A stretch of 64,000 bases of DNA, taken from NCBI GenBank assembly GCA_015068705.1, contig SVJZ01000002.1, positions 50,594 through 114,593 of the forward strand. Direction: 5' to 3'. The DNA comes from Oscillospiraceae bacterium (GTDB taxonomy: Bacteria > Bacillota > Clostridia > UMGS1810). Both the position numbers and the translations under genes were made by a program. Below, one piece after another: positions 1-64,000 of the stretch. A model generated the notes under the pieces. It worked only from the letters and a program-made list of their open reading frames with translations. It searched no databases and was not told where the DNA came from. Numbering within the stretch: the first letter of the stretch is position 1; each line of letters starts with the position of its first letter.

Positions 1-1394
1 ACACCGGTATCCACCTCGTCAAACACCTCGCAAAGTGCACCGTCAGCACCCGAAAGGGTACTTTTGATGGATAGCATGATGCGGGAAAGTTCACCGCCCG
101 ATGCAATTTTTGCAAGCGGACGCGCCACCTCACCCACATTTGCCGAGATGAGAAATTCCACCTCATCGCAACCGTCCTCCCGACAGTCACACGGGGTAAT
201 CTCCACCGCAAATACAGTCTTTTTCATATCCAGATCGGCAAGGGATGCAGCGACCCCCTCCTCCAATCGTTTTGCAGCCTCTTTGCGCAATCCGGTCAGC
301 TTGTCCGCCGCCTGTGTACGCTCCTGCCGCAATTGTGCAACTTCCTCTTCCAGTGCCGCAATCCGTTCATCTGCGTTGACCAGGGTATCCCGTTCTGCAC
401 AGATGTTGTTGTAATACTCCAATATCAGTTCCACCGTCGCGCCATATTTTCGTTTGAGCAGGGCAATCTGTTCCAATCGGGTTTCGATATCATCCAGTTC
501 GTTAACATCATAGGTAAGCGAACCGGAAAACTGCTTTAAACTGCGCACCGCATCCGTCAACCCGTAACCCATTTCGGACAGGGTTGCATGCAATGCCGCA
601 AGGGATTTATCATAATCAATGATATCTTCCAAAGCGTTGATGCCCTCCCACAAAAGGTCGTGGGCATTGGAGCCCTCTCCCCCATACAGGCACTCATATG
701 CCCGTTCAGCACCCGATGCAATCTTTTGGGAATTGGCAAGGAAATTACGCCGTTCGGTGAGTTCTTCCTCCTCATCCACTTTCAGGTTTGCGGTATCAAT
801 TTCATCCATCTGAAATTCCAGCATATCCAATCGACGGGCGATTTCCTGTTCATCAAATTTCAATCGGGAGAGCGTTTGTTCCGCCTCGGTACACCGATTG
901 TGCAACAGGCGATACTCCTCCAACGCATGAGCAAGCGCACTTCCGCCGTGCTTGTCCAACAACCGGATGTGCGTTTTACGGGAAAGCAAGGTGGCGTTAT
1001 CGTGTTGCCCGTGTATATTGGTAAGCATGGTACCCACCTCACGCAGCATGGAAAGGGTTGCCGGCGCGCCCCCAATGCGTACCGTGTTTTTTCCATCCAC
1101 ATCCATGGTACGGGACAAAAGCACCTCGCCGTCCTCTGCCTCTATTCCAAACTGTTCGGATAGCAGCTGCGCCGTTTCTTCATCCACCTCAAACAGGCCA
1201 TCCACCCGCGCACTTTTTTCACCGGTACGAATCATATCCTTGGAAAACCGTTCGCCCCGCAGTAAGCCCAACGCACCAATGATGATGGATTTTCCTGCGC
1301 CCGTTTCGCCGGTCAGCGCAGTAAAACCGCTGTCAAAGGATAGTGACACCGATTCAATTACTGCAATATGTTTGATTTCCAGGTGTTTTAGCAT
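1..1394 (-). CDS. recN: DNA repair protein RecN, 3' end cut by window edge
   Basis: SMC-like ATPase acting in double-strand break repair. The reading frame opens with MLKHLEIKHIAVIESVSLSF, followed by the Walker A motif GETGAGKS near residue 30 and the RecN-typical continuation IIIGALGLLRGERFSKDMIR. About 464 residues are visible of a family length of about 550-560, so the C-terminal ATPase half continues past base 1. The ATG at 1394 is chosen because GGGAGG lies about 8 bases upstream. It follows argR by 23 bases, the common Firmicutes nadK-argR-recN order. I saw no clear LexA box in the short gap. Identification is firm. Confidence 0.95.
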   Translation of the reverse strand, partial: MLKHLEIKHIAVIESVSLSFDSGFTALTGETGAGKSIIIGALGLLRGERFSKDMIRTGEKSARVDGLFEVDEETAQLLSEQFGIEAEDGEVLLSRTMDVDGKNTVRIGGAPATLSMLREVGTMLTNIHGQHDNATLLSRKTHIRLLDKHGGSALAHALEEYRLLHNRCTEAEQTLSRLKFDEQEIARRLDMLEFQMDEIDTANLKVDEEEELTERRNFLANSQKIASGAERAYECLYGGEGSNAHDLLWEGINALEDIIDYDKSLAALHATLSEMGYGLTDAVRSLKQFSGSLTYDVNELDDIETRLEQIALLKRKYGATVELILEYYNNICAERDTLVNADERIAALEEEVAQLRQERTQAADKLTGLRKEAAKRLEEGVAASLADLDMKKTVFAVEITPCDCREDGCDEVEFLISANVGEVARPLAKIASGGELSRIMLSIKSTLSGADGALCEVFDEVDTG

Positions 1395-1417
1395 ACCATA
1401 TGCCTCCCGGTTATTCT

Positions 1418-1876
1418 TTAGCGAATATACTTCATCAATCTCTCTGCCAGAGATTTGGCATGGGCTTCGCTACGGGTTACCATCATAATGGTATCATCCC
1501 CTGCGATGGAGCCGACTACCTCTTCCCAAACAAACGAATCCAGTGCATATCCTGCCGCCTGCGCCGCACCCGAGAGGGTTTTAAGCACCACAATATTCAT
1601 GGCGTAATCCACCGACACGGCACACTGGGTCAGGATTCCGCGCAGCTTTTCCTCCACACTTCTATCCTGCGAGGGTGTTTCACGCATCTGCGCATAACGA
1701 TATCCATCGGGAGTAACCGTCTTGGCAATGCGAAGTTCCTGCAAATCTCTGGAAATGGTTGCCTGGGTCACGCGAACGCCGGCCTTTTTCAACTGGTCGG
1801 TCAATTCGGTCTGTGTAGTAATTGCATTATGTTCAATCAGGGCAAGAATCTTGGCTTGCCGTTCTTGTTTTTCCAT
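1418..1876 (-). CDS. argR: Arginine repressor ArgR
   Basis: Transcriptional regulator that binds ARG boxes when arginine is present. The 152-residue protein has an N-terminal winged helix (KQERQAKILALIEHN, then VRVTQATISRDLQEL around residues 40-60) and a C-terminal arginine-binding, hexamerisation domain with the signature GSIAGDDT near residue 125. The frame is open 26 codons further upstream, but that would overlap nadK; the ATG at 1876 has GGAGGA close upstream and gives the usual family length. It lies 40 bases after nadK and 23 before recN, probably in one transcript. No arginine genes are in the window, so its targets are unknown here. Confidence 0.95.
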   Translation of the reverse strand: MEKQERQAKILALIEHNAITTQTELTDQLKKAGVRVTQATISRDLQELRIAKTVTPDGYRYAQMRETPSQDRSVEEKLRGILTQCAVSVDYAMNIVVLKTLSGAAQAAGYALDSFVWEEVVGSIAGDDTIMMVTRSEAHAKSLAERLMKYIR

Positions 1877-1916
1877 GGAAATTCCTCCGTTTGGGTTGCC
1901 TGTTTTGTGGCAACAG

Positions 1917-2735
1917 TTATGATCTGCCACCAATTTTTTTGCGCAGTATCTCATAAAAATTCATATGATTCACCTTAATCAGGCGAGTGGTGTGCTCGGA
2001 TCCGCGCACCACAATGCGATCGCCTATTTCAAGGGGTATCCCCTCCTGCCCGTCCACCGTAAGCATGGAGGCATGAGCGTACTCATCCCGGCAAATCACC
2101 GTAACCGTGCGATTGCTGGGTATCACCAACGGACGGGATGAAAGGGTGTGCGGACACACGGGGGTAATGATGGTTACCGCCATGGAGCTATCCACAATGG
2201 GACCTCCTGCCGAAAGGGAATATGCCGTAGAGCCGGTAGGTGTAGACAGTGCAACACCATCTGCCACATACGATCCAACCAAACTGTCATCCACATAAAT
2301 GTCCATGGATACCACTCGTTTTACGCTGGCACTGGACACCACGAAATCATTGAGCGCACACGCCTGTGCTGCCACATGGTCGCCACGCATAACCTGTGCA
2401 TCCAGCATATATCGTTCTTCCAATGTATAGTCATCATTCAAAAATTGTTCCAGACATGCCTCCATATCGTCCGGCTCAATTTCTGCCAGAAAACCGAGGG
2501 TGCCAAGGTTAATCCCCAGGATGGGCAACCCTTTTTTCGCAACACGCCGTGCCACGCTCAAAATGGTACCGTCGCCGCCCAATACAATGACCGCGTCTGC
2601 ATCATCGCAAAATGCCGCACCGTGCTCCTGTTCCAATCGTACATTACAACGACCTTCCAGTGCCGCCGCCACACGGCGGGTAAACGAAAGGTCGGTATCT
2701 TTCTGCGGATTTGCCGCTATGGCAATCGTTTTCAT
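1917..2735 (-). CDS. nadK: NAD kinase
   Basis: Phosphorylates NAD to NADP in the cytoplasm. The 272-residue protein carries the ATP-grasp-like signature GGDGT at residues 53-57 and the second conserved region DGVALSTPTGSTAYSLSAGG, where the Gly-Asp-Gly and NE/D type residues bind the substrate. Length fits bacterial NadK. It is the first gene of a likely nadK-argR-recN transcript; a strong promoter lies directly upstream. In many Firmicutes a tlyA-type methyltransferase gene precedes nadK; here it is missing and the SEDS gene is upstream instead. Confidence 0.96.
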   Translation of the reverse strand: MKTIAIAANPQKDTDLSFTRRVAAALEGRCNVRLEQEHGAAFCDDADAVIVLGGDGTILSVARRVAKKGLPILGINLGTLGFLAEIEPDDMEACLEQFLNDDYTLEERYMLDAQVMRGDHVAAQACALNDFVVSSASVKRVVSMDIYVDDSLVGSYVADGVALSTPTGSTAYSLSAGGPIVDSSMAVTIITPVCPHTLSSRPLVIPSNRTVTVICRDEYAHASMLTVDGQEGIPLEIGDRIVVRGSEHTTRLIKVNHMNFYEILRKKIGGRS

Positions 2736-2769
2736 TTTCCCACCGCCTTTTTAGAAAATAGATAGATAT

Positions 2770-2798
2770 ATTATACAATGATTTTTATAATTATGCAA
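2770..2798 (-). promoter_or_regulatory. Sigma-A type promoter for nadK-argR-recN
   Basis: On the minus strand TTGCAT and TATAAT are separated by 17 bases, about 30 bases before the nadK start. A perfect -10 and a good -35 at the ideal spacing make this one of the clearest promoters of the window. It separates nadK from the SEDS gene, which ends at 2811. Confidence 0.8.
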
Positions 2799-2810
2799 GC
2801 CCTTATTCAC

Positions 2811-4049
2811 TTATCCTCGTTTTCCCTCCAGGAATGAAACAGCGGTCAGGATGCCAAGCATCAAAAAGCAAGACACCATGGAACTGCCGCCGTAGCTTAC
2901 AAACGGCAGGGTAATGCCGGTAAGCGGAATTAGTTTAATCACGCCCCCCACAATGATAAAGGTCTGGAACGCAAAGCTGATGGTAAGGGCAAAGGTAAGT
3001 GCCCGCAAAAATTCATTCCGTGCACCCAAGGCAATTTTAAATCCACGGTAGGAAAAAATAAAATAAATCAAAATGATGGCAATGCCGATAAACACGCCCA
3101 TCTCCTCGCAGATTGCCGCAAAGATAAAATCAGAATGTACCTCGGGGATAAAATACGGGTTACCGTTTCCCAATCCCGTTCCAAACGGACCGCCCGAGGT
3201 GATTGCAAAAAGCGACTGGGTAATCTGAAAACCACGATTGCCTGCATCTGCCCACGGGTCAAGCCATGTGCTTACTCGCACCTTGATATGCGGCGTAAGA
3301 AAATAACCGCCCAACGCGCCTACTATCGCAAGTGTGCCATTGAGGATTAAGAGCTTTGCCTGTGCGTCATACAGGATTAACATGGTAAAATACATGAGGA
3401 AAAAAAGCACAGCGGTGCCCCACTCCCGTTGCAAAACCAAAAATCCGAGGCACAGATATACAAATCCCGCCAGTACAATGTCACGCACCGCAATCCCCCA
3501 TACCTTTTCCTCCCAACGGGGGAATCGGGTTTCTTTACCGGAGAAAAAACACGCCAGGGTAAATGCATAGGCAATTTTGATAAATTCGCTCGGTTGAACA
3601 CCACGACCACCAATCATAATCCAGTTGCGTGCACCACCTGAACTGGTACCCAGTACAAGGGTTGCCACAAACATCAGTACCGAAAGCACCATATAGACCA
3701 CCGACAGGCGATCCCACCATTTAAATAGACGAAGTGCCATATAGCCGACGAAAAACACAATAATTCCGGCACAAAACCATATCACCTGACTATAACCAAA
3801 TGTAACATCCAATCGCACCAACATGATAATGCCAAGACTGACCAGAATGGATACCATCAAAAACAGGTACACATCCCCCAAATCCAGAAAATACATCAGG
3901 CAATATACACCCACATTGATGGCACACACCATCAACCCTGCGTATAAAATATTTACATCCCACGGCTGCTTGAACAAAAATAACAGAGAAAATCCAATCA
4001 CATTGAGCAAAAGCAGATACACCATGGGGCGCAATCTCAATTTGCTCAT
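2811..4049 (-). CDS. SEDS-family peptidoglycan glycosyltransferase (FtsW/RodA/SpoVE)
   Basis: Integral membrane protein that polymerises lipid II into glycan strands, normally with a class B penicillin-binding protein. The 412 residues form about ten hydrophobic segments. The family signature is present: WLDPW with the conserved Asp of the large extracellular loop, GFQITQS, GGPFGTGLGNG, and PEVHSDFIFAAICEEMG, then a C-terminal PFVSYGGSS motif. It overlaps the upstream FHA gene by 4 bases (ATGA), so the two are translationally coupled. No PBP gene follows: nadK comes next behind its own promoter. Whether it acts in elongation, division or sporulation cannot be read from the sequence. Confidence 0.93.
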   Translation of the reverse strand: MSKLRLRPMVYLLLLNVIGFSLLFLFKQPWDVNILYAGLMVCAINVGVYCLMYFLDLGDVYLFLMVSILVSLGIIMLVRLDVTFGYSQVIWFCAGIIVFFVGYMALRLFKWWDRLSVVYMVLSVLMFVATLVLGTSSGGARNWIMIGGRGVQPSEFIKIAYAFTLACFFSGKETRFPRWEEKVWGIAVRDIVLAGFVYLCLGFLVLQREWGTAVLFFLMYFTMLILYDAQAKLLILNGTLAIVGALGGYFLTPHIKVRVSTWLDPWADAGNRGFQITQSLFAITSGGPFGTGLGNGNPYFIPEVHSDFIFAAICEEMGVFIGIAIILIYFIFSYRGFKIALGARNEFLRALTFALTISFAFQTFIIVGGVIKLIPLTGITLPFVSYGGSSMVSCFLMLGILTAVSFLEGKRG

Positions 4050-4510
4050 TCGGTTTCCTCCTCCTGCACCTCGGGCATAACAAACAAAAAGTTTAAATCA
4101 CCCAGCGAAAGCTTGGCGCCATCTTTGAGCCGCACCGGTTTATCCAGAATTTTTTTGCCGTTTACATAGGTGCCGTTGGTACTGCCCATATCGTCTGCGT
4201 AAAATTTGTCATCCTTGAGGAAAATGCGCAAATGCTCTTTGGAAAGATAGGGATCATCGATGAAAACTTCACATTTTTTGCTGCGACCGATTATGGTCTC
4301 CTCTTTGATGCCATAGAGTTCAAACACCTTATAGCCCAAATTCTGCCGCAAGTTGATCAGTTTCAAATATGCCAGTGCATCCTCCATAGAGCGCCCATAA
4401 CGACGGGTGTCTGAAATATCCAGATAAATCAGTTTCACAACACTGTAAATAAACAAATACACCACTACAACCAGTGCGTATTTTAAAACATCTGCAAGTA
4501 TGGTATACAT
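4046..4510 (-). CDS. Membrane-anchored FHA-domain protein
   Basis: A phosphothreonine-binding adaptor. The 154-residue protein has one N-terminal transmembrane helix (ALVVVVYLFIYSVVKLIYL, roughly residues 10-30), a short linker, and a C-terminal FHA domain with the conserved residues GRSKKCEVFIDD, SKEH and STNGTYVNG. The FHA domain should face the cytoplasm. In-frame GTG and ATG codons exist at 4519 and 4516, but GAGG sits at a proper 8-base distance only for the ATG at 4510. The gene is coupled to the SEDS gene by a 4-base overlap. Such proteins usually connect Ser/Thr kinase signalling to cell-wall synthesis; no kinase gene is visible here. Confidence 0.88.
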   Translation of the reverse strand: MYTILADVLKYALVVVVYLFIYSVVKLIYLDISDTRRYGRSMEDALAYLKLINLRQNLGYKVFELYGIKEETIIGRSKKCEVFIDDPYLSKEHLRIFLKDDKFYADDMGSTNGTYVNGKKILDKPVRLKDGAKLSLGDLNFLFVMPEVQEEETE

Positions 4511-4587
4511 TTCCATCACCTCAAAACTATTCTATCATACTATTTCAAAAAAATCCATATCATTCTGCCAATTTTATTCGTGCACTT

Positions 4588-4619
4588 AAAAAAGGTGTAC
4601 GCTTTCGCGCACACCTTTT
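4588..4619 (-). terminator. Intrinsic terminator after carB
   Basis: A hairpin with arms around GGTGTGCGC and GCGTACACC followed on the minus strand by a run of T, directly after the carB stop. It closes the pyr operon. Confidence 0.85.
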
Positions 4620-4621
4620 CA

Positions 4622-7600
4622 TCATATCTTTGTAATATCCACAATTCCAATATTTTCTTTGGTGCAACCCGATTTGAGTGCAAGCACTGCCGCCTTTGCG
4701 GTATCGAGCGAAGTGAAACACGGGATGGAACGTTCCACCGTCTTGCGGCGGATTTTAAATCCGTCTCTCTCGGGAGCACGTCCACGGGTGGGGGTGTTGA
4801 TAACCACATCCACCGTTCCGTCGTGAATCAAATCCAAAATATCCGGCTTGCCCTCACCAATCTTCTTGACCGCATTGGTGGGAACAAAGTGCTTGTTCAG
4901 GCGATTTGCAGTGCCGCCGGTTGCATAGATGTCATAACCGAGGTCGGAAAACTCGCCAACCACCCACATTGCCTCTTCCTTATCGGTATCACGCACAGTG
5001 GCAAGCAGTTTGCCGGTATTTTTCAGGCGGATGCCCGAGCCGAGCAGACCTTTAAACAGCGCCTCCGAGAAATCCTTGGAAATACCCAGTACCTCACCGG
5101 TGGATTTCATCTCGGGGCCAAGGCTTACGTCCACATCGTGCAGTTTTTCAAACGAGAATACCGGAACTTTAACCGCAATGTGCTCGGCTTCGGGATAAAG
5201 CCCCGTGCCATAGCCCAGATCCTTGAGCTTTTCACCCAGTACCACACGGGTAGCCAGATTTACCATGGGGATATTGGTTACCTTGGAAATGTAGGGCACA
5301 GTACGGGAAGAACGGGGATTTACCTCGATAACATATACCGCACCTTCATAGATGACAAACTGGATATTGACCAGACCCACCACATGCAACGCACGGGCTA
5401 GACGTCCGGTGTAATCGACAATGACATCCTTTAAGTGCTGCTCAATGGTGCGGCTGGGGTAAACCGAGATGGAGTCGCCCGAGTGCACGCCTGCACGTTC
5501 CAGATGCTCCATGATACCGGGGATGAGCAGGTCTTCGCCGTCACAGATGGCGTCAACCTCTACCTCCTGCCCCATCATGTATTTATCCACCAGAATGGGA
5601 TGCTCCTGGGTGTTTAAGTTGATGATGGACATGAATTCTACGATATCATTATCGTTGTAGGCAATTTCCATGCCCTGACCGCCCAACACATAGGACGGAC
5701 GCACCAACACCGGATAGCCGAGGGAGTGCGCCGCTTCCAGCGCCTGCTCCTTGGTAAACACCGTGGTGCCTGCCGGACGCGGAATACCCGTCTGCTCCAG
5801 GATTTCATCAAACCGTTCACGGTCTTCTGCCGCATCAATATTCTCGGCAGAGGTACCAAAGATTTTTACACCCAGATCGTTGAGGGTTTTGGTGAGCTTG
5901 ATTGCGGTCTGCCCGCCAAACTGCACGATTGCGCCCTCGGGCTGCTCGGTTTCGATGATATTTTCCACTTCCTCTGGAGTCAGCGGCTCAAAGTAGAGCT
6001 TGTCTGCCGTGTCAAAGTCGGTGGAAACCGTTTCGGGGTTATTGTTTGCAATGATGGTTTCATAGCCCGCCTCTTTGAGTGCCCACACACTGTGCACACT
6101 ACAATAGTCAAACTCGATACCCTGACCGATACGGATGGGGCCACTGCCCAGTACCAGTACCTTTTTCTTATCCGAGGGAATTGCCTCGTTTTCCTCATCA
6201 TAGGTGGAATAGTAGTAGGGTGTCTGTGCATCAAATTCTGCGGCACAGGTATCTACTACCTTATAGGTGTGACGGATGCCCATCTCATTTCGCAGATTGC
6301 GGATATCCCGTGCGGTGGTGCCTTTGAGGTCTGCGATGGCAACATCCGAAAAACCAAACTGCTTAACCTTTTTGAGCAGGTCATAGGTCAGCTCATTCTC
6401 GCGCACCTCGTTTTCCAGCTCCACAATGTGCATGATACGATCCAAAAACCACACATCCATGGTGGTCATATCATGGATTTGCTCCACCGTAACACCCTTG
6501 CGGAATGCCTCGGTAATGATAAACAAACGCTCGTCTGTGGTGGTTTTGAGCATTTCCAGCAGCTCTTCCTTGGTGCAATCTGCAAGCTTTTTCAATGCCA
6601 GCGTAGGTGCATTGATTTCCAGAGAACGCACTGCTTTTAAAATCGCCTGCTCGAAATTGACGCCAATGCTCATCACCTCGCCGGTTGCCTTCATCTGGGT
6701 ACCCAGCTTACGGTCTGCCTTAACAAATTTGTCAAACGGCCAACGGGGGAATTTTACCACCACATAGTCGATGGTCGGCTCAAAGCACGCATAGGTGGTG
6801 CCGGTTACCTCGTTTTGGATTTCGTCCAGGCCATAGCCGATGGCAATTTTGGTAGCGACCTTTGCAATGGGGTAACCGGTTGCCTTGGAGGCAAGCGCAG
6901 AAGAACGGGACACACGGGGGTTTACCTCGATGACCGCATATTCAAAGCTATTGGGTTCCAATGCAAACTGACAGTTACATCCACCCTCAATGCCCAGTGC
7001 CGAGATGATGTTAAGTGCGGCATTTCTAAGCATACTGTATTCTTTATCGGTAAGGGTCTGTGCAGGTGCGGCAACGATGGAGTCACCGGTATGCACACCA
7101 ACCGGGTCCATGTTTTCCATGGAGCAAACGGTGATGGCATTGCCCTTGCTGTCACGGATTACCTCATACTCGATTTCTTTCCAACCCGAAATACATTTTT
7201 CTACCAGAATCTGATGTGCACGGGAGGCACGCAAGCCATTGTGTGCAATCTCGTCCAGATCTTCCTCGTTGTATGCAATACCGCCGCCGGTGCCGCCCAT
7301 GGTAAATGCCGGACGGATGATAACCGGATAGCCAATCTGATTGGTAAATTCCAGTGCATCCTCGTAGGTTTCTACCACCTTACTGGCGATACACGGCTCA
7401 CCGATTGCCTCCATGGTGTCCTTAAACATCTGGCGGTCCTCCGCCTTTTTGATGGACTCCACATTGGTGCCCAAAAGGCGTACATTCATCTTTTCCAGAT
7501 ATCCCTCTTCGGCAAGCTCGGTGGCAAGGTTTAAGCCTGTCTGACCACCCAGTGTGGGCAGGATGGAATCGGGTTTTTCCTTCTCGATTACTTTTTTCAC

Positions 7601-7819
7601 CGTTTCCACCGTAAGCGGCTCGATATACACGGCATCTGCCATGTTTTTATCGGTCATGATGGTTGCGGGGTTGGAGTTGATAAGCACCACTTCAATCCCT
7701 TCGCTTTTGAGCGTTTTACACGCCTGGGTGCCCGCATAGTCAAACTCTGCCGCCTGACCGATGATGATGGGACCACTTCCGATTACAAGCACCTTTTTGA
7801 TTCCTTCGTATCTGGGCAT
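4622..7819 (-). CDS. carB: Carbamoyl phosphate synthase large subunit
   Basis: Makes carbamoyl phosphate from bicarbonate, ammonia and two ATP. The 1065-residue protein has the full duplicated architecture: two ATP-grasp halves, each opened by a nucleotide-binding segment ([21 protein letters not shown] at the N-terminus and [19 protein letters not shown] near residue 555), with [12 protein letters not shown] and [13 protein letters not shown], and a C-terminal MGS-like allosteric domain ([11 protein letters not shown]). No key residue looks missing. It abuts carA. Because the partner CarA looks unable to hydrolyse glutamine, this subunit may have to use free ammonia; that is inference. Confidence 0.97.
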
Positions 7820-8860
7820 TTAACGTGTCGCTCCTTTCATCATTTCCTCAAACCGCGCGAACACAAAGCCCGTGCCGGTTGCACTCTCTGTTGCATTGGG
7901 GTGAAACTGAACGCCAAAAGCGTTGGGAGTAAAACTCATTCCCTCGATGCTTGCATCATTGACATTAACATAGGTAATGTTATTCGCATCCACCGTATTG
8001 ATATCCACCTGATAATCACGATTCTGATTGGTAAGATAGGTGCGTCCGGTTGCCTTGTCCAGTACCGGATGGTTCACCCCGTGGTGACCCTGTTTTAAGG
8101 GAAGGGTTTTTGCACCCGAGGCAAGTGCCATCAGTTCAAATCCCAGGCCGATACCCAACATAGGAACGCCGGTGTCCAGCAATGCTTTTGCCGTTTCCAC
8201 CGCTTGGGTGTATTTTCCCGGATCTGCAGGACCGCAGGAGAGAATCACGCCGTCAAATCCTTTTGCATCATCTGCCTTGGCATCCGACGGCAACACGGTA
8301 ATATCATATCCCCGTGCCGAAAGGGTATTTACCAGGCTCTTGGGTGCACCAAAATCATACATTACCACCCGATTACCGTTACCCCCAATATGTGCTTTTT
8401 CGCCGTAGTGTGTATTTGCTTGCGTTTCCACCCCACTCAGCGATTGTTTGTCATAATCGGGGTTGGTGGTGATAACTGCATTCATTCTTCCGGCAGAACG
8501 GATTTCACGGGTGAGGCTTCTGGTATCAATTCCTGCGATACCTGCTACACCCTGTGCTTTCAAAAAATCATTCAGTGTGCCGGTACAACGGAAGTTGCTA
8601 GGACGCTCGCATAGATTACGCACAATCAGTCCCTTTGCAGTTGCCTTGGGCGATTCAAAATCTTCTTCATTGACACCGTAGTTGCCCACCAACGGATAGG
8701 TCATAGCAACGAGCTGCCCTGCGCTTACCGGGTCGGTTAAAATTTCCTGATAACCAGTCATGCAGGTGTTGAATACCAGCGTGCCAACCGCATCCACATC
8801 AGCACCGATGTGCTCGCCGACAAACACTCTGCCATTTTCCAGCATTAAATAAGCCTTCAT
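7820..8860 (-). CDS. carA: Carbamoyl phosphate synthase small subunit with degenerate glutaminase site
   Basis: Normally the glutaminase subunit that feeds ammonia to CarB. The fold is plainly CarA: N-terminal small-subunit domain (MTGYQEILTDP, residues about 34-44; GIAGIDTRSLTR) and a class I amidotransferase domain (VVMYDFGAPKSLV onward). But the nucleophile motif, normally GICLGHQ, reads GIGLGFE: Gly238 replaces the catalytic Cys, and the following His-Gln is Phe-Glu. The second motif, normally GHPE, reads FHPN: His320 is kept but the catalytic Glu is Asn322. The oxyanion motif is GPAD instead of GPGD. Several independent changes in a gene with an intact frame argue against a sequencing error. 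At 346 residues it is shorter than the roughly 360-380 usual. It may serve as a structural subunit of an ammonia-dependent enzyme. Confidence 0.93.
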   Translation of the reverse strand: MKAYLMLENGRVFVGEHIGADVDAVGTLVFNTCMTGYQEILTDPVSAGQLVAMTYPLVGNYGVNEEDFESPKATAKGLIVRNLCERPSNFRCTGTLNDFLKAQGVAGIAGIDTRSLTREIRSAGRMNAVITTNPDYDKQSLSGVETQANTHYGEKAHIGGNGNRVVMYDFGAPKSLVNTLSARGYDITVLPSDAKADDAKGFDGVILSCGPADPGKYTQAVETAKALLDTGVPMLGIGLGFELMALASGAKTLPLKQGHHGVNHPVLDKATGRTYLTNQNRDYQVDINTVDANNITYVNVNDASIEGMSFTPNAFGVQFHPNATESATGTGFVFARFEEMMKGATR

Positions 8861-8889
8861 GTATGCATAGCCTCTCTTTCTTGGGATAA

Positions 8890-9804
8890 TTACAGTATGG
8901 AATTGAGTTCCTCTCTCATGCGGATTGCCTCATCCCGTGCAGCCTGTGCAAACTGCTCGGGGGTATAATCACCCTTGCGATAAGCACACATGATACCACG
9001 GGAGGAATTGACAATCGCGCCACTTCCGTTTTTATCAAAGTTTGCCGCAACGTCGCTTGCCTTGCCGCCCTGCGCACCATAACCCGGTACCAGGAAGAAG
9101 GTGTGCGGCATGAGCGCGCGCAATTTTGCCGCATGCTCGGGATAGGTAGCACCAACCACTGCACCCACACGGGAATAGCCGTGTGCGCCGATATTATCTG
9201 CCCCCCAACCCTCAACCAATGCCGCCATCTTTTCACAAACGGCACCTCCTGCAGCAAGGTCCATATCCTGCAATTCACCCGAGGACGGATTGGAGGTTTT
9301 TACCAGTGCAAAGCAATCCTTATCATACTGCTTGCACGCATCGGTAAAGGGCTTGATACCATCGGTACCCAGGTATCCATTGATGGTTACCGCATCACAA
9401 CCAAAGGATTCCTCATAGAGGTCACCGTCAATCTGTGTTTTCCCCAGATACGCCGTTGCATACGCCTCGGCAGTGGAGCCGATGTCATTTCTCTTTACAT
9501 CCAAAAGCACATACAAACCGGCGGATTTTGCATAGTCAATGGTCTTTTTCAGGGTCATCAGTCCTGCGATTCCATACATCTCATAGTATGCCGATTGCGG
9601 TTTTACCGCCGGAACAATGTCGCACAGTGCATCAATGAGCGCCTTGTTAAATTCCCAGATTGCATCTGCCGCACCCAATGCGCCCTTGCCAAATACCGAA
9701 AAGCTCTTTTCACGAATGTGCTGAGGAACATAGTCAATCTTGGGGTCCAAGCCGAACACCGAGGGGTTTTTCATTTTGTTAATTGCATCAATCAATCTAT
9801 CCAC
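8890..9804 (-). CDS. pyrF: Orotidine 5'-phosphate decarboxylase, long (type 2) form
   Basis: Catalyses the last step of UMP synthesis, decarboxylation of OMP. The 304-residue length is that of the longer PyrF subfamily rather than the 230-residue B. subtilis type. The active-site signature is LLDVKRNDIGSTA near residue 95, containing the catalytic Lys and paired Asp residues; phosphate-binding segments (VPGYGAQGGK and NSSRGIM) follow in the C-terminal half. It sits 12 bases after pyrC and 29 before carA in the pyr operon. Confidence 0.95.
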   Translation of the reverse strand: MDRLIDAINKMKNPSVFGLDPKIDYVPQHIREKSFSVFGKGALGAADAIWEFNKALIDALCDIVPAVKPQSAYYEMYGIAGLMTLKKTIDYAKSAGLYVLLDVKRNDIGSTAEAYATAYLGKTQIDGDLYEESFGCDAVTINGYLGTDGIKPFTDACKQYDKDCFALVKTSNPSSGELQDMDLAAGGAVCEKMAALVEGWGADNIGAHGYSRVGAVVGATYPEHAAKLRALMPHTFFLVPGYGAQGGKASDVAANFDKNGSGAIVNSSRGIMCAYRKGDYTPEQFAQAARDEAIRMREELNSIL

Positions 9805-9816
9805 TTGCTCATCTCC

Positions 9817-11109
9817 TTACAGTAAGATACCCTGCCGTACCACCAGATGTCCATTTACAATGGTATACTCTACCGTGCCGGACAGCTCATAGCCGTTATA
9901 GGGGGAATTTTTGGATTTGGACAGGAATTTGTCCGTTTCTACCGTACGTTTTTTGTTTTCGTCTATAATCACCAGGTCGGCGTTCTTGCCCACCTTGATC
10001 TGACCCTTGTTCAGTCCCAGAATTTGCGCAGGGTTTACGCTCATCTTCTCAATCAACTGTGCCATGGTAAGGTGCCCTGCCTTTACCAGATAGGTCACAC
10101 CCAGCGACAGTGCTGTTTCAAAGCCCACAATACCATTTGCCGCTTTGGCAAACTCCACATTTTTCTCATCCGGATGATGCGGAGCATGGTCGGTAGCGAT
10201 GGCATCAATGGTGCCGTCCTTCAAGCCCTCGATGATTGCCTGCACATCGTCTGCGGTGCGAAGGGGCGGATTCATCTTTGCATTGGTGTCAAATTCCCCT
10301 GCTGCTTCCTCGGTGAGGGTGAAATAGTGCGGACAGGTTTCGCAAGTAATGGGAGCGCCCTGTGCCTTGGCATGGCGGATGATTTCCACCGAATTGCGGG
10401 TGCTCACATGGGCAATATGCACCGGCACCTGATAGGTTAAGGATAAGATCGCCTCACGGGAAACCATCAGCTCTTCGCTTGCACGGCTGATGCCTTTGAG
10501 TCCCATATAGGTGGACATATATCCCTCGTTAAGTGCACCTCCCTGTACCAGGGAAAGCTCCTCGCAGTGGGAAATCACCGGCGTGTCAAACATTGCCGCA
10601 TATTTTAATGCATTTCGCATAATGGCAGGGCTTTCCACCGGTCTGCCGTCATCCGACACCGCTACAACCCCTGCAAATTTCATCTCGCCGATTTCGGCAA
10701 GCTCTTCACCCTTTAATCCCTTGGTGATTGTACCGATGGGATACACATTCACCGCACCCACCTCGCGCGCCTTGTTGATGATGTAGCTTACCATTGCGCC
10801 ATTGTCAATCACCGGATTGGTATTGGGCATGCAGGCAATGGAGGTAAAGCCACCCATCGCCGCACTCTTGGTGCCCGATTCAATATCCTCTTTATATTCA
10901 TAACCCGGCTCACGCAGATGGCAGTGCATGTCCACCAGACCGGGGGCAACCGTCAAGCCGGTTGCATCAATGATTTCAATATCCACACCCGACAGGTCGA
11001 TGTCCTTTTCAATCTGCACAATCTCGCTGTTTTCCATGTAGATATCCATGATTTCGTCCAGACCGTTACTGGGGTCCAACACCCTGCCGTTTTTAATTAG
11101 AAGCCTCAT
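9817..11109 (-). CDS. pyrC: Dihydroorotase
   Basis: Cyclises carbamoyl aspartate to dihydroorotate. The 430-residue protein is a class I amidohydrolase: [10 protein letters not shown] near residue 60 carries the first metal-binding His pair, followed by [12 protein letters not shown], then ISHCEE, HIAHVST and the metal-binding Asp in IATDHAPHH. The frame is open 17 codons upstream, but the ATG at 11109 has AGGGAGG five bases before it and matches the family N-terminus [13 protein letters not shown]. It overlaps the 3' end of pyrB by 17 bases. Confidence 0.96.
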
Positions 11110-12034
11110 TGCTACCTCCCTTTCTCGCCAGCATATAGAGCAATGCCATGCGCACTGCAACGCCGTTGGTCACCTGCTCGTCAATAGCACTGAAATCGCT
11201 GTCTGCCACTTCGCTGGTAATTTCGATGCCGCGGTTCACCGGACCCGGATGCATCACCAGCACATCCGGTTTTGCATAAATCAGGCGTTTTTCGTCCAAA
11301 CCAAAAAATCTCGAATATTCGCGGTTGGAGGGTACGAATCCCTCACTCTGGCGTTCAAACTGCATACGCAGGTTGATGATCACATCTGCGTCCATGAGTG
11401 CTTCCGGGGTACTGCAATATACCTCGCAGCCCAGTCTTTCAATATCAGGGGGGAGCAATGTGCTCGGACCGCCCACCGCAACCCGTGCGCCCATTTTTTG
11501 CAATGCATAGATATTACTGCGTGCCACACGGCTGTGTGCGATATCGCCGATGATGGCAACCTTCAAGCCTTCGATTTTCCCCTTTTTCTCCTGAATGGTA
11601 AACAAATCCAGTAGGCTTTGGGTGGGGTGTTCGTTCATACCATCACCTGCGTTGATGATGGATGCCCGTACATTTTTTGCCACAAAATGCGGTGCACCTG
11701 CCATGGAATGGCGGATGATAATAATGTCAGCGCCCATCGCATCCACTGTGCGCGCGGTATCCAAAAGGGATTCTCCTTTTTTCACCGAGCTTGTCCCAAC
11801 CGAAATGTTGGCGGCGCTTGCGCTCATATATTTTGCTGCCAGCTCAAACGAAAGTCTGGTACGGGTGGAATTCTCATAAAAGAGGGTAACCACCGATTTT
11901 CCCTGCAGATGAGGCGTTTTTTTACTGTTTTGCTGCAACACATATTTCATGGTGGCTGCATTTTTTAAAATCAGTTCGATATCCTCCGCCGCCAGGTCTT
12001 TGATGCCCAGCAGGTCTTTTTTATTTCCTATCAC
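11093..12034 (-). CDS. pyrB: Aspartate carbamoyltransferase catalytic subunit
   Basis: Condenses carbamoyl phosphate with aspartate. The 313-residue protein shows the carbamoyl phosphate loop [16 protein letters not shown] (residues about 55-70), the second loop with [11 protein letters not shown], and [21 protein letters not shown] and [11 protein letters not shown] further on. It starts at a GTG, supported by GGAGGGG seven bases upstream and by a 4-base GTGA overlap with the pyrR stop, so the two genes are coupled. No regulatory subunit (pyrI) is present, as in Bacillus-type operons. Confidence 0.95.
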
Positions 12035-12597
12035 TCGTTTTCCCCTCCGCTCTGCTTGTCCATAATCACCACGCGGTTGCACCCGTCAAACTCGGCAACC
12101 TGCACCTCAACCACCTCACTGGTAGAAGTGGGCACATTTTTCCCTACATAATCGGGACGGATGGGAAGCTCGCGGTAACCGCGATCCACCAGCACCGCCA
12201 GTTGAATCATCTTGGGTCTGCCAAAATCCATCAACTGGTCAATCGCCGCACGGATGGTGCGTCCGGTATAGAGTACATCGTCCACCAACACAATGCGTGC
12301 GTCGGTAATCATAAAATCAATCTCGGTGCCGTTGATGACCGGAGAATAGTTGAGCAGGGACAAATCATCCCGATAGAGGGTGATGTCTAAAATACCCATG
12401 GGCACATCCACCCCTTCCACCTGCCGGATTTTTTCGGTAATCTTCTTTGCCAGGCTCACGCCTCTGCGCTGAATACCGATAATGGCAAGCGAATCGGTTC
12501 CTTTGTTTTTCTCAATAATTTCAAACGCAATACGACTAATGGCACGTTCCATAGCGGCTTCGTCCATAATCAAAGCCTTTTCTTTGAGTGTACTCAT
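12031..12597 (-). CDS. pyrR: PyrR pyrimidine operon attenuation protein / uracil phosphoribosyltransferase
   Basis: RNA-binding regulator that senses UMP/UTP and promotes termination in the pyr leader; it also has weak uracil PRTase activity. The 188-residue protein has the type I PRTase fold with the PRPP loop [19 protein letters not shown] near residue 95, and the basic segment [14 protein letters not shown]. The ATG at 12597 is preceded by AGGAGGT at eight bases; upstream open frame is ignored. It is the first gene of the operon, just downstream of an attenuator and a PyrR-type binding loop. Confidence 0.96.
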
Positions 12598-12638
12598 CCA
12601 ACCCGACCTCCTTTGTAATCGCCCCTTCAAGCGGGCAC

Positions 12639-12670
12639 AAAAAAGCCCTCATCCGATGCGGACAAGGGCT
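12639..12670 (-). terminator. pyr leader attenuator terminator
   Basis: On the minus strand the arms AGCCCTTGTCCG and CGGATGAGGGCT form an almost perfect 12-base-pair stem with a three-base loop, followed by TTTTTT. It lies inside the leader, before pyrR, exactly where a PyrR-controlled terminator is expected. Confidence 0.85.
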
Positions 12671-12735
12671 AATAATCATAGCTGAATAAGAGCGGGTATA
12701 AAACACCCTCTCCGGCAATGTATTTCACATGGTAT

Positions 12736-12762
12736 CAGCCACCTTGCTAGCATCTCTGTACT
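12736..12762 (-). promoter_or_regulatory. Candidate PyrR-binding loop in pyr leader
   Basis: The minus strand reads AGTACAGAGATGCTAGCAAG then GTGGCTG. This resembles the known PyrR anti-antiterminator consensus, whose core is AGTCCAGAGAGGCTGAGAAGG, at most positions. It is about 65 bases upstream of the attenuator hairpin. Only one copy is visible, before pyrR, whereas B. subtilis has three. Confidence 0.7.
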
Positions 12763-12794
12763 ATCTTAAAGGTAACATTTGCTTTCTTTTTTAT

Positions 12795-12823
12795 ATTATA
12801 CACCCAAACGGCATATTTGTCTA
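12795..12823 (-). promoter_or_regulatory. Sigma-A type promoter of the pyr operon
   Basis: TAGACA, 17 bases, then TATAAT on the minus strand. Transcription would begin near 12788 and give a leader of about 190 bases that contains the PyrR loop and the attenuator. Confidence 0.8.
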
Positions 12824-12945
12824 TACCAAAATCATATTTTTTTAAGAAATTATTTCACAATTTTTTTGTACACAATTTCGACAAAATAACATATGATACA
12901 TCAGGGGACCCCAAAACACAAGAAATCATGTAAGGAGGTTTTTTT

Positions 12946-13803
12946 ATGCCAACCAATCTGCCCAATCGGGCACAATTAACCTATACCTTTGGCGAAAATA
13001 CCGACACCGCCCTTTCCAACCAGACCAACACCACCCTGCTCGACCAGTTTACCATGACGGCAACCAAGCTTGCGGTCAATGACGAGGTGCGTGCAGGAGG
13101 GGATGTGGCATATGTGATTCGTCTGGAAAATACCGGTTCGGGTGCACTCTACAGCCCCACCGTAACCGATGATCTGGGCACCGGAAATAATCCCGTATCG
13201 CCCCTGACCTATGTGGACGGTTCGGCACTTTTCTATTTGAATGGCAATGCCGTTGCCGGCACTGCGGTCGCCACCGGTAATCAGGTGGTTTTTAGCGCAC
13301 CATCAGTGGTATTGCAACCCGGTGATAATCTCATCATTGTTTATGCCGCTACCACAAGTGAAACTTTCACCGCGCCAATTACCAACACTGCAGAGGCAAC
13401 CGTAAATACCGGCTCTGCAACCGGCGAAACGCTTACCATAACTGCTACTGCAACCATCAATCCACAATCTTTTGCAAGTGTAACCATCTTTAAGGCGGCA
13501 GATAGCGACACAGTGGTTTCGGGCGATACCCTCACCTACACCTTTACCCTGATGAATATGGGCAATCAGGATGCAGAATCCATTGAATTTGTCGATGCAT
13601 TCCCACCGGAATTTACCGTAACCTCTGTCAGCTACACCGTTGACGGGGTAACCGTTCCCGTTCCGGCAACCGACTACACCATCGCACCGCCCAATACACT
13701 CATTCTGCCTGCCGATACCTCCTCGCTGGTTATCGGCGTTCCGGCAGCAACAGCGGAAGGCCCCGGTGTAACGGTGATTACCGTTACCGGCACCATCGCA
13801 TAA
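12946..13803 (+). CDS. DUF11-repeat protein without signal peptide
   Basis: Function unknown. The 285 residues contain two Ig-like DUF11 (conserved repeat) units, one around residues 35-165 (VNDEVRAGGDVAYVIRLENT, then NTAEATVN) and one from about 175 (FKAADSDTVVSGDTLTYTFT). Composition is rich in Thr, Val, Ala and Asn, with no Cys. There is no signal peptide, transmembrane helix or sortase motif, which is odd for a fold usually found on cell surfaces; release by mother-cell lysis or a spore-surface role is possible but not shown. The start has a strong AAGGAGG. It is divergent from the pyr operon and ends at a terminator. Confidence 0.8.
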   Translation: MPTNLPNRAQLTYTFGENTDTALSNQTNTTLLDQFTMTATKLAVNDEVRAGGDVAYVIRLENTGSGALYSPTVTDDLGTGNNPVSPLTYVDGSALFYLNGNAVAGTAVATGNQVVFSAPSVVLQPGDNLIIVYAATTSETFTAPITNTAEATVNTGSATGETLTITATATINPQSFASVTIFKAADSDTVVSGDTLTYTFTLMNMGNQDAESIEFVDAFPPEFTVTSVSYTVDGVTVPVPATDYTIAPPNTLILPADTSSLVIGVPAATAEGPGVTVITVTGTIA

Positions 13804-13818
13804 TTTTTTAAAAAAACA

Positions 13819-13842
13819 ACCCCCTCCGCATATGGAGGGGGT
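13819..13842. terminator. Bidirectional terminator between the DUF11 gene and gdhA
   Basis: Perfect hairpin ACCCCCTCC, loop gcatat, GGAGGGGGT with T-rich sequence on the right and A-rich sequence on the left. It can stop both the plus-strand DUF11 gene and the minus-strand gdhA, which converge here. Confidence 0.85.
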
Positions 13843-13869
13843 ATCGTTTTTCTGCTTGTTCGGGGGTAA

Positions 13870-15249
<1,380 letters not shown>

Positions 15250-15258
15250 TCACGTTTC

Positions 15259-15287
15259 ATTATACTGCAAACATTCCGGATTTGCAA
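15259..15287 (-). promoter_or_regulatory. Sigma-A type promoter of gdhA
   Basis: TTGCAA, 17 bases, TATAAT on the minus strand, about 35 bases before the gdhA start. The remaining stretch up to the uvrA stop at 15366 is very A/T-rich and holds nothing else I recognise. Confidence 0.8.
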
Positions 15288-15365
15288 CATTTTTTTGAAA
15301 AAATTTCAATTTTGTTTAAAAAAAACAAAAATAGCGACCTTTTACACCATTTTTTGCAATTTTAT

Positions 15366-18200
15366 TTATTTCTCGTTGCACATCCTACCCTTCTCCAATA
15401 TCGGTTTCAGATACTGACCGGTATAGGATTCGGGACACGCCGCAACCTCCTCCGGCGTACCCGAAGTAACCACCCTGCCGCCCTTGTCGCCGCCTTCGGG
15501 TCCAAGGTCGATGATATGGTCAGCAACCTTAATCACATCCAGATTGTGTTCGATTACCACCACGGTATTGCCAGCATCCACTAAAATATTGAGCACATCA
15601 ATCAGACGGTGGACATCTGCCGTGTGCAAACCGGTAGTCGGCTCGTCCAGAATATAGATGGTGCGTCCGGTGCTTCGCTTGGAAAGCTCGGTGGCAAGCT
15701 TGACACGTTGTGCCTCACCGCCCGAAAGGGTGGTGGAAGGTTGCCCGATCTTGATATAACCAAGACCCACATCATATAGGGTTTGCAGTTTCCGCTTAAT
15801 TTTGGGGATGTTCTGGAAAAACTCCAACCCCTCCTCCACCGTCATCTCCAACACATCGTTGATACTTTTTCCCTTGTATTTTACCTCCAGTGTTTCGCGG
15901 TTGTAGCGTTTGCCCTTACACACCTCACAGGGCACATACACATCGGGCAGAAAATGCATTTCGATTTTCAGGATGCCGTCACCGTCACATGCCTCACACC
16001 GTCCGCCTGCTACATTAAAGCTAAATCGTCCCGGACCATAGCCACGGATTTTCGCTTCATTGGTATTGGCAAATATCTCGCGGATATCCGAAAACACACC
16101 GGTGTAGGTAGCCGGATTGGAGCGCGGCGTACGTCCGATGGGTGACTGGTCGATGTCGATTACCTTGTCCAGATATTCCATTCCTTCAATGGTTTTGTGT
16201 GCACCTGCTTTTTTTCGTGCACGGTTTAATTTTACCGCCAGTTTCTTGTACAATATTTCGTTGACCAGCGAAGATTTCCCCGAGCCGGATACCCCCGTAA
16301 CCGCCACAAATTTCCCCAGCGGAATTTCCACATCGATTCCCTTGAGATTATTTTCCGAAGCCCCACGCACCGTCAATATCTGCCCGTTACCCTCTCTGCG
16401 TTTTTCAGGAACGGGAATGCACTTTTTGCCCGATAGATACAACCCGGTAATGCTATCCGGATTTTCCATCAGTTCCTGCGCCGTACCCTCGGCAACCACC
16501 TGCCCACCATGAATTCCTGCGCCGGGCCCAATGTCAATGATATGGTCCGCCGCAAGCATGGTGTCCTCATCATGCTCCACCACAATGAGGGTATTTCCGA
16601 TGTCACGCAGCTCTTTTAAGGTTGCAAGCAATTTGTTGTTGTCCCGTTGATGCAGTCCGATACTCGGCTCATCCAGAATATAAAGCACTCCCATCAAGGA
16701 TGCGCCAATCTGGGTCGCCAGGCGGATTCGTTGCGCCTCGCCTCCCGAAAGCGACCCTGCCGCACGGGAAAGGGTAAGATATTCCAACCCCACATTCATC
16801 AAAAATCCCAGACGGGCATTGATTTCCTTTAAAATCTGATGGGCAATCATGTGCTGTTGTTCGGTCAGGGTTAAGTTTTCAAAAAACGCCTTGCAATCAC
16901 CGATGGACAGGTCACACACCTCGGTAATATTCTTATCGTTTACCGTCACTGCCAGTATTTCCGGTTTTAACCGCCTACCATGGCAAACCGGACAGGGGTT
17001 TTCCCCCATGAGCGCCTCAATCTCGGCACGGGAATAGGCAGAGGTGGTTTCCTGATACCGCCGTTGCAGGTTATTGACAATCCCCTCAAATTTTTGTTTC
17101 ATGGGGAATCGGTAATTGACCTCAATCGGCTCATCCGCACCATACAAAATGATGTCCAGCACACCATCCGGCAGCTCATCAATGGGAGTTTCCAGTGAAA
17201 AATCAAACTGTGCGGCAAGGGCATCAAACCATGCACGACAGAAAGAGCCCTTGTCTGCAACATTATTCCAGCCGCTTGCGGTGATACCGCCCTGCAGAAT
17301 GGATTTGGAGCGATCGGTCACAATCAGGTCAGGGTCAATTTCCATGAGCATACCAAGCCCCGTACAATGCGGACACGCACCAAAGGGGGAGTTGAAGGAA
17401 AACATACGGGGAGAAAGCTCCTCCAAACTGATGCCACAATCGGCACAGGCGTAGTTTCGGGAAAAGGTAATCTCCTCACCGTCAATCACGTCCACCACCA
17501 TCAACCCGTCGCCCAAGTTAAGCGCAGTTTCCACCGAATCGGTCAGACGTGAGGTGATTCCCTCCTTGATGATAATGCGGTCCACCACAATTTCTATGGT
17601 GTGCCGATGGGTTTTGGCAAGCTTAATCGGCTCGTCCAGATCACGCACATTCCCATCAATCCGCACACGCACATATCCACTCTTTTTGGCATCCTCCAGC
17701 ACCTTGACGTGTTCACCCTTTTTATCCCGGATCACAGGTGCCAGTATCTGTATACGGGTTTTTTCACCCATCTTTAAAATTCTGTCTACAATCTCATCCA
17801 CGCTCTGCTGACGGATTTCCTTGCCGCACTTGGGACAATGCGGTGTACCCACCCGTGCAAAGAGCAAGCGCAGATAATCATATATTTCGGTTACCGTTCC
17901 CACCGTGGAACGGGGATTGCGCGAGGTGGTTTTCTGGTCGATGGAAATGGCAGGAGAAAGCCCGTCGATGTAGTCCAACTCCGGTTTTTCCATCTGCCCC
18001 AAAAACTGACGCGCATAGGATGAAAGCGACTCCACATATCGGCGTTGCCCCTCGGCATAGATGGTATCAAATGCCAGTGACGATTTTCCCGAACCCGAAA
18101 GACCGGTGATAACCACCAGTTGATCTCTGGGAATGGTAACGTCGATATTTTTCAGGTTATGCTCCCTTGCTCCCTTGATATAGATTTTATCCTTGGTCAT
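15366..18200 (-). CDS. uvrA: Excinuclease ABC subunit A
   Basis: Damage-recognition ATPase of nucleotide excision repair. The 944-residue protein has two ABC modules: Walker [10 protein letters not shown] near residue 35 and GVSGSGKSS near residue 640, signature [16 protein letters not shown] and [16 protein letters not shown], and D-loop [13 protein letters not shown] and [13 protein letters not shown]. Zinc-finger Cys pairs are visible (CPKC; CADC with CPHC; CPVC; CEAC with CEVC). Start has GGAGGAAACC before it. It follows uvrB by 27 bases in the order uvrB-uvrA. Confidence 0.98.
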
Positions 18201-18227
18201 GGTTTCCTCCTGTTGCCTTGCACCGCA

Positions 18228-20201
18228 TCAAAGCACCTGTTTTTTGAGCAAATCAATTTCATCGCGGTATCTTGCCGCCTGCTCAAATTCCAATCGTGCC
18301 GCCGCCTCGTTCATGAGGGCGGTCAGTGCCGTAATCTTTTCTTCTCTGGTCAGCAGCTCATCCTTTTCTGCCGCCACGCCGCCCGAAACCTTCTGTTCAG
18401 GTGCCAGATAGGTCTGTATGATTTCGTGAACATCCTTTACCACCGTTTTGGGGGTAATGCCGTGGATGCGGTTATAATCCATCTGCATCTTGCGACGGCG
18501 TTCGGTTTCGTCAATGGCTCGTTTCATGGAGCCGGTAATGGTGTCGGCATACATAATCACACGCCCGTTCACATTTCTTGCCGCACGCCCGATGGTTTGT
18601 ATCAGTGAAGTTTCACTGCGCAAAAATCCCTCTTTATCTGCATCCAGTATGGCAACCAACGACACTTCGGGCAAATCCAATCCCTCACGGAGCAGGTTAA
18701 TACCTACCAGCACATCAAATGCGCCCAATCGCAAATCGCGCACAATTTCCATCCGCTCGATGGTTTTGACATCCGAATGGAGATAGCGCACCTTTACGCC
18801 GGCATCCCGCAGATAGTCGGTCAGGCTCTCTGCCATTTTTTTGGTCAGCGTGGTCACCAAAACACGTTCATCCCGTGCGGTGACCATATTGATTTCATCC
18901 AGCAGGTCATCAATCTGCCCCTTAACCGGACGGATGATTACCTCCGGATCCACCAGACCTGTCGGGCGGATTACCTGCTCCACCACTGCAGTAGAATGTT
19001 GTTTTTCATAGTCGGCAGGGGTTGCACTCACATAAATCGCCTGATTAACACGCCCTTCAAATTCTTCAAAGGTAAGGGGGCGGTTGTCAAATGCACAGGG
19101 CAACCGGAATCCGTAATCCACCAGAGAAATTTTTCTGGAGCGATCTCCTGCATACATGGCGCGCACCTGCGGAATGGTAACGTGCGATTCGTCGATAACC
19201 AAAAGATAATCCTCAGGAAAAAAGTCCATCAGGGTATACGGCGCACTTCCCGGTGCGCGTCCGCTGATGATACGGGAATAGTTTTCTATCCCCTGACAAA
19301 AGCCGATTTCCTGCATCATTTCGATATCATAGCTTGTGCGTTGGCGCAGGCGTTGCATCTCCAGTATTTTGTCCTGTGCCTCCAATTCTGCGCACCGCTC
19401 GTCCAGTTCCAACTCAATCTGTGCAATGGCGCGGCGCATCTTTTCGGGGGTGGTGGCATAGTGGGATGCCGGGAAAATCGCCACATAACTCCGATAGCCC
19501 AACACCTCACCCGTGAGCACATCAATCTCGCAGATGCGCTCAATCTCGTCACCAAAAAATTCCACCCGGATTGCCTTTTCGTTGGAGGAAACGGGGAAAA
19601 TTTCCACCACATCCCCCCTCACCCGGAAGGTACCACGTTCAAACGCCATATCATTTCGGTTGTACTGGATTTCTACCAGTTTGCGAAGTAAAAAGTTGCG
19701 GTCGATTTCGTTACCCACCCGAAGGGAAATCATCAAATCCTTGTAATCCTCGGGGTCACCCAGACCGTAAATACAGGACACACTCGCCACAATGATCACA
19801 TCACGGCGTTCCAGTAATGCCGCAGTGGCACTGTGACGGAGTTTATCAATTTCATCATTGATGGAGGCATCCTTTTCGATGTAGGTGTCGGTGTGCGGAA
19901 TGTATGCCTCGGGCTGGTAATAATCATAATAGGACACGAAATATTCCACCGCATTATCAGGAAAAAACTCTTTAAACTCACTGCATAGCTGTGCCGCAAG
20001 GGTTTTGTTGTGTGCCAGCACCAGAGTGGGGCGTTGTACCCGTTCGATGGTTTTGGCAATGGTAAAGGTTTTGCCCGAGCCGGTTACACCCAAAAGGGTC
20101 TGACCGCGATGACCATGCACAATGCCGTCGGCAAGCTGCTCGATTGCCTTGCATTGGTCGCCCTGCGGCTCAAATTTTGACACCACCTTAAACTCCGGCA
20201 T
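18228..20201 (-). CDS. uvrB: Excinuclease ABC subunit B
   Basis: Helicase-like subunit that verifies damage and recruits UvrC. In 657 residues it shows Walker [16 protein letters not shown] near residue 40, the beta-hairpin region [20 protein letters not shown], the DESH box VIDESH, motif [11 protein letters not shown], and a C-terminal UVR coiled-coil motif ([20 protein letters not shown]). RBS is AAGGAGGG. The NSS transporter gene ends 21 bases upstream on the same strand; I saw no LexA box in this gap. Confidence 0.98.
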
Positions 20202-20222
20202 GCCCTTTCCCTCCTTGCTTTG

Positions 20223-21596
20223 TTATACAAAAAATTTCGATATATACCCCTGCACAAATACATACAAAATAATAATGGGCAGGATGTATGTGACATAAAA
20301 ACGAATCTTGCGTGGGAATTTCAATCCCGTGCCTGCGTTTGCCTCTTCAATGAAATTGTCCCAACCCCAGCCGTAACGGGTAACACAGAAAATCAGATAC
20401 ACCAACGAGCCGAGCGGAAGGAGATTGTTGCTAACAATAAAATCTTCCAGATCCATGATGTTGCTCCCGGCACCCAACGGCGTGATACCCGAAAGCAGAT
20501 TGAAGCCCAGCACACAAGGCAGGGACAGGATGATAATTGCCACCAGGTTGATTGCCACTGCTTTTTTGCGGGACCAGCCCCACAAATCCATGCCGAACGA
20601 GAGAATGTTTTCAAACACCGCAATCACAGTAGACAGTGCCGCAAAGGTCAAAAACAGGAAAAACAGACTGCCCCAGAGTCTGCCCAACGGCATGGAATTG
20701 AAGATGTTTGGCAGGGTAACAAATACCAGATTGGGACCGCTATCCGGCTGCACGCCAAACGCAAAGCACGCCGGAAAAATGATAAGACCCGACACGATTG
20801 CCACAAAGGTATCCAGCAACAAAATGGAAACCGACTCACCGGTGAGTGACCGTTCCTTACCAAGATAACTGCCGAAAATCGCCATGGAGCCGATGCCGAT
20901 GGACAGGGTGAAAAATGCCTGCCCCATCGCAGCAAAGACCGTTTCGGCAAAGTTTTCGCCAAGCAATTTCTTGAAATCGGGTTTGAGATAAAATGCCAGA
21001 CCTTCGCTCGCACCGGGCAGGGTGACAGAACGCACTGCCAGTACGCCCATAATGGCAAGCAGACTTACCATCATGATCTTGGTCACACGTTCTACACCCT
21101 TTTGCAGACCGCACACGCAAATGCCAAAAGATACCACAACCACCACAATCATCCAGAAGGTCATACTGACAGGCTCTTGCGTCATGGACACAAACGCCGC
21201 TTGCACTCCCTCCGGCGAAAGCCCGTCAAAACCGCCTGCCGCCATCTTGAACAGGTAGGAAACCATCCATCCGCCAATGGTGGTGTAAAACATCATGAGC
21301 AGATAGTTGCCTGCCATGGCAAAGTAGCTGTACCAATGCCACTTTGCGCCCGGTTTTTCCAGTACACGAAAGGATGCCGCCACACTCTTGCCGCTGGCTC
21401 GTCCCACCGAAAATTCCATTACCATAACCGGCAAACCCAGAATAATCAAAAACAACAGATAAATCAGCACAAACGCTGCCCCACCATACTTACCCGTAAT
21501 ATACGGAAAACGCCATACATTACCAAGACCAATCGCACATCCTGCCGAAATAAGCAAAAAGCCCAGACGGGATGCAAATTTTTCACGTTGTTGCAT
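20223..21596 (-). CDS. Sodium-dependent amino-acid transporter, NSS (SNF) family
   Basis: Secondary transporter likely importing an amino acid with Na+. About 457 residues with 11-12 hydrophobic segments; the N-terminus has the family signature RLGFLLISAGCAIGLGNVWR, whose unwound helix region binds Na+ and substrate, followed by RFPYITGKYGGAAFVLIYL. The likely start is the ATG at 21596 rather than the TTG one codon earlier, with GGGAGA upstream. It is first in a possible transcript with uvrB and uvrA, with no terminator visible between them. The substrate cannot be read from sequence; relatives carry Leu, Trp or Tyr. Confidence 0.92.
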   Translation of the reverse strand: MQQREKFASRLGFLLISAGCAIGLGNVWRFPYITGKYGGAAFVLIYLLFLIILGLPVMVMEFSVGRASGKSVAASFRVLEKPGAKWHWYSYFAMAGNYLLMMFYTTIGGWMVSYLFKMAAGGFDGLSPEGVQAAFVSMTQEPVSMTFWMIVVVVVSFGICVCGLQKGVERVTKIMMVSLLAIMGVLAVRSVTLPGASEGLAFYLKPDFKKLLGENFAETVFAAMGQAFFTLSIGIGSMAIFGSYLGKERSLTGESVSILLLDTFVAIVSGLIIFPACFAFGVQPDSGPNLVFVTLPNIFNSMPLGRLWGSLFFLFLTFAALSTVIAVFENILSFGMDLWGWSRKKAVAINLVAIIILSLPCVLGFNLLSGITPLGAGSNIMDLEDFIVSNNLLPLGSLVYLIFCVTRYGWGWDNFIEEANAGTGLKFPRKIRFYVTYILPIIILYVFVQGYISKFFV

Positions 21597-21634
21597 CAAA
21601 AATCTCTCCCCTCACAAAATATCGGTTATCTTTT

Positions 21635-21663
21635 ATCATACTACATTTTGTCAAAAAATGCAA
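21635..21663 (-). promoter_or_regulatory. Promoter of the NSS transporter (and possibly uvrBA)
   Basis: TTGCAT, 17 bases, TATGAT on the minus strand, 39 bases upstream of the transporter start. Confidence 0.65.
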
Positions 21664-21761
21664 TCATTCGCCACATTTTTTTGCATACATACACAGTATC
21701 CCCCGTGTGCATCTGTTTACACGGTATTTGTAAACTTATTGTAAATTTTATCGGTATTTAC

Positions 21762-21790
21762 TTGACGAAACCGCCCCAAACGGATAAGAT
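21762..21790 (+). promoter_or_regulatory. Promoter of the zinc-ribbon membrane protein gene
   Basis: TTGACG, 17 bases, TAAGAT on the plus strand, 34 bases before the TTG start at 21825. Divergent from the NSS transporter promoter. Confidence 0.6.
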
Positions 21791-21824
21791 AAGGGTAATC
21801 ACACAAAAAGGAAGTGTTTTTGCT

Positions 21825-22217
21825 TTGAATTGGTTATCACGTTTTATGATGGGAAGATATGGTGCAGACCAGCTTTCCTTTGCTCTTCTGGCACTGGGTC
21901 TGTTGTGTTCCATGCTCTCCCGTGTGCCCGCCTTGCGTTTTTTCTTTTTTCTCTCCTATGCGATTATGGCAGTCATGCTCTTTCGCATGCTCTCGCGCAA
22001 TCCGGTCAAGCGCAGGATAGAAAACGAAAAATTCTTAAAAATCTGGAATCCGGTTGCCGCATGGGGAAAGCTGCAAATGCAGATTTTCCGCGAGCGCAAG
22101 GTGTATCGTTATTTCCGTTGTCCCAAATGCAAAAGCTATGTGCGCATTCCCCGTGGTAAGGGAAAGGTAAAAATCTCCTGCCGGATGTGCCGACACGAAT
22201 TTTTGAAAAAAACCTGA
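21825..22217 (+). CDS. Small membrane protein with C-terminal zinc ribbon
   Basis: Function unknown. About 130 residues: N-terminal MNWLSRFMMGRYG, then hydrophobic stretches around residues 20-60 (FALLALGLLCSML and FFFFLSYAIMAVMLF) that form one or two membrane helices, a basic linker, and a C-terminal zinc ribbon CPKC-X14-CRMC in a very basic context (YVRIPRGKGKVKISC). I chose the TTG start because AAAGGAAG lies about ten bases before it and a promoter fits; the next in-frame ATG at 21846 lacks an RBS. The zinc ribbon would be cytoplasmic. It has its own terminator. Confidence 0.75.
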   Translation: MNWLSRFMMGRYGADQLSFALLALGLLCSMLSRVPALRFFFFLSYAIMAVMLFRMLSRNPVKRRIENEKFLKIWNPVAAWGKLQMQIFRERKVYRYFRCPKCKSYVRIPRGKGKVKISCRMCRHEFLKKT

Positions 22218-22225
22218 TATAAAAT

Positions 22226-22255
22226 AAAAATCCACCCCTTCGGGTGGATTTTTTT
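22226..22255 (+). terminator. Terminator of the zinc-ribbon gene
   Basis: Hairpin AAAAATCCACCC-CTTC-GGGTGGATTTTT followed by T residues, 8 bases after the stop codon. Confidence 0.9.
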
Positions 22256-22257
22256 GT

Positions 22258-22558
22258 ATAACGAAAACCGCCAACTAAGCTGGTGGTTCCAAAGATGCTT
22301 TTTCCGTTGAGCAAATAAAGCCTTCTCCTAGAGTAAACGATGATGAAACGGTATTTTGTAGGGGACGGCCTCCCGGACGTCCCGTATTTCGGGCTGTCGA
22401 GGACGCCAGCCCCTACATTTTTAGATTAAATCAGTATTTACTAGAGGGGGAGCCGTTGGGCAAGCTTGCAAGTGTTAGATTATTCAGTGGGCTTTCAGCC
22501 CAGCTAGCAACAGCGGCTTACAGCTGCAGAGCAGACTACCGGCTTGGCGGGTAGTCAT
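22258..22558 (-). ncRNA. Structured intergenic element, possible orphan HEARO-type omega-RNA
   Basis: No gene fits here, but the minus strand is highly structured. Right after ATGA (22558-22555) comes a hairpin CTACC-CGCCAAGCC-GGTAG, then AAGCCGCTGTTG, which pairs with CAACGGCT further on and encloses GGGCTGAAAGCCC; AGTAAA near 22437 pairs with TTTACT near 22335; the element closes with an ACCACCAGCTTAGTTGGCGG hairpin and TTTT. A start just after ATGA, a 5' hairpin, a GGGCTGAAAGCCC stem-loop and no adjacent ORF recall my memory of HEARO RNAs, the omega-RNAs of IscB elements that also occur as solo copies. This is resemblance only. No IscB or TnpB gene is present. The guide would derive from the dtd 3' end. 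Confidence 0.42.
22357..22417. repeat. Short inverted-repeat element TGTAGGGG...CCCCTACA
   Basis: A 61-base G/C-rich block with 8-base terminal inverted repeats TGTAGGGG and CCCCTACA and inner palindromes (CCCG-tattt-CGGG; GGACGTCC). It differs in composition from its A/T-rich flanks and lies in a loop of the structured element described for this intergenic region. It resembles small dispersed intergenic repeats of gut Clostridia. Only one copy is in this window. Confidence 0.6.
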
Positions 22559-22560
22559 GA

Positions 22561-23016
22561 CTATAATATTTCTGCGCTGTCCAACACCAGCGTAAAGGGT
22601 CCGTCATTCACCAGCGACACCTTCATATCTGCACCAAACACCCCGCATTGGGTGTTTCGAAACAGTCCCTTGCAACGGCTCAGAATATATTCATAAAGCT
22701 CCTGCGCCAGCTCTGCTCTGCCTGCATTGGTAAAGCTAGGGCGGTTTCCCTTTTTGCAATCGGCATACAGGGTAAACTGGGAAACCACCAAAATCTCCCC
22801 CTCCACCTGCTCGATGCTCAGGTTGGTTTTCCCGTCGGCATCTTCAAAAATACGAAGCCTGGACACCTTTTCTATCATCTTGTCGGCAATCTCGTGTGTG
22901 TCGGTATTGGACACCCCCACCAAGAGCAGATAGCCTCGTCCGATTTGTCCCGTAACCGCACCATCCACCTCAACCTTTGCCTCGGATACGCGTTGCAGTA
23001 CAAATTTCATATTCAT
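22561..23016 (-). CDS. dtd: D-aminoacyl-tRNA deacylase
   Basis: Removes D-amino acids mischarged on tRNA. The 151-residue protein matches Dtd along its length: MKFVLQRVSEAKVEVDG at the N-terminus, the SQFTLYADCKKGNRPSF motif near residue 80 and the C-terminal Gly-cisPro signature VSLVNDGPFTLVLDS. Two starts are possible: the ATG at 23016, which overlaps the upstream stop as ATGA, and the ATG at 23010, which better fits the family N-terminus and lies ten bases from GGAG. The stop is only a few bases from the structured intergenic element. Confidence 0.96.
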   Translation of the reverse strand: MNMKFVLQRVSEAKVEVDGAVTGQIGRGYLLLVGVSNTDTHEIADKMIEKVSRLRIFEDADGKTNLSIEQVEGEILVVSQFTLYADCKKGNRPSFTNAGRAELAQELYEYILSRCKGLFRNTQCGVFGADMKVSLVNDGPFTLVLDSAEIL

Positions 23017-23369
23017 TCAACTCCATTTATCTGTTTTCTCACCACAAGTGCCGTTATCCCCATAGAGAGTAGACTCACCGTAAAATATATCAACGAATAC
23101 ACCACCGGAAATGCAGTTTGATAGGTAAGGGATGAAAATACCCAGAACAAAACTGCTGTTACCATAGGAGTAAACCAAAAATGTTTCACATCTTTTCCTG
23201 AAAGGAACCCTACCCAGGCAGAAATCGCGGGATATACCGCAAAGAAAAAGGTCAAGGCTACCAACATGCCTGCCTCTGCTTTCACAGTATGGACGGCAAC
23301 GAGCGGAAGGACCAACATGGATATAACAATTATGGTCAATATCATGCCCATTCTTTTTATAAAACTCAT
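23013..23369 (-). CDS. Small integral membrane protein, unknown
   Basis: I do not recognise this family. The 118 residues form four hydrophobic segments (about residues 9-25, 34-56, 66-82 and 85-108) with few charged residues between them; a GKDVKHFWF loop separates the two halves. There is no signal peptidase site or cofactor motif. The start has a strong AAAGGAGGGG. It is coupled to dtd by a 4-base overlap, so it is probably expressed with it. Confidence 0.75.
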   Translation of the reverse strand: MSFIKRMGMILTIIVISMLVLPLVAVHTVKAEAGMLVALTFFFAVYPAISAWVGFLSGKDVKHFWFTPMVTAVLFWVFSSLTYQTAFPVVYSLIYFTVSLLSMGITALVVRKQINGVE

Positions 23370-23439
23370 ACACGCCCCTCCTTTGTCTGGTTTGATTCAA
23401 GCCGGTATCAGTCCGGGGATAAAACGCTATATATCCTGC

Positions 23440-24192
23440 TTACAACTGCTCCATGCTAGTTCGTATCGCCTGGTCAGGGGTACACTTTTCCGCAAACACC
23501 TTATTCTTGTCTTCAACTTTAATAAATTCATGATAATAGCGCACGCCAAATTCCCGGAGCGATTGAGCCGAAAAATGGAGTTTGTCCGGATTTGACCCCA
23601 ATCCTTCTGCCGAAACAAAACCCGTCATATCATTGTGCGCAGCCATGTTTTTCAGTGCATCATTTACCTTGCCGTAATTTTTCAGATTATCATCTAATGG
23701 GCATTGTGACAAGAAGTCGCCAAGACCGCCCAAAAGAAACGGCACATCATAAAGATTCAGCCGTTTGCGGAATTCATGCATGATATTGCTAAACTTTTCC
23801 TGATACAGGGGGTATAAATGCGGTGAACAGTCCGCCTCCCCCTGATGCCATAAAACCGCACAAATGGTGGATGTTCTCGATGCCAGTTCAGACAGATAGC
23901 ATGCGTGGTCAAACAACAATCCACCAGGTTGCCATTGGTCGAGAGAAGTTCCGCCGTCGGCACACGGGATGATTCCAACATCCACCTGTTTTTCCTTTGC
24001 ATAGCAGTCTGCAAAACTTTCTGCCAGAGATATTCCCGAAAAAGGGCGGTCGGGGTTTACAGGAAAAAACATGGGCTGCCATCTCCCGTTCCTTAGCACC
24101 ATCAACCGTTCGTTTTGGATGGGTTCCACTTCGTCCTGAAACCCTCTCCCTGCCATGTTGGATTGTCCTATCAGCAATATAGAATGAATCAT
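23440..24192 (-). CDS. SGNH-type carbohydrate acetylesterase (sialate O-acetylesterase domain)
   Basis: Probably removes acetyl groups from sugars in the cytoplasm, since no signal peptide is seen. About 250 residues; block I is LLIGQSNMAGRG with the nucleophilic Ser near residue 11, block III-like VLWHQGEADC lies near residue 116, and the C-terminal catalytic pair appears as DKLHFSAQS. This is the SASA (DUF303) layout. The start at 24192 is preferred over the ATG two codons upstream because AAGGAG then lies eight bases away. It has no obvious partner; a small membrane protein gene follows after 70 bases. Substrate is not predictable. Confidence 0.87.
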   Translation of the reverse strand: MIHSILLIGQSNMAGRGFQDEVEPIQNERLMVLRNGRWQPMFFPVNPDRPFSGISLAESFADCYAKEKQVDVGIIPCADGGTSLDQWQPGGLLFDHACYLSELASRTSTICAVLWHQGEADCSPHLYPLYQEKFSNIMHEFRKRLNLYDVPFLLGGLGDFLSQCPLDDNLKNYGKVNDALKNMAAHNDMTGFVSAEGLGSNPDKLHFSAQSLREFGVRYYHEFIKVEDKNKVFAEKCTPDQAIRTSMEQL

Positions 24193-24360
24193 CACCATCT
24201 CTCCTTATTCTAAAAAAACAAGTCTGCTTTGTGGTTAATGTTGGTAAAAACAAAAATTCCTTTCCCCAACCAACCCCCATACAATCCACACCCATTTCTC
24301 CTCCACCATTCGGGTGCTACATCCATTCTACCACAAATTCCCTTGCTCTGCAAGCCATCA

Positions 24361-24398
24361 AAAAAACCAAAAGAGCACGGGGGTTTCCCATGCTCTTT
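24361..24398 (-). terminator. Terminator of the oxidoreductase-epimerase operon
   Basis: Stem AAAGAGCA/TGCTCTTT with an inner GGG/CCC and a T-rich 3' side on the minus strand, just after the epimerase-like gene. The 168 bases between it and 24192 hold no gene that I can see. Confidence 0.75.
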
Positions 24399-24415
24399 GT
24401 TTGTATTTATTTTGC

Positions 24416-25252
24416 TTACAGGCCCAAAGTTTTCAGATATTCACGGCTCTTTTTCGCATCGCCCAGCGGATCGCCATCGGGGGAGTTATCCTGTTCTACC
24501 ACCACATACTCCACGCCCGCCTTCTCGGCAGCCGCCAGAATAGCCGGGAAATCCTGAATGCCATAGCCTACCGGACGGAACTCAAAACCTTTTTCCTCCT
24601 TGGGCACATCCTTCATTTCCTTGCCGTTTTCATCGATAAGCGCATACACCGGACCGCCGCCCAGCTTGCTGCATACAAAATCCTTCAGGTGAAGCACCTT
24701 GATGCGTCCTGCGTATTTTTCCACATATTCAGCCGGATTTACGCCTGCATAGTGTACCCAGCAGGTATCAATCTGCGGCATGAGCACATCTGCCGAAATG
24801 GTTTCATACATCCAGTCGAGCAGATATTTACCATCATAGGTATTAAACTCAAAATCATGGTTGTGATACATCAGCTTGATGTCATTGGCCTTGAGCAACT
24901 CGCCCACCTTAGTGAAATTCTCCACCGTTTCAGCACGACCTGCATCATCCGACAGATTTTCAATCGGATACCACGGAATAGCGCAGTAGGTCGCACCGAT
25001 GGTTTTGAGGTAATTTACCATATCCATCGCACCATCGCCCAAAAACGGATCAATGCCCTGGTGCACCGAGATACAGGTCAGACCGTGCTTATCCAGCAAT
25101 GCCTTTACCTCATCGGCAGTTTTATCAAAATAGCCTGCAAATTCCACATAGTCATATCCCATTGCTTTCACTGCACCAAGTGCCGCATCCATATCCTTTT
25201 CCATGGCATCACGGATGCTGTACAGCTGCAGGGCAACCTTAAACTGTTTCAT
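24416..25252 (-). CDS. Sugar phosphate isomerase/epimerase-like TIM barrel protein
   Basis: Member of the AP endonuclease 2/xylose isomerase-like fold, 278 residues. Metal-ligand candidates typical of the fold are visible: ISVHQG, LMYHNHDFEF with its His-Asn-His, MPQIDTCWVHYAG, KVLHLKDF and the Glu in VVVEQDN near the C-terminus. The start at 25252 follows GGAGG by eight bases. It is 16 bases downstream of a Gfo/Idh/MocA oxidoreductase; this pairing is common in catabolism of inositols, keto-sugars and glycosides, so it probably isomerises or cleaves an oxidised sugar. The exact reaction is unknown. Confidence 0.88.
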   Translation of the reverse strand: MKQFKVALQLYSIRDAMEKDMDAALGAVKAMGYDYVEFAGYFDKTADEVKALLDKHGLTCISVHQGIDPFLGDGAMDMVNYLKTIGATYCAIPWYPIENLSDDAGRAETVENFTKVGELLKANDIKLMYHNHDFEFNTYDGKYLLDWMYETISADVLMPQIDTCWVHYAGVNPAEYVEKYAGRIKVLHLKDFVCSKLGGGPVYALIDENGKEMKDVPKEEKGFEFRPVGYGIQDFPAILAAAEKAGVEYVVVEQDNSPDGDPLGDAKKSREYLKTLGL

Positions 25253-25268
25253 GTTCAAAACCTCCTGA

Positions 25269-26438
25269 TTAATATTCGGGAATTTCAATTTCAATCTCGC
25301 GTCCCAGTGCACTCGACTTCATGATACCGTCGATGATAGCCTGATTGTAAATAATCTGGCTGGTGGGGATGGGGGCCTCGGTGCCGTTTTTCACTGCATC
25401 CAGGAAGGAGCGTATCTTTTTGTAAAACAGCTCATCCTCAGGTGCATCACCCGGTACAATCTCGGGAACAACGGTTGCCACAGGGCTGCCAGCCACATCA
25501 TGGTAGATGGTCATGGGACCGCCGGTAGTGCCATTCCAGCACTCGGTGGAAGGAATGCGCAGACTACCCTTGGTGCCCATGATGATGGTATCGCCCGGGG
25601 TATCCAGGTGCATATCCCATGCAATACGGAAGTCCAGGGTAATGCCACCCTCCAGGCGAATGAATGCAGCAGCAAAATCGTCCACCGAGAATAAATCCGC
25701 ATATTCCGGATGTTTGGGATAGGTTTTGGGGTTTTTACCAAAGAAATCGGTTTTGATACCGGTAACGGTAAGCGGCTTGGGATAACCCACTGCATTGAGC
25801 ACCATATCCAGCGAATAGCAGCCGATATCACCCAAAGCGCCTACGCCTGCAGTTTTATCCTCAATGAAAGTGGTACCAAACGGGGTGGGAATACCCTTGC
25901 GGCGACCACCGCCGGTCTGGATGTAATAGATATCACCCAGCTCACCCGAATCTACAATCTTTTTAATCATCTGCATATTGGCGTCCAGACGGGGTTGGAA
26001 ACCGACCGAAACAATTTTTCCACTCTTTTTCTCTGCACGGCAGATTTCTGCTGCCTCCTCGATGGTAACGCACATGGGTTTTTCCAACAGTACGTTTACA
26101 CCCTTTTCCAGTGCATAGATGGTACACTCGGCATGGGTACGGTTGTAAGTACATACACTCACTGCATCCAGCTCAGGCTCTGCATCCAGCATTGCCTTGT
26201 GGTCGGGATAGCAACGAACACCCTCCACGCCAAATTTTTTGAAGAATTCCTCTGCCTTACCGGGCACTAAATCTGCGCCTGCGATGATTTCCACATCAGG
26301 CATCATCTTATACTGCTCAATGTGTGCCTCTGCAATCCAGCCGGTACCGATGATACCAACCTTAAGCTTTTTGGATGCGTCAATGCTGTTCTTTTCCTGA
26401 TCAAACTTAAATGCGTCCAGACTTGCTGCTTTTGCCAT
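25269..26438 (-). CDS. Gfo/Idh/MocA family oxidoreductase
   Basis: NAD(P)-dependent sugar dehydrogenase, 389 residues. The Rossmann motif VGIIGTGWIAEAHIEQY begins near residue 27, the EKPMCVTIEEA segment contains the catalytic-site Lys-Pro, and the C-terminal beta-sheet domain holds GALGDIGCYSLDMVL, with the Asp and Tyr positions typical of the family. An N-terminal extension of about 20 residues (MAKAASLDAFKFDQEKNSID) precedes the fold. The start at 26438 is preceded by AAGGAGGAG; an open stretch upstream is ignored. It is the first gene of a two-gene operon, divergent from an AraC regulator. Confidence 0.9.
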   Translation of the reverse strand: MAKAASLDAFKFDQEKNSIDASKKLKVGIIGTGWIAEAHIEQYKMMPDVEIIAGADLVPGKAEEFFKKFGVEGVRCYPDHKAMLDAEPELDAVSVCTYNRTHAECTIYALEKGVNVLLEKPMCVTIEEAAEICRAEKKSGKIVSVGFQPRLDANMQMIKKIVDSGELGDIYYIQTGGGRRKGIPTPFGTTFIEDKTAGVGALGDIGCYSLDMVLNAVGYPKPLTVTGIKTDFFGKNPKTYPKHPEYADLFSVDDFAAAFIRLEGGITLDFRIAWDMHLDTPGDTIIMGTKGSLRIPSTECWNGTTGGPMTIYHDVAGSPVATVVPEIVPGDAPEDELFYKKIRSFLDAVKNGTEAPIPTSQIIYNQAIIDGIMKSSALGREIEIEIPEY

Positions 26439-26493
26439 AATTCTTCTCCTCCTTATTTTCCGGTTGCATTTCCGGAATTTCTGTGTTAAGATT

Positions 26494-26522
26494 ATTATAA
26501 CATCACAATATACCGAAAACAA
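26494..26522 (-). promoter_or_regulatory. Promoter of the oxidoreductase-epimerase operon
   Basis: TTGTTT, 17 bases, TATAAT on the minus strand. It lies in the 135-base divergent gap facing the AraC-family gene, the natural place for that regulator to bind; I could not pick out a clear repeat operator. Confidence 0.65.
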
Positions 26523-26573
26523 TGATAATATTATCCATTTTTTGAACAATATTGACTTTTTGGAGGCATTTGT

Positions 26574-27419
26574 ATGAAATACGAGATTGTGCCAAACAGC
26601 CTGCCCAACATTCCAATCAGACTGGAAAATTTCTCAAAACCTTCTCCCATTCGCCCGGTCAGTGATCCCCATCTGCACGATGAAGTGGAGCTTCTCTATG
26701 TGCATCAGGGGGCAATGTCCTGCACCGCCGATAAGCAATATATCATCCCTGCCGGTGGGATAATGTTTCTGAATAGCCGCATTCCGCATAGCACCGATGT
26801 AGTGGAAAATGGTACCGTTTCAGCGTTGGTGCAATTTCGGGTGGATGCTTTTTCGGGCGATACCAATCCGGTACGCAAAAGTCTGGCGCAGTTTATCAGT
26901 GCAGGCGGTTGTGGCAGCTATCTGTTTGGCACAGGAGAAACCGAACTGCAAACCTGCATCACCGGCATTATGAACGAATATACCCACAAAGGTGAGGCAT
27001 ACGAAATCTACATACGCGGATTCATCTATCAGATTATGGGCTTTCTTTACCGCAAAGGAATTCTGGCAAGCACCGAACAGATGTTTAACCTGCGACTGAT
27101 TGAACGGGTCTTTCCGGCACTGGAATATATTGATCATCACTATTCCGAACCCATTACCCTCGAGCAAATCAGCGCGCATCTGTCCCTCAATCCCAACTAT
27201 TTCTGCCGTTTGTTCAAGCGAGCCACAAACCGCACCTTTACCGAATATCTCAATTTTGTGCGCATCTTAAAATGCGAGCCGCTACTTAGAGAAAAATCCC
27301 GCTCCATTGAAGAAATTTCTCAGGAAACGGGATTTTCATCAGCTTCTTATTTTAATCGTACCTTTAAAAAATACAAACACTGCACACCAACCGTGTATCG
27401 GAAACTCAAAAACGATTGA
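26574..27419 (+). CDS. AraC-family transcriptional regulator
   Basis: The 281-residue protein has an N-terminal cupin-like sensing domain (LHDEVELLYVHQGAMS, then PHSTDVVE) and a C-terminal double helix-turn-helix (ISAHLSLNPNYFCRLFKRAT and IEEISQETGFSSASYFNRTF, ending KKYKHCTPTVYRK). The family typically senses a sugar or derivative. Being divergent from the Gfo/Idh-epimerase operon, it is likely to control it. Its stop abuts the stop of the convergent isochorismatase-like gene with no bases between. Confidence 0.92.
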   Translation: MKYEIVPNSLPNIPIRLENFSKPSPIRPVSDPHLHDEVELLYVHQGAMSCTADKQYIIPAGGIMFLNSRIPHSTDVVENGTVSALVQFRVDAFSGDTNPVRKSLAQFISAGGCGSYLFGTGETELQTCITGIMNEYTHKGEAYEIYIRGFIYQIMGFLYRKGILASTEQMFNLRLIERVFPALEYIDHHYSEPITLEQISAHLSLNPNYFCRLFKRATNRTFTEYLNFVRILKCEPLLREKSRSIEEISQETGFSSASYFNRTFKKYKHCTPTVYRKLKND

Positions 27420-27935
27420 TTATCTCTTTATGGTAATCTGGCACTGCTGCATGGTGGTCAGTGCCGCCTCGTGAGTTTGGGGGGTAACACCTGCACAACA
27501 GGTGGCATCCACCGAAATCTCTGCTTCGGGAAGATATGCCTTGAGCAATAGTGCATTGCTGACCACACAGATATCGGTACATAGCCCCACCAATTCAATA
27601 TCGGTAAACATCCCCGCCGTCACAAAATCAGCAAGCATCAACGAGCCAAAGGTGGGCTTATCAAAAATGATTGCCGCTTCCCGTTTGAGCTCATCTGCCA
27701 GCTCCCAACCATGAGTATCCTGCACACAGTGTAGCACCGGGAGCTTTTTTCCCTCCATGGTATGCGGATAAAATGCACTATGGGTATCACGGGTATACAC
27801 CACCGGTGTGCCCTCTGCCTCTGCACGGGCAACCTTTTCTGCCACTTTGGGCAATATTTCCTGTGCCTCGGGTGTGCCAAGCGACCCAGTGATAAAATCA
27901 TTTTGCATATCCACTACAATCAACAGTTTTTTCAT
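27420..27935 (-). CDS. Isochorismatase-like cysteine hydrolase (nicotinamidase-like)
   Basis: The 171-residue protein shows the family triad: Asp near residue 9 in VVDMQNDF, a Lys in FDKPTFGS near residue 93, and the nucleophilic Cys in GLCTDICVVSNALLL. Members hydrolyse nicotinamide or related amides, and the size and sequence resemble nicotinamidases more than isochorismatases. It lies ten bases downstream of a cysteine-synthase-like gene on the same strand, so the two are probably co-transcribed, which gives no clear pathway. If it is a nicotinamidase it acts in NAD salvage. Confidence 0.85.
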   Translation of the reverse strand: MKKLLIVVDMQNDFITGSLGTPEAQEILPKVAEKVARAEAEGTPVVYTRDTHSAFYPHTMEGKKLPVLHCVQDTHGWELADELKREAAIIFDKPTFGSLMLADFVTAGMFTDIELVGLCTDICVVSNALLLKAYLPEAEISVDATCCAGVTPQTHEAALTTMQQCQITIKR

Positions 27936-27945
27936 GAAATTCTCC

Positions 27946-28944
27946 TCATTTGCACGGATGTGCCGTTACACCAATCAATTCTATTTCATCCCAAATCCTT
28001 TTCGCCGATTCCTGCGCCTTGGCATAATCGGTGGAAAGGTATTTTTTACTGTCATCGGCAAACACGGTAACAAAGGTGCTGTCTGCGCCCAACTCCTCCT
28101 GTGCCTTCACACAACCCAGGAAATTGGCGCCCGACGAAACACCCACGCCCAACCCAAGCTTTCTGGAGAGCATCTGCGCCATGGCAATGGCATCGCCATC
28201 ATCCACCGAAACCACCGAAGAAAGTTGATCCAGTTTTACAATATCCGGAATAAATTCATCCGAAATTCCGTAGATGCGGTGTTTTCCCACCTTATGACCG
28301 GTAGAGAGTGTGGGGGAATTTTCCGGTTCCAGCGGATGGACACGGCATGCAGGATTTTCCGCACGCAGACGGTTTCCCAGTCCCATCACGGTACCGCCGG
28401 TTCCCACCCCTGCCACCACCCCGTCTGCAGTAAGACCAAGTGATTTCAGTTGCCCTACAATCTCCTCCGCGGTGGTTTTTTCGTGTGCAATTACATTATC
28501 CTCATTGGAAAATTGGCGTGGCAGGTATGCCCCCTGTTTGCCCAACTCCTCTGCCATGGCAATGGATCCGAGAAAACCGCCCTCCTCACGGGAAACGAGT
28601 TTTACCTGTGCACCATAGCTTTCCATCAGGCAAATACGCTCTGCGCTCATCCAGTCTGGCATATAAATCACCACCGGATGCCCCAATAGCGTTCCCAATG
28701 CAGAAAAGGAGATGCCGGTATTACCGCTGGTTGCCTCGGCGATGGTCTGCCCGGGGACGATTTCTCCCATCTGGTAGGCACGTTCCAATATGTAATGTGC
28801 AACTCTGTCTTTGATGCTTCCGGTCATATTAAACCATTCCGCTTTGGCAAAGATACGGCGCAACCTGCCGCGGTAGCGGAATGTAATTTCCAGAAGCGGT
28901 GTATGTCCAATCATGGGCGCAATCCGCCCAAAGAGTTCCTGCAT
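27946..28944 (-). CDS. PLP-dependent cysteine synthase-like protein
   Basis: Fold type II PLP enzyme of 332 residues. Near residue 40 is [13 protein letters not shown] with the Schiff-base Lys; [10 protein letters not shown] is the substrate loop and [12 protein letters not shown] binds the cofactor phosphate. The C-terminal Ser contacting the pyridine N is likely in GVSSGAN. It differs enough from standard CysK that cystathionine beta-synthase-like or other amino-acid roles are possible. The ATG at 28944 has GGGGGA seven bases before it; a TTG five codons earlier is less likely. It is transcribed behind a roughly 200-base leader and followed by the isochorismatase-like gene. Confidence 0.85.
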
Positions 28945-29021
28945 GATGTTTTCCCCCAATTTTTTCGTCTTATTGCTATTATAGAATCAGTACACAATTC
29001 AGATGCCAATTCTACCAGAAA

Positions 29022-29064
29022 TAAAAATGCTTGCTTGCAAGGCCATTTTTACGCCACCGTCAAT
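29022..29064 (-). promoter_or_regulatory. Leader hairpin A, terminator-like, before the cysteine synthase-like gene
   Basis: On the minus strand ATTGACGG is followed by GCGTAAAAATGGCCTTGCAA and GCATTTTTA: arms AAAAATG and CATTTTT with an inner CTTGCAAG, ending in T residues. The same motif occurs at 32167-32204 before an SLH gene. It may act as an attenuator. Between it and the promoter lie two further palindromes: GCGGTC-gcaa-GACCGC near 29071 and a near-perfect 23-base A/T-rich palindrome at about 29109-29131. Confidence 0.5.
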
Positions 29065-29140
29065 TAACGCAGCGGTCGCAAGACCGCCAAAAGCCGAATG
29101 GTTTTTGGGGATTTTATATTATAAAATCCCGTATGTGTTA

Positions 29141-29169
29141 ATTATATGATTTTTTGTGCAAAAAATCAA
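29141..29169 (-). promoter_or_regulatory. Promoter A for the cysteine synthase-like operon
   Basis: TTGATT, 17 bases, TATAAT on the minus strand, about 200 bases upstream of the start codon. The sequence around the -35 (AATAATGGTTGATT) is nearly the same at promoter B (AATAACGGTTGATT near 32291). Confidence 0.7.
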
Positions 29170-29188
29170 CCATTATTTGCAAAATAGC

Positions 29189-29218
29189 AAAAACAACGCA
29201 CCCTTTTAGATGCGTTGT
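29189..29218 (-). terminator. Terminator of the SLH gene pair
   Basis: Stem ACAACGCA/TGCGTTGT followed by TTTTT on the minus strand, 60 bases after the stop of the second SLH gene. It resembles the ppdK terminator at 32388-32418. Confidence 0.8.
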
Positions 29219-29278
29219 TTTTTTGTTTGTTCACTACTCCATCCACCAAAAACCTTCCAGTGGCTTTGGTTCAAGATA

Positions 29279-30832
29279 TCATTGATATAATCTGTTATAC
29301 GACCAGGAACTGCCCTGCCATACATACAAATGGTAACTGTCAGGACTTAATTCCCCTTGATACGCACCATCTCTGTCGGGTGCAGGGATATGTTCCATAA
29401 GCCTGTCATATTCTGCCTCCCAGTGCCCTTCACCCGTCGTTGCATTGATAAAATATCCTTGTCCCTTCAAATTGGTACCGGTACTGTCAACCAAAATTCC
29501 ATAAATTTCTTCATCATACATGAAACGTCCGCCAGCCATCCCACCATTTGGACCTATCACACAGTTACCATGCTCATGATATACATTTAATCCCACATCA
29601 GGAGCAACCCCCTGACCGCCGCCTAAAATGCCATATTGGTCTTTTTTCAATACAATCTGTGTTCCATCTTTCTTGATGAAAATATCGCCCTCTTTGGCAT
29701 TTCTGATACCTCTTGTTTGACCATATTCCCACTCATGAATGGTAAGCGGTTCATTCGGAACCTCACCCTCTGCCTTGCTGCTGTCAAAAGGTAAAACCTC
29801 GATTCTTTTTGACGGATTTACCAGCCTGTAAAGAATGGTAGCGCCCTCCGCTCTTGTTAAGGTGTCGTGTGGGAAAAAATTGCCCAGTTCATCCTTGCCG
29901 GTCAACAATCCTTTTTCGTAAGCAGTCAACACATCCGTCCTGAATGCCGACGAAATGGAATCATAGTCATGCACTCTGCCTTCGATTAATATTTCGCGAA
30001 AAGACTCGCCCATCTGTTTGCAGGCGCGTATTAAAATTGCTGCCACCTCTTGTCTTGATATGTTTTCTTCCGCATATAGCAACGCAGTATAAATATCCTG
30101 AGGTATCATTAACCCTTTATCCAAAGCCACGATATAATGATTCAGATACCAGATTTCTCCTGTATCTGCCGGCATACCTGCCAATTCATCCGAATACAAT
30201 GCCCTTGTTACTACCGTGATAAACTCTGCCTCGCTCATGCGTCCGTTTGGGTCAAACATCGCCAAGCCCTGCTCATCAGGCGGCGTTTTACCGCTGAACA
30301 ACCCTTTGTAACTGCCAATCGACATATCCTCAATCGCAGCCCTTGCCCATTCGTGGTTGCCCAAATCCGAAAAACCTTTCAGGTTACCGATGTCTTTCGG
30401 ATGATACACAAAGGTGTCATTACTTACGTCATATTCATCATCAATTTCCAGGCTTTCTTTTACTTTTGAAACTGCTTTTAATACTTTTTCCACTGCGGAA
30501 GAATATCCGGTCAAATCTGCCACTGCGTTTTCTACCTCTTTGATTACAGAAACAACCTCCGAAGTAACCGGCTCATTATGCTTGGATATATTATCTTCCA
30601 ATGTCAGCAACTGTGCACCCATTTCCTTTAAGTCATCATTGGTCAACGTGCCGTTTGATTTGCGTTTGTTCACGTCATCAATGATTTCTTGTAGCTTTTC
30701 AACATTCTCTGCAACAGATAAATCATTGATCTCATAAGGTATGATTCCTGCTATATTCAACGTTGCAGCTGATACAGAAAAAGATGACAAAAGCATAATT
30801 CCTGTTAAAATACCAACCAAAAATCGTTTCAC
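29279..30832 (-). CDS. S-layer homology (SLH) domain protein with helical N-terminus
   Basis: Secreted surface protein of 517 residues. A signal peptide (MKRFLVGILTGIMLLSSFSVSAA) is followed by a helical, probably coiled-coil stretch (residues about 35-140, KLQEIIDDVNKRKSNG), three SLH-like repeats (about 150-345, with the typical SEAEFITVVTRAL, SRQEVAAILIRA and TRAEGATILYRL) that should bind cell-wall polymer, and a C-terminal domain of about 165 residues shared with its upstream neighbour. In that domain GDIFIKKDGTQIVLKKDQYG, ILGGGQGVAPDVG and TTGEGHWEAEYD align with the paralogue. It follows that gene by 56 bases. Function of the C-domain is unknown. Confidence 0.85.
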   Translation of the reverse strand: MKRFLVGILTGIMLLSSFSVSAATLNIAGIIPYEINDLSVAENVEKLQEIIDDVNKRKSNGTLTNDDLKEMGAQLLTLEDNISKHNEPVTSEVVSVIKEVENAVADLTGYSSAVEKVLKAVSKVKESLEIDDEYDVSNDTFVYHPKDIGNLKGFSDLGNHEWARAAIEDMSIGSYKGLFSGKTPPDEQGLAMFDPNGRMSEAEFITVVTRALYSDELAGMPADTGEIWYLNHYIVALDKGLMIPQDIYTALLYAEENISRQEVAAILIRACKQMGESFREILIEGRVHDYDSISSAFRTDVLTAYEKGLLTGKDELGNFFPHDTLTRAEGATILYRLVNPSKRIEVLPFDSSKAEGEVPNEPLTIHEWEYGQTRGIRNAKEGDIFIKKDGTQIVLKKDQYGILGGGQGVAPDVGLNVYHEHGNCVIGPNGGMAGGRFMYDEEIYGILVDSTGTNLKGQGYFINATTGEGHWEAEYDRLMEHIPAPDRDGAYQGELSPDSYHLYVWQGSSWSYNRLYQ

Positions 30833-30888
30833 TTTGAAAATCCCTCTCTTTTATGTAATGTGTTTCCTGCATGGTAGCACTATGCTTA

Positions 30889-32115
30889 CTATTTTAAATT
30901 CCTACCATTATAGACGGGCAACCAATCTTTTATTAAAGAATTCCACACCAATTGTTTATCCTCTGAAATTTCACCATCATATTTTCCTTCTATGCCATTT
31001 TCAAGCATATAATCATAAGAAGCATTAAAAATTACACTCCATTCGTTATCCCAATGTCCTTCTCCTGTTAACGGATGAACATGGTAAAAATCACCTACAA
31101 CATAACTGCCTATTGAATTAGTCCATCGTTCCGTAGCACCACCTGTAAACATTTTACCATCTGCTACTCTGGAAGTGTTATCATATGGTACGAAATAATA
31201 GAAACCCAAATCCGGCGCAACACCTTGTCCCTCGCCTAAAATACCATTAGGTCCTAATTGAAGAACCACCTGCGTTCCGTCTGCTTTGACAACGGTATCA
31301 CCAACCCTTGCAAGTCTGTTTCTTCTCTCCTGCCCCTCATAGATTGTGATGGGCTGATCCAGATTTGGGGCAGAGCCCGTAAACTCTTCAAAAACCTTGA
31401 AATCCGGCATTTGTCTGGCGTGCGGATTGCGTATCCGATAAAGCACGGTTGCCGCCTCTGCCCTTGTTGCATTGGCTTTGGGGTCAAACAGGTTGCCTTC
31501 CTTTCCCTGTATCAATCCCAAGGTATAGGCAGTGGCAAAGTTGTCCCGAAACCGCTCATCAATGCTATAATAATCCGCTATCATGTCGGCAGTGCCCTTG
31601 ACATTTGCACGTTCAAGATGCCCTTCCTTTTTTCTCAGACATTCCAACATGATATATACCATTTCTTCGCGGGTGATGTCGTTTTCCATCCGGTCTTTCG
31701 GGAAATCCGTTTCCCCTATCACACCCAGGATCACGGCGCAATTATAATAGGTTTCCCACCATAAACCGGTATCGGTCAAGTGATCGAAGTATCCGCTCTC
31801 TACTACCATTTCACCCTCTGGTGTGATATATCCGGATGAGTAGCCACTGGATATGTTTTTGGTCAGCGCGGCACTGGACTCAAAATCGGGAATTGCGGCA
31901 CGCATGGCAATTGCCAGAAATTCACTTTTTGAAATATTCCGGTCGGGCTTGAAGGTGCCATCTTCATAGCCGTTGATGCTGCCGTCATTTACCATAGACA
32001 AAATGTAAGATTGCGCCCAATGCCCCTGTATATCCGAAAATTCTGCATTTACCGATACAGACAAGGAAGATATAAACATAATACCTGTTAAAACACCAAC
32101 CAAAAATCGCTTCAT
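30889..32115 (-). CDS. S-layer homology (SLH) domain protein, paralogue
   Basis: Secreted surface protein of 408 residues. Signal peptide MKRFLVGVLTGIMFISSLSVSVNA is almost the same as that of the downstream paralogue. SLH repeats begin at once (FSDIQGHWAQSYILSMVNDG, residues about 25-45), with two more up to about residue 235 (TREEMVYIMLECL, TRAEAATVLYRIRNP). The C-terminal domain (residues about 250-408) contains GDTVVKADGTQVVLQLGPNG, ILGEGQGVAPDLG and HPLTGEGHWDNEW, matching the paralogue. It lacks the helical stretch. The start at 32115 follows AAAGGAGAGG; an open extension upstream is ignored. The pair arose by duplication, with divergence mainly in the N-terminal half. Confidence 0.86.
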   Translation of the reverse strand: MKRFLVGVLTGIMFISSLSVSVNAEFSDIQGHWAQSYILSMVNDGSINGYEDGTFKPDRNISKSEFLAIAMRAAIPDFESSAALTKNISSGYSSGYITPEGEMVVESGYFDHLTDTGLWWETYYNCAVILGVIGETDFPKDRMENDITREEMVYIMLECLRKKEGHLERANVKGTADMIADYYSIDERFRDNFATAYTLGLIQGKEGNLFDPKANATRAEAATVLYRIRNPHARQMPDFKVFEEFTGSAPNLDQPITIYEGQERRNRLARVGDTVVKADGTQVVLQLGPNGILGEGQGVAPDLGFYYFVPYDNTSRVADGKMFTGGATERWTNSIGSYVVGDFYHVHPLTGEGHWDNEWSVIFNASYDYMLENGIEGKYDGEISEDKQLVWNSLIKDWLPVYNGRNLK

Positions 32116-32166
32116 TTTCAAAACCCCTCTCCTTTTATGTAATGCGTTTATAATAAATACGATAAG

Positions 32167-32204
32167 TAAAAATGCTTGCAATGGCATTTTGCGTAGCCGT
32201 CAAT
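32167..32204 (-). promoter_or_regulatory. Leader hairpin B, terminator-like, before the SLH genes
   Basis: On the minus strand ATTGACGG is followed by CTACGCAAAATGCCATTGCA and AGCATTTTTA, giving arms AAAATGC and GCATTTT plus a T run. It matches leader hairpin A at 29022-29064. A second hairpin with T run (CTTGC-ttg-GCAAG then TTTTT) lies at about 32231-32248, between this element and the promoter. Confidence 0.5.
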
Positions 32205-32261
32205 ATAAAGTACATCAGCATCCAGGTCGTAAAAACTTGCCAAGCAAGGTTTACCGTGTAT

Positions 32262-32291
32262 ATTATATCATAAAAAGTCAAAGCGAATCAA
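32262..32291 (-). promoter_or_regulatory. Promoter B for the SLH gene pair
   Basis: TTGATT, 18 bases, TATAAT on the minus strand, about 145 bases upstream of the first SLH start codon. Paired with the similar promoter at 29141-29169. Confidence 0.65.
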
Positions 32292-32387
32292 CCGTTATTC
32301 GAGAAATCATGAATGTTTTCTCATGCGAAAGCTTTTATCTTCCCCCAGTTTTACTGGAGACCATTCCCACGCCCAAAAGCACCAAAT

Positions 32388-32418
32388 AAAAACAACGCAC
32401 CCAAAATGGGTGCGTTGC
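32388..32418 (-). terminator. Terminator of ppdK
   Basis: Perfect stem CAACGCACCC/GGGTGCGTTG with a short loop, followed by TTTTTA on the minus strand, 16 bases after the ppdK stop. Its arms share ACAACGCA/TGCGTTGT with the terminator at 29189-29218. Confidence 0.9.
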
Positions 32419-32434
32419 TTAAATATTCAATCAA

Positions 32435-35068
32435 TTACTCGATACCTTTGAGCTCTTTCACGCGAGCCTGCGCTGCAGCCAGACGTGCGATGGGCACACG
32501 ATAGGGCGAGCAGGAAACGTAGTTCAGACCTACAAAGTGGCAGAACTCAACGGTGGAGGGATCGCCGCCGTGCTCACCGCAGATACCCAGTTTGATATCC
32601 GGGCGAGTCTCACGACCCAGGGAAGCAGCCATCTTCACCAGTTTACCTACGCCAACCTGGTCAAGACGAGCAAACGGATCCGACTCAAAGATCTTCTTGC
32701 TGTAGTAATCCTCCAGGAAGGAACCAGCGTCGTCACGGGAGAAACCGAAGGTCATCTGGGTCAGGTCGTTGGTACCGAAGGAGAAGAACTCTGCCTCTTT
32801 TGCGATCTCGTCTGCAGTCAGTGCTGCACGGGGGATCTCAATCATGGTACCAATCTTGTAGCTGAGCTCAACACCAGCAGCAGCGATTTCCTCGTCTGCA
32901 GCTTTCTTAACAACTTCTTTTACATATTTGAGCTCCTGTACTTCGCCAACCAACGGAATCATGATCTCGGGAACAATGCTCATGCCCTTCTTATTCACAT
33001 TGATAGCAGCCTGGATGATAGCTTTTGCCTGCATAGCAGCAATCTCGGGGTAGGTAACTGCCAGACGGCAACCACGGTGACCGAGCATGGGGTTGAACTC
33101 GTGCAGACCCTCAACGGTGTTTTTCAGTTCTGCAAAGGACAGACCCATCTCTTTTGCCAGCTCTGCAATACCCTCATCATCGTGGGGAACAAACTCGTGC
33201 AGCGGGGGATCCAGCAGACGGATGGTTACAGGGAAGCCCTGCATTGCCTCAAACAGACCCTCAAAGTCGCCACGCTGCATGGGCAGAAGTTTTGCCAGAG
33301 CACGCTCACGCTGAGCAGCATTCTTGGAAACGATCATCTCACGCATTGCCATGATACGGCTTTCCTCAAAGAACATGTGCTCGGTACGGCAAAGGCCGAT
33401 ACCCTGTGCACCAAAGTTGAATGCAGTCTGTGCATCCTTGGGAGTGTCGGCATTGGTGCGAACCTGCAGGGTACGCAGCTCGTCTGCCCATTCCATAAAG
33501 GTGCCGAAATCGCCTGCCAACTGTGCTTCCATGGTTTCGATTGCACCGCCGTATACATTACCGGTGGAGCCGTCGATGGAGATATAATCGCCCTCGGCGA
33601 TGGTTACGCCGTTCGCAGAGAATTTCTTTGCTTCTTCGTCGATGGTGATCTCACCGCAACCAGCTACACAGCAAGTACCCATGCCGCGTGCTACAACTGC
33701 TGCGTGAGAGGTCATGCCGCCACGAACGGTAAGGATACCCTCCGAAGCGTCCATACCTTCGATGTCCTCGGGAGAGGTTTCCAGACGAACCAGAACAACC
33801 TTCTCGCCATTTTTTGCAGCTTCCTTGGCGTCGTCAGCGGTGAAATAAACCTTACCGCAAGCAGCGCCGGGGGATGCGGGAAGACCTTTTGCAATCGGGA
33901 TAGCCGATTTGAGTGCTGCCGGTACAAACTGCGGGTGGAGCAGAGAGTCGAGCTGCTTGGGCTCAACTTTGAGGATTGCTTCCTCTTTGGTCAGCATGCC
34001 TTCTGCAACCAGGTCACAAGCGATCTTGAGAGCAGCAGCAGCGGTACGCTTACCGTTTCTGGTCTGGAGCATGTAGAGTTTGCCATTCTCGATGGTGAAC
34101 TCCATGTCCTGCATATCACGATAGTGTTTTTCGAGGTTATTTGCAATCTCAGTGAACTGTGCATAAACCTCGGGCATATCCTGTTCCAGATGGGAAATGG
34201 GGTTGGGGGTACGGATACCAGCCACAACGTCCTCACCCTGTGCATTCATCAGGTACTCACCATAGAGCTTGTTCTCGCCGGTAGAGGGGTTACGGGTAAA
34301 TGCAACACCGGTACCGGACTTGTCGCCCATGTTACCAAATACCATTGCCTGTACGTTAACAGCGGTACCCCAGCTGCCCGGGATATCGTTCATACGGCGA
34401 TATACGATAGCGCGGGGATTGTTCCAGGAACGGAATACCGCTTTTACAGCCTCCATCAGCTGTACACGGGGCTCCTGCGGGAAATCCTCGCCTTTTTCTT
34501 TCTTGTATAACTCTTTGAACTGTGCAACCAGATTCTTCAGATCGTTTGCGTCCAGCTCGGTGTCCAGTTTTACGCCTTTTGCTTCTTTCATCTCGTCGAT
34601 GAGTTTCTCAAACAGGTGCTTGGGAACTTCCATAACAACGTCGGAGAACATCTGGATGAAACGACGATAGCTGTCGTAAGCAAAACGCTCGTTGCCGGTC
34701 AGGTTAGCCAGACCAACCACCACCTGGTCATTCAGACCCAAGTTGAGGATGGTGTCCATCATACCGGGCATGGATGCACGAGCACCCGAACGAACCGATA
34801 CCAGGAACGGATTGGAAACGTCGCCCATTTTCTTGCCGATCTGTTTCTCGGTAGCAGCCAGAGCATCTTCGATCTGGGACATGATTTCTTCGCTGATAAC
34901 CTGTCCATCATCGTAGTACTTGGTGCAAGCTTCGGTGGAAACCGTGAAGCCCTGGGGTACGGGGAAACCGAGCTTGGTCATTTCAGCCAGGTTCGCGCCC
35001 TTACCGCCGAGAAGGTTACGCATGCTTGCATCGCCTTCCGAGAAAAGGTACACATACTTGTTAGCCAT
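32435..35068 (-). CDS. ppdK: Pyruvate, phosphate dikinase
   Basis: Interconverts pyruvate, ATP and Pi with PEP, AMP and PPi. The 877-residue protein has the N-terminal ATP-grasp domain (MRNLLGGKGANLAEMTKLG at about 15-35), the phosphohistidine domain with GGMTSHAAVVARGMG near residue 450, and the C-terminal PEP/pyruvate TIM barrel (GLCRTEHMFFEE and KLGICGEHGGDPSTVEF, with the catalytic Cys region YVSCSPYRVP). The start at 35068 has GGGAGG before it. It stands alone between recO and the SLH genes. With PPi-dependent phosphofructokinase at 48537-49721 it suggests PPi-linked glycolysis. Confidence 0.97.
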   Translation of the reverse strand: MANKYVYLFSEGDASMRNLLGGKGANLAEMTKLGFPVPQGFTVSTEACTKYYDDGQVISEEIMSQIEDALAATEKQIGKKMGDVSNPFLVSVRSGARASMPGMMDTILNLGLNDQVVVGLANLTGNERFAYDSYRRFIQMFSDVVMEVPKHLFEKLIDEMKEAKGVKLDTELDANDLKNLVAQFKELYKKEKGEDFPQEPRVQLMEAVKAVFRSWNNPRAIVYRRMNDIPGSWGTAVNVQAMVFGNMGDKSGTGVAFTRNPSTGENKLYGEYLMNAQGEDVVAGIRTPNPISHLEQDMPEVYAQFTEIANNLEKHYRDMQDMEFTIENGKLYMLQTRNGKRTAAAALKIACDLVAEGMLTKEEAILKVEPKQLDSLLHPQFVPAALKSAIPIAKGLPASPGAACGKVYFTADDAKEAAKNGEKVVLVRLETSPEDIEGMDASEGILTVRGGMTSHAAVVARGMGTCCVAGCGEITIDEEAKKFSANGVTIAEGDYISIDGSTGNVYGGAIETMEAQLAGDFGTFMEWADELRTLQVRTNADTPKDAQTAFNFGAQGIGLCRTEHMFFEESRIMAMREMIVSKNAAQRERALAKLLPMQRGDFEGLFEAMQGFPVTIRLLDPPLHEFVPHDDEGIAELAKEMGLSFAELKNTVEGLHEFNPMLGHRGCRLAVTYPEIAAMQAKAIIQAAINVNKKGMSIVPEIMIPLVGEVQELKYVKEVVKKAADEEIAAAGVELSYKIGTMIEIPRAALTADEIAKEAEFFSFGTNDLTQMTFGFSRDDAGSFLEDYYSKKIFESDPFARLDQVGVGKLVKMAASLGRETRPDIKLGICGEHGGDPSTVEFCHFVGLNYVSCSPYRVPIARLAAAQARVKELKGIE

Positions 35069-35235
35069 TTGTAAATTACCTCCCGTTTTTCTCACAATTT
35101 TTTCATCACCCCACATTTTATAACAAAATGAGGAAAATATCCAGTGTTTTTTTAAAAAAATTGTGTTTTTTTTGCATTTTTATTAAAAAAATATGAAAAT
35201 TCCTTTCATATTCTCTTATTATTGCCTACTTTTAC

Positions 35236-36018
35236 CTACTGAAACCAAATTGATTTCAAATAATCAAGCGATGGAAAGAAAGTTTCAAACTGTACCGCAA
35301 GAAATTGTTCCGAGATGGCAGAGAGGGTATCCAAGACCTCATCTTTTAAGGTAAACCGGAATACCTGCTTCAAATCCGCCTGGGCAAGATATGTAATCGC
35401 CTTAACCTCGCCGGGGGTTACCGGGATAAGATTTTCCCGCTCTCCCCCACAGGATGCACACACCACGCCGCCCGAAACGCAGTCAAAATGTGTGTGCAAG
35501 CCGGGCGTGCCACAAAGTACACAGCATTCGGTTTCGGGCGCATACCCTGCCTCCACACAGGTTTTTAGTTCAAACACCATTTTGAGCCGGCGAAGCTCGG
35601 TGAGTAAATCTCCGTCCTCCTGCTCTGCCAGACGTTGTTCGGCATTCCCCAGCAGGAAAAGGGTATTTAAGATAAAGGAAAAATACCCGTCCGCATCCAG
35701 AAAATCCCGGGATACGGCATTTACCACATCCATCAGGTAGACTGCAAGGCTCATCTTTTCCACACTTTCACGGAGCGGATAAAAGGTTTCAATCGGCTCG
35801 GCAGAGCTGATGTAGTGCAAACCCGTTTTGTTGTCCAGCACCAGTGACGAATAACAAAATAGCTGCAATCCTGCAAAATCTTTATGGCGGATACTGCGCA
35901 CGCCCTTTGCCATTGCGGTAATCCGCCCTGCATCACGGGTCAGTATGGTAAACAGTCGGTCATTGTCATTGAGGTTGTTCACCTTCAAAATCAATCCGTT
36001 GGTTTTGAGCGGCGGCAT
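35236..36018 (-). CDS. recO: DNA repair protein RecO
   Basis: Recombination mediator that loads RecA with RecF and RecR. The 260-residue protein has an N-terminal OB fold (TNGLILKVNNLNDNDRLFTI, AKGVRSIRHK) and a helical C-terminal half with the zinc-binding CVLC and CASC pairs near residues 165-190. Its start lies inside yqzL and uses GAGGAGG from that gene, so translation is coupled. It follows the era cluster as in many Firmicutes. Confidence 0.95.
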   Translation of the reverse strand: MPPLKTNGLILKVNNLNDNDRLFTILTRDAGRITAMAKGVRSIRHKDFAGLQLFCYSSLVLDNKTGLHYISSAEPIETFYPLRESVEKMSLAVYLMDVVNAVSRDFLDADGYFSFILNTLFLLGNAEQRLAEQEDGDLLTELRRLKMVFELKTCVEAGYAPETECCVLCGTPGLHTHFDCVSGGVVCASCGGERENLIPVTPGEVKAITYLAQADLKQVFRFTLKDEVLDTLSAISEQFLAVQFETFFPSLDYLKSIWFQ

Positions 36019-36121
36019 CAGAATCCTCCTCTTTGGTCAAATGGTCATATTCGTTCATCAACAGGTAGCTGTCTACACTACCCAGATTTTTAAACAAATT
36101 CCAATACATTTGGTTTGCCAT
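35966..36121 (-). CDS. YqzL-like small protein
   Basis: A 51-codon frame: MANQMYWNLFKNLGSVDSYL then LMNEYDHLTKEEDSDAAAQN and a short acidic tail. Position between era and recO, size, and the pattern aromatic-x-x-F-x-x-x-G-x-x-D-x-YLL match the YqzL family known from Bacillus, whose function is unknown. An AAGGGGG lies eight bases before the ATG. It overlaps recO by 53 bases in another frame and carries the recO ribosome binding site. Confidence 0.78.
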   Translation of the reverse strand: MANQMYWNLFKNLGSVDSYLLMNEYDHLTKEEDSDAAAQNQRIDFEGEQPQ

Positions 36122-36219
36122 GTCAACGCCCCCTTATTATTTATCTTATGATAGGGTGCGCCGCGGTGCGCCTTTTTATGTTGTCAAAAAAAGTCTATTT
36201 CAAAGCAAGCCTGCATATC

Positions 36220-36266
36220 TTTATTTATTGTGCTGTAAGCCGCAGGCTTATAGCACAATAAATAAA
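36220..36266. repeat. Large inverted repeat between era and yqzL
   Basis: Two 22-base arms (TTTATTTATTGTGCTGTAAG, then CC, against GGCTTATAGCACAATAAATA, then AA) flank a three-base loop with a single mismatch. It would form a long hairpin in RNA of either strand. There is no T run that would make it a standard terminator. Confidence 0.75.
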
Positions 36267-36272
36267 ACACTT

Positions 36273-36290
36273 CCCCTCCCCGGGGAGGGG
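36273..36290. repeat. G/C palindrome
   Basis: Perfect 18-base palindrome CCCCTCCCCGGGGAGGGG, followed by a G-rich tail up to about 36303. It resembles common small intergenic repeats. About 100 bases upstream lies a GGTGCGCC-gc-GGTGCGCC direct repeat at about 36158-36175. No other feature explains this 192-base era-yqzL gap. Confidence 0.6.
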
Positions 36291-36313
36291 GCAGGGGGTG
36301 GGGTGTCAGCTTA

Positions 36314-37201
36314 TCATAAATCGCTCAACCCAAACTCGCGCATGAGGTTGTTGGAGTTGCGCCAGTCTGCTTTTACCTTAACCCAAAGTTCTAAAAATAC
36401 TTTGGCATCCAGCATCTGCTCGCACTCCACCCTTGCCATGGTGCCCACCTCTTTCAAGGTACGTCCGCCGGCACCGATGATAATGCCCTTGTGGGAATTT
36501 TTCTCGCAAAAGATATTGGCAGAGATATCGTATTTGTCGCCCTTTTGCTTCATCTTCACAATTTCGATGGCAATGCCGTGGGGCACCTCCTGGTCCAGCA
36601 GATTGAGCAGTTTTTCCCGGATGATTTCCGCCACCATCTGCTTTTCCTGTTGGTCGGTAACCATATCCTCAGGATAATACTGGGGTCCTGCCGAAAGATG
36701 CTCTTTGATAACCGATTTCAAGGTATCCAAGCCATCTCCCGTGCGCGCCGAAAGGGGTACCACATCCACAAACTCGTGCAAGCTACTCCACGCGGCAATC
36801 ACCGGAAGCAGGGTATCCTTGCGCACCGAGTCTGCCTTATTTACCACCAACACAGTGGGAATCCGTCCCAGTTTTTCCAAAATCACCTGCTCGGCGCGGT
36901 TTGGTTCCTCGGTCGGCTCAATCACCATCAGGAGTAAATCCACATCCGAAATGGTTTCGTCCACTGCTTTTATCATATTCTGCCCCAGCTTGTTTTTTGG
37001 CTTGTGAAACCCTGGGGTGTCCAGAAACACCATCTGGCAATCCGGTTCGGAGGCAATTGCCAGAATCCGGTTTCGGGTGGTTTGCGGTTTGGGGGAAATG
37101 ATGGCAATTTTTTGCCCCACCAACGCATTAAGCAAGGTGGATTTTCCCACATTGGGTCGGCCTACAATGCCGATATAGCCTGATTTGAATTCATTTGTCA
37201 T
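36314..37201 (-). CDS. era: GTPase Era
   Basis: GTPase for 16S rRNA maturation and 30S assembly. The 295-residue protein has the G domain with G1 GIVGRPNVGKS near residue 15, G3 DTPGFHKPKNKLG and G4 VVNKAD, and a C-terminal KH domain with GIIIGAGGRTLKEVG. The start at 37201 is preceded by AAAGGA; an ATG six codons upstream lacks support. It follows dgkA after 38 bases. Confidence 0.97.
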   Translation of the reverse strand: MTNEFKSGYIGIVGRPNVGKSTLLNALVGQKIAIISPKPQTTRNRILAIASEPDCQMVFLDTPGFHKPKNKLGQNMIKAVDETISDVDLLLMVIEPTEEPNRAEQVILEKLGRIPTVLVVNKADSVRKDTLLPVIAAWSSLHEFVDVVPLSARTGDGLDTLKSVIKEHLSAGPQYYPEDMVTDQQEKQMVAEIIREKLLNLLDQEVPHGIAIEIVKMKQKGDKYDISANIFCEKNSHKGIIIGAGGRTLKEVGTMARVECEQMLDAKVFLELWVKVKADWRNSNNLMREFGLSDL

Positions 37202-37239
37202 TGGTAGCATCCTTTCCAAGGAATTATAAATATCTTTAT

Positions 37240-37698
37240 TTATTGCTCAACTTTTTTTCCTCTGATAAACCAAGCACATCCCACCACATACAGGGCAATC
37301 GCTCCCCACATCCACGGATGCGCCACTATGTAACCGATCAGGGCACAAAGTTCTGCCTGCCGCAAAAACAACACCGCCGCAACCGCCACAGAAAACATTG
37401 CCGAAATCAGCACCGCACCTGCTGCAACGTCCTTGGCAATTTTTGCGTGCTCATTATACCCCTCGCATCCGGCATCCACCGTTTTCTCAATGGCGGTATT
37501 TACCATCTCCAGCAGCATCACCAGTGCAATGGTGAGCAACAGACAAATAGACTCGGCACGGGTAAGACGGTATCCGCCGCTGACCAGCAATACCGTAAGG
37601 GCAAATACCATATGAATGCGAAAATTCCGTTGGGTGCGGATGCAATACCACAACCCCGAAAACGCATATTGAAAACTCTTGCAAAGCGACCGGAACAA
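37240..37698 (-). CDS. dgkA: Diacylglycerol/undecaprenol kinase family protein
   Basis: Small integral membrane kinase of 152 residues. It has an N-terminal amphipathic helix (SFQYAFSGLWYCIRTQRNFR), three membrane helices in the kinase core, and the family signature EMVNTAIEKTVDA near residue 65, followed by AKDVAAGAVL. In Gram-positives this enzyme mainly phosphorylates undecaprenol for cell-wall lipid recycling. A fourth hydrophobic segment at the C-terminus makes it longer than the 120-130 usual. The start is TTG, supported by GGAGGG at seven bases. Confidence 0.92.
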   Translation of the reverse strand: MFRSLCKSFQYAFSGLWYCIRTQRNFRIHMVFALTVLLVSGGYRLTRAESICLLLTIALVMLLEMVNTAIEKTVDAGCEGYNEHAKIAKDVAAGAVLISAMFSVAVAAVLFLRQAELCALIGYIVAHPWMWGAIALYVVGCAWFIRGKKVEQ

Positions 37699-37724
37699 CT
37701 TCCGTCCCTCCTTCCGGTTTGGCG

Positions 37725-38213
37725 TTATCTGGTAAGGGCAAGCTGCTCCAGCACTGCCTCTTCCCTCATGCGCATGTCGGCGCGTTCTTCCTCGTTTTCA
37801 TGGTCATATCCAAGAAGATGCAATGTGGAGTGGCACACCAGAAACCCGACCTCCCGTTCAAACGAATGTCCGTATTCCTCTGCCTGTGCCGCCGCACGCT
37901 CCAACGATACAATGATATCCCCCAGCACCAGTGTACCCAGATAGGAATCGCCTGCCTCATCAATCACCCGTTTGTTGTCAAAGGTAAGCATGGGAAAGGA
38001 AAGCACGTCGGTGGGCGCATCAATCTGCCGGAAATCATTGTTGATTTCACGGATTTGCTCATTGTCCACAAACAGTACACTCACCTCTACCTTGTGGTCA
38101 AACTTCTCATATACCAGGGTCTGATTGATTACCTTTTCAACCAATCCGGTCAACGCCTCATCTACCTCGCGAAAGGATTGGGTGTCCTCCATAAAAATCT
38201 CTGCCTGCTTCAT
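37725..38213 (-). CDS. ybeY: Endoribonuclease YbeY
   Basis: Single-strand RNase for 16S rRNA 3' processing. In 162 residues the zinc-binding signature HSTLHLLGYDH lies near residue 130, with the preceding LGDIIVSLERA. It overlaps phoH by four bases (ATGA), so it is translationally coupled, as in most bacteria. Confidence 0.97.
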   Translation of the reverse strand: MKQAEIFMEDTQSFREVDEALTGLVEKVINQTLVYEKFDHKVEVSVLFVDNEQIREINNDFRQIDAPTDVLSFPMLTFDNKRVIDEAGDSYLGTLVLGDIIVSLERAAAQAEEYGHSFEREVGFLVCHSTLHLLGYDHENEEERADMRMREEAVLEQLALTR

Positions 38214-39205
38214 TGTGTTCTCCTTCCCCCGCCGGTGCGGGTCTCTTTTGCGGTGTTTTTTCGTGTTTCATGCTTTTCATATGCACGGATGATGCGTTGT
38301 ACCAATTGATGGCGCACCACGTCCCGTTCACTGAGAAAACAAAACGCAATATCCTCAATATTTTTCAGGATGGTAATCACATCCCTCAAGCCCGACCGTT
38401 TCCCGTCCGGCAAGTCAACCTGGGTGATATCGCCGGTAACAATGGCACGGGAATTGAAGCCAATACGGGTCAGAAACATCTTCATCTGCTCGGGTGTGGT
38501 GTTTTGCGCCTCGTCCAAAATGATAAAGCTGTCATCCAGTGTTCTGCCGCGCATATACGCAAGCGGTGCAATCTCGATGCTCCCGCGCTCCACATGTTTC
38601 TGGTATGCCTCCATGCCAAACATATCATAGAGTGCATCATAGAGCGGACGAAGATAGGGGTCTACCTTGTTTTGCAAATCGCCCGGCAAAAAGCCCAGTT
38701 TTTCGCCTGCCTCCACCGCAGGTCGGGTAAGAATGATGCGCGAAACCTCTTTGTTTTTAAACGCCTTAACCGCCATTGCCACCGCAAGATAGGTTTTGCC
38801 GGTACCGGCAGGACCGATACCAAACGAAACAGTGTTTTTGACAATCGCCTCCACATACTGCTTTTGTCCCAGGGTTTTTGGCTTGATGGGACGCCCCTTT
38901 GCGGTAACACAGATACAATCACTGCCATAAAGCACCGTATCGTCGATGCCGTCCTTTGCCATAGAAATGGCATACATCACATTCTGGTCGGTCAGGGTTT
39001 CCCCTCGCTTTACAATCATGGATAGCGATTGCAACACATGCTCTGCCAGTGCCACATTTCTCTCCTCGCCGGTAACCCTTATGGTGCAATCCCGACTGAT
39101 GATATTGACCGCAAGCTCTTTCTGGATGATATTCACATTCGCGTCAAAGTCGCCAAACAGGGCAATTACCTGCTCCATACTGTCAAATTCCAACATCTTT
39201 TCCAA
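38210..39205 (-). CDS. phoH: PhoH-family ATPase
   Basis: Probable RNA helicase-like ATPase of 331 residues. An N-terminal KH-like region is followed by Walker A GIGPAGTGKTYLAVAMAVKA near residue 135 and Walker B SFIILDEAQNTTPEQMKMFL near residue 230. It lies between yqfD and ybeY, the standard order. Confidence 0.95.
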   Translation of the reverse strand: MEKMLEFDSMEQVIALFGDFDANVNIIQKELAVNIISRDCTIRVTGEERNVALAEHVLQSLSMIVKRGETLTDQNVMYAISMAKDGIDDTVLYGSDCICVTAKGRPIKPKTLGQKQYVEAIVKNTVSFGIGPAGTGKTYLAVAMAVKAFKNKEVSRIILTRPAVEAGEKLGFLPGDLQNKVDPYLRPLYDALYDMFGMEAYQKHVERGSIEIAPLAYMRGRTLDDSFIILDEAQNTTPEQMKMFLTRIGFNSRAIVTGDITQVDLPDGKRSGLRDVITILKNIEDIAFCFLSERDVVRHQLVQRIIRAYEKHETRKNTAKETRTGGGRRTQ

Positions 39206-39244
39206 TATATCTTCCTCCGTTTCAATCGGATGATTTTTCGTTTG

Positions 39245-40429
39245 TTATTGCCGGAGAACCGGCACCTGCCGCCCGATTTCCTCGGTGCACTCATATTCCA
39301 CCTTTACCTTAATATTGCCCGAATCGGTCAGAATATGACTATGGCTGCGGCTGACCACCTGCGTGTCGCCGTCAAACTCCGCCTCCACCTCGGCACACAG
39401 TTTTTCTTTTGCGGCAAATACTACCTCCTCCTCGGTAAGGGGAATCTCCACACGCTCGGTTTGGTGGTAGATATCCCGGTTTAAAGACAGGGGCAGATAG
39501 CGGTCAAACCCCAATGTTGCCCGATGCACTTTGGTTTCTTTTTCACAATACGCAAACGGTTGAGATTTGTCCAAATATAATTTTACCTCAAAACCAAAAA
39601 AATTGATAGTGTTTTTTGAAATTTTTTTACCTGTTTTTTGAAATTCCACCCGAACAGGCGGAAATTCACCCTCTTTTTCATACCAGGTGCGTGCCCGGAT
39701 GCTCCCCATGGAGTGCAAAAACCGCACCCCCTCATACTTGGAATCGGTCACCCCCGATACCAACAACTCCCCCTCCGACACCACATCCCCCACCGAAACC
39801 ATCTTTTCTCCCTCTGTTACCGCCACCTCGGTGAGCAAGCCGCCCCGTCTTGCCACAATATTGCACGGCTCACTCTTGTCCACCATTTCGGGAATGGGCT
39901 TTTTCTCACGCACCTCCACCGTCGCCTTGGTACCGTGAATATCCACCCAAAGCCAGGATAGCTCGCTCACATCCAGAAGCACGCGGTTTTGCAGTGCCAG
40001 CACATCCACCCCGAACCGAAGTCTCCCCTCGGAAAATCCGTGTGCCGCAAGACTCTCTGTAATGCGCGATGTGTCCACCGTTTCATTTCCGGTTACCTCA
40101 ATTACCCACACAAACGAGGTAAGATAGCAAAATAACACCATCGCAATCAGTGCTCCCACCAAAAACGCCTTTCGTTTTCTATGACGGGCGATAAAAATGG
40201 GCAGACCACTCTTTCGAAGGATGGTTACCCTCGAATGGGTTTTTCTTGCAATGGGACGGATTTGCCCAAATCCTCTTGCCGACATATTCAGCTCCACACT
40301 CTCTGCACCCCGGCGGGTCACATCCCACAGATAAATTCCCCGATGCATGCAGATATTAAGAAATCGTTCCACAAAAAAGCCTCTCACACGAATCCGCACA
40401 AATCCACGAAACCAGTGCAGTAGTTTCAT
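39245..40429 (-). CDS. yqfD: Sporulation protein YqfD
   Basis: Membrane protein of the mother cell in sporulation, 394 residues. A basic N-terminal domain (RIRVRGFFVERFLNICMHRG) precedes a transmembrane helix (FLVGALIAMVLFCYLTSFVW, about residues 88-108) and a large domain on the outer side (VTGNETVDTSRITESLAAHG). It follows yqfC by 25 bases. Its presence supports an endospore-forming host. Confidence 0.93.
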   Translation of the reverse strand: MKLLHWFRGFVRIRVRGFFVERFLNICMHRGIYLWDVTRRGAESVELNMSARGFGQIRPIARKTHSRVTILRKSGLPIFIARHRKRKAFLVGALIAMVLFCYLTSFVWVIEVTGNETVDTSRITESLAAHGFSEGRLRFGVDVLALQNRVLLDVSELSWLWVDIHGTKATVEVREKKPIPEMVDKSEPCNIVARRGGLLTEVAVTEGEKMVSVGDVVSEGELLVSGVTDSKYEGVRFLHSMGSIRARTWYEKEGEFPPVRVEFQKTGKKISKNTINFFGFEVKLYLDKSQPFAYCEKETKVHRATLGFDRYLPLSLNRDIYHQTERVEIPLTEEEVVFAAKEKLCAEVEAEFDGDTQVVSRSHSHILTDSGNIKVKVEYECTEEIGRQVPVLRQ

Positions 40430-40454
40430 CTCTGTTTCCCTCCCTTTCGGTTTG

Positions 40455-40727
40455 CTATTGCATAAAACTCACCGATGCAATCTCGCCACACAGATGCAGC
40501 TCTTCTGCCGTGATGGAGCAAATCATCAGGTTTGTCCCTGTGACAGAAAGCGGCATACAGGCAGTATTTATCCGCACCAGTTCATCGGTATATTCGATGA
40601 TTCCCTTATAATTTTCAATCCACAAATCGGTATTGGAATCCAATACCAGACGCGGCACATCCGCCACCAACTCCTGCGGAAGCTCCAACACAGAGCTGAT
40701 TTTCTCTTTGAGCTTTTTCTTTGCCAT
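40455..40727 (-). CDS. yqfC: Sporulation protein YqfC
   Basis: YabP/YqfC-family protein of 90 residues, starting MAKKKLKEKISSVLELPQEL. The family is expressed in the mother cell under sigma-E in Bacillus. It precedes yqfD, as elsewhere. A GGAGGG lies nine bases before the start, and a sigma-E-like promoter candidate lies upstream. Confidence 0.92.
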   Translation of the reverse strand: MAKKKLKEKISSVLELPQELVADVPRLVLDSNTDLWIENYKGIIEYTDELVRINTACMPLSVTGTNLMICSITAEELHLCGEIASVSFMQ

Positions 40728-40770
40728 GCCATTTTACCCTCCGTGCAACATACAGTGTGATTATATGGTA

Positions 40771-40800
40771 ATTTTATGAGTGTGGGCACAGTTTTATGAA
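40771..40800 (-). promoter_or_regulatory. Candidate sigma-E-type promoter of yqfCD
   Basis: Minus strand TTCATAAA, 14 bases, CATAAAAT. This agrees well with the sigma-E consensus of Bacillus (GTCATATT, about 14, CATACAAT). Given the sporulation role of yqfCD this is plausible, but short A/T-rich motifs occur by chance. Confidence 0.45.
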
Positions 40801-40858
40801 TAATGGCAAACGGCACAAATATATATTAGTATGCCTTTTTAGAAAAGGGGGTAACTCC

Positions 40859-41977
40859 ATGCGTAACCGTATGGCACATGTTCTGAAAACTTTGGTCTTG
40901 CTATCTGCAATCATTGCGCTTGCCTTTTCGTCCAGCGGAGTAACCCGGGCAGCACAGGATGCATTAAACACCTGCCTTACCGTGCTTTTGCCCACACTGT
41001 TTCCCTTTTTTGTGCTCACACGCCTTTTGGTTGGCTCGGGAGGGGTACAATTATTGGGTCGGATGTGCAACTGTATCATGCGCCCCCTCTTCGGGATACG
41101 GGGAGAGGGTGCGGCGGCATTTGTGATGGGGTTGCTCAGCGGTTATCCGGTGGGGGCAAAAACTGCAGCCGATTTATATCGGCAAGGTCTGGTGAGCCGG
41201 ACTGAAGCACAAAATCTGCTCGGCTTCTGCAATAATTGTGGTCCGTTATTCGTCATTGGCGCAGTGGGGTCAGGAATGCTCGGCGACCGCCGGATTGGAT
41301 TTTATCTGCTTGCAGTTCACATCGCCGCTGCAATTACTGTGGGGATGCTTTCGCGCATCTTTATCCAGAATCTAACCATTACCACACCAAAATCCAACCA
41401 AAAAGCAACCAAAACCGACCTCTTTACCCAGGCGGTGGAGAGTAGTGTGCAAGCGGTGCTAACGGTATTTGGATATGTGATTTTCTTTGCGGTTTTGATG
41501 GGATTGCTTTCCCAATACGGCATACTTTCCCTTGCAGGCAGGCTGCTTTCGCCCTTAAATCTCCCGGAATCACTGACAAGCGCACTCCTTTACGGATTTT
41601 TCGAATTGATGGGCGGCATTCAAAAAACGACAGAAAGCCTGAATGTCTCTCTGCCGTTTCAGCTTGTTTTTATTTCATTTTTTCTCGGTTGGGCAGGCTG
41701 GTCGGTGCATTTGCAGGCAAAAGGATTTATTTCCGGATGTGGTCTCTCCTTTCGCCGTTATGTCGCCGCAAAGCTTACACACGGCGGTATTGCGGCAGTA
41801 TATACCGCATTCACCTGCCATTTTGTCACCCCATCCGTTTCGGCTCCCGTGTCGGTTCCTGCCCTTTCTACCGGCAGTTGCTCTCCTATGCTTTCGGGGT
41901 TTATGCTTCTTTCGGTTATTATTTTGGCTATGTATCTCATCCGTTCACGCGGTTCAGCCACCAGATCGTGGTGGTGA
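40859..41977 (+). CDS. ylbJ: Sporulation integral membrane protein YlbJ
   Basis: About 372 residues with 8-9 membrane segments and the family motifs LPTLFPFFVLTRLL, GLLSGYPVGAKTAADLY, LGFCNNCGPLFVIGAVG and YGFFELMGGI. YlbJ is needed for spore cortex formation in Bacillus, probably as a transporter. The start at 40859 has AAAGGGGG nine bases upstream; the frame is open 21 codons earlier. It is divergent from yqfC and overlaps the convergent tspO gene by 41 bases. Confidence 0.9.
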   Translation: MRNRMAHVLKTLVLLSAIIALAFSSSGVTRAAQDALNTCLTVLLPTLFPFFVLTRLLVGSGGVQLLGRMCNCIMRPLFGIRGEGAAAFVMGLLSGYPVGAKTAADLYRQGLVSRTEAQNLLGFCNNCGPLFVIGAVGSGMLGDRRIGFYLLAVHIAAAITVGMLSRIFIQNLTITTPKSNQKATKTDLFTQAVESSVQAVLTVFGYVIFFAVLMGLLSQYGILSLAGRLLSPLNLPESLTSALLYGFFELMGGIQKTTESLNVSLPFQLVFISFFLGWAGWSVHLQAKGFISGCGLSFRRYVAAKLTHGGIAAVYTAFTCHFVTPSVSAPVSVPALSTGSCSPMLSGFMLLSVIILAMYLIRSRGSATRSWW

Positions 41978-42437
41978 GCACGGTTGCGAATGCCACCCAG
42001 GCAGTAAACGGTACAAACAATATCCCCGCCGCACGGTTGATATTCCAGAATTTTATGGTGGTGATGATTGCCGCAATCAATATGAGAATCACCCAGATTA
42101 CCGCCAACCCATACAGCCCCCAGCGAAAGAAGATGGGCGACCAGAAAAAGGTGAGCAGCAGGGTTACCCCATAATAAAACAATGCTTCACGCACACCGGG
42201 TTTTTCTCTGCCGTTTCGCCCCACAAGGTATGCCGCAATGCCAATGAGAATAAACAAGACCGTCCACACCACCGGAAACACCCACTGCGGTGGTGAGAAG
42301 GACGGTTTTTGGAGTGCCTGATAGGCTGCCGACGGGTCACCTGTTACTGCTGCAGACAACAAGCCTGTGCCAATACTGATGAGCAAACTTACCAACAGAA
42401 ATTTAAATTGCTTTACATTGATTGCACGAATCATCAT
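41937..42437 (-). CDS. tspO: TspO/MBR family tryptophan-rich sensory protein
   Basis: Five-helix membrane protein of 166 residues binding tetrapyrroles or related ligands. The signature KPSFSPPQWVFPVVWTVLF lies near residue 44, and the later NINRAAGILFVPFTAWVAFA and WWLNR fit the family. Its 3' end lies inside the 3' end of ylbJ on the other strand. Its precise role in this organism is unknown. Confidence 0.93.
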   Translation of the reverse strand: MMIRAINVKQFKFLLVSLLISIGTGLLSAAVTGDPSAAYQALQKPSFSPPQWVFPVVWTVLFILIGIAAYLVGRNGREKPGVREALFYYGVTLLLTFFWSPIFFRWGLYGLAVIWVILILIAAIITTIKFWNINRAAGILFVPFTAWVAFATVLTTTIWWLNRVNG

Positions 42438-42515
42438 TCATTGCCCCTTTTTTGAATAGATTGATATTATCCATTCTATGGGACAAAGCATGGATTTATT
42501 CCGTAAAACGATACA

Positions 42516-42549
42516 AAAAGGTCGTGGTTTTGGAAACCACGACCTTTTA
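42516..42549 (-). terminator. Terminator of the G5/3D protein gene
   Basis: Perfect stem AAAGGTCGTGGTTT/AAACCACGACCTTT with a three-base loop and a T-rich exit on the minus strand, just after the stop at 42552. Confidence 0.9.
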
Positions 42550-42551
42550 TG

Positions 42552-43586
42552 CTACTCTAAAATATACACTTTTGCCTGACGGCGTCCAAACTGTAATGCC
42601 TCGCGACGGGTATTGTAAAACAGGTCAATGCGGTTTCCCTTGATGGCACCGCCGGTATCCTCTGCCGTACAAAAACCGTAACTCCAGCTTCCGTCTACTG
42701 CCTCTACATACAGTTTGCTGCCAAGAGGGATCACCCTGGGATCAACTGCAATGGCACCAACCCGTGCGCGGGTACCCATTGCCGTTAAACCATAGTATCT
42801 GCTTCCGGGACTTTGGTGCGAAGGGTCATACGCCGTTGCCGAACAGGTAATAACATCCTTGTAGGCAATCATATCGCCACTTGCCGTTACATAGGCATTA
42901 TCGGTGCCGCGCTCGATGATTTTTGCAATCGGCTCACGCACGCGCTCTTCCTTGACTACAATATGATCCTGCTCCACACCATCGCAGTACATAATCTGCG
43001 TACCGCGCACCATAACGCCATCTTCGCCCTCCTGCAACACATTTTCGGTGCCAAAGGGGAGTTGATCGTTGTCGCGATACTCAACTTCATAGGGTAGTAC
43101 CACATTTTCTTCGTAATAACCCAGTGTAACCCGTGTGACCAGAAGATTCATACCCTCTTCCACACGGTCTTCCAACCGACAGGAGAGCATATCGTGTTCA
43201 TTTAAAAATATGCCGTTTTCTTCCAGTGCTTCCTTTGCCCTCATAGCGGTTGTGATTACCGAGCGGATTTTCCCCTTATCGGTAATGGTAATGCGCACCC
43301 CACGGGAAACGGTAATGGTGGTTTCCTCGCTAAGCAGTTGGTCTGCCGCAGGCTCTACCTTATCCAGTTCGCCAAGAAGAATATTGTTGTCTTTGAGCAC
43401 CTCACCCACCGTGCTACGGGCAGTAAAGAATTCTCTCTTAATTCCATCGCAATAAAGGGTAATGCCCTTGATGGACGCCGCATAAACGGTTGCAACCGAG
43501 ATCATCATCACGATTGCAGTAAGCAATGCCGTTGTTCTGCGTGTCCCTCTCCGGACGCTCCACTTCTCTTTTTGATTTTTCTGCAT
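42552..43586 (-). CDS. YabE-like cell-wall protein with DUF348, G5 and 3D domains
   Basis: Secreted cell-wall protein of 344 residues. An N-terminal membrane anchor or signal (TTALLTAIVMMISVATVYA) is followed by two DUF348 repeats (ITLYCDGIKREFFTARSTVG and ITITDKGKIRSVITTAMRAK), a G5 domain (about residues 170-245), and a C-terminal 3D domain with its three Asp residues in AYDPSH, AVDPRVIPLG and AEDTGGAIKGNRIDLFY. The 3D domain is the lytic transglycosylase-like module of Rpf/YabE proteins, suggesting a role in spore or stationary-phase wall remodelling. The start at 43586 follows AAGGAGG. Confidence 0.9.
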   Translation of the reverse strand: MQKNQKEKWSVRRGTRRTTALLTAIVMMISVATVYAASIKGITLYCDGIKREFFTARSTVGEVLKDNNILLGELDKVEPAADQLLSEETTITVSRGVRITITDKGKIRSVITTAMRAKEALEENGIFLNEHDMLSCRLEDRVEEGMNLLVTRVTLGYYEENVVLPYEVEYRDNDQLPFGTENVLQEGEDGVMVRGTQIMYCDGVEQDHIVVKEERVREPIAKIIERGTDNAYVTASGDMIAYKDVITCSATAYDPSHQSPGSRYYGLTAMGTRARVGAIAVDPRVIPLGSKLYVEAVDGSWSYGFCTAEDTGGAIKGNRIDLFYNTRREALQFGRRQAKVYILE

Positions 43587-43934
43587 AAAATCCTCCTTTT
43601 GAATCGCAAGCGATGCATCATTCGGTTTTGTCATTGTAAGCGAAAGTTTTTGGTTTGTCAAATTTGTTTCCATTTTTTGGAAAAAAACCATGTGCATTTT
43701 GACCAACTTTTTCCATATTTTTTACCATTTTAAGTAAATTATGGAAGCTCTTCCTTTTTTTCTCAAAACAGTCGCAAAATCAGCTATCATCAGTATATGA
43801 AGATTTGTCCCAGATATTACAAAAATGTTACAACTTAAAAAGTTTTGTGCATTTATAACAAATTTTAAAATGCACTTTCGCGGTTGCGCGCCATTGCAAA
43901 CGTGATTTTGCACATATTCTGTCCTTTTTTGCGC
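43587..43934. other. Intergenic region without recognised gene
   Basis: This A/T-rich gap of about 350 bases lies upstream of the YabE-like gene and downstream of the ABC permease. I see short palindromic bits (ACTTaaaAAGT near 43835) but no convincing ORF, RNA or clear promoter. Confidence 0.6.
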
Positions 43935-43969
43935 AAAAAATGCGGTGCAACCAACCGATTACACCGCAC
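43935..43969 (-). terminator. Terminator of the sugar ABC transporter operon
   Basis: Stem TGCGGTG/CACCGCA with a 15-base loop followed by TTTTTT on the minus strand, 13 bases after the permease stop. Confidence 0.85.
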
Positions 43970-43981
43970 AAAAGCGAAAAA

Positions 43982-45034
43982 CTATTTCTTCATAATATAT
44001 TTACGGATATCAAATCCCACCGCCACCACAATGATCAAACCCTTGATTACAAACTGCCACTGAGGGTCTACCCCGATAAAGGTCAGACCATAGGTAATGA
44101 TGGTTAAAAGCAGTGCGCCAATGACAATGCCCGACACCTTGCCCACACCGCCGGTGGTGGACACACCACCCACCACACACGCCGCAATGGCGTCCAATTC
44201 ATAGCCGTCACCATAGTTGTTGGTTGCGCCGCCTGTTCTCGCCGCTTCTAAAATTCCGCCAAGACCGTACATGGATGCGGCAATCACATACACCAAAATA
44301 AGGGTAAGCATCACATTGATACCCGAGACCAGCGCCGCCTCTTTGTTCCCCCCCACCGCATAGATGTTTTTGCCAAGTACTGTGCGGTTGAGCAGGACCC
44401 ATATGCCCACAATAGCGACCAGTGCGAAAATAACCACAATGGGAATACCCAGTATGTCCCCTGTACCCAGCGTGGTAAAATCACTGCGCAGGCCGCCAAT
44501 CGGTTGGGAACGGTTTGGTTCCATATTAAAATAAAGGGAATTGATTCCGTATACGATAATCATGGTACCCAATGTGGCGATAAACGGCGGAATATGAAAT
44601 CTTGACACCAGTATACCGTTAAGCGCCCCAAATATAACCACCGCAAGTATCGCAAGCAAAATGGGCAATATCACCGGAAGTGCAGGAAGATTTGGAAAAA
44701 AGCGGGCAGAGTATCCGGGATTTTGCAGCATGGATGCCGCAATCACCGCCGCAAACCCCACCATCCTACCTGCCGACAAATCCACACCGCCGGTAAGCAA
44801 AACCAGTGAAATTCCCAGTGCAATAATGATTTTGGTGGAGCTTTGCACCAGGATGCTCAATAATGAGTTACCCGAAATAAAATTAGGATCGCGGATGGTG
44901 ATCACCGCCATCATGATAATCAGCGCAATCAAGAGTGCCTTATCCTTGACAAACTCTATCATGCCGTGCTTAGTAAACAACCGGCGAAAATATGCTATTG
45001 CCTTGCTAGGCGGTTGTTGTGTTTTGTCTGACAT
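43982..45034 (-). CDS. mglC: Galactose/methyl-galactoside ABC transporter permease (MglC-like)
   Basis: Inner-membrane permease of a sugar ABC importer, 350 residues with 9-10 hydrophobic segments. Family signatures include GGVDLSAGRMVGFAAVIAAS and the cytoplasmic loop DAIAACVVGGVSTTGGVG. It is the last gene of the mglB-mglA-mglC order. Assignment to galactosides rests on the binding protein. Confidence 0.88.
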   Translation of the reverse strand: MSDKTQQPPSKAIAYFRRLFTKHGMIEFVKDKALLIALIIMMAVITIRDPNFISGNSLLSILVQSSTKIIIALGISLVLLTGGVDLSAGRMVGFAAVIAASMLQNPGYSARFFPNLPALPVILPILLAILAVVIFGALNGILVSRFHIPPFIATLGTMIIVYGINSLYFNMEPNRSQPIGGLRSDFTTLGTGDILGIPIVVIFALVAIVGIWVLLNRTVLGKNIYAVGGNKEAALVSGINVMLTLILVYVIAASMYGLGGILEAARTGGATNNYGDGYELDAIAACVVGGVSTTGGVGKVSGIVIGALLLTIITYGLTFIGVDPQWQFVIKGLIIVVAVGFDIRKYIMKK

Positions 45035-45095
45035 GGTTTTGTCTCCTTCCTTTTCTCCCGACCTTAAAAGAGCAGATTTCTTCCTTTATATAGCA

Positions 45096-46601
45096 TTACA
45101 CCATAAATTTTGTGGCAAGCGTCATAACCTGCTCCTGGGTAGCACTCTCGGCATCAATTATTCCTGCTACCTTTCCCTCGCACATCACCAGAATCCGGTC
45201 ACTCATTCCCAACAGTTCGGGCATCTCGGAGGTAATCATAATTACACTCTTTCCTGCGGCGGCGAGCTGATTCATTAGCAAATAAATTTCATATTTTGCA
45301 CCCACGTCAATACCACGGGTCGGCTCATCCAAAATCAAAATATCCGGTTCGGTAAGCAACCAGCGGGCAATGAGCACCTTTTGTTGATTACCGCCCGAAA
45401 GATAACGGATGAGGGTGTTCTGCCCGGGCGTTTTCACATTCATGGAGCGGATATTTTCATCCACCACCTGCCGGATTTTTCCATTGTTGACAAATACTCT
45501 CCCATGGGCAAATGCCGGTCTGTTTGCAAGCACGGTGTTTTCTGCCACCGAAAGCACCGGTACAATGCCGCTGACCCGTCTTTCTTCGGTGAGCAGAGCC
45601 AATCCGTGTTTTTTTGCGCAAATCGGGTCTTTGATAGGATAGGGTTTTCCCTTGATGGTTACCTTGCCGCTTTTTACCCCACGCAGACCAAACAGTGCCT
45701 CCATCACCTCGGTACGGCGTGCACCGACCAGACCGCCCACACCCAGAATTTCTCCTGCTCGCACCTCAAAGGATACATCCTGAAAGGAATGCTCCAGTGC
45801 AGAGGTAAGCCCCTCCACACGCATGAGAACCTCTCCAATTCTTCTGTTTCGTTCGGGAAAGCGGTTTTCAATCTGTCTGCCTACCATTTTGGAAATGATG
45901 GCATCGGTGGTCAGCTCCCTTGCCTCCCATGTGCCCACATATTTTCCATCGCGCATGATGGTAACATCATCACTGATACGCAAAATTTCCTCCATCTTGT
46001 GGGAAATATAGATGATGGCAACCCCCTGATCACGCAGACGATTGATGATACGAAAGAGAATCTCCACCTCACGGTCGGTTAAGGAGCTGGTCGGCTCGTC
46101 CATGATGATAATTTTACTGTTGTAGGAAACGGCACGGGCAATTTCTATCAATTGTATGGTGGATACGGTAAGATTGTTTACCATTTCCCTCGGGTCAACC
46201 TGAATATCCAGTGACTCAAACAGTGCCAGTGTATCCTCGTACATACGGCGATGGTCCACAAAACCAAGGCGATTTGGAAACCTGCCCAACCAGATATTTT
46301 CCATGACATTGCGGTGTCCCACCGGATGCAATTCCTGATGAATCATGGAAATCCCGGCATCCAACGCCTGACGGGAGGAGGTAAAATGCAAGCTCTCCCC
46401 GTTTAAACGAATATCACCGCCATCTCTGTGATAGATACCAAACAGACATTTCATGAGGGTGGATTTACCTGCACCGTTTTCCCCCATGAGCGCATGCACC
46501 GTACCGGCACGCACGCCAAAGCTGATACCATCCAGTGCCTTTACTCCCGGAAACTCCTTTACCACGCCGTCAAATTCCAGCAGCACCGTATCCTTTTTCA
46601 T
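45096..46601 (-). CDS. mglA: Sugar ABC transporter ATP-binding protein (MglA-like)
   Basis: Energises the importer. The 501-residue protein has two ABC domains. The first has Walker A GENGAGKSTLMK near residue 40 and HQELHPVGHRNVMENIWLGR; its signature is NNLTVSTIQLIEIARAVS. The second has the degenerate Walker A GLVGARRTEVMEALFG usual in this family and signature LSGGNQQKVLIARWL. The start at 46601 has AAGGGG upstream. It follows mglB by 57 bases. Confidence 0.93.
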   Translation of the reverse strand: MKKDTVLLEFDGVVKEFPGVKALDGISFGVRAGTVHALMGENGAGKSTLMKCLFGIYHRDGGDIRLNGESLHFTSSRQALDAGISMIHQELHPVGHRNVMENIWLGRFPNRLGFVDHRRMYEDTLALFESLDIQVDPREMVNNLTVSTIQLIEIARAVSYNSKIIIMDEPTSSLTDREVEILFRIINRLRDQGVAIIYISHKMEEILRISDDVTIMRDGKYVGTWEARELTTDAIISKMVGRQIENRFPERNRRIGEVLMRVEGLTSALEHSFQDVSFEVRAGEILGVGGLVGARRTEVMEALFGLRGVKSGKVTIKGKPYPIKDPICAKKHGLALLTEERRVSGIVPVLSVAENTVLANRPAFAHGRVFVNNGKIRQVVDENIRSMNVKTPGQNTLIRYLSGGNQQKVLIARWLLTEPDILILDEPTRGIDVGAKYEIYLLMNQLAAAGKSVIMITSEMPELLGMSDRILVMCEGKVAGIIDAESATQEQVMTLATKFMV

Positions 46602-46658
46602 CCCTGCGTACCCCTTTCCAAAGGTGCACCATACACGGTGCATACGTTGTTTTGTCTG

Positions 46659-47687
46659 TTATTGCAGACTGTCCACATTTTCCCTGGTAACTTCCTTATA
46701 ATCAATCCAAACATATCTGCCGTCGGTTACTTGGTATTCAAAATTATCTGCACCGGGCGTTTCACCCTTTGCCAGAATTGCCGCAAGCTCATATGCCGCC
46801 TTGCCCTGGTTGATTGCATCATTATATGCGGTACCATACATGGTACCGTTTTTAATTGCCTCTTTTCCCGCGCCGGTTGCGTCCACACCCACCACCGGAA
46901 CATACTTGCTCTTGTCATCACCGAAAAAACCTGCCGCTTTGAGTGCCTCGATGGCACCCAATGCCATATCGTCATTGTTTGCGAACACCACATCTACATC
47001 CTTGGCATTGGTGCCGGCATTTAAAATGGTTTCCAGCACACTCTGTCCTTCGTTGCGGTTCCAGTTTGCAGTCTGTTCGGCAAGCTTGCTCACCCTCACC
47101 CCTTCTTGTGTCAAAGTTTTAATGGCATACTCGGTACGAAGGGTTGCATCCTGATGCCCGATTTCACCTGTGAGCATCACATAATCCAGCAAGCCATTGC
47201 CGTTTCGGTCACCGCCGCTCGCCTTATTTTTCTCCCACCATGCAGCAATCATTTTTCCCTGAATTTCTCCCGATTGCTCCGCCTTAGCTCCCACATAATA
47301 TACCTTATCCCACTTTTTCATATCCTCAGCAAGCGGTTCGCGGTTGACAAAGACTACCGGCGTATTGGCATTTTTACATTTGTCAATGAGCGTACCTGCC
47401 GCCGTGCGATCCACCGGATTGATGGCAAGTGCCGGATATTTTTTGGTTAAGAATAAATCTACCTTATCATTTTGCACCGTCTGCTTATTTTCACTGTCTA
47501 CAATATCTACTTTGTATTCGCCATCTACGGCGCTCTTTTGAATCTGGTTGCGTACCCCCGTCATAAAGCTATCATCATATTTGTAGATAGCAACTCCAAT
47601 GGTGGATTCGCTTGCGGTGTCACCGCTGCATCCGGCAAGCATGCTCAGTGCACACACTGCCGCAGTTAATCCAATCATGCGTTTCAT
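46659..47687 (-). CDS. mglB: Galactose/glucose-binding lipoprotein (MglB-like)
   Basis: Extracellular sugar-binding lipoprotein of 342 residues with a lipobox LAGC at residues 17-20. The periplasmic-binding fold type I runs from IGVAIYKYDDSFM. DRNGNGLLDYVMLTGEIGHQ near residue 165 resembles the calcium-binding loop of MglB, and PVVFVNREP, ANNDDMALGAIEAL and VVGVDATG carry sugar-contact positions. It is the first gene of the operon. Confidence 0.92.
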   Translation of the reverse strand: MKRMIGLTAAVCALSMLAGCSGDTASESTIGVAIYKYDDSFMTGVRNQIQKSAVDGEYKVDIVDSENKQTVQNDKVDLFLTKKYPALAINPVDRTAAGTLIDKCKNANTPVVFVNREPLAEDMKKWDKVYYVGAKAEQSGEIQGKMIAAWWEKNKASGGDRNGNGLLDYVMLTGEIGHQDATLRTEYAIKTLTQEGVRVSKLAEQTANWNRNEGQSVLETILNAGTNAKDVDVVFANNDDMALGAIEALKAAGFFGDDKSKYVPVVGVDATGAGKEAIKNGTMYGTAYNDAINQGKAAYELAAILAKGETPGADNFEYQVTDGRYVWIDYKEVTRENVDSLQ

Positions 47688-47762
47688 GATTATCCTCCTT
47701 TTTGGTTCTTTTGTTCCACCTCATTGTTTGCAAAATTACTTTTTTCTATGCGGTTAAATGAA

Positions 47763-47791
47763 ATTTTATTTTGAACAAGCAAATCATACAA
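47763..47791 (-). promoter_or_regulatory. Promoter of the mgl-like operon
   Basis: TTGTAT, 17 bases, TAAAAT on the minus strand, about 75 bases before the binding-protein start. Confidence 0.55.
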
Positions 47792-47806
47792 ATTTTTCCG
47801 GAATTG

Positions 47807-47835
47807 TTGAAATGACCCGAATTTTCTGTTATACT
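47807..47835 (+). promoter_or_regulatory. Promoter of the CpXC-pfp operon
   Basis: TTGAAA, 17 bases, TATACT on the plus strand, about 42 bases before the CpXC gene start. Divergent from the mgl promoter. Confidence 0.75.
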
Positions 47836-47877
47836 TGATATATACAAAACTTTATTTTCGTCAAAAGGAGCCGACCC

Positions 47878-48540
47878 ATGCATTACACACCGTCATACCA
47901 TACCGTATGCAGCCATTGCAAAGAGCGCCAGCATGAGGTGCCGCAAATTCTGGATGTTTTGGACTTGGCATATTGTGCGCTTGACCGCACCGAGGTGATG
48001 GACGGCACCTTAAATTTGCTGGTGTGTGAATATTGTGGACGGTCTTTTCGATATGAAACAACCGTGCTCGCCGTGGATGCGAAAAAGCGCTATGCCATCT
48101 TGGTAGAACCGCGTCACAAAGGACGTTCCCTCGCCTTGGGAGCAAACCAGTTTTTACATACCATCGGCGCAGAGGGTTTTCAGTTTCGATTGGTGAATTA
48201 CTGTGTGCAGATGATGGAAAAAGCGCGCATCTTTGATGCCGGTCTGGATGACCGCGTGATTGAATTAATCAAGCATCTGCACTGGGCAACCCATCCCCTG
48301 CCGGATGAGGACAGCTATATTTTATTTCACAAGCAGTATGGTGACCGACTCAAATTCCGGGTGGTGGACGAGCATGATACTCCGGTGGAATATCTTTGGT
48401 CGAACATTGCCGAATACAACCGCATTGCCGCTTTACCACAGAATACCCTTCCCACATCCGGGCGAAATATTCTGTGGCACATGATAGACCAAACCTGGGC
48501 GCAAACGCATTGCCCCCAATACAAGGAGGAAACCCAATGA
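47878..48540 (+). CDS. CpXC-domain protein
   Basis: Function unknown. The 220-residue protein starts with a zinc-binding CpXC domain: CSHC near residue 12, then LLVCEYCGRSF near residue 50, with VDAKKRYAILVEPRH after it. The remaining helical part (KARIFDAGLDDRVIELIKHL) is typical of longer CpXC proteins. The start has AAAAGGAG. Its stop overlaps the pfp start by four bases (ATGA), so both proteins are made from one transcript and translationally coupled. This is an unexpected partner for a glycolytic gene. Confidence 0.85.
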   Translation: MHYTPSYHTVCSHCKERQHEVPQILDVLDLAYCALDRTEVMDGTLNLLVCEYCGRSFRYETTVLAVDAKKRYAILVEPRHKGRSLALGANQFLHTIGAEGFQFRLVNYCVQMMEKARIFDAGLDDRVIELIKHLHWATHPLPDEDSYILFHKQYGDRLKFRVVDEHDTPVEYLWSNIAEYNRIAALPQNTLPTSGRNILWHMIDQTWAQTHCPQYKEETQ

Positions 48541-49721
48541 GTCAAATGAAAAATGCAATCGTAGGGCAGTCGGGCGGTCCTACCACCGCCATCAATGCCA
48601 CACTTGCCGGTGTGATCCGAGGCGTGGCAAAAACCGACCAGATTGGCACACTTTATGGTTGTCTGAATGGCATTACCGGTGCCATCAATGACGAACTGAT
48701 TGATCTGTCTGCCTCGATGGATGATGGCAAATTGGCGCTGTTAAAGCACACACCATCTACCTATCTCGGCTCCTGCCGTTACCGGCTGGACAAGGAGGAG
48801 GACCTCGCCCGTGTGGTGGAAACCCTCAAAAAGCATAACATCGGCTACTTTTTCTATATCGGGGGCAACGATTCTATGGATACCATTTCCCGTCTGACCG
48901 CCTATGCAGGCGATAGTGGCATTCAATTCATCGGCATCCCCAAAACCATCGACAACGATCTTCCGGTTACCGACCATTGTCCCGGCTACGGCAGTGCTGC
49001 AAAATACATTGCCACTTCGGTACTGGAAATTGCCCGTGACTGTTATTGTTACAGCACACCATCGGTTACGGTGGTAGAAATCATGGGGCGCCATGCCGGT
49101 TGGATTACCGCGGCTTCTGCACTTGCTCGCACCTCATACAGCAGCGCACCCGACTTGATTTATCTGCCCGAGCGTGATTTTTCCACCGAACGGTTTATCG
49201 CAGACATACGCCAGGCACTGCGCCGTCGCAGAAACGTGGTGGTTGCCGTTTCAGAAGGCATTGTGGTACCGCAATATGATGACGATTGCGGCACCCGTGA
49301 TGTGTTTGGTCACCGTCAGTTGGGCGGTATCGGAAAGGCATTGACGGATATTGTGAAATTTTATATTGGTTGTAAAACCCGTAGCATTGAAGTAAATGTG
49401 CTCCAGCGTTGTGCAGCGCACCTTGCTTCCAAGACCGACCTGGACGAGTCGGAAGCAATCGGAAAGGCTGCAGTACAGGCGGCGCTTGCAGGAGAAACCG
49501 GAAAAATGATGGTATATGTGCGCGAAGAACCTTATTCGGTTTCCTTTGACTGTGCCGACATCAATGGTATTGCCAATCTGGAGAAAAAAATGCCGGACGA
49601 ATTTATCTCGCCTGATGGAAACGATGTTACCGCCGCATTTATCAACTATGTTACCCCCCTCGTTGCAGGCGAGGCATATCCACTTTACGAAAACGGTCTT
49701 CCCGTCTTTTTGGGAAGATAA
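48537..49721 (+). CDS. pfp: PPi-dependent 6-phosphofructokinase
   Basis: Phosphorylates fructose 6-phosphate with pyrophosphate, reversibly. The 394-residue protein has GQSGGPTTAINATLAG at the N-terminus, GGNDSMDT near residue 110 and IPKTIDND near residue 135; the Asp of the GG(D/N)DS motif and the Lys in PKTIDND mark the PPi-dependent group, against Gly residues in ATP enzymes. MGRHAGW is the substrate region. It is coupled to the CpXC gene, with GGAGG six bases before the ATG at 48537; the longer frame upstream is ignored. It complements ppdK, which makes PPi when running toward PEP. Confidence 0.92.
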   Translation: MSQMKNAIVGQSGGPTTAINATLAGVIRGVAKTDQIGTLYGCLNGITGAINDELIDLSASMDDGKLALLKHTPSTYLGSCRYRLDKEEDLARVVETLKKHNIGYFFYIGGNDSMDTISRLTAYAGDSGIQFIGIPKTIDNDLPVTDHCPGYGSAAKYIATSVLEIARDCYCYSTPSVTVVEIMGRHAGWITAASALARTSYSSAPDLIYLPERDFSTERFIADIRQALRRRRNVVVAVSEGIVVPQYDDDCGTRDVFGHRQLGGIGKALTDIVKFYIGCKTRSIEVNVLQRCAAHLASKTDLDESEAIGKAAVQAALAGETGKMMVYVREEPYSVSFDCADINGIANLEKKMPDEFISPDGNDVTAAFINYVTPLVAGEAYPLYENGLPVFLGR

Positions 49722-49724
49722 TTC

Positions 49725-49763
49725 AAAAGCCGATATTTTCCCCTTGGAAATATCGGCTTTTTT
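49725..49763 (+). terminator. Terminator of the CpXC-pfp operon
   Basis: Stem AAAGCCGATATTT/AAATATCGGCTTT with a short loop and TTTTTT after it, right behind the pfp stop. Confidence 0.9.
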
Positions 49764-49867
49764 ATGTTACGGCATTGACCATGCCCCGTTTCGACAAGGA
49801 TTGACATTTTTTGCGTGCGGTGGTATAATTGGCGCATTGGCAAATTTTAGGCAAAAGAGGCGCAAAT

Positions 49868-50968
49868 ATGGAATTAATCAAGAAAAATGCCGTGATGTGC
49901 ATCGCATTTGCGGCGGCAATCATTTCAGCATGTTTTGTACCGCCAGATGCGCAGTATATGGGATATTTTGATTTCAAAACACTCACCTGTCTGTTTTGCA
50001 CCCTTGCAGTGGTAGGAGCATTTAAAAACATCCACTTTTTCCGGATTATATCGGCAAAAATTATATCGATTTTTACCACCACCCGTTCGGCAATCATTGC
50101 GCTTGTGTATATTACCTTTATCGGCTCCATGCTCATTGCAAATGATATGGCTCTTATTACTTTTTTGCCGTTGGGCTATTATGTCATCACCTCAACAGGA
50201 AACCGACGCTATCTGGCGTTTACCTTCATCATGCAAAATATTGCCGCAAATCTGGGCGGTATGCTTACTCCCTTTGGCAATCCGCAGAATTTATATCTGT
50301 ACTCCTACTTTCACATACCAAACGGTGAATTTATCCGCATTATGCTATTACCCTTCCTGGTTTCAGTCACACTCATCACCCTGTGTTGTATGTTTGTCAA
50401 AAATGATCCGCTTACCATCGAGCAGGAGTGCACCCTTTCGCTCGACAAAAAAAGAACCACGATTTACACTATTCTCTTCGCACTTTCCATCGCAATTGTG
50501 TTTAACGTTGTGCCCTATTGGGTAGGGCTTATCCTTATTTTAGGCACACTATGTCTGTTGGATTTTCCTGCAGTTTGTAAGGTGGATTATCCACTTCTGC
50601 TCACCTTTTGCGCATTCTTCGTTTTTTCCGAAAATGTGTCCCGCATCCCTGCCATAAGTACCTTTTTGGGAAATCTCATTCAGCATCATACCATGCTTTA
50701 CGGGATGCTTTCCTGCCAGGTGATCAGCAATGTCCCCAGTGCCATTCTGCTCTCTCATTTCACCGAAAATTATGATCAGCTTCTGGTTGCGGTAAACATC
50801 GGCGGTGCCGGCACGTTGATTGCATCACTTGCCAGTTTGATTACCTTTCGGGAATATGTTAAAAACGAGCCGGGTAAAGCAGGCACCTATATCAAACAAT
50901 TTTCCCTATACAACTTTGGCATCCTTGCCATACTGGTTGTGGTAATGGGCTTTGTATCCGGATTTTAA
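49868..50968 (+). CDS. Anion/citrate permease-like membrane protein (SLC13/ArsB superfamily)
   Basis: Integral membrane protein of about 366 residues with roughly 10 hydrophobic segments. Signature features of the ion-transporter superfamily are the two re-entrant regions: ANDMALITFLPLGYYVI with NIAANLGGMLTPFGNPQNL, and SNVPSAILLSHF with GGAGTLIASLASLITF in the C-terminal half. The substrate (a carboxylate, arsenite or other anion, or Na+/H+) cannot be decided. The start at 49868 has only a moderate AAGAGG; thirteen codons of open frame precede it. Confidence 0.82.
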   Translation: MELIKKNAVMCIAFAAAIISACFVPPDAQYMGYFDFKTLTCLFCTLAVVGAFKNIHFFRIISAKIISIFTTTRSAIIALVYITFIGSMLIANDMALITFLPLGYYVITSTGNRRYLAFTFIMQNIAANLGGMLTPFGNPQNLYLYSYFHIPNGEFIRIMLLPFLVSVTLITLCCMFVKNDPLTIEQECTLSLDKKRTTIYTILFALSIAIVFNVVPYWVGLILILGTLCLLDFPAVCKVDYPLLLTFCAFFVFSENVSRIPAISTFLGNLIQHHTMLYGMLSCQVISNVPSAILLSHFTENYDQLLVAVNIGGAGTLIASLASLITFREYVKNEPGKAGTYIKQFSLYNFGILAILVVVMGFVSGF

Positions 50969-50974
50969 CAAGCA

Positions 50975-51007
50975 AAAAAGTGCGTACCGATTGGTACGCA
51001 CTTTTCT
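50975..51007. terminator. Bidirectional terminator between permease and aldolase-like gene
   Basis: Stem AAAGTGCGTACC/GGTACGCACTTT with loop gatt and A/T runs on both sides, between two convergent genes. Confidence 0.88.
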
Positions 51008-51013
51008 TTTCGC

Positions 51014-51991
51014 TTAAATATTATCCAGCAGTGTGGTGTAAAACTGTGCATAATCCTTGCGGTCATTTGCGGTAAATTCAATCGCATCCCGCGGATGGCA
51101 GTTGAGAAGACCCGTAAACAGATACTGCAGGTCATATCCCCACACGACCCCTTGTTCTTTCAGGGAAAGCATATAGTTTTCGATAAAACCCAACACCCAA
51201 TACAAGTTGTATTTGGGATTTTTCAAAAAGCCGAGCAACAACTCCACCGGACAGTTTCCTGCGCCTCTGCCCATTCCCTGCACCGATGCGTCAAGGTAGG
51301 ATACGCCATAGGACAGTGTTTCGATGGTATTTGCAAATGCCACATTCTGATTGTTGTGCGCATGAAAACCGATTTTCTTTTCGGTTCCCTCCACCGCCTG
51401 AATATACATCTGGGCAAGTTCAGAGGCATTTTCGGGGTAAAGTGCCCCGAAACTATCCACCAGATAGATAACATCCACGCAGGAATTTACCAGCATCTCC
51501 AGCGCCTGTACCACCTGATCGGAATTTGCCTGCGAAACTGCCATGATATTGCAGGTGGTTTCATAACCCAGTTCATGAAAATGCTCAATCATTTCAATTG
51601 CGGCAGGAATCTGGTGGATATAGCACGCAACACGCACCATATCAATTACGCTCTCGCTCTTTGGGGCAAAGTCTGTTTTGTAATCGCATCTTCCCACATC
51701 TGCCATTACGGCAATTTTCATATCCGACAGGTTATCTCCTACGACGGCGCGCAAATCTTCTTCATCGCAAAATTTCCACTTGCCAAAATCACTCTTTTTA
51801 AACATATTTTTGCTTGCCTTATAACCAAACTCCATATAGTCAATACCACTTTTGATATTGGTTTTATAAAGTTCCTTTACAAACTCATCGGTAAACTCAA
51901 AATTATTACACAAACCGCCATCCCGGATGGTTACGTCCACCACCTTGATGTCGTTTCGCACGCTCATCAGATTTCCTTTTCTTAAATTCAT
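51014..51991 (-). CDS. DRE-TIM aldolase-type protein (HMG-CoA lyase-like family)
   Basis: TIM-barrel metalloenzyme of 325 residues. Near residue 18 it has VVDVTIRDGG, the divalent-metal motif of the family with Asp and Arg; FHAHNNQNVAFANTI supplies the two metal His residues, and YLDASVQGMGRGAGNCPVEL matches the conserved GMGRGAGN segment. It resembles 4-hydroxy-2-oxovalerate aldolase-like proteins often seen near polysaccharide genes, but no partner is present, so the substrate is unknown. The ATG at 51991 has AGAAGGAG; an alternative ATG at 51967 has AAGGAAA. Confidence 0.85.
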   Translation of the reverse strand: MNLRKGNLMSVRNDIKVVDVTIRDGGLCNNFEFTDEFVKELYKTNIKSGIDYMEFGYKASKNMFKKSDFGKWKFCDEEDLRAVVGDNLSDMKIAVMADVGRCDYKTDFAPKSESVIDMVRVACYIHQIPAAIEMIEHFHELGYETTCNIMAVSQANSDQVVQALEMLVNSCVDVIYLVDSFGALYPENASELAQMYIQAVEGTEKKIGFHAHNNQNVAFANTIETLSYGVSYLDASVQGMGRGAGNCPVELLLGFLKNPKYNLYWVLGFIENYMLSLKEQGVVWGYDLQYLFTGLLNCHPRDAIEFTANDRKDYAQFYTTLLDNI

Positions 51992-52017
51992 ATATGCTCA
52001 CTCCTTCTGTGTATCTC

Positions 52018-52046
52018 ATTGTAACGCAAATCCAACGCATATGCAA
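52018..52046 (-). promoter_or_regulatory. Promoter of the aldolase-like gene
   Basis: TTGCAT, 17 bases, TACAAT on the minus strand, 27 bases before the start codon. Confidence 0.7.
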
Positions 52047-52161
52047 GAGGAAGGATGGATTTTTGGTGAATTTTTTAAGATTTCTATACCGCAGCAAATG
52101 AAATGAAATTTACCTTTTCATATGCATAGTATATTTCACTTGCCACAGGAAAATTTCATTG

Positions 52162-52194
52162 AAAAAAGCGACTTGTCGAAACAAGTCGCTTTTC
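52162..52194 (-). terminator. Terminator after tRNA-Arg
   Basis: Stem AAAAGCGACTTGT/ACAAGTCGCTTTT with a four-base loop and T residues on the minus strand, directly behind the tRNA. Confidence 0.9.
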
Positions 52195-52271
52195 TGGTAC
52201 GCCCGACGCGATTCGAACGCACGACCTTCAGAGTCGGAGTCTGACACTCTATCCAGCTGAGCTACGGGCGC
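52195..52271 (-). tRNA. tRNA-Arg (anticodon CCG)
   Basis: The minus strand folds into a full cloverleaf: acceptor GCGCCCG/CGGGCGT, D arm GCTC AGCTGGATA GAGT, anticodon stem TCAGA/TCTGA with loop CTCCGAC (anticodon CCG, reading CGG), T arm with loop TTCGAAT, discriminator A and an encoded CCA end. The first acceptor pair and two T-stem pairs are G-U. It has its own promoter and terminator. Confidence 0.97.
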
Positions 52272-52285
52272 ATACAACATAGGGT

Positions 52286-52314
52286 ATTATAGCACATTCT
52301 TCCCCGTTTGTAAA
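52286..52314 (-). promoter_or_regulatory. Promoter of tRNA-Arg
   Basis: TTTACA, 17 bases, TATAAT on the minus strand, 15 bases from the tRNA 5' end. Confidence 0.85.
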
Positions 52315-52416
52315 CACTTTTTTCATTTTTTGCCCGTATTTTTCTGCATTTACAATAAATATTCTCTCAAAAAAACTACAACTGCGCCTATGAAAATGCC
52401 TGCTTATATACTCTCT

Positions 52417-52451
52417 GCGCAAAAAAGAACACCCTTTTTGAAAGGGTGTTC
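52417..52451 (-). terminator. Terminator after upp
   Basis: Stem GAACACCCTTT/AAAGGGTGTTC with TTTTTT on the minus strand, 10 bases after the upp stop. Confidence 0.9.
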
Positions 52452-52460
52452 TCGCTTCTT

Positions 52461-53090
52461 TTATTTTGTACCGAAAATACGGTCGCCCGCATCGCCCAAA
52501 CCAGGTACGATGTAGCCCTTTTCATTGAGCCCTTCGTCCAGATTTGCACAGTAAATCTCCACATCGGGATGTGCTTCGGCAAGCGCCTTTGCTCCTTCGG
52601 GAGCAGCAATCAGGCACAAAAACTTAATCTGTTTTCCGCCGTAGGATTTAATCTGGGTAATGGCATCAATTGCCGAGCCGCCGGTTGCCAACATGGGGTC
52701 AACCACCACAATCAGGCGGTTATCGATGTCTGCCGGCAGTTTACAGTAATACTCATGCGGCTGCAGGGTTTCTTCGTCACGATACATGCCGATGTGCCCT
52801 ACCTTTGCAGAGGGTACCAGATTGAGCAGACCATTTACCATACCCAATCCTGCACGCAGGATGGGAACAATCGCCAGCTTTTTGCCCTTGAGCATTTTCT
52901 GCTTGGTCTTTTTGATGGGGGTCTCAATCTCAACCTCCTCTACCGGAAGATCTCGCAGTGCCTCAAAGCACATGAGCATGGTGATTTCTTCTACCATCTC
53001 ACGAAACTCCTTATTGGGAGTTTCCTTCTGACGAAGGATGGCGGTTTTGTGCTGAATAAGTGGATGGTCAAATACCGTAAGATTTTTCAT
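52461..53090 (-). CDS. upp: Uracil phosphoribosyltransferase
   Basis: Salvages uracil to UMP. The 209-residue protein has the family features: [20 protein letters not shown] near residue 80, the PRPP loop [17 protein letters not shown] near residue 130 and the uracil-binding [15 protein letters not shown] at the C-terminus. It follows the uracil permease gene by 15 bases and shares its promoter. Confidence 0.97.
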
Positions 53091-53105
53091 ATACTGTCAC
53101 TCCTA

Positions 53106-54470
53106 TTATTGTTCGTCCTTTGCCTTGGAAACTACTACATTTACGATGATACCCAAAATCAGTGCACATGCAATGGAAGTGATGGTGATTTTTCCAAATG
53201 TCAGCGACAGACCACCAATACCTGCAATGAGGATGGTGGAAACCACAAAGAGGTTTTTGTTCTGATTGAGGTCAACGCCCTGTACCATCTTCAAACCGGA
53301 AACTGCAATAAAGCCATACAACGCCATACACACACCGCCCATTACGCAGGACGGAATGGAATTTACAAATGCGATAAACGGCGATACGAATGCGATGATG
53401 ATTGCAAGAACTGCCGCAGCGATGATGGTCAGAACCGATGCATTTTTGGTGATTGCCACACAACCAACCGACTCACCATAGGTAGTATTGGGGCATCCGC
53501 CAAAGATTGCACCTACCAACGAACCGATACCATCGCCCAAGAGGGTTCTGTGCAGACCGGGCTCTTCGAGCAGGTCTTTTTCGATGATGGAAGAAATGTT
53601 TTTGTGGTCGGCAATATGCTCTGCAAACACCACAAATGCCACAGGGATGTAAGCAACTGCCAAGGTGCTGATATATGCGCCGTTGAGCTCACCAAATCCT
53701 TTTACTGCAGTAAGGAAGGTAAAGTCAGGCACCGCAATGAAGGTAGAAAGTGTTACACCATCTGCAACCAGTGCAGCAAAAGGAGCGGTGTTTAAGATTT
53801 TCATAGCATCAATGCCTGCACTGTAACCGATGATGGTCAGGATGCCGGCTGCTGCATAACCGCCCAAAATACCAAAAATAAACGGAATGAGTTTACCCAT
53901 CTTTTTACCGTAGGTGGAAGATACCACCGTAATGAGCAGAGTAATGATACCACACAAAACGGTGAGCAAGGGAGATGCAGTAACATCTGCAACACTGCCC
54001 TTGAGCATATCACCCACTGCATTACCTGCCAGAGAAAGACCGATAATGGCAACGGTAGGACCGATTACAGTTACCGGCATTACCTTGTTGATCCATTTTA
54101 CTCCTGCAAATTTAACAATGATAGCAATTACCACATAAACCAAAGCGGCAAACGCTGCACCGATGATCAGCCCCAGATAGCCGAGTCCCATGGAAACGCC
54201 GCCTGCAAAGGCCGCAATCATCGAACCGATGAATGCAAAAGAAGAGCCAAGAAATACCGGGCTTTTCTTTTTGGTAAACAATACATACACCAGTGTTCCC
54301 AAACCTGCGCCAAATAATGCGGCCGCAGAACTCATGTTTGTTCCGCAGCTCTGGTTGATAACCACCGGAACCACCAAGGTTGCCGTCATGATTGCCAACA
54401 ACTGCTGCAGCGCAAAGATGAGCAGTTGCCCGAACTTTGGCTTGTCTTCCACACCATAAATCAATTTCAT
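53106..54470 (-). CDS. uraA: Uracil/xanthine permease (UraA family)
   Basis: Nucleobase-proton symporter of 454 residues with about 14 hydrophobic segments. Signatures include FALQQLLAIMTATLVVP at the N-terminus, the substrate Glu in VVFAEHIADHKNI and the GGCPNTTYGESVG motif near residue 305. The pairing with upp makes uracil the likely substrate. The start at 54470 has GGAGGGG nine bases upstream. I find no PyrR-type loop in the short leader. Confidence 0.95.
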   Translation of the reverse strand: MKLIYGVEDKPKFGQLLIFALQQLLAIMTATLVVPVVINQSCGTNMSSAAALFGAGLGTLVYVLFTKKKSPVFLGSSFAFIGSMIAAFAGGVSMGLGYLGLIIGAAFAALVYVVIAIIVKFAGVKWINKVMPVTVIGPTVAIIGLSLAGNAVGDMLKGSVADVTASPLLTVLCGIITLLITVVSSTYGKKMGKLIPFIFGILGGYAAAGILTIIGYSAGIDAMKILNTAPFAALVADGVTLSTFIAVPDFTFLTAVKGFGELNGAYISTLAVAYIPVAFVVFAEHIADHKNISSIIEKDLLEEPGLHRTLLGDGIGSLVGAIFGGCPNTTYGESVGCVAITKNASVLTIIAAAVLAIIIAFVSPFIAFVNSIPSCVMGGVCMALYGFIAVSGLKMVQGVDLNQNKNLFVVSTILIAGIGGLSLTFGKITITSIACALILGIIVNVVVSKAKDEQ

Positions 54471-54507
54471 TTCTAACCCCTCCAAGTAAAAAAATTAGGT
54501 TGATATC

Positions 54508-54536
54508 AGTATATCACACCCAAAATCATTTTTCAA
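54508..54536 (-). promoter_or_regulatory. Promoter of uraA-upp
   Basis: TTGAAA, 17 bases, TATACT on the minus strand, about 38 bases before uraA; the leader would be only about 30 bases. Confidence 0.8.
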
Positions 54537-54623
54537 TATCTTGATGAATTTTGTCTGTTTTATACCATATATTGTATATTTTTTGTATATTTTGTCTATT
54601 GGTGTATGTTTTTTCTTTTTCAA

Positions 54624-54660
54624 AAAACAAAAAACAGCACATCCAAAAGGGATATGCTGT
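54624..54660 (-). terminator. Terminator of rnpB
   Basis: Stem ACAGCATATCC/GGATGTGCTGT (with a G-U pair) followed by TTTTTTGTTTTTTG on the minus strand, just behind the RNase P RNA. Confidence 0.85.
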
Positions 54661-54671
54661 TTTTTTGATGG

Positions 54672-55020
54672 GTTGAGTAAGTCTGTAAGCCGAGTTCTGT
54701 ATTGGACGGTCATCTATCTACGCCACGCCTCTCAACGCGGCTCCAGCCACCTTTGCGGAAAACGGTCGGGCAAACCGTTTTGACTCCCTGTACGGTGTTG
54801 CATCGGATGGGGTTTACACGGCCGGGCGATCTCCCGCCCGCCGGTGAGCTCTTACCTCACCTTTTCACCCTTACCGCATGGAATGCGGCGGTTTTTTTCT
54901 GTTGCACTTTCCTTAGAGTCGCCTCCACCGGGAGTTACCCGGCACCCTGCCCTGTGATGCTCGGACTTTCCTCGTGCACAGCCTTTCGGCTTGTACCCGC
55001 GACCGTCTGGCTTACTCAAC
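54672..55020 (-). ncRNA. rnpB: RNase P RNA, class A
   Basis: The minus strand contains the universal cores GAGGAAAGTCCGAGC near the 5' end and ACAGAACTCGGCTTACAG near the 3' end; the terminal GTTGAGTAAGCC and GACTTACTCAACCC pair. About 349 bases. The layout is that of the ancestral type A found in Clostridia rather than the type B of Bacillus. It has its own promoter and terminator. Confidence 0.96.
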
Positions 55021-55025
55021 GGTTT

Positions 55026-55055
55026 ATTTTATCACGCCAAGCAAGGCTCTGTCAA
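55026..55055 (-). promoter_or_regulatory. Promoter of rnpB
   Basis: TTGACA, 18 bases, TAAAAT on the minus strand, 6 bases from the RNA 5' end. Confidence 0.8.
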
Positions 55056-55061
55056 GCCCTG

Positions 55062-55850
55062 TCAACCGGTTTGAAGCACCTTGCGGTTATATTCGGAGAG
55101 CACCCGCTCTATTCCCGGGAAATGTTTACTGAGAAACTCATCATAAAATTTTTGCACAATGATTTCGGTTTCATAATGCCCTGCATCAATCAGGCATAAT
55201 CCTCTCTCATACGCCTCCCGTGCTGCGGTATATTTGATGTCACCTGTAATAAAGCAATCCACGTCCTTTTCATAGCAATAGCGCATACTGTCAGCACCGC
55301 CGCCGCTATTAACCGCAACACGCTTTATCAAACGGTCGGGATCTCCCACATATTTTACTCCGTCCAGTCCCAATGCTTGCTTGCACTGTGCAATTAACGC
55401 ACCAAGGGGAATTTCCTGCGGTAGGTCGCACCAACGTCCAAAGCCCTGTCCGTCCGGGGTGGTAACCTCCAACACCTCGGTATGGTCAAGCCCTAACGTC
55501 TGCGCCAGAAAATCGTTCAAACCGCCGGTTGCCACATCCAGATTGGTATGTGCCGCATAATGACAGATATCGTGACGGATTAAGGTGCGGATGGCACGTT
55601 GCTGGGGATCATCCTCGGTCATGCGTTGTACTGCACGAAACATACACGGATGATGGGTAAGCACCATATCTGCTCCCGTTTCCACCGCCTCACGGGCGAT
55701 GTGTTCATCCATATCCAGAGCAATGAGCACCCGTGAAATCATCTTGTCTTCGCGCCCTACCAAAAGTCCCACGTTGTCCCATTCCTCTGCCAGATGTTTT
55801 GGTGCAAGGGTTTCGATTGCCATCGCAATATCATTACAGGTTATCATCAT
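55062..55850 (-). CDS. Nif3-like dinuclear metal center protein (DUF34)
   Basis: Conserved protein of 262 residues. Metal ligands of the family are visible: ADMVLTHHPCMF near residue 62 (His-His), YAAHTNLD near residue 98 (His, Asp) and DAGHYETE near residue 225. Biochemical function is not settled; GTP cyclohydrolase I type 2 is an old annotation. It is coupled to trmK by a 4-base overlap, a common pairing in Firmicutes. Confidence 0.93.
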   Translation of the reverse strand: MMITCNDIAMAIETLAPKHLAEEWDNVGLLVGREDKMISRVLIALDMDEHIAREAVETGADMVLTHHPCMFRAVQRMTEDDPQQRAIRTLIRHDICHYAAHTNLDVATGGLNDFLAQTLGLDHTEVLEVTTPDGQGFGRWCDLPQEIPLGALIAQCKQALGLDGVKYVGDPDRLIKRVAVNSGGGADSMRYCYEKDVDCFITGDIKYTAAREAYERGLCLIDAGHYETEIIVQKFYDEFLSKHFPGIERVLSEYNRKVLQTG

Positions 55851-56530
55851 TCTCCGTCCTTTCTGTTCGGGTCTTTTGCCTGTCTGTACATCTGCCGCAA
55901 ATTCCGATAAAATTCGACATTTCCACCATCGCGCGAGCGTTCCAGACCGGCAATGATTTTCTCGTTTACATTTATTTTATATTCCAGATAACGTTCATAA
56001 AGTGGGTCCTCAGAAAGCCGACCCACAAAAACATCTTCCTCTGTATATGCGGTTTTCCCCTGGCGCACCGTCATAATATGATAGAGTTTTCGCCCCTCTG
56101 CAGCAAGTATTTCCCGGGCAATGCAATAGCTGTTTTCATACAGATACCGACGCAACTCCTCCACCGCAATCATGGGTTGCAGCACCAGTGTGGTTTGGGG
56201 AGAAATCCTGTCCGCCCCACGAGCGAGAATTTCACTGATCAACTGACCGCCCATACCGGCAATGACAATCACATCCGCCTCGTCCGGTGCAAGCCCCTCC
56301 AAGCCATCCGACAGACGGGTTTCAATGCAATCGGACAGTGAAACTCCTGCAATGTTTTCCCGGGCAATATCGAGAGGCCCGCGATTAACATCACACGCAA
56401 GCGCGCGCGTGGCTATCCCCTTTTGCACGCAGTAAATGGGGATATAGGCATGGTCGGTGCCGATATCGGCAAGGGTATCACACGGGGGGATGCAGCATGC
56501 GATTTGGTTGAGTCTGCCGGTCAGTTCCAT
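55847..56530 (-). CDS. trmK: tRNA (adenine-22-N1)-methyltransferase TrmK
   Basis: SAM-dependent methyltransferase of 227 residues that modifies A22 of tRNA. Motif I is LADIGTDHAYIPIYCV near residue 20, followed by ACDVNRGPLDIARENI, and VIVIAGMGGQLISEIL near residue 90. C-terminal helices (ERYLEYKINVNEKIIAGLER) bind tRNA. It lies upstream of the DUF34 gene. Confidence 0.94.
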   Translation of the reverse strand: MELTGRLNQIACCIPPCDTLADIGTDHAYIPIYCVQKGIATRALACDVNRGPLDIARENIAGVSLSDCIETRLSDGLEGLAPDEADVIVIAGMGGQLISEILARGADRISPQTTLVLQPMIAVEELRRYLYENSYCIAREILAAEGRKLYHIMTVRQGKTAYTEEDVFVGRLSEDPLYERYLEYKINVNEKIIAGLERSRDGGNVEFYRNLRQMYRQAKDPNRKDGE

Positions 56531-56598
56531 GAAAATGCTCCTTTTTCAAATGAATATGCATTTATTGTAACACAAAACCCATTCCTTGTAAAGACAAC

Positions 56599-56629
56599 AA
56601 AAAAGCACAGGCTTTTTTGCCTGCGCTTT
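56599..56629 (-). terminator. Terminator of the spore protein gene
   Basis: Stem AAAGCGCAGGC/GCCTGTGCTTT followed by TTTTTT-like sequence on the minus strand, just after the stop at 56637. Confidence 0.85.
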
Positions 56630-56636
56630 GGGTTGA

Positions 56637-56864
56637 TTACAGATTACGTTCATACTGTTCAATCATTTTTTTGACCATCTGCCCGCCGATGGGACCGCCC
56701 TCGCGTCCGTTTTGCGCGGCAGTTACATCGCCCTTGTAATGGTCATTGTTTTCCTTGCAATACTGAAGGTGTCCGATTTCCTCGGCACATTCCAGTTTAA
56801 AACGGGTCATGGCATCATATGCTTCGGGCACCAGCAGTCGGGATTTGCGGTAATTTTTGCTCAT
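56637..56864 (-). CDS. Small acid-soluble spore protein, alpha/beta type
   Basis: DNA-binding protein that protects spore DNA. The 75-residue frame MSKNYRKSRLLVPEAYDAMT is followed by FKLECAEEIGHLQYCKENN and the conserved GPIGGQMVKKMIEQYE region near the end, matching the clostridial alpha/beta SASP pattern including the Glu-x-x-x-Glu germination-protease region (ECAEEIG). The start at 56864 has AAAGGAGG. It is monocistronic with its own terminator, as expected of a forespore gene; I saw no convincing sigma-G promoter at the exact spacing. Confidence 0.9.
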   Translation of the reverse strand: MSKNYRKSRLLVPEAYDAMTRFKLECAEEIGHLQYCKENNDHYKGDVTAAQNGREGGPIGGQMVKKMIEQYERNL

Positions 56865-56939
56865 ACATATCCTCCTTTCGGTCATTGATACCGATAGGAT
56901 ATGCCATTTTTCCAAAATGTTTGCACGGAAAATGTTACC

Positions 56940-57614
56940 TCAAGATATCATATGTGCATCCACTGCATAACAAGCCGTGAGTGCAACCACCCTGCGTGCG
57001 CCGTACATCTTCAGCATTTTGGCACATTCGTTTACGGTGGTGCCACTGGTAAAGGTATCATCAATGAGTAGGATGCTTTTGCCCCTGACATCAAATCCGG
57101 GATTGAACACATATGCACCACGCACATGGCTGCGTCGCTGGGTTAAGGTCATCCCACTGAAAGAGGGAATGTCTTTTCCCTTTTTGAGCAACGAAAAATT
57201 GCCCTCAATACCGGTTCTCCGTGAAAATTCCCGTGCGATTGCCTCTGCCTGATTATAATATCGCGCACGGTTCGGATGCATGGGCACACAGGTAACAAGA
57301 TCAACTCCCGTAAGAAATCCCTCATCCTCTGCACGCCGGTACATCAGTTCGGCAAAGGTATCGGCAAGATATTTCATGTTTCGGTATTTGAGCTTTCGTA
57401 TTGCCTGACGCACCATTCCGGTATAGGGAAGCAGAGAATATGCCATATCCAGTCCGCCGTGCAGATGGGTTTTCTGCCCGTAGGCACCGACTTTGGGCCT
57501 GCATTTGTCGCACAGGGCAATGGGAGTTCCAAACCGCACCGGTTTGCCACAAAAAATGCACTTTCGTACAAACAGCAAATCCAGTATCCGTTTTGCCTCA
57601 GAAAGGAAGGTCAC
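56940..57614 (-). CDS. comF: ComF family phosphoribosyltransferase-like protein
   Basis: Competence-related protein of about 224 residues. It has an N-terminal zinc-binding pair (CIFCGKPVRFGTPIALCDKC near residue 20), the DMAYSLLPYTGMVRQAIRKL segment, and a C-terminal PRTase fold with ILLIDDTFTSGTTVNECAKM near residue 190. The start is a GTG with GGAGGG seven bases upstream, lying inside the 3' end of recD2, a 17-base overlap. Confidence 0.88.
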   Translation of the reverse strand: MTFLSEAKRILDLLFVRKCIFCGKPVRFGTPIALCDKCRPKVGAYGQKTHLHGGLDMAYSLLPYTGMVRQAIRKLKYRNMKYLADTFAELMYRRAEDEGFLTGVDLVTCVPMHPNRARYYNQAEAIAREFSRRTGIEGNFSLLKKGKDIPSFSGMTLTQRRSHVRGAYVFNPGFDVRGKSILLIDDTFTSGTTVNECAKMLKMYGARRVVALTACYAVDAHMIS

Positions 57615-59835
57615 CGAAAATCCCTCCCTGCTTACGCAATTTATCGCACAAACCCGAATACCGCTTTGCTTCTTTGTTGTTGTCCACCATACGGCGCACA
57701 ACTTCCTCTCGTCCCACCAGTACCACCAACGATTTGGCACGGGTCACAGCGGTGTAAAACAGATTTCGGTTCACCAGCATATACGGTGCATCATACACCG
57801 GAATAATCACTGCAGGAAATTCGCTGCCCTGACTTTTGTGGACGGTTACCGCATACGCCAGGTCAAGCTCCTCCAGGTCACGAAATTCATAGGTTACCAC
57901 ACGGTCATCATACACCACCGTCATAGTTTTGAAATTTTCGTTGATATTCTGAATGACCCCCACATCACCATTGAAAACGCCGGTTCCCTTTTCATGCTCG
58001 GTAAGCGATTTCCAGGCAATATCATAATTGTTGCGGGTCTGCATTACCCTGTCGCCCTCGCGAAATACCACTGTGCCGAATGTGTGTTCCTTTTTATCCG
58101 GTGCAGGAGGGTTTAAGGTTTCCTGCAAACGTGTATTGAGATTGAGCACCCCTGCAAGCCCCTTTTTGGTGGGCGAAAGCACCTGAATATCTGCCGGTGA
58201 AAATCCATAGGCAATGGGCAAACGGGTTTTGCAAAGGGACAAAATATCCTCCACCCCTGAAATGGCATCGGGATGATTGACAAAGAAAAAGTCTCCCTCT
58301 TTTTGATTGCATATGGGATAATCGCCACCATTGATGCGATGAGCGTTCACCACAATCATGCTCTTTTCTGCCTGACGGAAAATCTCGGTCAAGCGAATAA
58401 CCTCCACCGTGCCGCTATCGATGATATCTTTGAGTACATTACCGGGACCTACCGACGGAAGCTGGTTGACATCCCCCACCAAAATGAGCCGTGTACCCCG
58501 ACGGATTGCGCGTAGAAGGCTTGACATGAGCACGATATCCACCATGCTCATCTCGTCCACAATCATCACATCGGTATCGATGGGACATTCTTCATTCACC
58601 TGAAAGGTAAGGTCGCCCTCCCCGTCGGTATAGCCCGCTTCCAGCAAGCGGTGAATGGTTTTTGCCTCCATATTGCACACTTGACTCATCCGTTTTGCCG
58701 CACGCCCGGTGGGGGCAGTGAGGGTAACGGTAAAGCCGTTTGCGTGCATCAGGGAAATGATGGTATTGATAATGGTGGTTTTTCCGGTACCTGGTCCGCC
58801 GGTAATGACCAACACGCCACATTCCATAGCGCGTTCCACTGCCTCACGTTGCAATGCCGCAAGGCAAATCCCCTCATGCGCCTCGATAGCGTTTATTTCC
58901 CGGTCAATATCCGCTCTGTTTATCTCAAAGGTCAGTTGGTTGATTTGTGTCAGCTGTTTTGCCACCATCTGCTCGGCGTAATAGTGGGAAAAATAATAGA
59001 TTCTCTCCTCACCATCTTCGCCCGTTTCATTGATGAGGGTGCGTTCAATCAGCAAATCACCGATTGCCTGCTCCACAAACGACGGCGGCACCTCCAACAT
59101 GGTTGCCGCGGCGTGCACCAACTCGGTGCGTGGCAAAAAGGTATGCCCGAACTGGGTATGAAAACGTTGGGTATACAATGCGCCTGCACGGATACGGGCA
59201 TCTGCTTCCAATTCCAACCCCAACCGCATGGCAATGGCATCTGCCGTTTTAAAACCGATGCCATCTATCTCATCGCACAGAATATACGGATTTGCCTTAA
59301 TCAGCTCCACCGCACCTGCGCCAAATCGTTTATAAATTTTTGCCGCCATTTTGACCGACACATCATATTGCTGCAAAAACATGACCAGTGTGGAGGCTCC
59401 CAACTGCTCGATATAGCTTTGCTGCATTTTGAGTGCACGGTCTTGGGAAATTCCCTTGATTTTGGTAAGCCGCAACGGCTCATGCTCAATCACCTGTAAG
59501 GTATCGGGACCAAATTCGTCCACCAGTTTTTTTGCGGTGGACTCGCGTACTCCTTTGATGATGCCCGAACCAAGATATTTTAAAATGGCGTGTTCAGAGG
59601 TGGGCATTTTCTTTTCATACAGCTCCACCTTAAACTGCTCGCCGTAGGTGGCATGGTTGACCCATCTGCCCTTTAAGCAAACTGTTTCTCCCTCGGCAAC
59701 CCCCTGCAGATATCCCACTGCAACCACCAGATCGTCCTCGGTTTCCATCTCCAAAACCTTGTATCCATTTTCTTCATTCTGGTAGATAATATGGGCGATT
59801 TCACCCGTTATCTCCTCAAATTGTCTTGCGCCCAT
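57598..59835 (-). CDS. recD2: ATP-dependent DNA helicase RecD2
   Basis: 5'-3' superfamily 1B helicase of 745 residues. An N-terminal OB-like and helix-hairpin-helix region (IKGVRESTAKKLVDEFGPDT and PYILCDEIDGIGFKTADAIA) marks the RecD2 type; the motor has Walker A ITGGPGTGKTTIINTIISLM near residue 350, Walker B VDEMSMVDI, and the C-terminal YAVTVHKSQGSEFPAVIIP motif. It lies upstream of comF, as in related Clostridia. Confidence 0.95.
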   Translation of the reverse strand: MGARQFEEITGEIAHIIYQNEENGYKVLEMETEDDLVVAVGYLQGVAEGETVCLKGRWVNHATYGEQFKVELYEKKMPTSEHAILKYLGSGIIKGVRESTAKKLVDEFGPDTLQVIEHEPLRLTKIKGISQDRALKMQQSYIEQLGASTLVMFLQQYDVSVKMAAKIYKRFGAGAVELIKANPYILCDEIDGIGFKTADAIAMRLGLELEADARIRAGALYTQRFHTQFGHTFLPRTELVHAAATMLEVPPSFVEQAIGDLLIERTLINETGEDGEERIYYFSHYYAEQMVAKQLTQINQLTFEINRADIDREINAIEAHEGICLAALQREAVERAMECGVLVITGGPGTGKTTIINTIISLMHANGFTVTLTAPTGRAAKRMSQVCNMEAKTIHRLLEAGYTDGEGDLTFQVNEECPIDTDVMIVDEMSMVDIVLMSSLLRAIRRGTRLILVGDVNQLPSVGPGNVLKDIIDSGTVEVIRLTEIFRQAEKSMIVVNAHRINGGDYPICNQKEGDFFFVNHPDAISGVEDILSLCKTRLPIAYGFSPADIQVLSPTKKGLAGVLNLNTRLQETLNPPAPDKKEHTFGTVVFREGDRVMQTRNNYDIAWKSLTEHEKGTGVFNGDVGVIQNINENFKTMTVVYDDRVVTYEFRDLEELDLAYAVTVHKSQGSEFPAVIIPVYDAPYMLVNRNLFYTAVTRAKSLVVLVGREEVVRRMVDNNKEAKRYSGLCDKLRKQGGIFGDLPF

Positions 59836-59874
59836 ATGTCACCTCCGATATGTCTGGCATTGCTTTGACAAGTT

Positions 59875-60876
59875 TTAAAACCAGTAGGGCATTGCCCATG
59901 CCTTTTTCCCGTTCGTGTCCCGCAACTGTACCCAGATATACGGCGAACTTGCGCGAAGTCCCGAAATATCCAGCGTTACATCAGTAAGGCAGTCTGTCCG
60001 TTCTATCTCTACCGCCTTGTATGAAAGATATTTCCCGTGAACGTAAACACCGCAAACCGGTGAGCACTGTACATGGAGCATATTCCCCTCTAACCAGATG
60101 TTTTGAAATTCCGGACCGGTAGAGGCATAGAGTGCGCAATCGGTGATGCCCTGAATGAGCGCATCATAGGTCAGCTCGGGAGCTTTGATTACAGTAAAAC
60201 CCTGAAAATACTCTGTAAACGGACTCCCATCCTCAAACCGCATATGGCAATCATCCCCCGCAATGGGAGCCGCTTTGCCGCCGGCGCGCAGGAAATATTC
60301 GTAAAATGCAGATTCATCCGAATAATTATTAAACATGGTATCAATGGAATTAAAAACTTCCACCCCATCCATCCCCTTGATTCTCAAAACGTCCTCGGTG
60401 GACATATCCGAAAACACGGGATGGTTAACCATGACGATGCAATCCATATCCTTCATCTCCTGCACTGTCTGATTAATCAAATCGTAGTCCAACGGCATGG
60501 ATTTCTTTTCGAATTCGGTGTCAGGATTTTTGGCAATGGCATTGATGTGCACGGTTTTTCGCACATATCCGTTTTCGTCGATATAGGAAAAATCCAGCTC
60601 TGTTCCGGTTAATGCCACAAATTTCTCATCTGTCAGCCGGGTATGAGGCACACATTTTCTGTGGTCGGTAAATGCTACCGCATGATATCCCTGCGCCACA
60701 TAAATTTCTTTTAGCTCTTCCGGAGTAAAATTGCCATCGCTTATGGTGGAATGGGAGTGCATGTTTACCTTATACAAATTCCCGTTTTCTGGTAAAATCC
60801 AGACTTTTTCCTTGGGCAGTTCACCCATTTTTTTCAATTTTTCGGTGGTACCAACCGGTGCAATAATCCGTTGCAT
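59875..60876 (-). CDS. PHP-domain metal-dependent phosphoesterase-like protein
   Basis: The 333-residue protein opens with the PHP signature NMHSHSTISDGNFTPEEL near residue 38, AVAFTDHRK near residue 70, VMVNHPVF and AGDDCHM, which provide the His/Asp ligands of the trinuclear metal site. The C-terminal part (EFQNIWLEGNMLHVQCSPVC) looks like a small beta domain. Such proteins hydrolyse phosphates in varied pathways; the partner is unclear. Upstream lies a truncated HAD gene. Confidence 0.85.
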   Translation of the reverse strand: MQRIIAPVGTTEKLKKMGELPKEKVWILPENGNLYKVNMHSHSTISDGNFTPEELKEIYVAQGYHAVAFTDHRKCVPHTRLTDEKFVALTGTELDFSYIDENGYVRKTVHINAIAKNPDTEFEKKSMPLDYDLINQTVQEMKDMDCIVMVNHPVFSDMSTEDVLRIKGMDGVEVFNSIDTMFNNYSDESAFYEYFLRAGGKAAPIAGDDCHMRFEDGSPFTEYFQGFTVIKAPELTYDALIQGITDCALYASTGPEFQNIWLEGNMLHVQCSPVCGVYVHGKYLSYKAVEIERTDCLTDVTLDISGLRASSPYIWVQLRDTNGKKAWAMPYWF

Positions 60877-60902
60877 ATCCCATCCGCCTCTCCTTTAAAA
60901 AA

Positions 60903-61115
60903 TTAAAATACAAAATACTCCAAAACACTGCTTACACGGTGTACACGTTTCTCTCCATCAAACCGCCCGTCATACGGCCATCTGTCAATCCATACCACGT
61001 CCATATCCGCATGAATGGCACCCATCACATCCGAATCGGGGTCATCTCCCACAAACACGCACTGTTCATTGGAAACACCCAGCATCTTTGCCGTGTGATG
61101 AAAGCCTCCGCTATT
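60903..61115 (-). pseudogene. Truncated HAD-family hydrolase, C-terminal remnant
   Basis: About 70 codons encode the end of a HAD phosphatase: GGFHHTAKMLGVSNEQ, then CVFVGDDPDSDVMGAIHADM, VVWIDRW. The GDDPDSD loop is motif IV and lies about 40 residues before the stop. The catalytic DxD motif and the cap, roughly 150 residues, are absent: only 11 bases separate the frame from the sigma-factor stop, and no RBS fits the internal ATG. I read it as the relic of a deletion at this junction. Confidence 0.75.
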
Positions 61116-61126
61116 TCATACCATTC

Positions 61127-61870
61127 TTACTGCTCATATAACTGTTTGAGTTTGCCCAGCATTTTTCGTTCCATCCGGGATATATACATTTGCGATACAC
61201 CCCACTGCGCCGCAATTTCTTTTTGGGTGCGGTTTTTATAAAAGCGTTCCACCAGCAGGGTTTTCTCCTTTGGATCAAGAGAACGCAGGCTGGCACAGAG
61301 AAATTCCTGTGTTTCAATCATCAGGAAAGAATCCTCCTCCACACCGATTACCTGCGAAAGTGCAATGCTTTCATCCGCATACAGTGTCGCCTCCAACGAT
61401 TGCGGAGCAACCACATGCGGATACTCCAACGATTGCTCCACCTCACCGGTGGACACATTGAGTGCATTGGCAATCTCGTCGGTGGTGGGAATATATCCGT
61501 CATACTGTTCACGCGCCAACCGGATGCGGTTTGCCTTTTGAAACACTTCGTAAATCTTTCGGGGCAATTTGATCAAAAACCCCTTGTCACGAAAATAACG
61601 GCGCACCTCACCAAGCACGGTGGGGGTTGCAAATGACACAAACTTGATTCCCTTGTCGGGGTCAAAGCGTTCCACCGCATGAATCAATCCCACACATGCT
61701 ACCTGATACAAATCATCATACTCCACGCCTTTTCCCACATACCGCTTGGTAATGATTTCGGGGATGTAGAGATATTTTTCTATAATCTGATTGCGCAGCT
61801 TCGGGTTGCGTGTTTGTACATACTGTTTAAACAACACGTCCTGCGCGCTGCTGTCTGTCTTTTTTTCCAT
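61127..61870 (-). CDS. RNA polymerase sigma factor, SigB/SigF/SigG group
   Basis: Group 3 sigma-70 factor of 247 residues. Region 2 includes EYDDLYQVACVGLIHAVERF and FVSFATPTVLGEVRRYFRDK; region 3 follows (YIPTTDEIANALNVSTGEVE); region 4 ends with RTQKEIAAQWGVSQMYISRM, the -35 recognition helix. It has neither the neighbours of sigF (spoIIAA/AB) nor those of sigG (sigE), so it is more likely a SigB-like or other regulon factor. The start at 61870 follows AAAGGGGGG. It is 34 bases downstream of a membrane-anchored protein that might control it. Confidence 0.88.
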   Translation of the reverse strand: MEKKTDSSAQDVLFKQYVQTRNPKLRNQIIEKYLYIPEIITKRYVGKGVEYDDLYQVACVGLIHAVERFDPDKGIKFVSFATPTVLGEVRRYFRDKGFLIKLPRKIYEVFQKANRIRLAREQYDGYIPTTDEIANALNVSTGEVEQSLEYPHVVAPQSLEATLYADESIALSQVIGVEEDSFLMIETQEFLCASLRSLDPKEKTLLVERFYKNRTQKEIAAQWGVSQMYISRMERKMLGKLKQLYEQ

Positions 61871-61904
61871 TTCCGGCGCCCCCCTTTCTTCCGAATTGCT
61901 TTGA

Positions 61905-62579
61905 CTATTTCGGATTACATCCAAGCAGATGTTCGATAATTTTGAGCGAACTTTCATATGCCGCATCGGCATTTTTATCACCAATATGGTCCAAGTGACG
62001 TGCCACGGTAGACAAATACATGGATTCGGTATCAAATCCGCATTCGCCAAGCAAAGTATTGCCGGCTAGCGAAATACCAACCGCGTCTCCCGTTTCTTCA
62101 TCTACATAAATCTGTTCCCGGCTCAATCCATATTGTTGGGCAATGCCGCTCATGTCTTCAAAAATTTCCTGATCGCCGTATTCATCCAAGGTGCTCGCAT
62201 CGGTCAGATAAATCACACTTGCACCCTCTGCCAGAGCGAGCATCACCTGTTGCTGTGCCATCATGTCCTGCTCACTTTTGATTTGCTCAGGAAGGGTAAT
62301 CACCTGCAAAAATGCATCCTGCTTTCCGTCGCCGTTGATGTCCGGCACCACTCCGGCATCCACCAACTTCGCTTCCACCGCTTCGGTCATATCAACTGTT
62401 GCATGGGTGCTCAATATCGCTTTGAGCTGCACATCCGGTTCCACCCGTGTAGCGCAATCCCGCAGGGTTACCGCCAGTGCCAGAGCCACCAAAAGAATGA
62501 CCAATACATGATATTTATAGTAATACCAAAAATTTTCCCACCTGCCTGCAGCGGTTTTTTCGCTTTGCTTCTTTTTCAT
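61905..62579 (-). CDS. Membrane-anchored extracytoplasmic protein, unknown
   Basis: I do not recognise a named family. The 224-residue protein has a basic cytoplasmic N-terminus (MKKKQSEKTAAGRWENFWYY), one transmembrane helix (VLVILLVALALAVTL, about residues 28-44) and an acidic outer domain of about 180 residues with an EF-hand-like loop DINGDGKQDA near residue 80. The orientation is inside-to-outside by the positive-inside rule. It shares a promoter with the sigma factor behind it, so an anti-sigma or sensor role is possible but no known anti-sigma domain is visible. Confidence 0.75.
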   Translation of the reverse strand: MKKKQSEKTAAGRWENFWYYYKYHVLVILLVALALAVTLRDCATRVEPDVQLKAILSTHATVDMTEAVEAKLVDAGVVPDINGDGKQDAFLQVITLPEQIKSEQDMMAQQQVMLALAEGASVIYLTDASTLDEYGDQEIFEDMSGIAQQYGLSREQIYVDEETGDAVGISLAGNTLLGECGFDTESMYLSTVARHLDHIGDKNADAAYESSLKIIEHLLGCNPK

Positions 62580-62645
62580 CTTTATCTCTCCGTTTCTTCA
62601 TGGGCAAACCCATGCCATACGCCAAATTTCTCCTCATTTTACCCC

Positions 62646-62674
62646 ATTATACTACACCCTTTTTCTGCCGTCAA
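62646..62674 (-). promoter_or_regulatory. Promoter of the membrane protein-sigma factor operon
   Basis: TTGACG, 17 bases, TATAAT on the minus strand, about 65 bases before the first start codon. Confidence 0.8.
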
Positions 62675-62695
62675 GCCGTTACCAAAGAGGAATAC

Positions 62696-62730
62696 AAAAA
62701 AGGTTGCCCCAAAAAGGACAACCTTTTTTG
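62696..62730. terminator. Terminator behind the right-edge gene
   Basis: Stem AAAAAAGGTTG-CC/GG-CAACCTTTTTT, with A/T runs on both sides; it serves the minus-strand gene ending at 62793. Confidence 0.85.
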
Positions 62731-62792
62731 TCATCTTTATCACCACAAAGGAGTTGATTTTCACCTCAGTGAAACAACCCCCTCACCATTTA

Positions 62793-64000
62793 TTATTGAT
62801 TGCCAAAACACCGTGAAAAGGCACAAATACTGCGGTCAAAACTTTCACTGCCGCCCACTTCCAAAAACACCGGGACATGATTTAACATGCCTTCACCCCA
62901 TGCATAAAAGAATGACACATACGAAATCAGCGGACCAAACCACTCCTCGATTGCCTGATGGTTTTTCAATCCACCCTCACTGCGGGGCACCACCTGATGG
63001 ATGTGATATGCAACCGTTTTATCACCCATCTGTTCATACCATCTGCTGATGGGATATCCCTCCGAAATGGACCCGTTGTTTCTCGCATGCCCCACATCCA
63101 GAGTATGCCCCACGCGGTTTTTCTTGCCGATTGCCCGGTTAATAGCATCCATCCAGGACAACACTTCTTCAGGATTACACCCAAAACCACGGCTTTCATC
63201 ATCTCGTTCGTCCGGCTCCATATGTAGATTTTCAATACCGATTTTTACCTCATCGCCCATCATTCCCACTACATCGGTATATAACTTTAAAAACTCCTTC
63301 CATGCCGCACCGTCCCGGGTCATATCTGCTTTTTTTACACGCGGCGGATGCATGGTAAGTCCCTGCGTCCCCACCATTTTGGCGTATTCTGCCGCTTGAT
63401 ACCAGGTTTGCATTCCCACTAACGCGCCATTATTCCAGCGTACATTGGGCATGTGTACCGAAAGATATCTTCCCCCTTGTCGTCTCCACAAATCAATCTT
63501 GGGCAAAAGAGACAAATCAGGCGTCCAATCTGCACCATTGCAACGCAATTCGATGTATGGCACACCATGTTCTGTGGCATAGCTCACATCCGCATGATTG
63601 TCTACGCAGGAAATTCCAAAATGCGCACGCACATCCAAAATCATTTGGACCGGCAGTGTAATCAGCTTTTCCTCAAGCCAAATATCAGATCGACTCGCAC
63701 GGAAAGGCACATCCAATTCTTCCTTGTCAAGACGGATGGAAGAGCAATCGTTTGCGTGTTCCACATGTTCCATTACAGCAACATCCTCAAAAGCTCCCAT
63801 ACGCACCATTGCAGATGAACCGGCGGTTTCATCCATATTCAGATAGGTGATACACGGGAAATTACCGATGGATTTATCCGGATCAAGTGCGCGCAATCCA
63901 AACACTCTTGACTTTCCAAGCTGATAGTCAAATCGCTTGTGCGCATGCGCATGAATGATGGTGAGCGCCTTCTGGTGTGCTACTCCCTCCAAATATGTGC
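62793..64000 (-). CDS. TIM-barrel sugar isomerase-like protein with extra N-terminal domain, cut by window edge
   Basis: The frame is open to the edge; about 400 residues are visible. The part from about residue 150 is a xylose-isomerase-like TIM barrel with metal-ligand candidates in LTMHPPRV, KIGIENLHMEPDE, GHTLDVGHARN and AYHIHQV, ending in VFLEVGGSE. The part before it (HAHAHKRFDYQLGKSRVFGL) does not belong to that barrel. A TTG at 63992 could be a start, but no RBS fits and the N-terminus looks truncated, so I treat it as partial. Substrate unknown. Confidence 0.75.
   Translation of the reverse strand, partial: TYLEGVAHQKALTIIHAHAHKRFDYQLGKSRVFGLRALDPDKSIGNFPCITYLNMDETAGSSAMVRMGAFEDVAVMEHVEHANDCSSIRLDKEELDVPFRASRSDIWLEEKLITLPVQMILDVRAHFGISCVDNHADVSYATEHGVPYIELRCNGADWTPDLSLLPKIDLWRRQGGRYLSVHMPNVRWNNGALVGMQTWYQAAEYAKMVGTQGLTMHPPRVKKADMTRDGAAWKEFLKLYTDVVGMMGDEVKIGIENLHMEPDERDDESRGFGCNPEEVLSWMDAINRAIGKKNRVGHTLDVGHARNNGSISEGYPISRWYEQMGDKTVAYHIHQVVPRSEGGLKNHQAIEEWFGPLISYVSFFYAWGEGMLNHVPVFLEVGGSESFDRSICAFSRCFGNQ

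Follow-up and report, generated by a model that had tools for sequence, protein, structure and literature searches.

Loss of the CarA glutaminase site in an Oscillospiraceae bacterium and other Clostridia, and a probable ammonia-fed carbamoyl phosphate synthetase

Introduction

The closest described precedent for the gene considered here is that of CPS1, the ammonia-specific carbamoyl phosphate synthetase I of the mammalian urea cycle. Human CPS1 has a serine (Ser294) at the position of the catalytic cysteine, an inactive glutaminase domain and free ammonia as its substrate; the tunnel inside the enzyme is closed off, and another path has been proposed for the entry of ammonia (PMC4655335). 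The carbamoyl phosphate synthetase (CPSase) of Escherichia coli, CarAB, is a CPS II that uses ammonia only at very high levels, and a 2018 review gave glutamine as the donor for all bacterial CPSases (PMC6245113). Two further cases are instructive. CPS III of Alcolapia fish made an independent shift from glutamine toward ammonia, in its case with the triad kept and a glutamine-binding residue lost (PMC7657897), and in the NAD synthetase family, shaped by lineage-specific loss and by horizontal transfer, members without a glutaminase use ammonia (PMC3376133), although this is a different enzyme and its ammonia form is thought to be ancestral, whereas in the clostridial CPSases described below it would be derived. 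The same residue has been removed from E. coli CarA by engineering (C269S, PDB 1c30), but that protein is a laboratory mutant and not a natural one.

The stretch of 64,000 nucleotides from an Oscillospiraceae bacterium analysed here (the window) carries a CPSase that, like CPS1, retains a glutaminase-like domain that is inactive and in which the catalytic cysteine is replaced, and that, judged from sequence, would like CPS1 use ammonia. An initial annotation, made from the letters of the window alone, had drawn this analogy, and it is apt, since CPS1 too is without the cysteine. CPS1 itself is a single fused polypeptide that requires N-acetylglutamate and works in urea formation; the clostridial enzymes have separate subunits, the cysteine is mostly replaced by glycine, and the window gene lies in a pyrimidine operon. 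In subunit layout, CarB catalytic residues and carA-carB operon they are like E. coli CarAB, from which they differ in that E. coli CarA has its Cys269-His353-Glu355 triad and uses glutamine. The initial annotation knew of no described bacterial CarA of this kind, and among the open-licence papers that we searched there was likewise no report of an ammonia-specific bacterial CPSase with a dead glutaminase. Such an enzyme is known from vertebrates, and the bacterial case is apparently new within that literature.

The carA gene and its operon

The carA gene (7820 to 8860; all window features named here are on the minus strand) encodes a CPSase small subunit of 346 residues with a destroyed glutaminase site, in a frame of 346 codons that begins with ATG, ends with TAA and has no internal stops. 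Its product matches the NCBIfam profiles NF009475 and TIGR01368 above cut-off, and both domains of a two-domain CarA, PF00988 and PF00117, are present. In the alignment to the E. coli CarA PDB sequence, Gly238 (codon GGC, 8147 to 8149) occupies the position of the catalytic Cys269 and Asn322 (codon AAT, 7895 to 7897) that of the catalytic Glu355. The LGHQ motif has become LGFE, with Phe241 (8138 to 8140) and Glu242 in place of His-Gln, GPAD stands for GPGD, and the sole triad residue left is His320 (7901-7903), at E. coli His353. All of these changes had been read correctly at the outset, yet the list was incomplete, having missed Val45 (8726 to 8728) at the position of Ser47, Pro173 at Lys202, Asn280-Arg281 where CarA has an Asn-His pair, and Ser326 (7883 to 7885) at Gly359. 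The window protein therefore lacks a complete Cys-His-Glu triad and the full set of glutamine-binding residues. Gly359 is a position that we take to sit on the ammonia tunnel of E. coli CarA, and a small-subunit mutant with a change at this residue, G359F, has been crystallised (PDB 1m6v); in the dead CarA of genus g61 the residue here is Glu. Another tunnel position, Gly293 (Gln318 in CPS1, Val262 in the window protein), was set aside as uninformative, because the column is variable even among working CarA proteins. The AlphaFold model of the window CarA has a mean pLDDT of 88 and TM-scores of 0.91 against E. coli CarA and about 0.9 against human CPS1; since the model matches both and the site residues are replaced in the alignment, the fold is kept and the glutamine site is gone.

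The operon runs pyrR-pyrB-pyrC-pyrF-carA-carB. It is headed by pyrR (12031 to 12630; Pribosyltran), as are the syntenic operons, followed by pyrB (11093 to 12082), whose product, aspartate carbamoyltransferase, consumes carbamoyl phosphate, the dihydroorotase gene pyrC (9817 to 11160; Amidohydro_1, DHOase) and pyrF (8890 to 9804; TIGR02127). The TAA of carA abuts the ATG of carB (4622 to 7819), which encodes the CPSase large subunit, so that carA lies directly next to carB in a separate frame and the two do not form the single fused polypeptide of CPS1, although the combination of an inactivated glutaminase domain with an intact synthase is that of the CPS1 type. Only two of 274 conserved columns deviate in the window CarB, and its ATP-grasp motifs are intact in the alignment to E. 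coli. Both the intactness of CarB and the full carA frame between pyrF and an intact carB, as first described, thus held up. Close by lies a glutamate dehydrogenase gene (13870 to 15243; GGGKGG motif), which provides a context of ammonium assimilation.

Nitrogen metabolism of the source genome

The source genome is a 36-contig draft of 1.77 Mb that is 93% complete, and nearly all of it was read, piecewise, with the presence of genes judged partly by motif. It contains one carA and one full-length carB; a second carA, which the initial annotation had proposed to look for, was not found at this level of completeness. Elsewhere in the genome are pyrD, pyrK and pyrE, argF adjoins argD, and argG is also present. 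Neither ArgH nor carbamate kinase nor arginine deiminase was seen by motif in nearly the whole genome, which is weak evidence of absence. A supply of carbamoyl phosphate through arginine deiminase and carbamate kinase was considered and rejected on the same motif evidence, and the argF-argD pair looks biosynthetic. With the pyr and arg genes kept, a single carA and no sign by motif of these two enzymes, carbamoyl phosphate is expected to come from CarAB.

Ammonia use, if correctly deduced for CarAB, would not be organism-wide, since the nucleophile motifs of PurF, HisH and a fused PurL-PurQ are intact and the genome also carries a 714-residue gene resembling glutamine synthetase; a general loss of glutamine use is contradicted by the intact PurF, PurL and HisH. 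PF00117 identifies three class I amidotransferase genes, for CarA, a HisH located among his genes and a PfpI-like protein, and the idea that another class I enzyme substitutes for CarA was dropped, as only the last two would be available. The N-terminal domain of CTP synthase (PyrG) was not found in the source genome, nor were GlmS, AsnB, NadE or GOGAT by motif, and for all of these the incomplete assembly may be the explanation.

Recurrence of dead CarA in Clostridia

The comparison set, drawn from relatives and GTDB genomes, comprised 143 CarA proteins with a minimum length of 300 residues; it is non-random, as it includes loci fetched by their match to the Gly pattern. Matches to this pattern outside CarA (L151, L156, L220 and others) were left out, and L064 and L145, which represent one Acetivibrio gene, were counted once. 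The nucleophile position is Cys in 117 proteins, Gly in 23, Ser in two and Asn in one, i.e., 26 are Cys-less. Ser47, His353 and Glu355 are also present in nearly all of the Cys-bearing proteins, and 105 of the 117 share an identical ten-residue signature. Among the 26, Cys269 is lost in all, His353 in 19, Ser47 in 18, Lys202 in 16, Gly359 in 14 and Glu355 in 12, while other conserved columns, including those of the N-domain, are mostly retained. Conservation among the Cys-bearing proteins defines 81 columns; damage across the Cys-less ones is worst at Cys269, His353 and Ser47, and it is therefore not chance scatter. Glycine is probably favoured at the nucleophile because the nucleophile elbow is strained.

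On the CarA tree, 14 changes between dead and intact states are needed, at least nine of them forced by well-supported branches. A CarB tree, which is free of the fast-evolving CarA and counts the absence of carA as well, requires 13 transitions between a working CarA and a dead or missing one; well-supported branches force 12 of these. Related pairs of opposite CarA state occur in families f7 and f27, and in genus g61 CarA is dead in all five sampled species. Besides the source bacterium, about a dozen further clostridial lineages have thus lost the glutaminase residues, and the unusual CarA first noticed in the window, real as it is, is not a single oddity. The initial annotation had also held that an intact triad in relatives would refute its reading. 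This was too strict: the nearest relatives, L031 (49% identity) and L010 (same family), do have an intact Cys-His-Glu triad, which shows that the loss in the window CarA is derived and does not show it to be an error.

Several loci in this set have peculiarities of their own. The genome G043 has, in addition to a working CarA, a very divergent second one with an Asn nucleophile and its own adjacent carB (L119:443-1498). In G086, a CarA that keeps its Cys carries Gln at the position of His353 and Thr at that of Ser47 (L180:1114-2259); it is possibly dead and was tallied as intact. Two carAB sets occur in Acetivibrio mesophilus (L064, L067, L178): one is dead and belongs to an arginine cluster, where the order is carA-carB-argF, and the other is intact and lies elsewhere. 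The dead set recurs in A. straminisolvens, where its carB is broken into several frames.

Selection on dead carA, and its absence

Between species of genus g61, dead CarA has a pairwise dN/dS of 0.05-0.11, next to 0.03-0.04 for the CarB-DapF chain, and the value for dead CarA in a pair of Acetivibrio species is 0.043; pairs of working CarA range over 0.05-0.14. As these values are as low as those of working carA, the dead protein does something in at least these two groups, which are other than the window lineage. Constraint differs by lineage, however, since in one ruminant group dN/dS for dead CarA reaches 0.19-0.28. To the early suggestion that the window carA is under some selection can be added purifying selection in g61 and Acetivibrio; with its own frame intact and dN/dS low in comparable dead genes, the window carA is probably not a pseudogene.

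Other genomes have dispensed with the gene altogether. A full carB without carA was found in several of 60 relatives, including G003, G013, G032, G050 and G055 (91-100% complete), and the claim of absence rests on these five genomes, at least 91% complete, in which every CarA candidate was scored. In a wider set of 291 genomes, 37 of the 233 that bear CarB have no CarA match, an upper bound for absence, as at most seven CarA candidates per genome were scored. A permissive DNA search around the fetched carB genes of carA-less genomes found no trace of CarA, and no partner gene common to the carB-only loci stood out in their partly annotated flanks. The locus L206 of G050 reads pyrR-pyrB-pyrC-pyrF, 244 bases without carA, then carB-pyrK-pyrD-pyrE, which is the operon of the window with the carA slot empty. 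In the gap between pyrF and carB at this locus (about 6830-6880) there is a ribosome-binding-like site followed by a nine-codon frame, MELLLAKIG, perhaps a remnant of the carA start. Absence of carA falls in four separate places on the CarB tree, and the sister of L203, which has argF-carB and no carA, is L217, in whose argF-carA-carB the carA is dead, a pairing that fits the death of CarA before its deletion.

A link with GMP synthase

The GuaA of the source genome (L144:1495-2481) has 328 residues, begins just before the ATP pyrophosphatase domain and is without a glutaminase domain, and none of the three class I amidotransferase genes of the source genome is a separate GuaA glutaminase. NCBIfam still names the short GuaA "glutamine-hydrolysing". 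Among relatives with CarB and a known GuaA status, CarA is dead or absent in 11 of the 11 that have only a short GuaA; of the 26 with a full-length GuaA, CarA works in 21 and is dead or absent in five (Fisher p=5e-6, in a test that treats related genomes as independent). The genomes with only the short form span families f1, f3, f18, f19 and f32, and in four further ones the CarA encoded next to carB has another residue in place of the cysteine, Glu in two, Ala in one and Gly in one. In the wider sample, short GuaA proteins of this type from distant families of Clostridia share 82-90% identity, which suggests that the gene spread horizontally among them.

An ammonia-fed synthase and its alternatives

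We consider it probable that the window encodes an ammonia-fed CPSase with CarA as a non-catalytic subunit, a state repeated in Clostridia and sometimes ending in the loss of carA, and the enzyme of the source bacterium most likely uses free ammonia directly. Its CarB is complete, with the conserved residues that synthesis from ammonia requires, and would use bicarbonate, ATP and ammonia drawn from solution in the cytoplasm to form carbamoyl phosphate. CarA, which retains both its fold and its operon position, cannot form the glutamyl-thioester and may serve as a structural or regulatory partner of CarB; in some lineages CarB would have become independent of it. Genomes in this state tend to have lost the GMP synthase glutaminase as well. 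The likely driver would be a saving of glutamine where ammonium is plentiful, with which the glutamate dehydrogenase gene of the window and the change in GuaA agree. This reading requires that CarB has changed kinetically, because the E. coli enzyme needs such high ammonia (PMC6245113). For Clostridia as a whole we think it reasonably likely that the switch from glutamine to ammonia occurred a dozen or more times, through replacement of Cys by Gly, erosion of the pocket, deletion of carA and loss of the GMP synthase glutaminase.

Glutamine might nonetheless be the true donor if a separate glutaminase, or else the working HisH or PurQ, fed ammonia to CarAB in trans, and the intact nucleophile motifs of HisH and PurL-PurQ in the source genome would allow it. 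We regard this as unlikely, given that PF00117 offers only HisH, in its place among the his genes, and the PfpI-like protein besides CarA, and that the carB-only loci, as far as their flanks are annotated, share no partner gene. Nor do we expect that the whole operon is on its way out, with pyrimidines coming from salvage, carA an early pseudogene and carB next. The small source genome in which PyrG was not found, the long branch of the window CarA on the CarA tree and the dN/dS of the ruminant group would suit such decay, but the full carA frame, a CarB with so few deviations, the retention of pyrB, pyrC, pyrF, pyrD, pyrK and pyrE, and the low dN/dS of dead CarA in other lineages make it quite improbable.

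That the CarA protein has no role, its frame being kept only for translational coupling to carB, would account for the abutting stop and start codons in the window and for the dead carA frames that abut or overlap carB at other loci. Coupling requires an open frame, however, and not a conserved protein, and as dN/dS values of 0.04-0.11 show selection on amino acids and the conserved N-domain columns are mostly kept, we find this very unlikely. An error of assembly or sequencing, conceivable in a 36-contig draft, is scarcely credible in the face of many separate substitutions at the glutamine site with no break of the frame; for the class it is refuted, since many unrelated genomes, those of the named isolates A. 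mesophilus and A. straminisolvens among them, have changes of the same kind.

An ammonia-fed CPSase, if that is what these genes encode, would have consequences beyond the window. The clostridial genes argue against the rule of glutamine as the donor (PMC6245113) for many Clostridia, and would offer replicate natural cases of the step behind CPS1, i.e., from CPS II to CPS I. Pairs of species before and after the change (G059 and G021, G041 and G190) would allow the structural price of the ammonia switch to be measured. The automatic "glutamine-hydrolysing" naming is probably wrong for dead CarA and short GuaA, and metabolic models of such bacteria probably misassign the nitrogen donor.

Changes in CarB

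CarB itself is well preserved in the dead-CarA lineages, with deviations in 1.5% of the cells of conserved columns. Column 262 nevertheless stands out: it holds Gln in 68 of the 69 CarB proteins whose CarA works and Ser in the window CarB (codon at 7034 to 7036), and in one alignment it is changed in 11 of 18 dead-CarA rows and in all eight carB-only rows, although a ninth carB-only protein, that of G050, retains the Gln. In independent pairs, 4.6 of 12 follow the trend and none is opposite (p about 0.06), so a covariation of this column with CarA status is suggestive only. At a number of loci (L124, L127-L130, L133, L142, L143 and L211-L215), frames of ~1350 residues have the C-terminus of CarB fused to a domain that by eye is DapF-like (diaminopimelate epimerase), an odd arrangement that joins pyrimidine or arginine synthesis to the synthesis of lysine for the cell wall.
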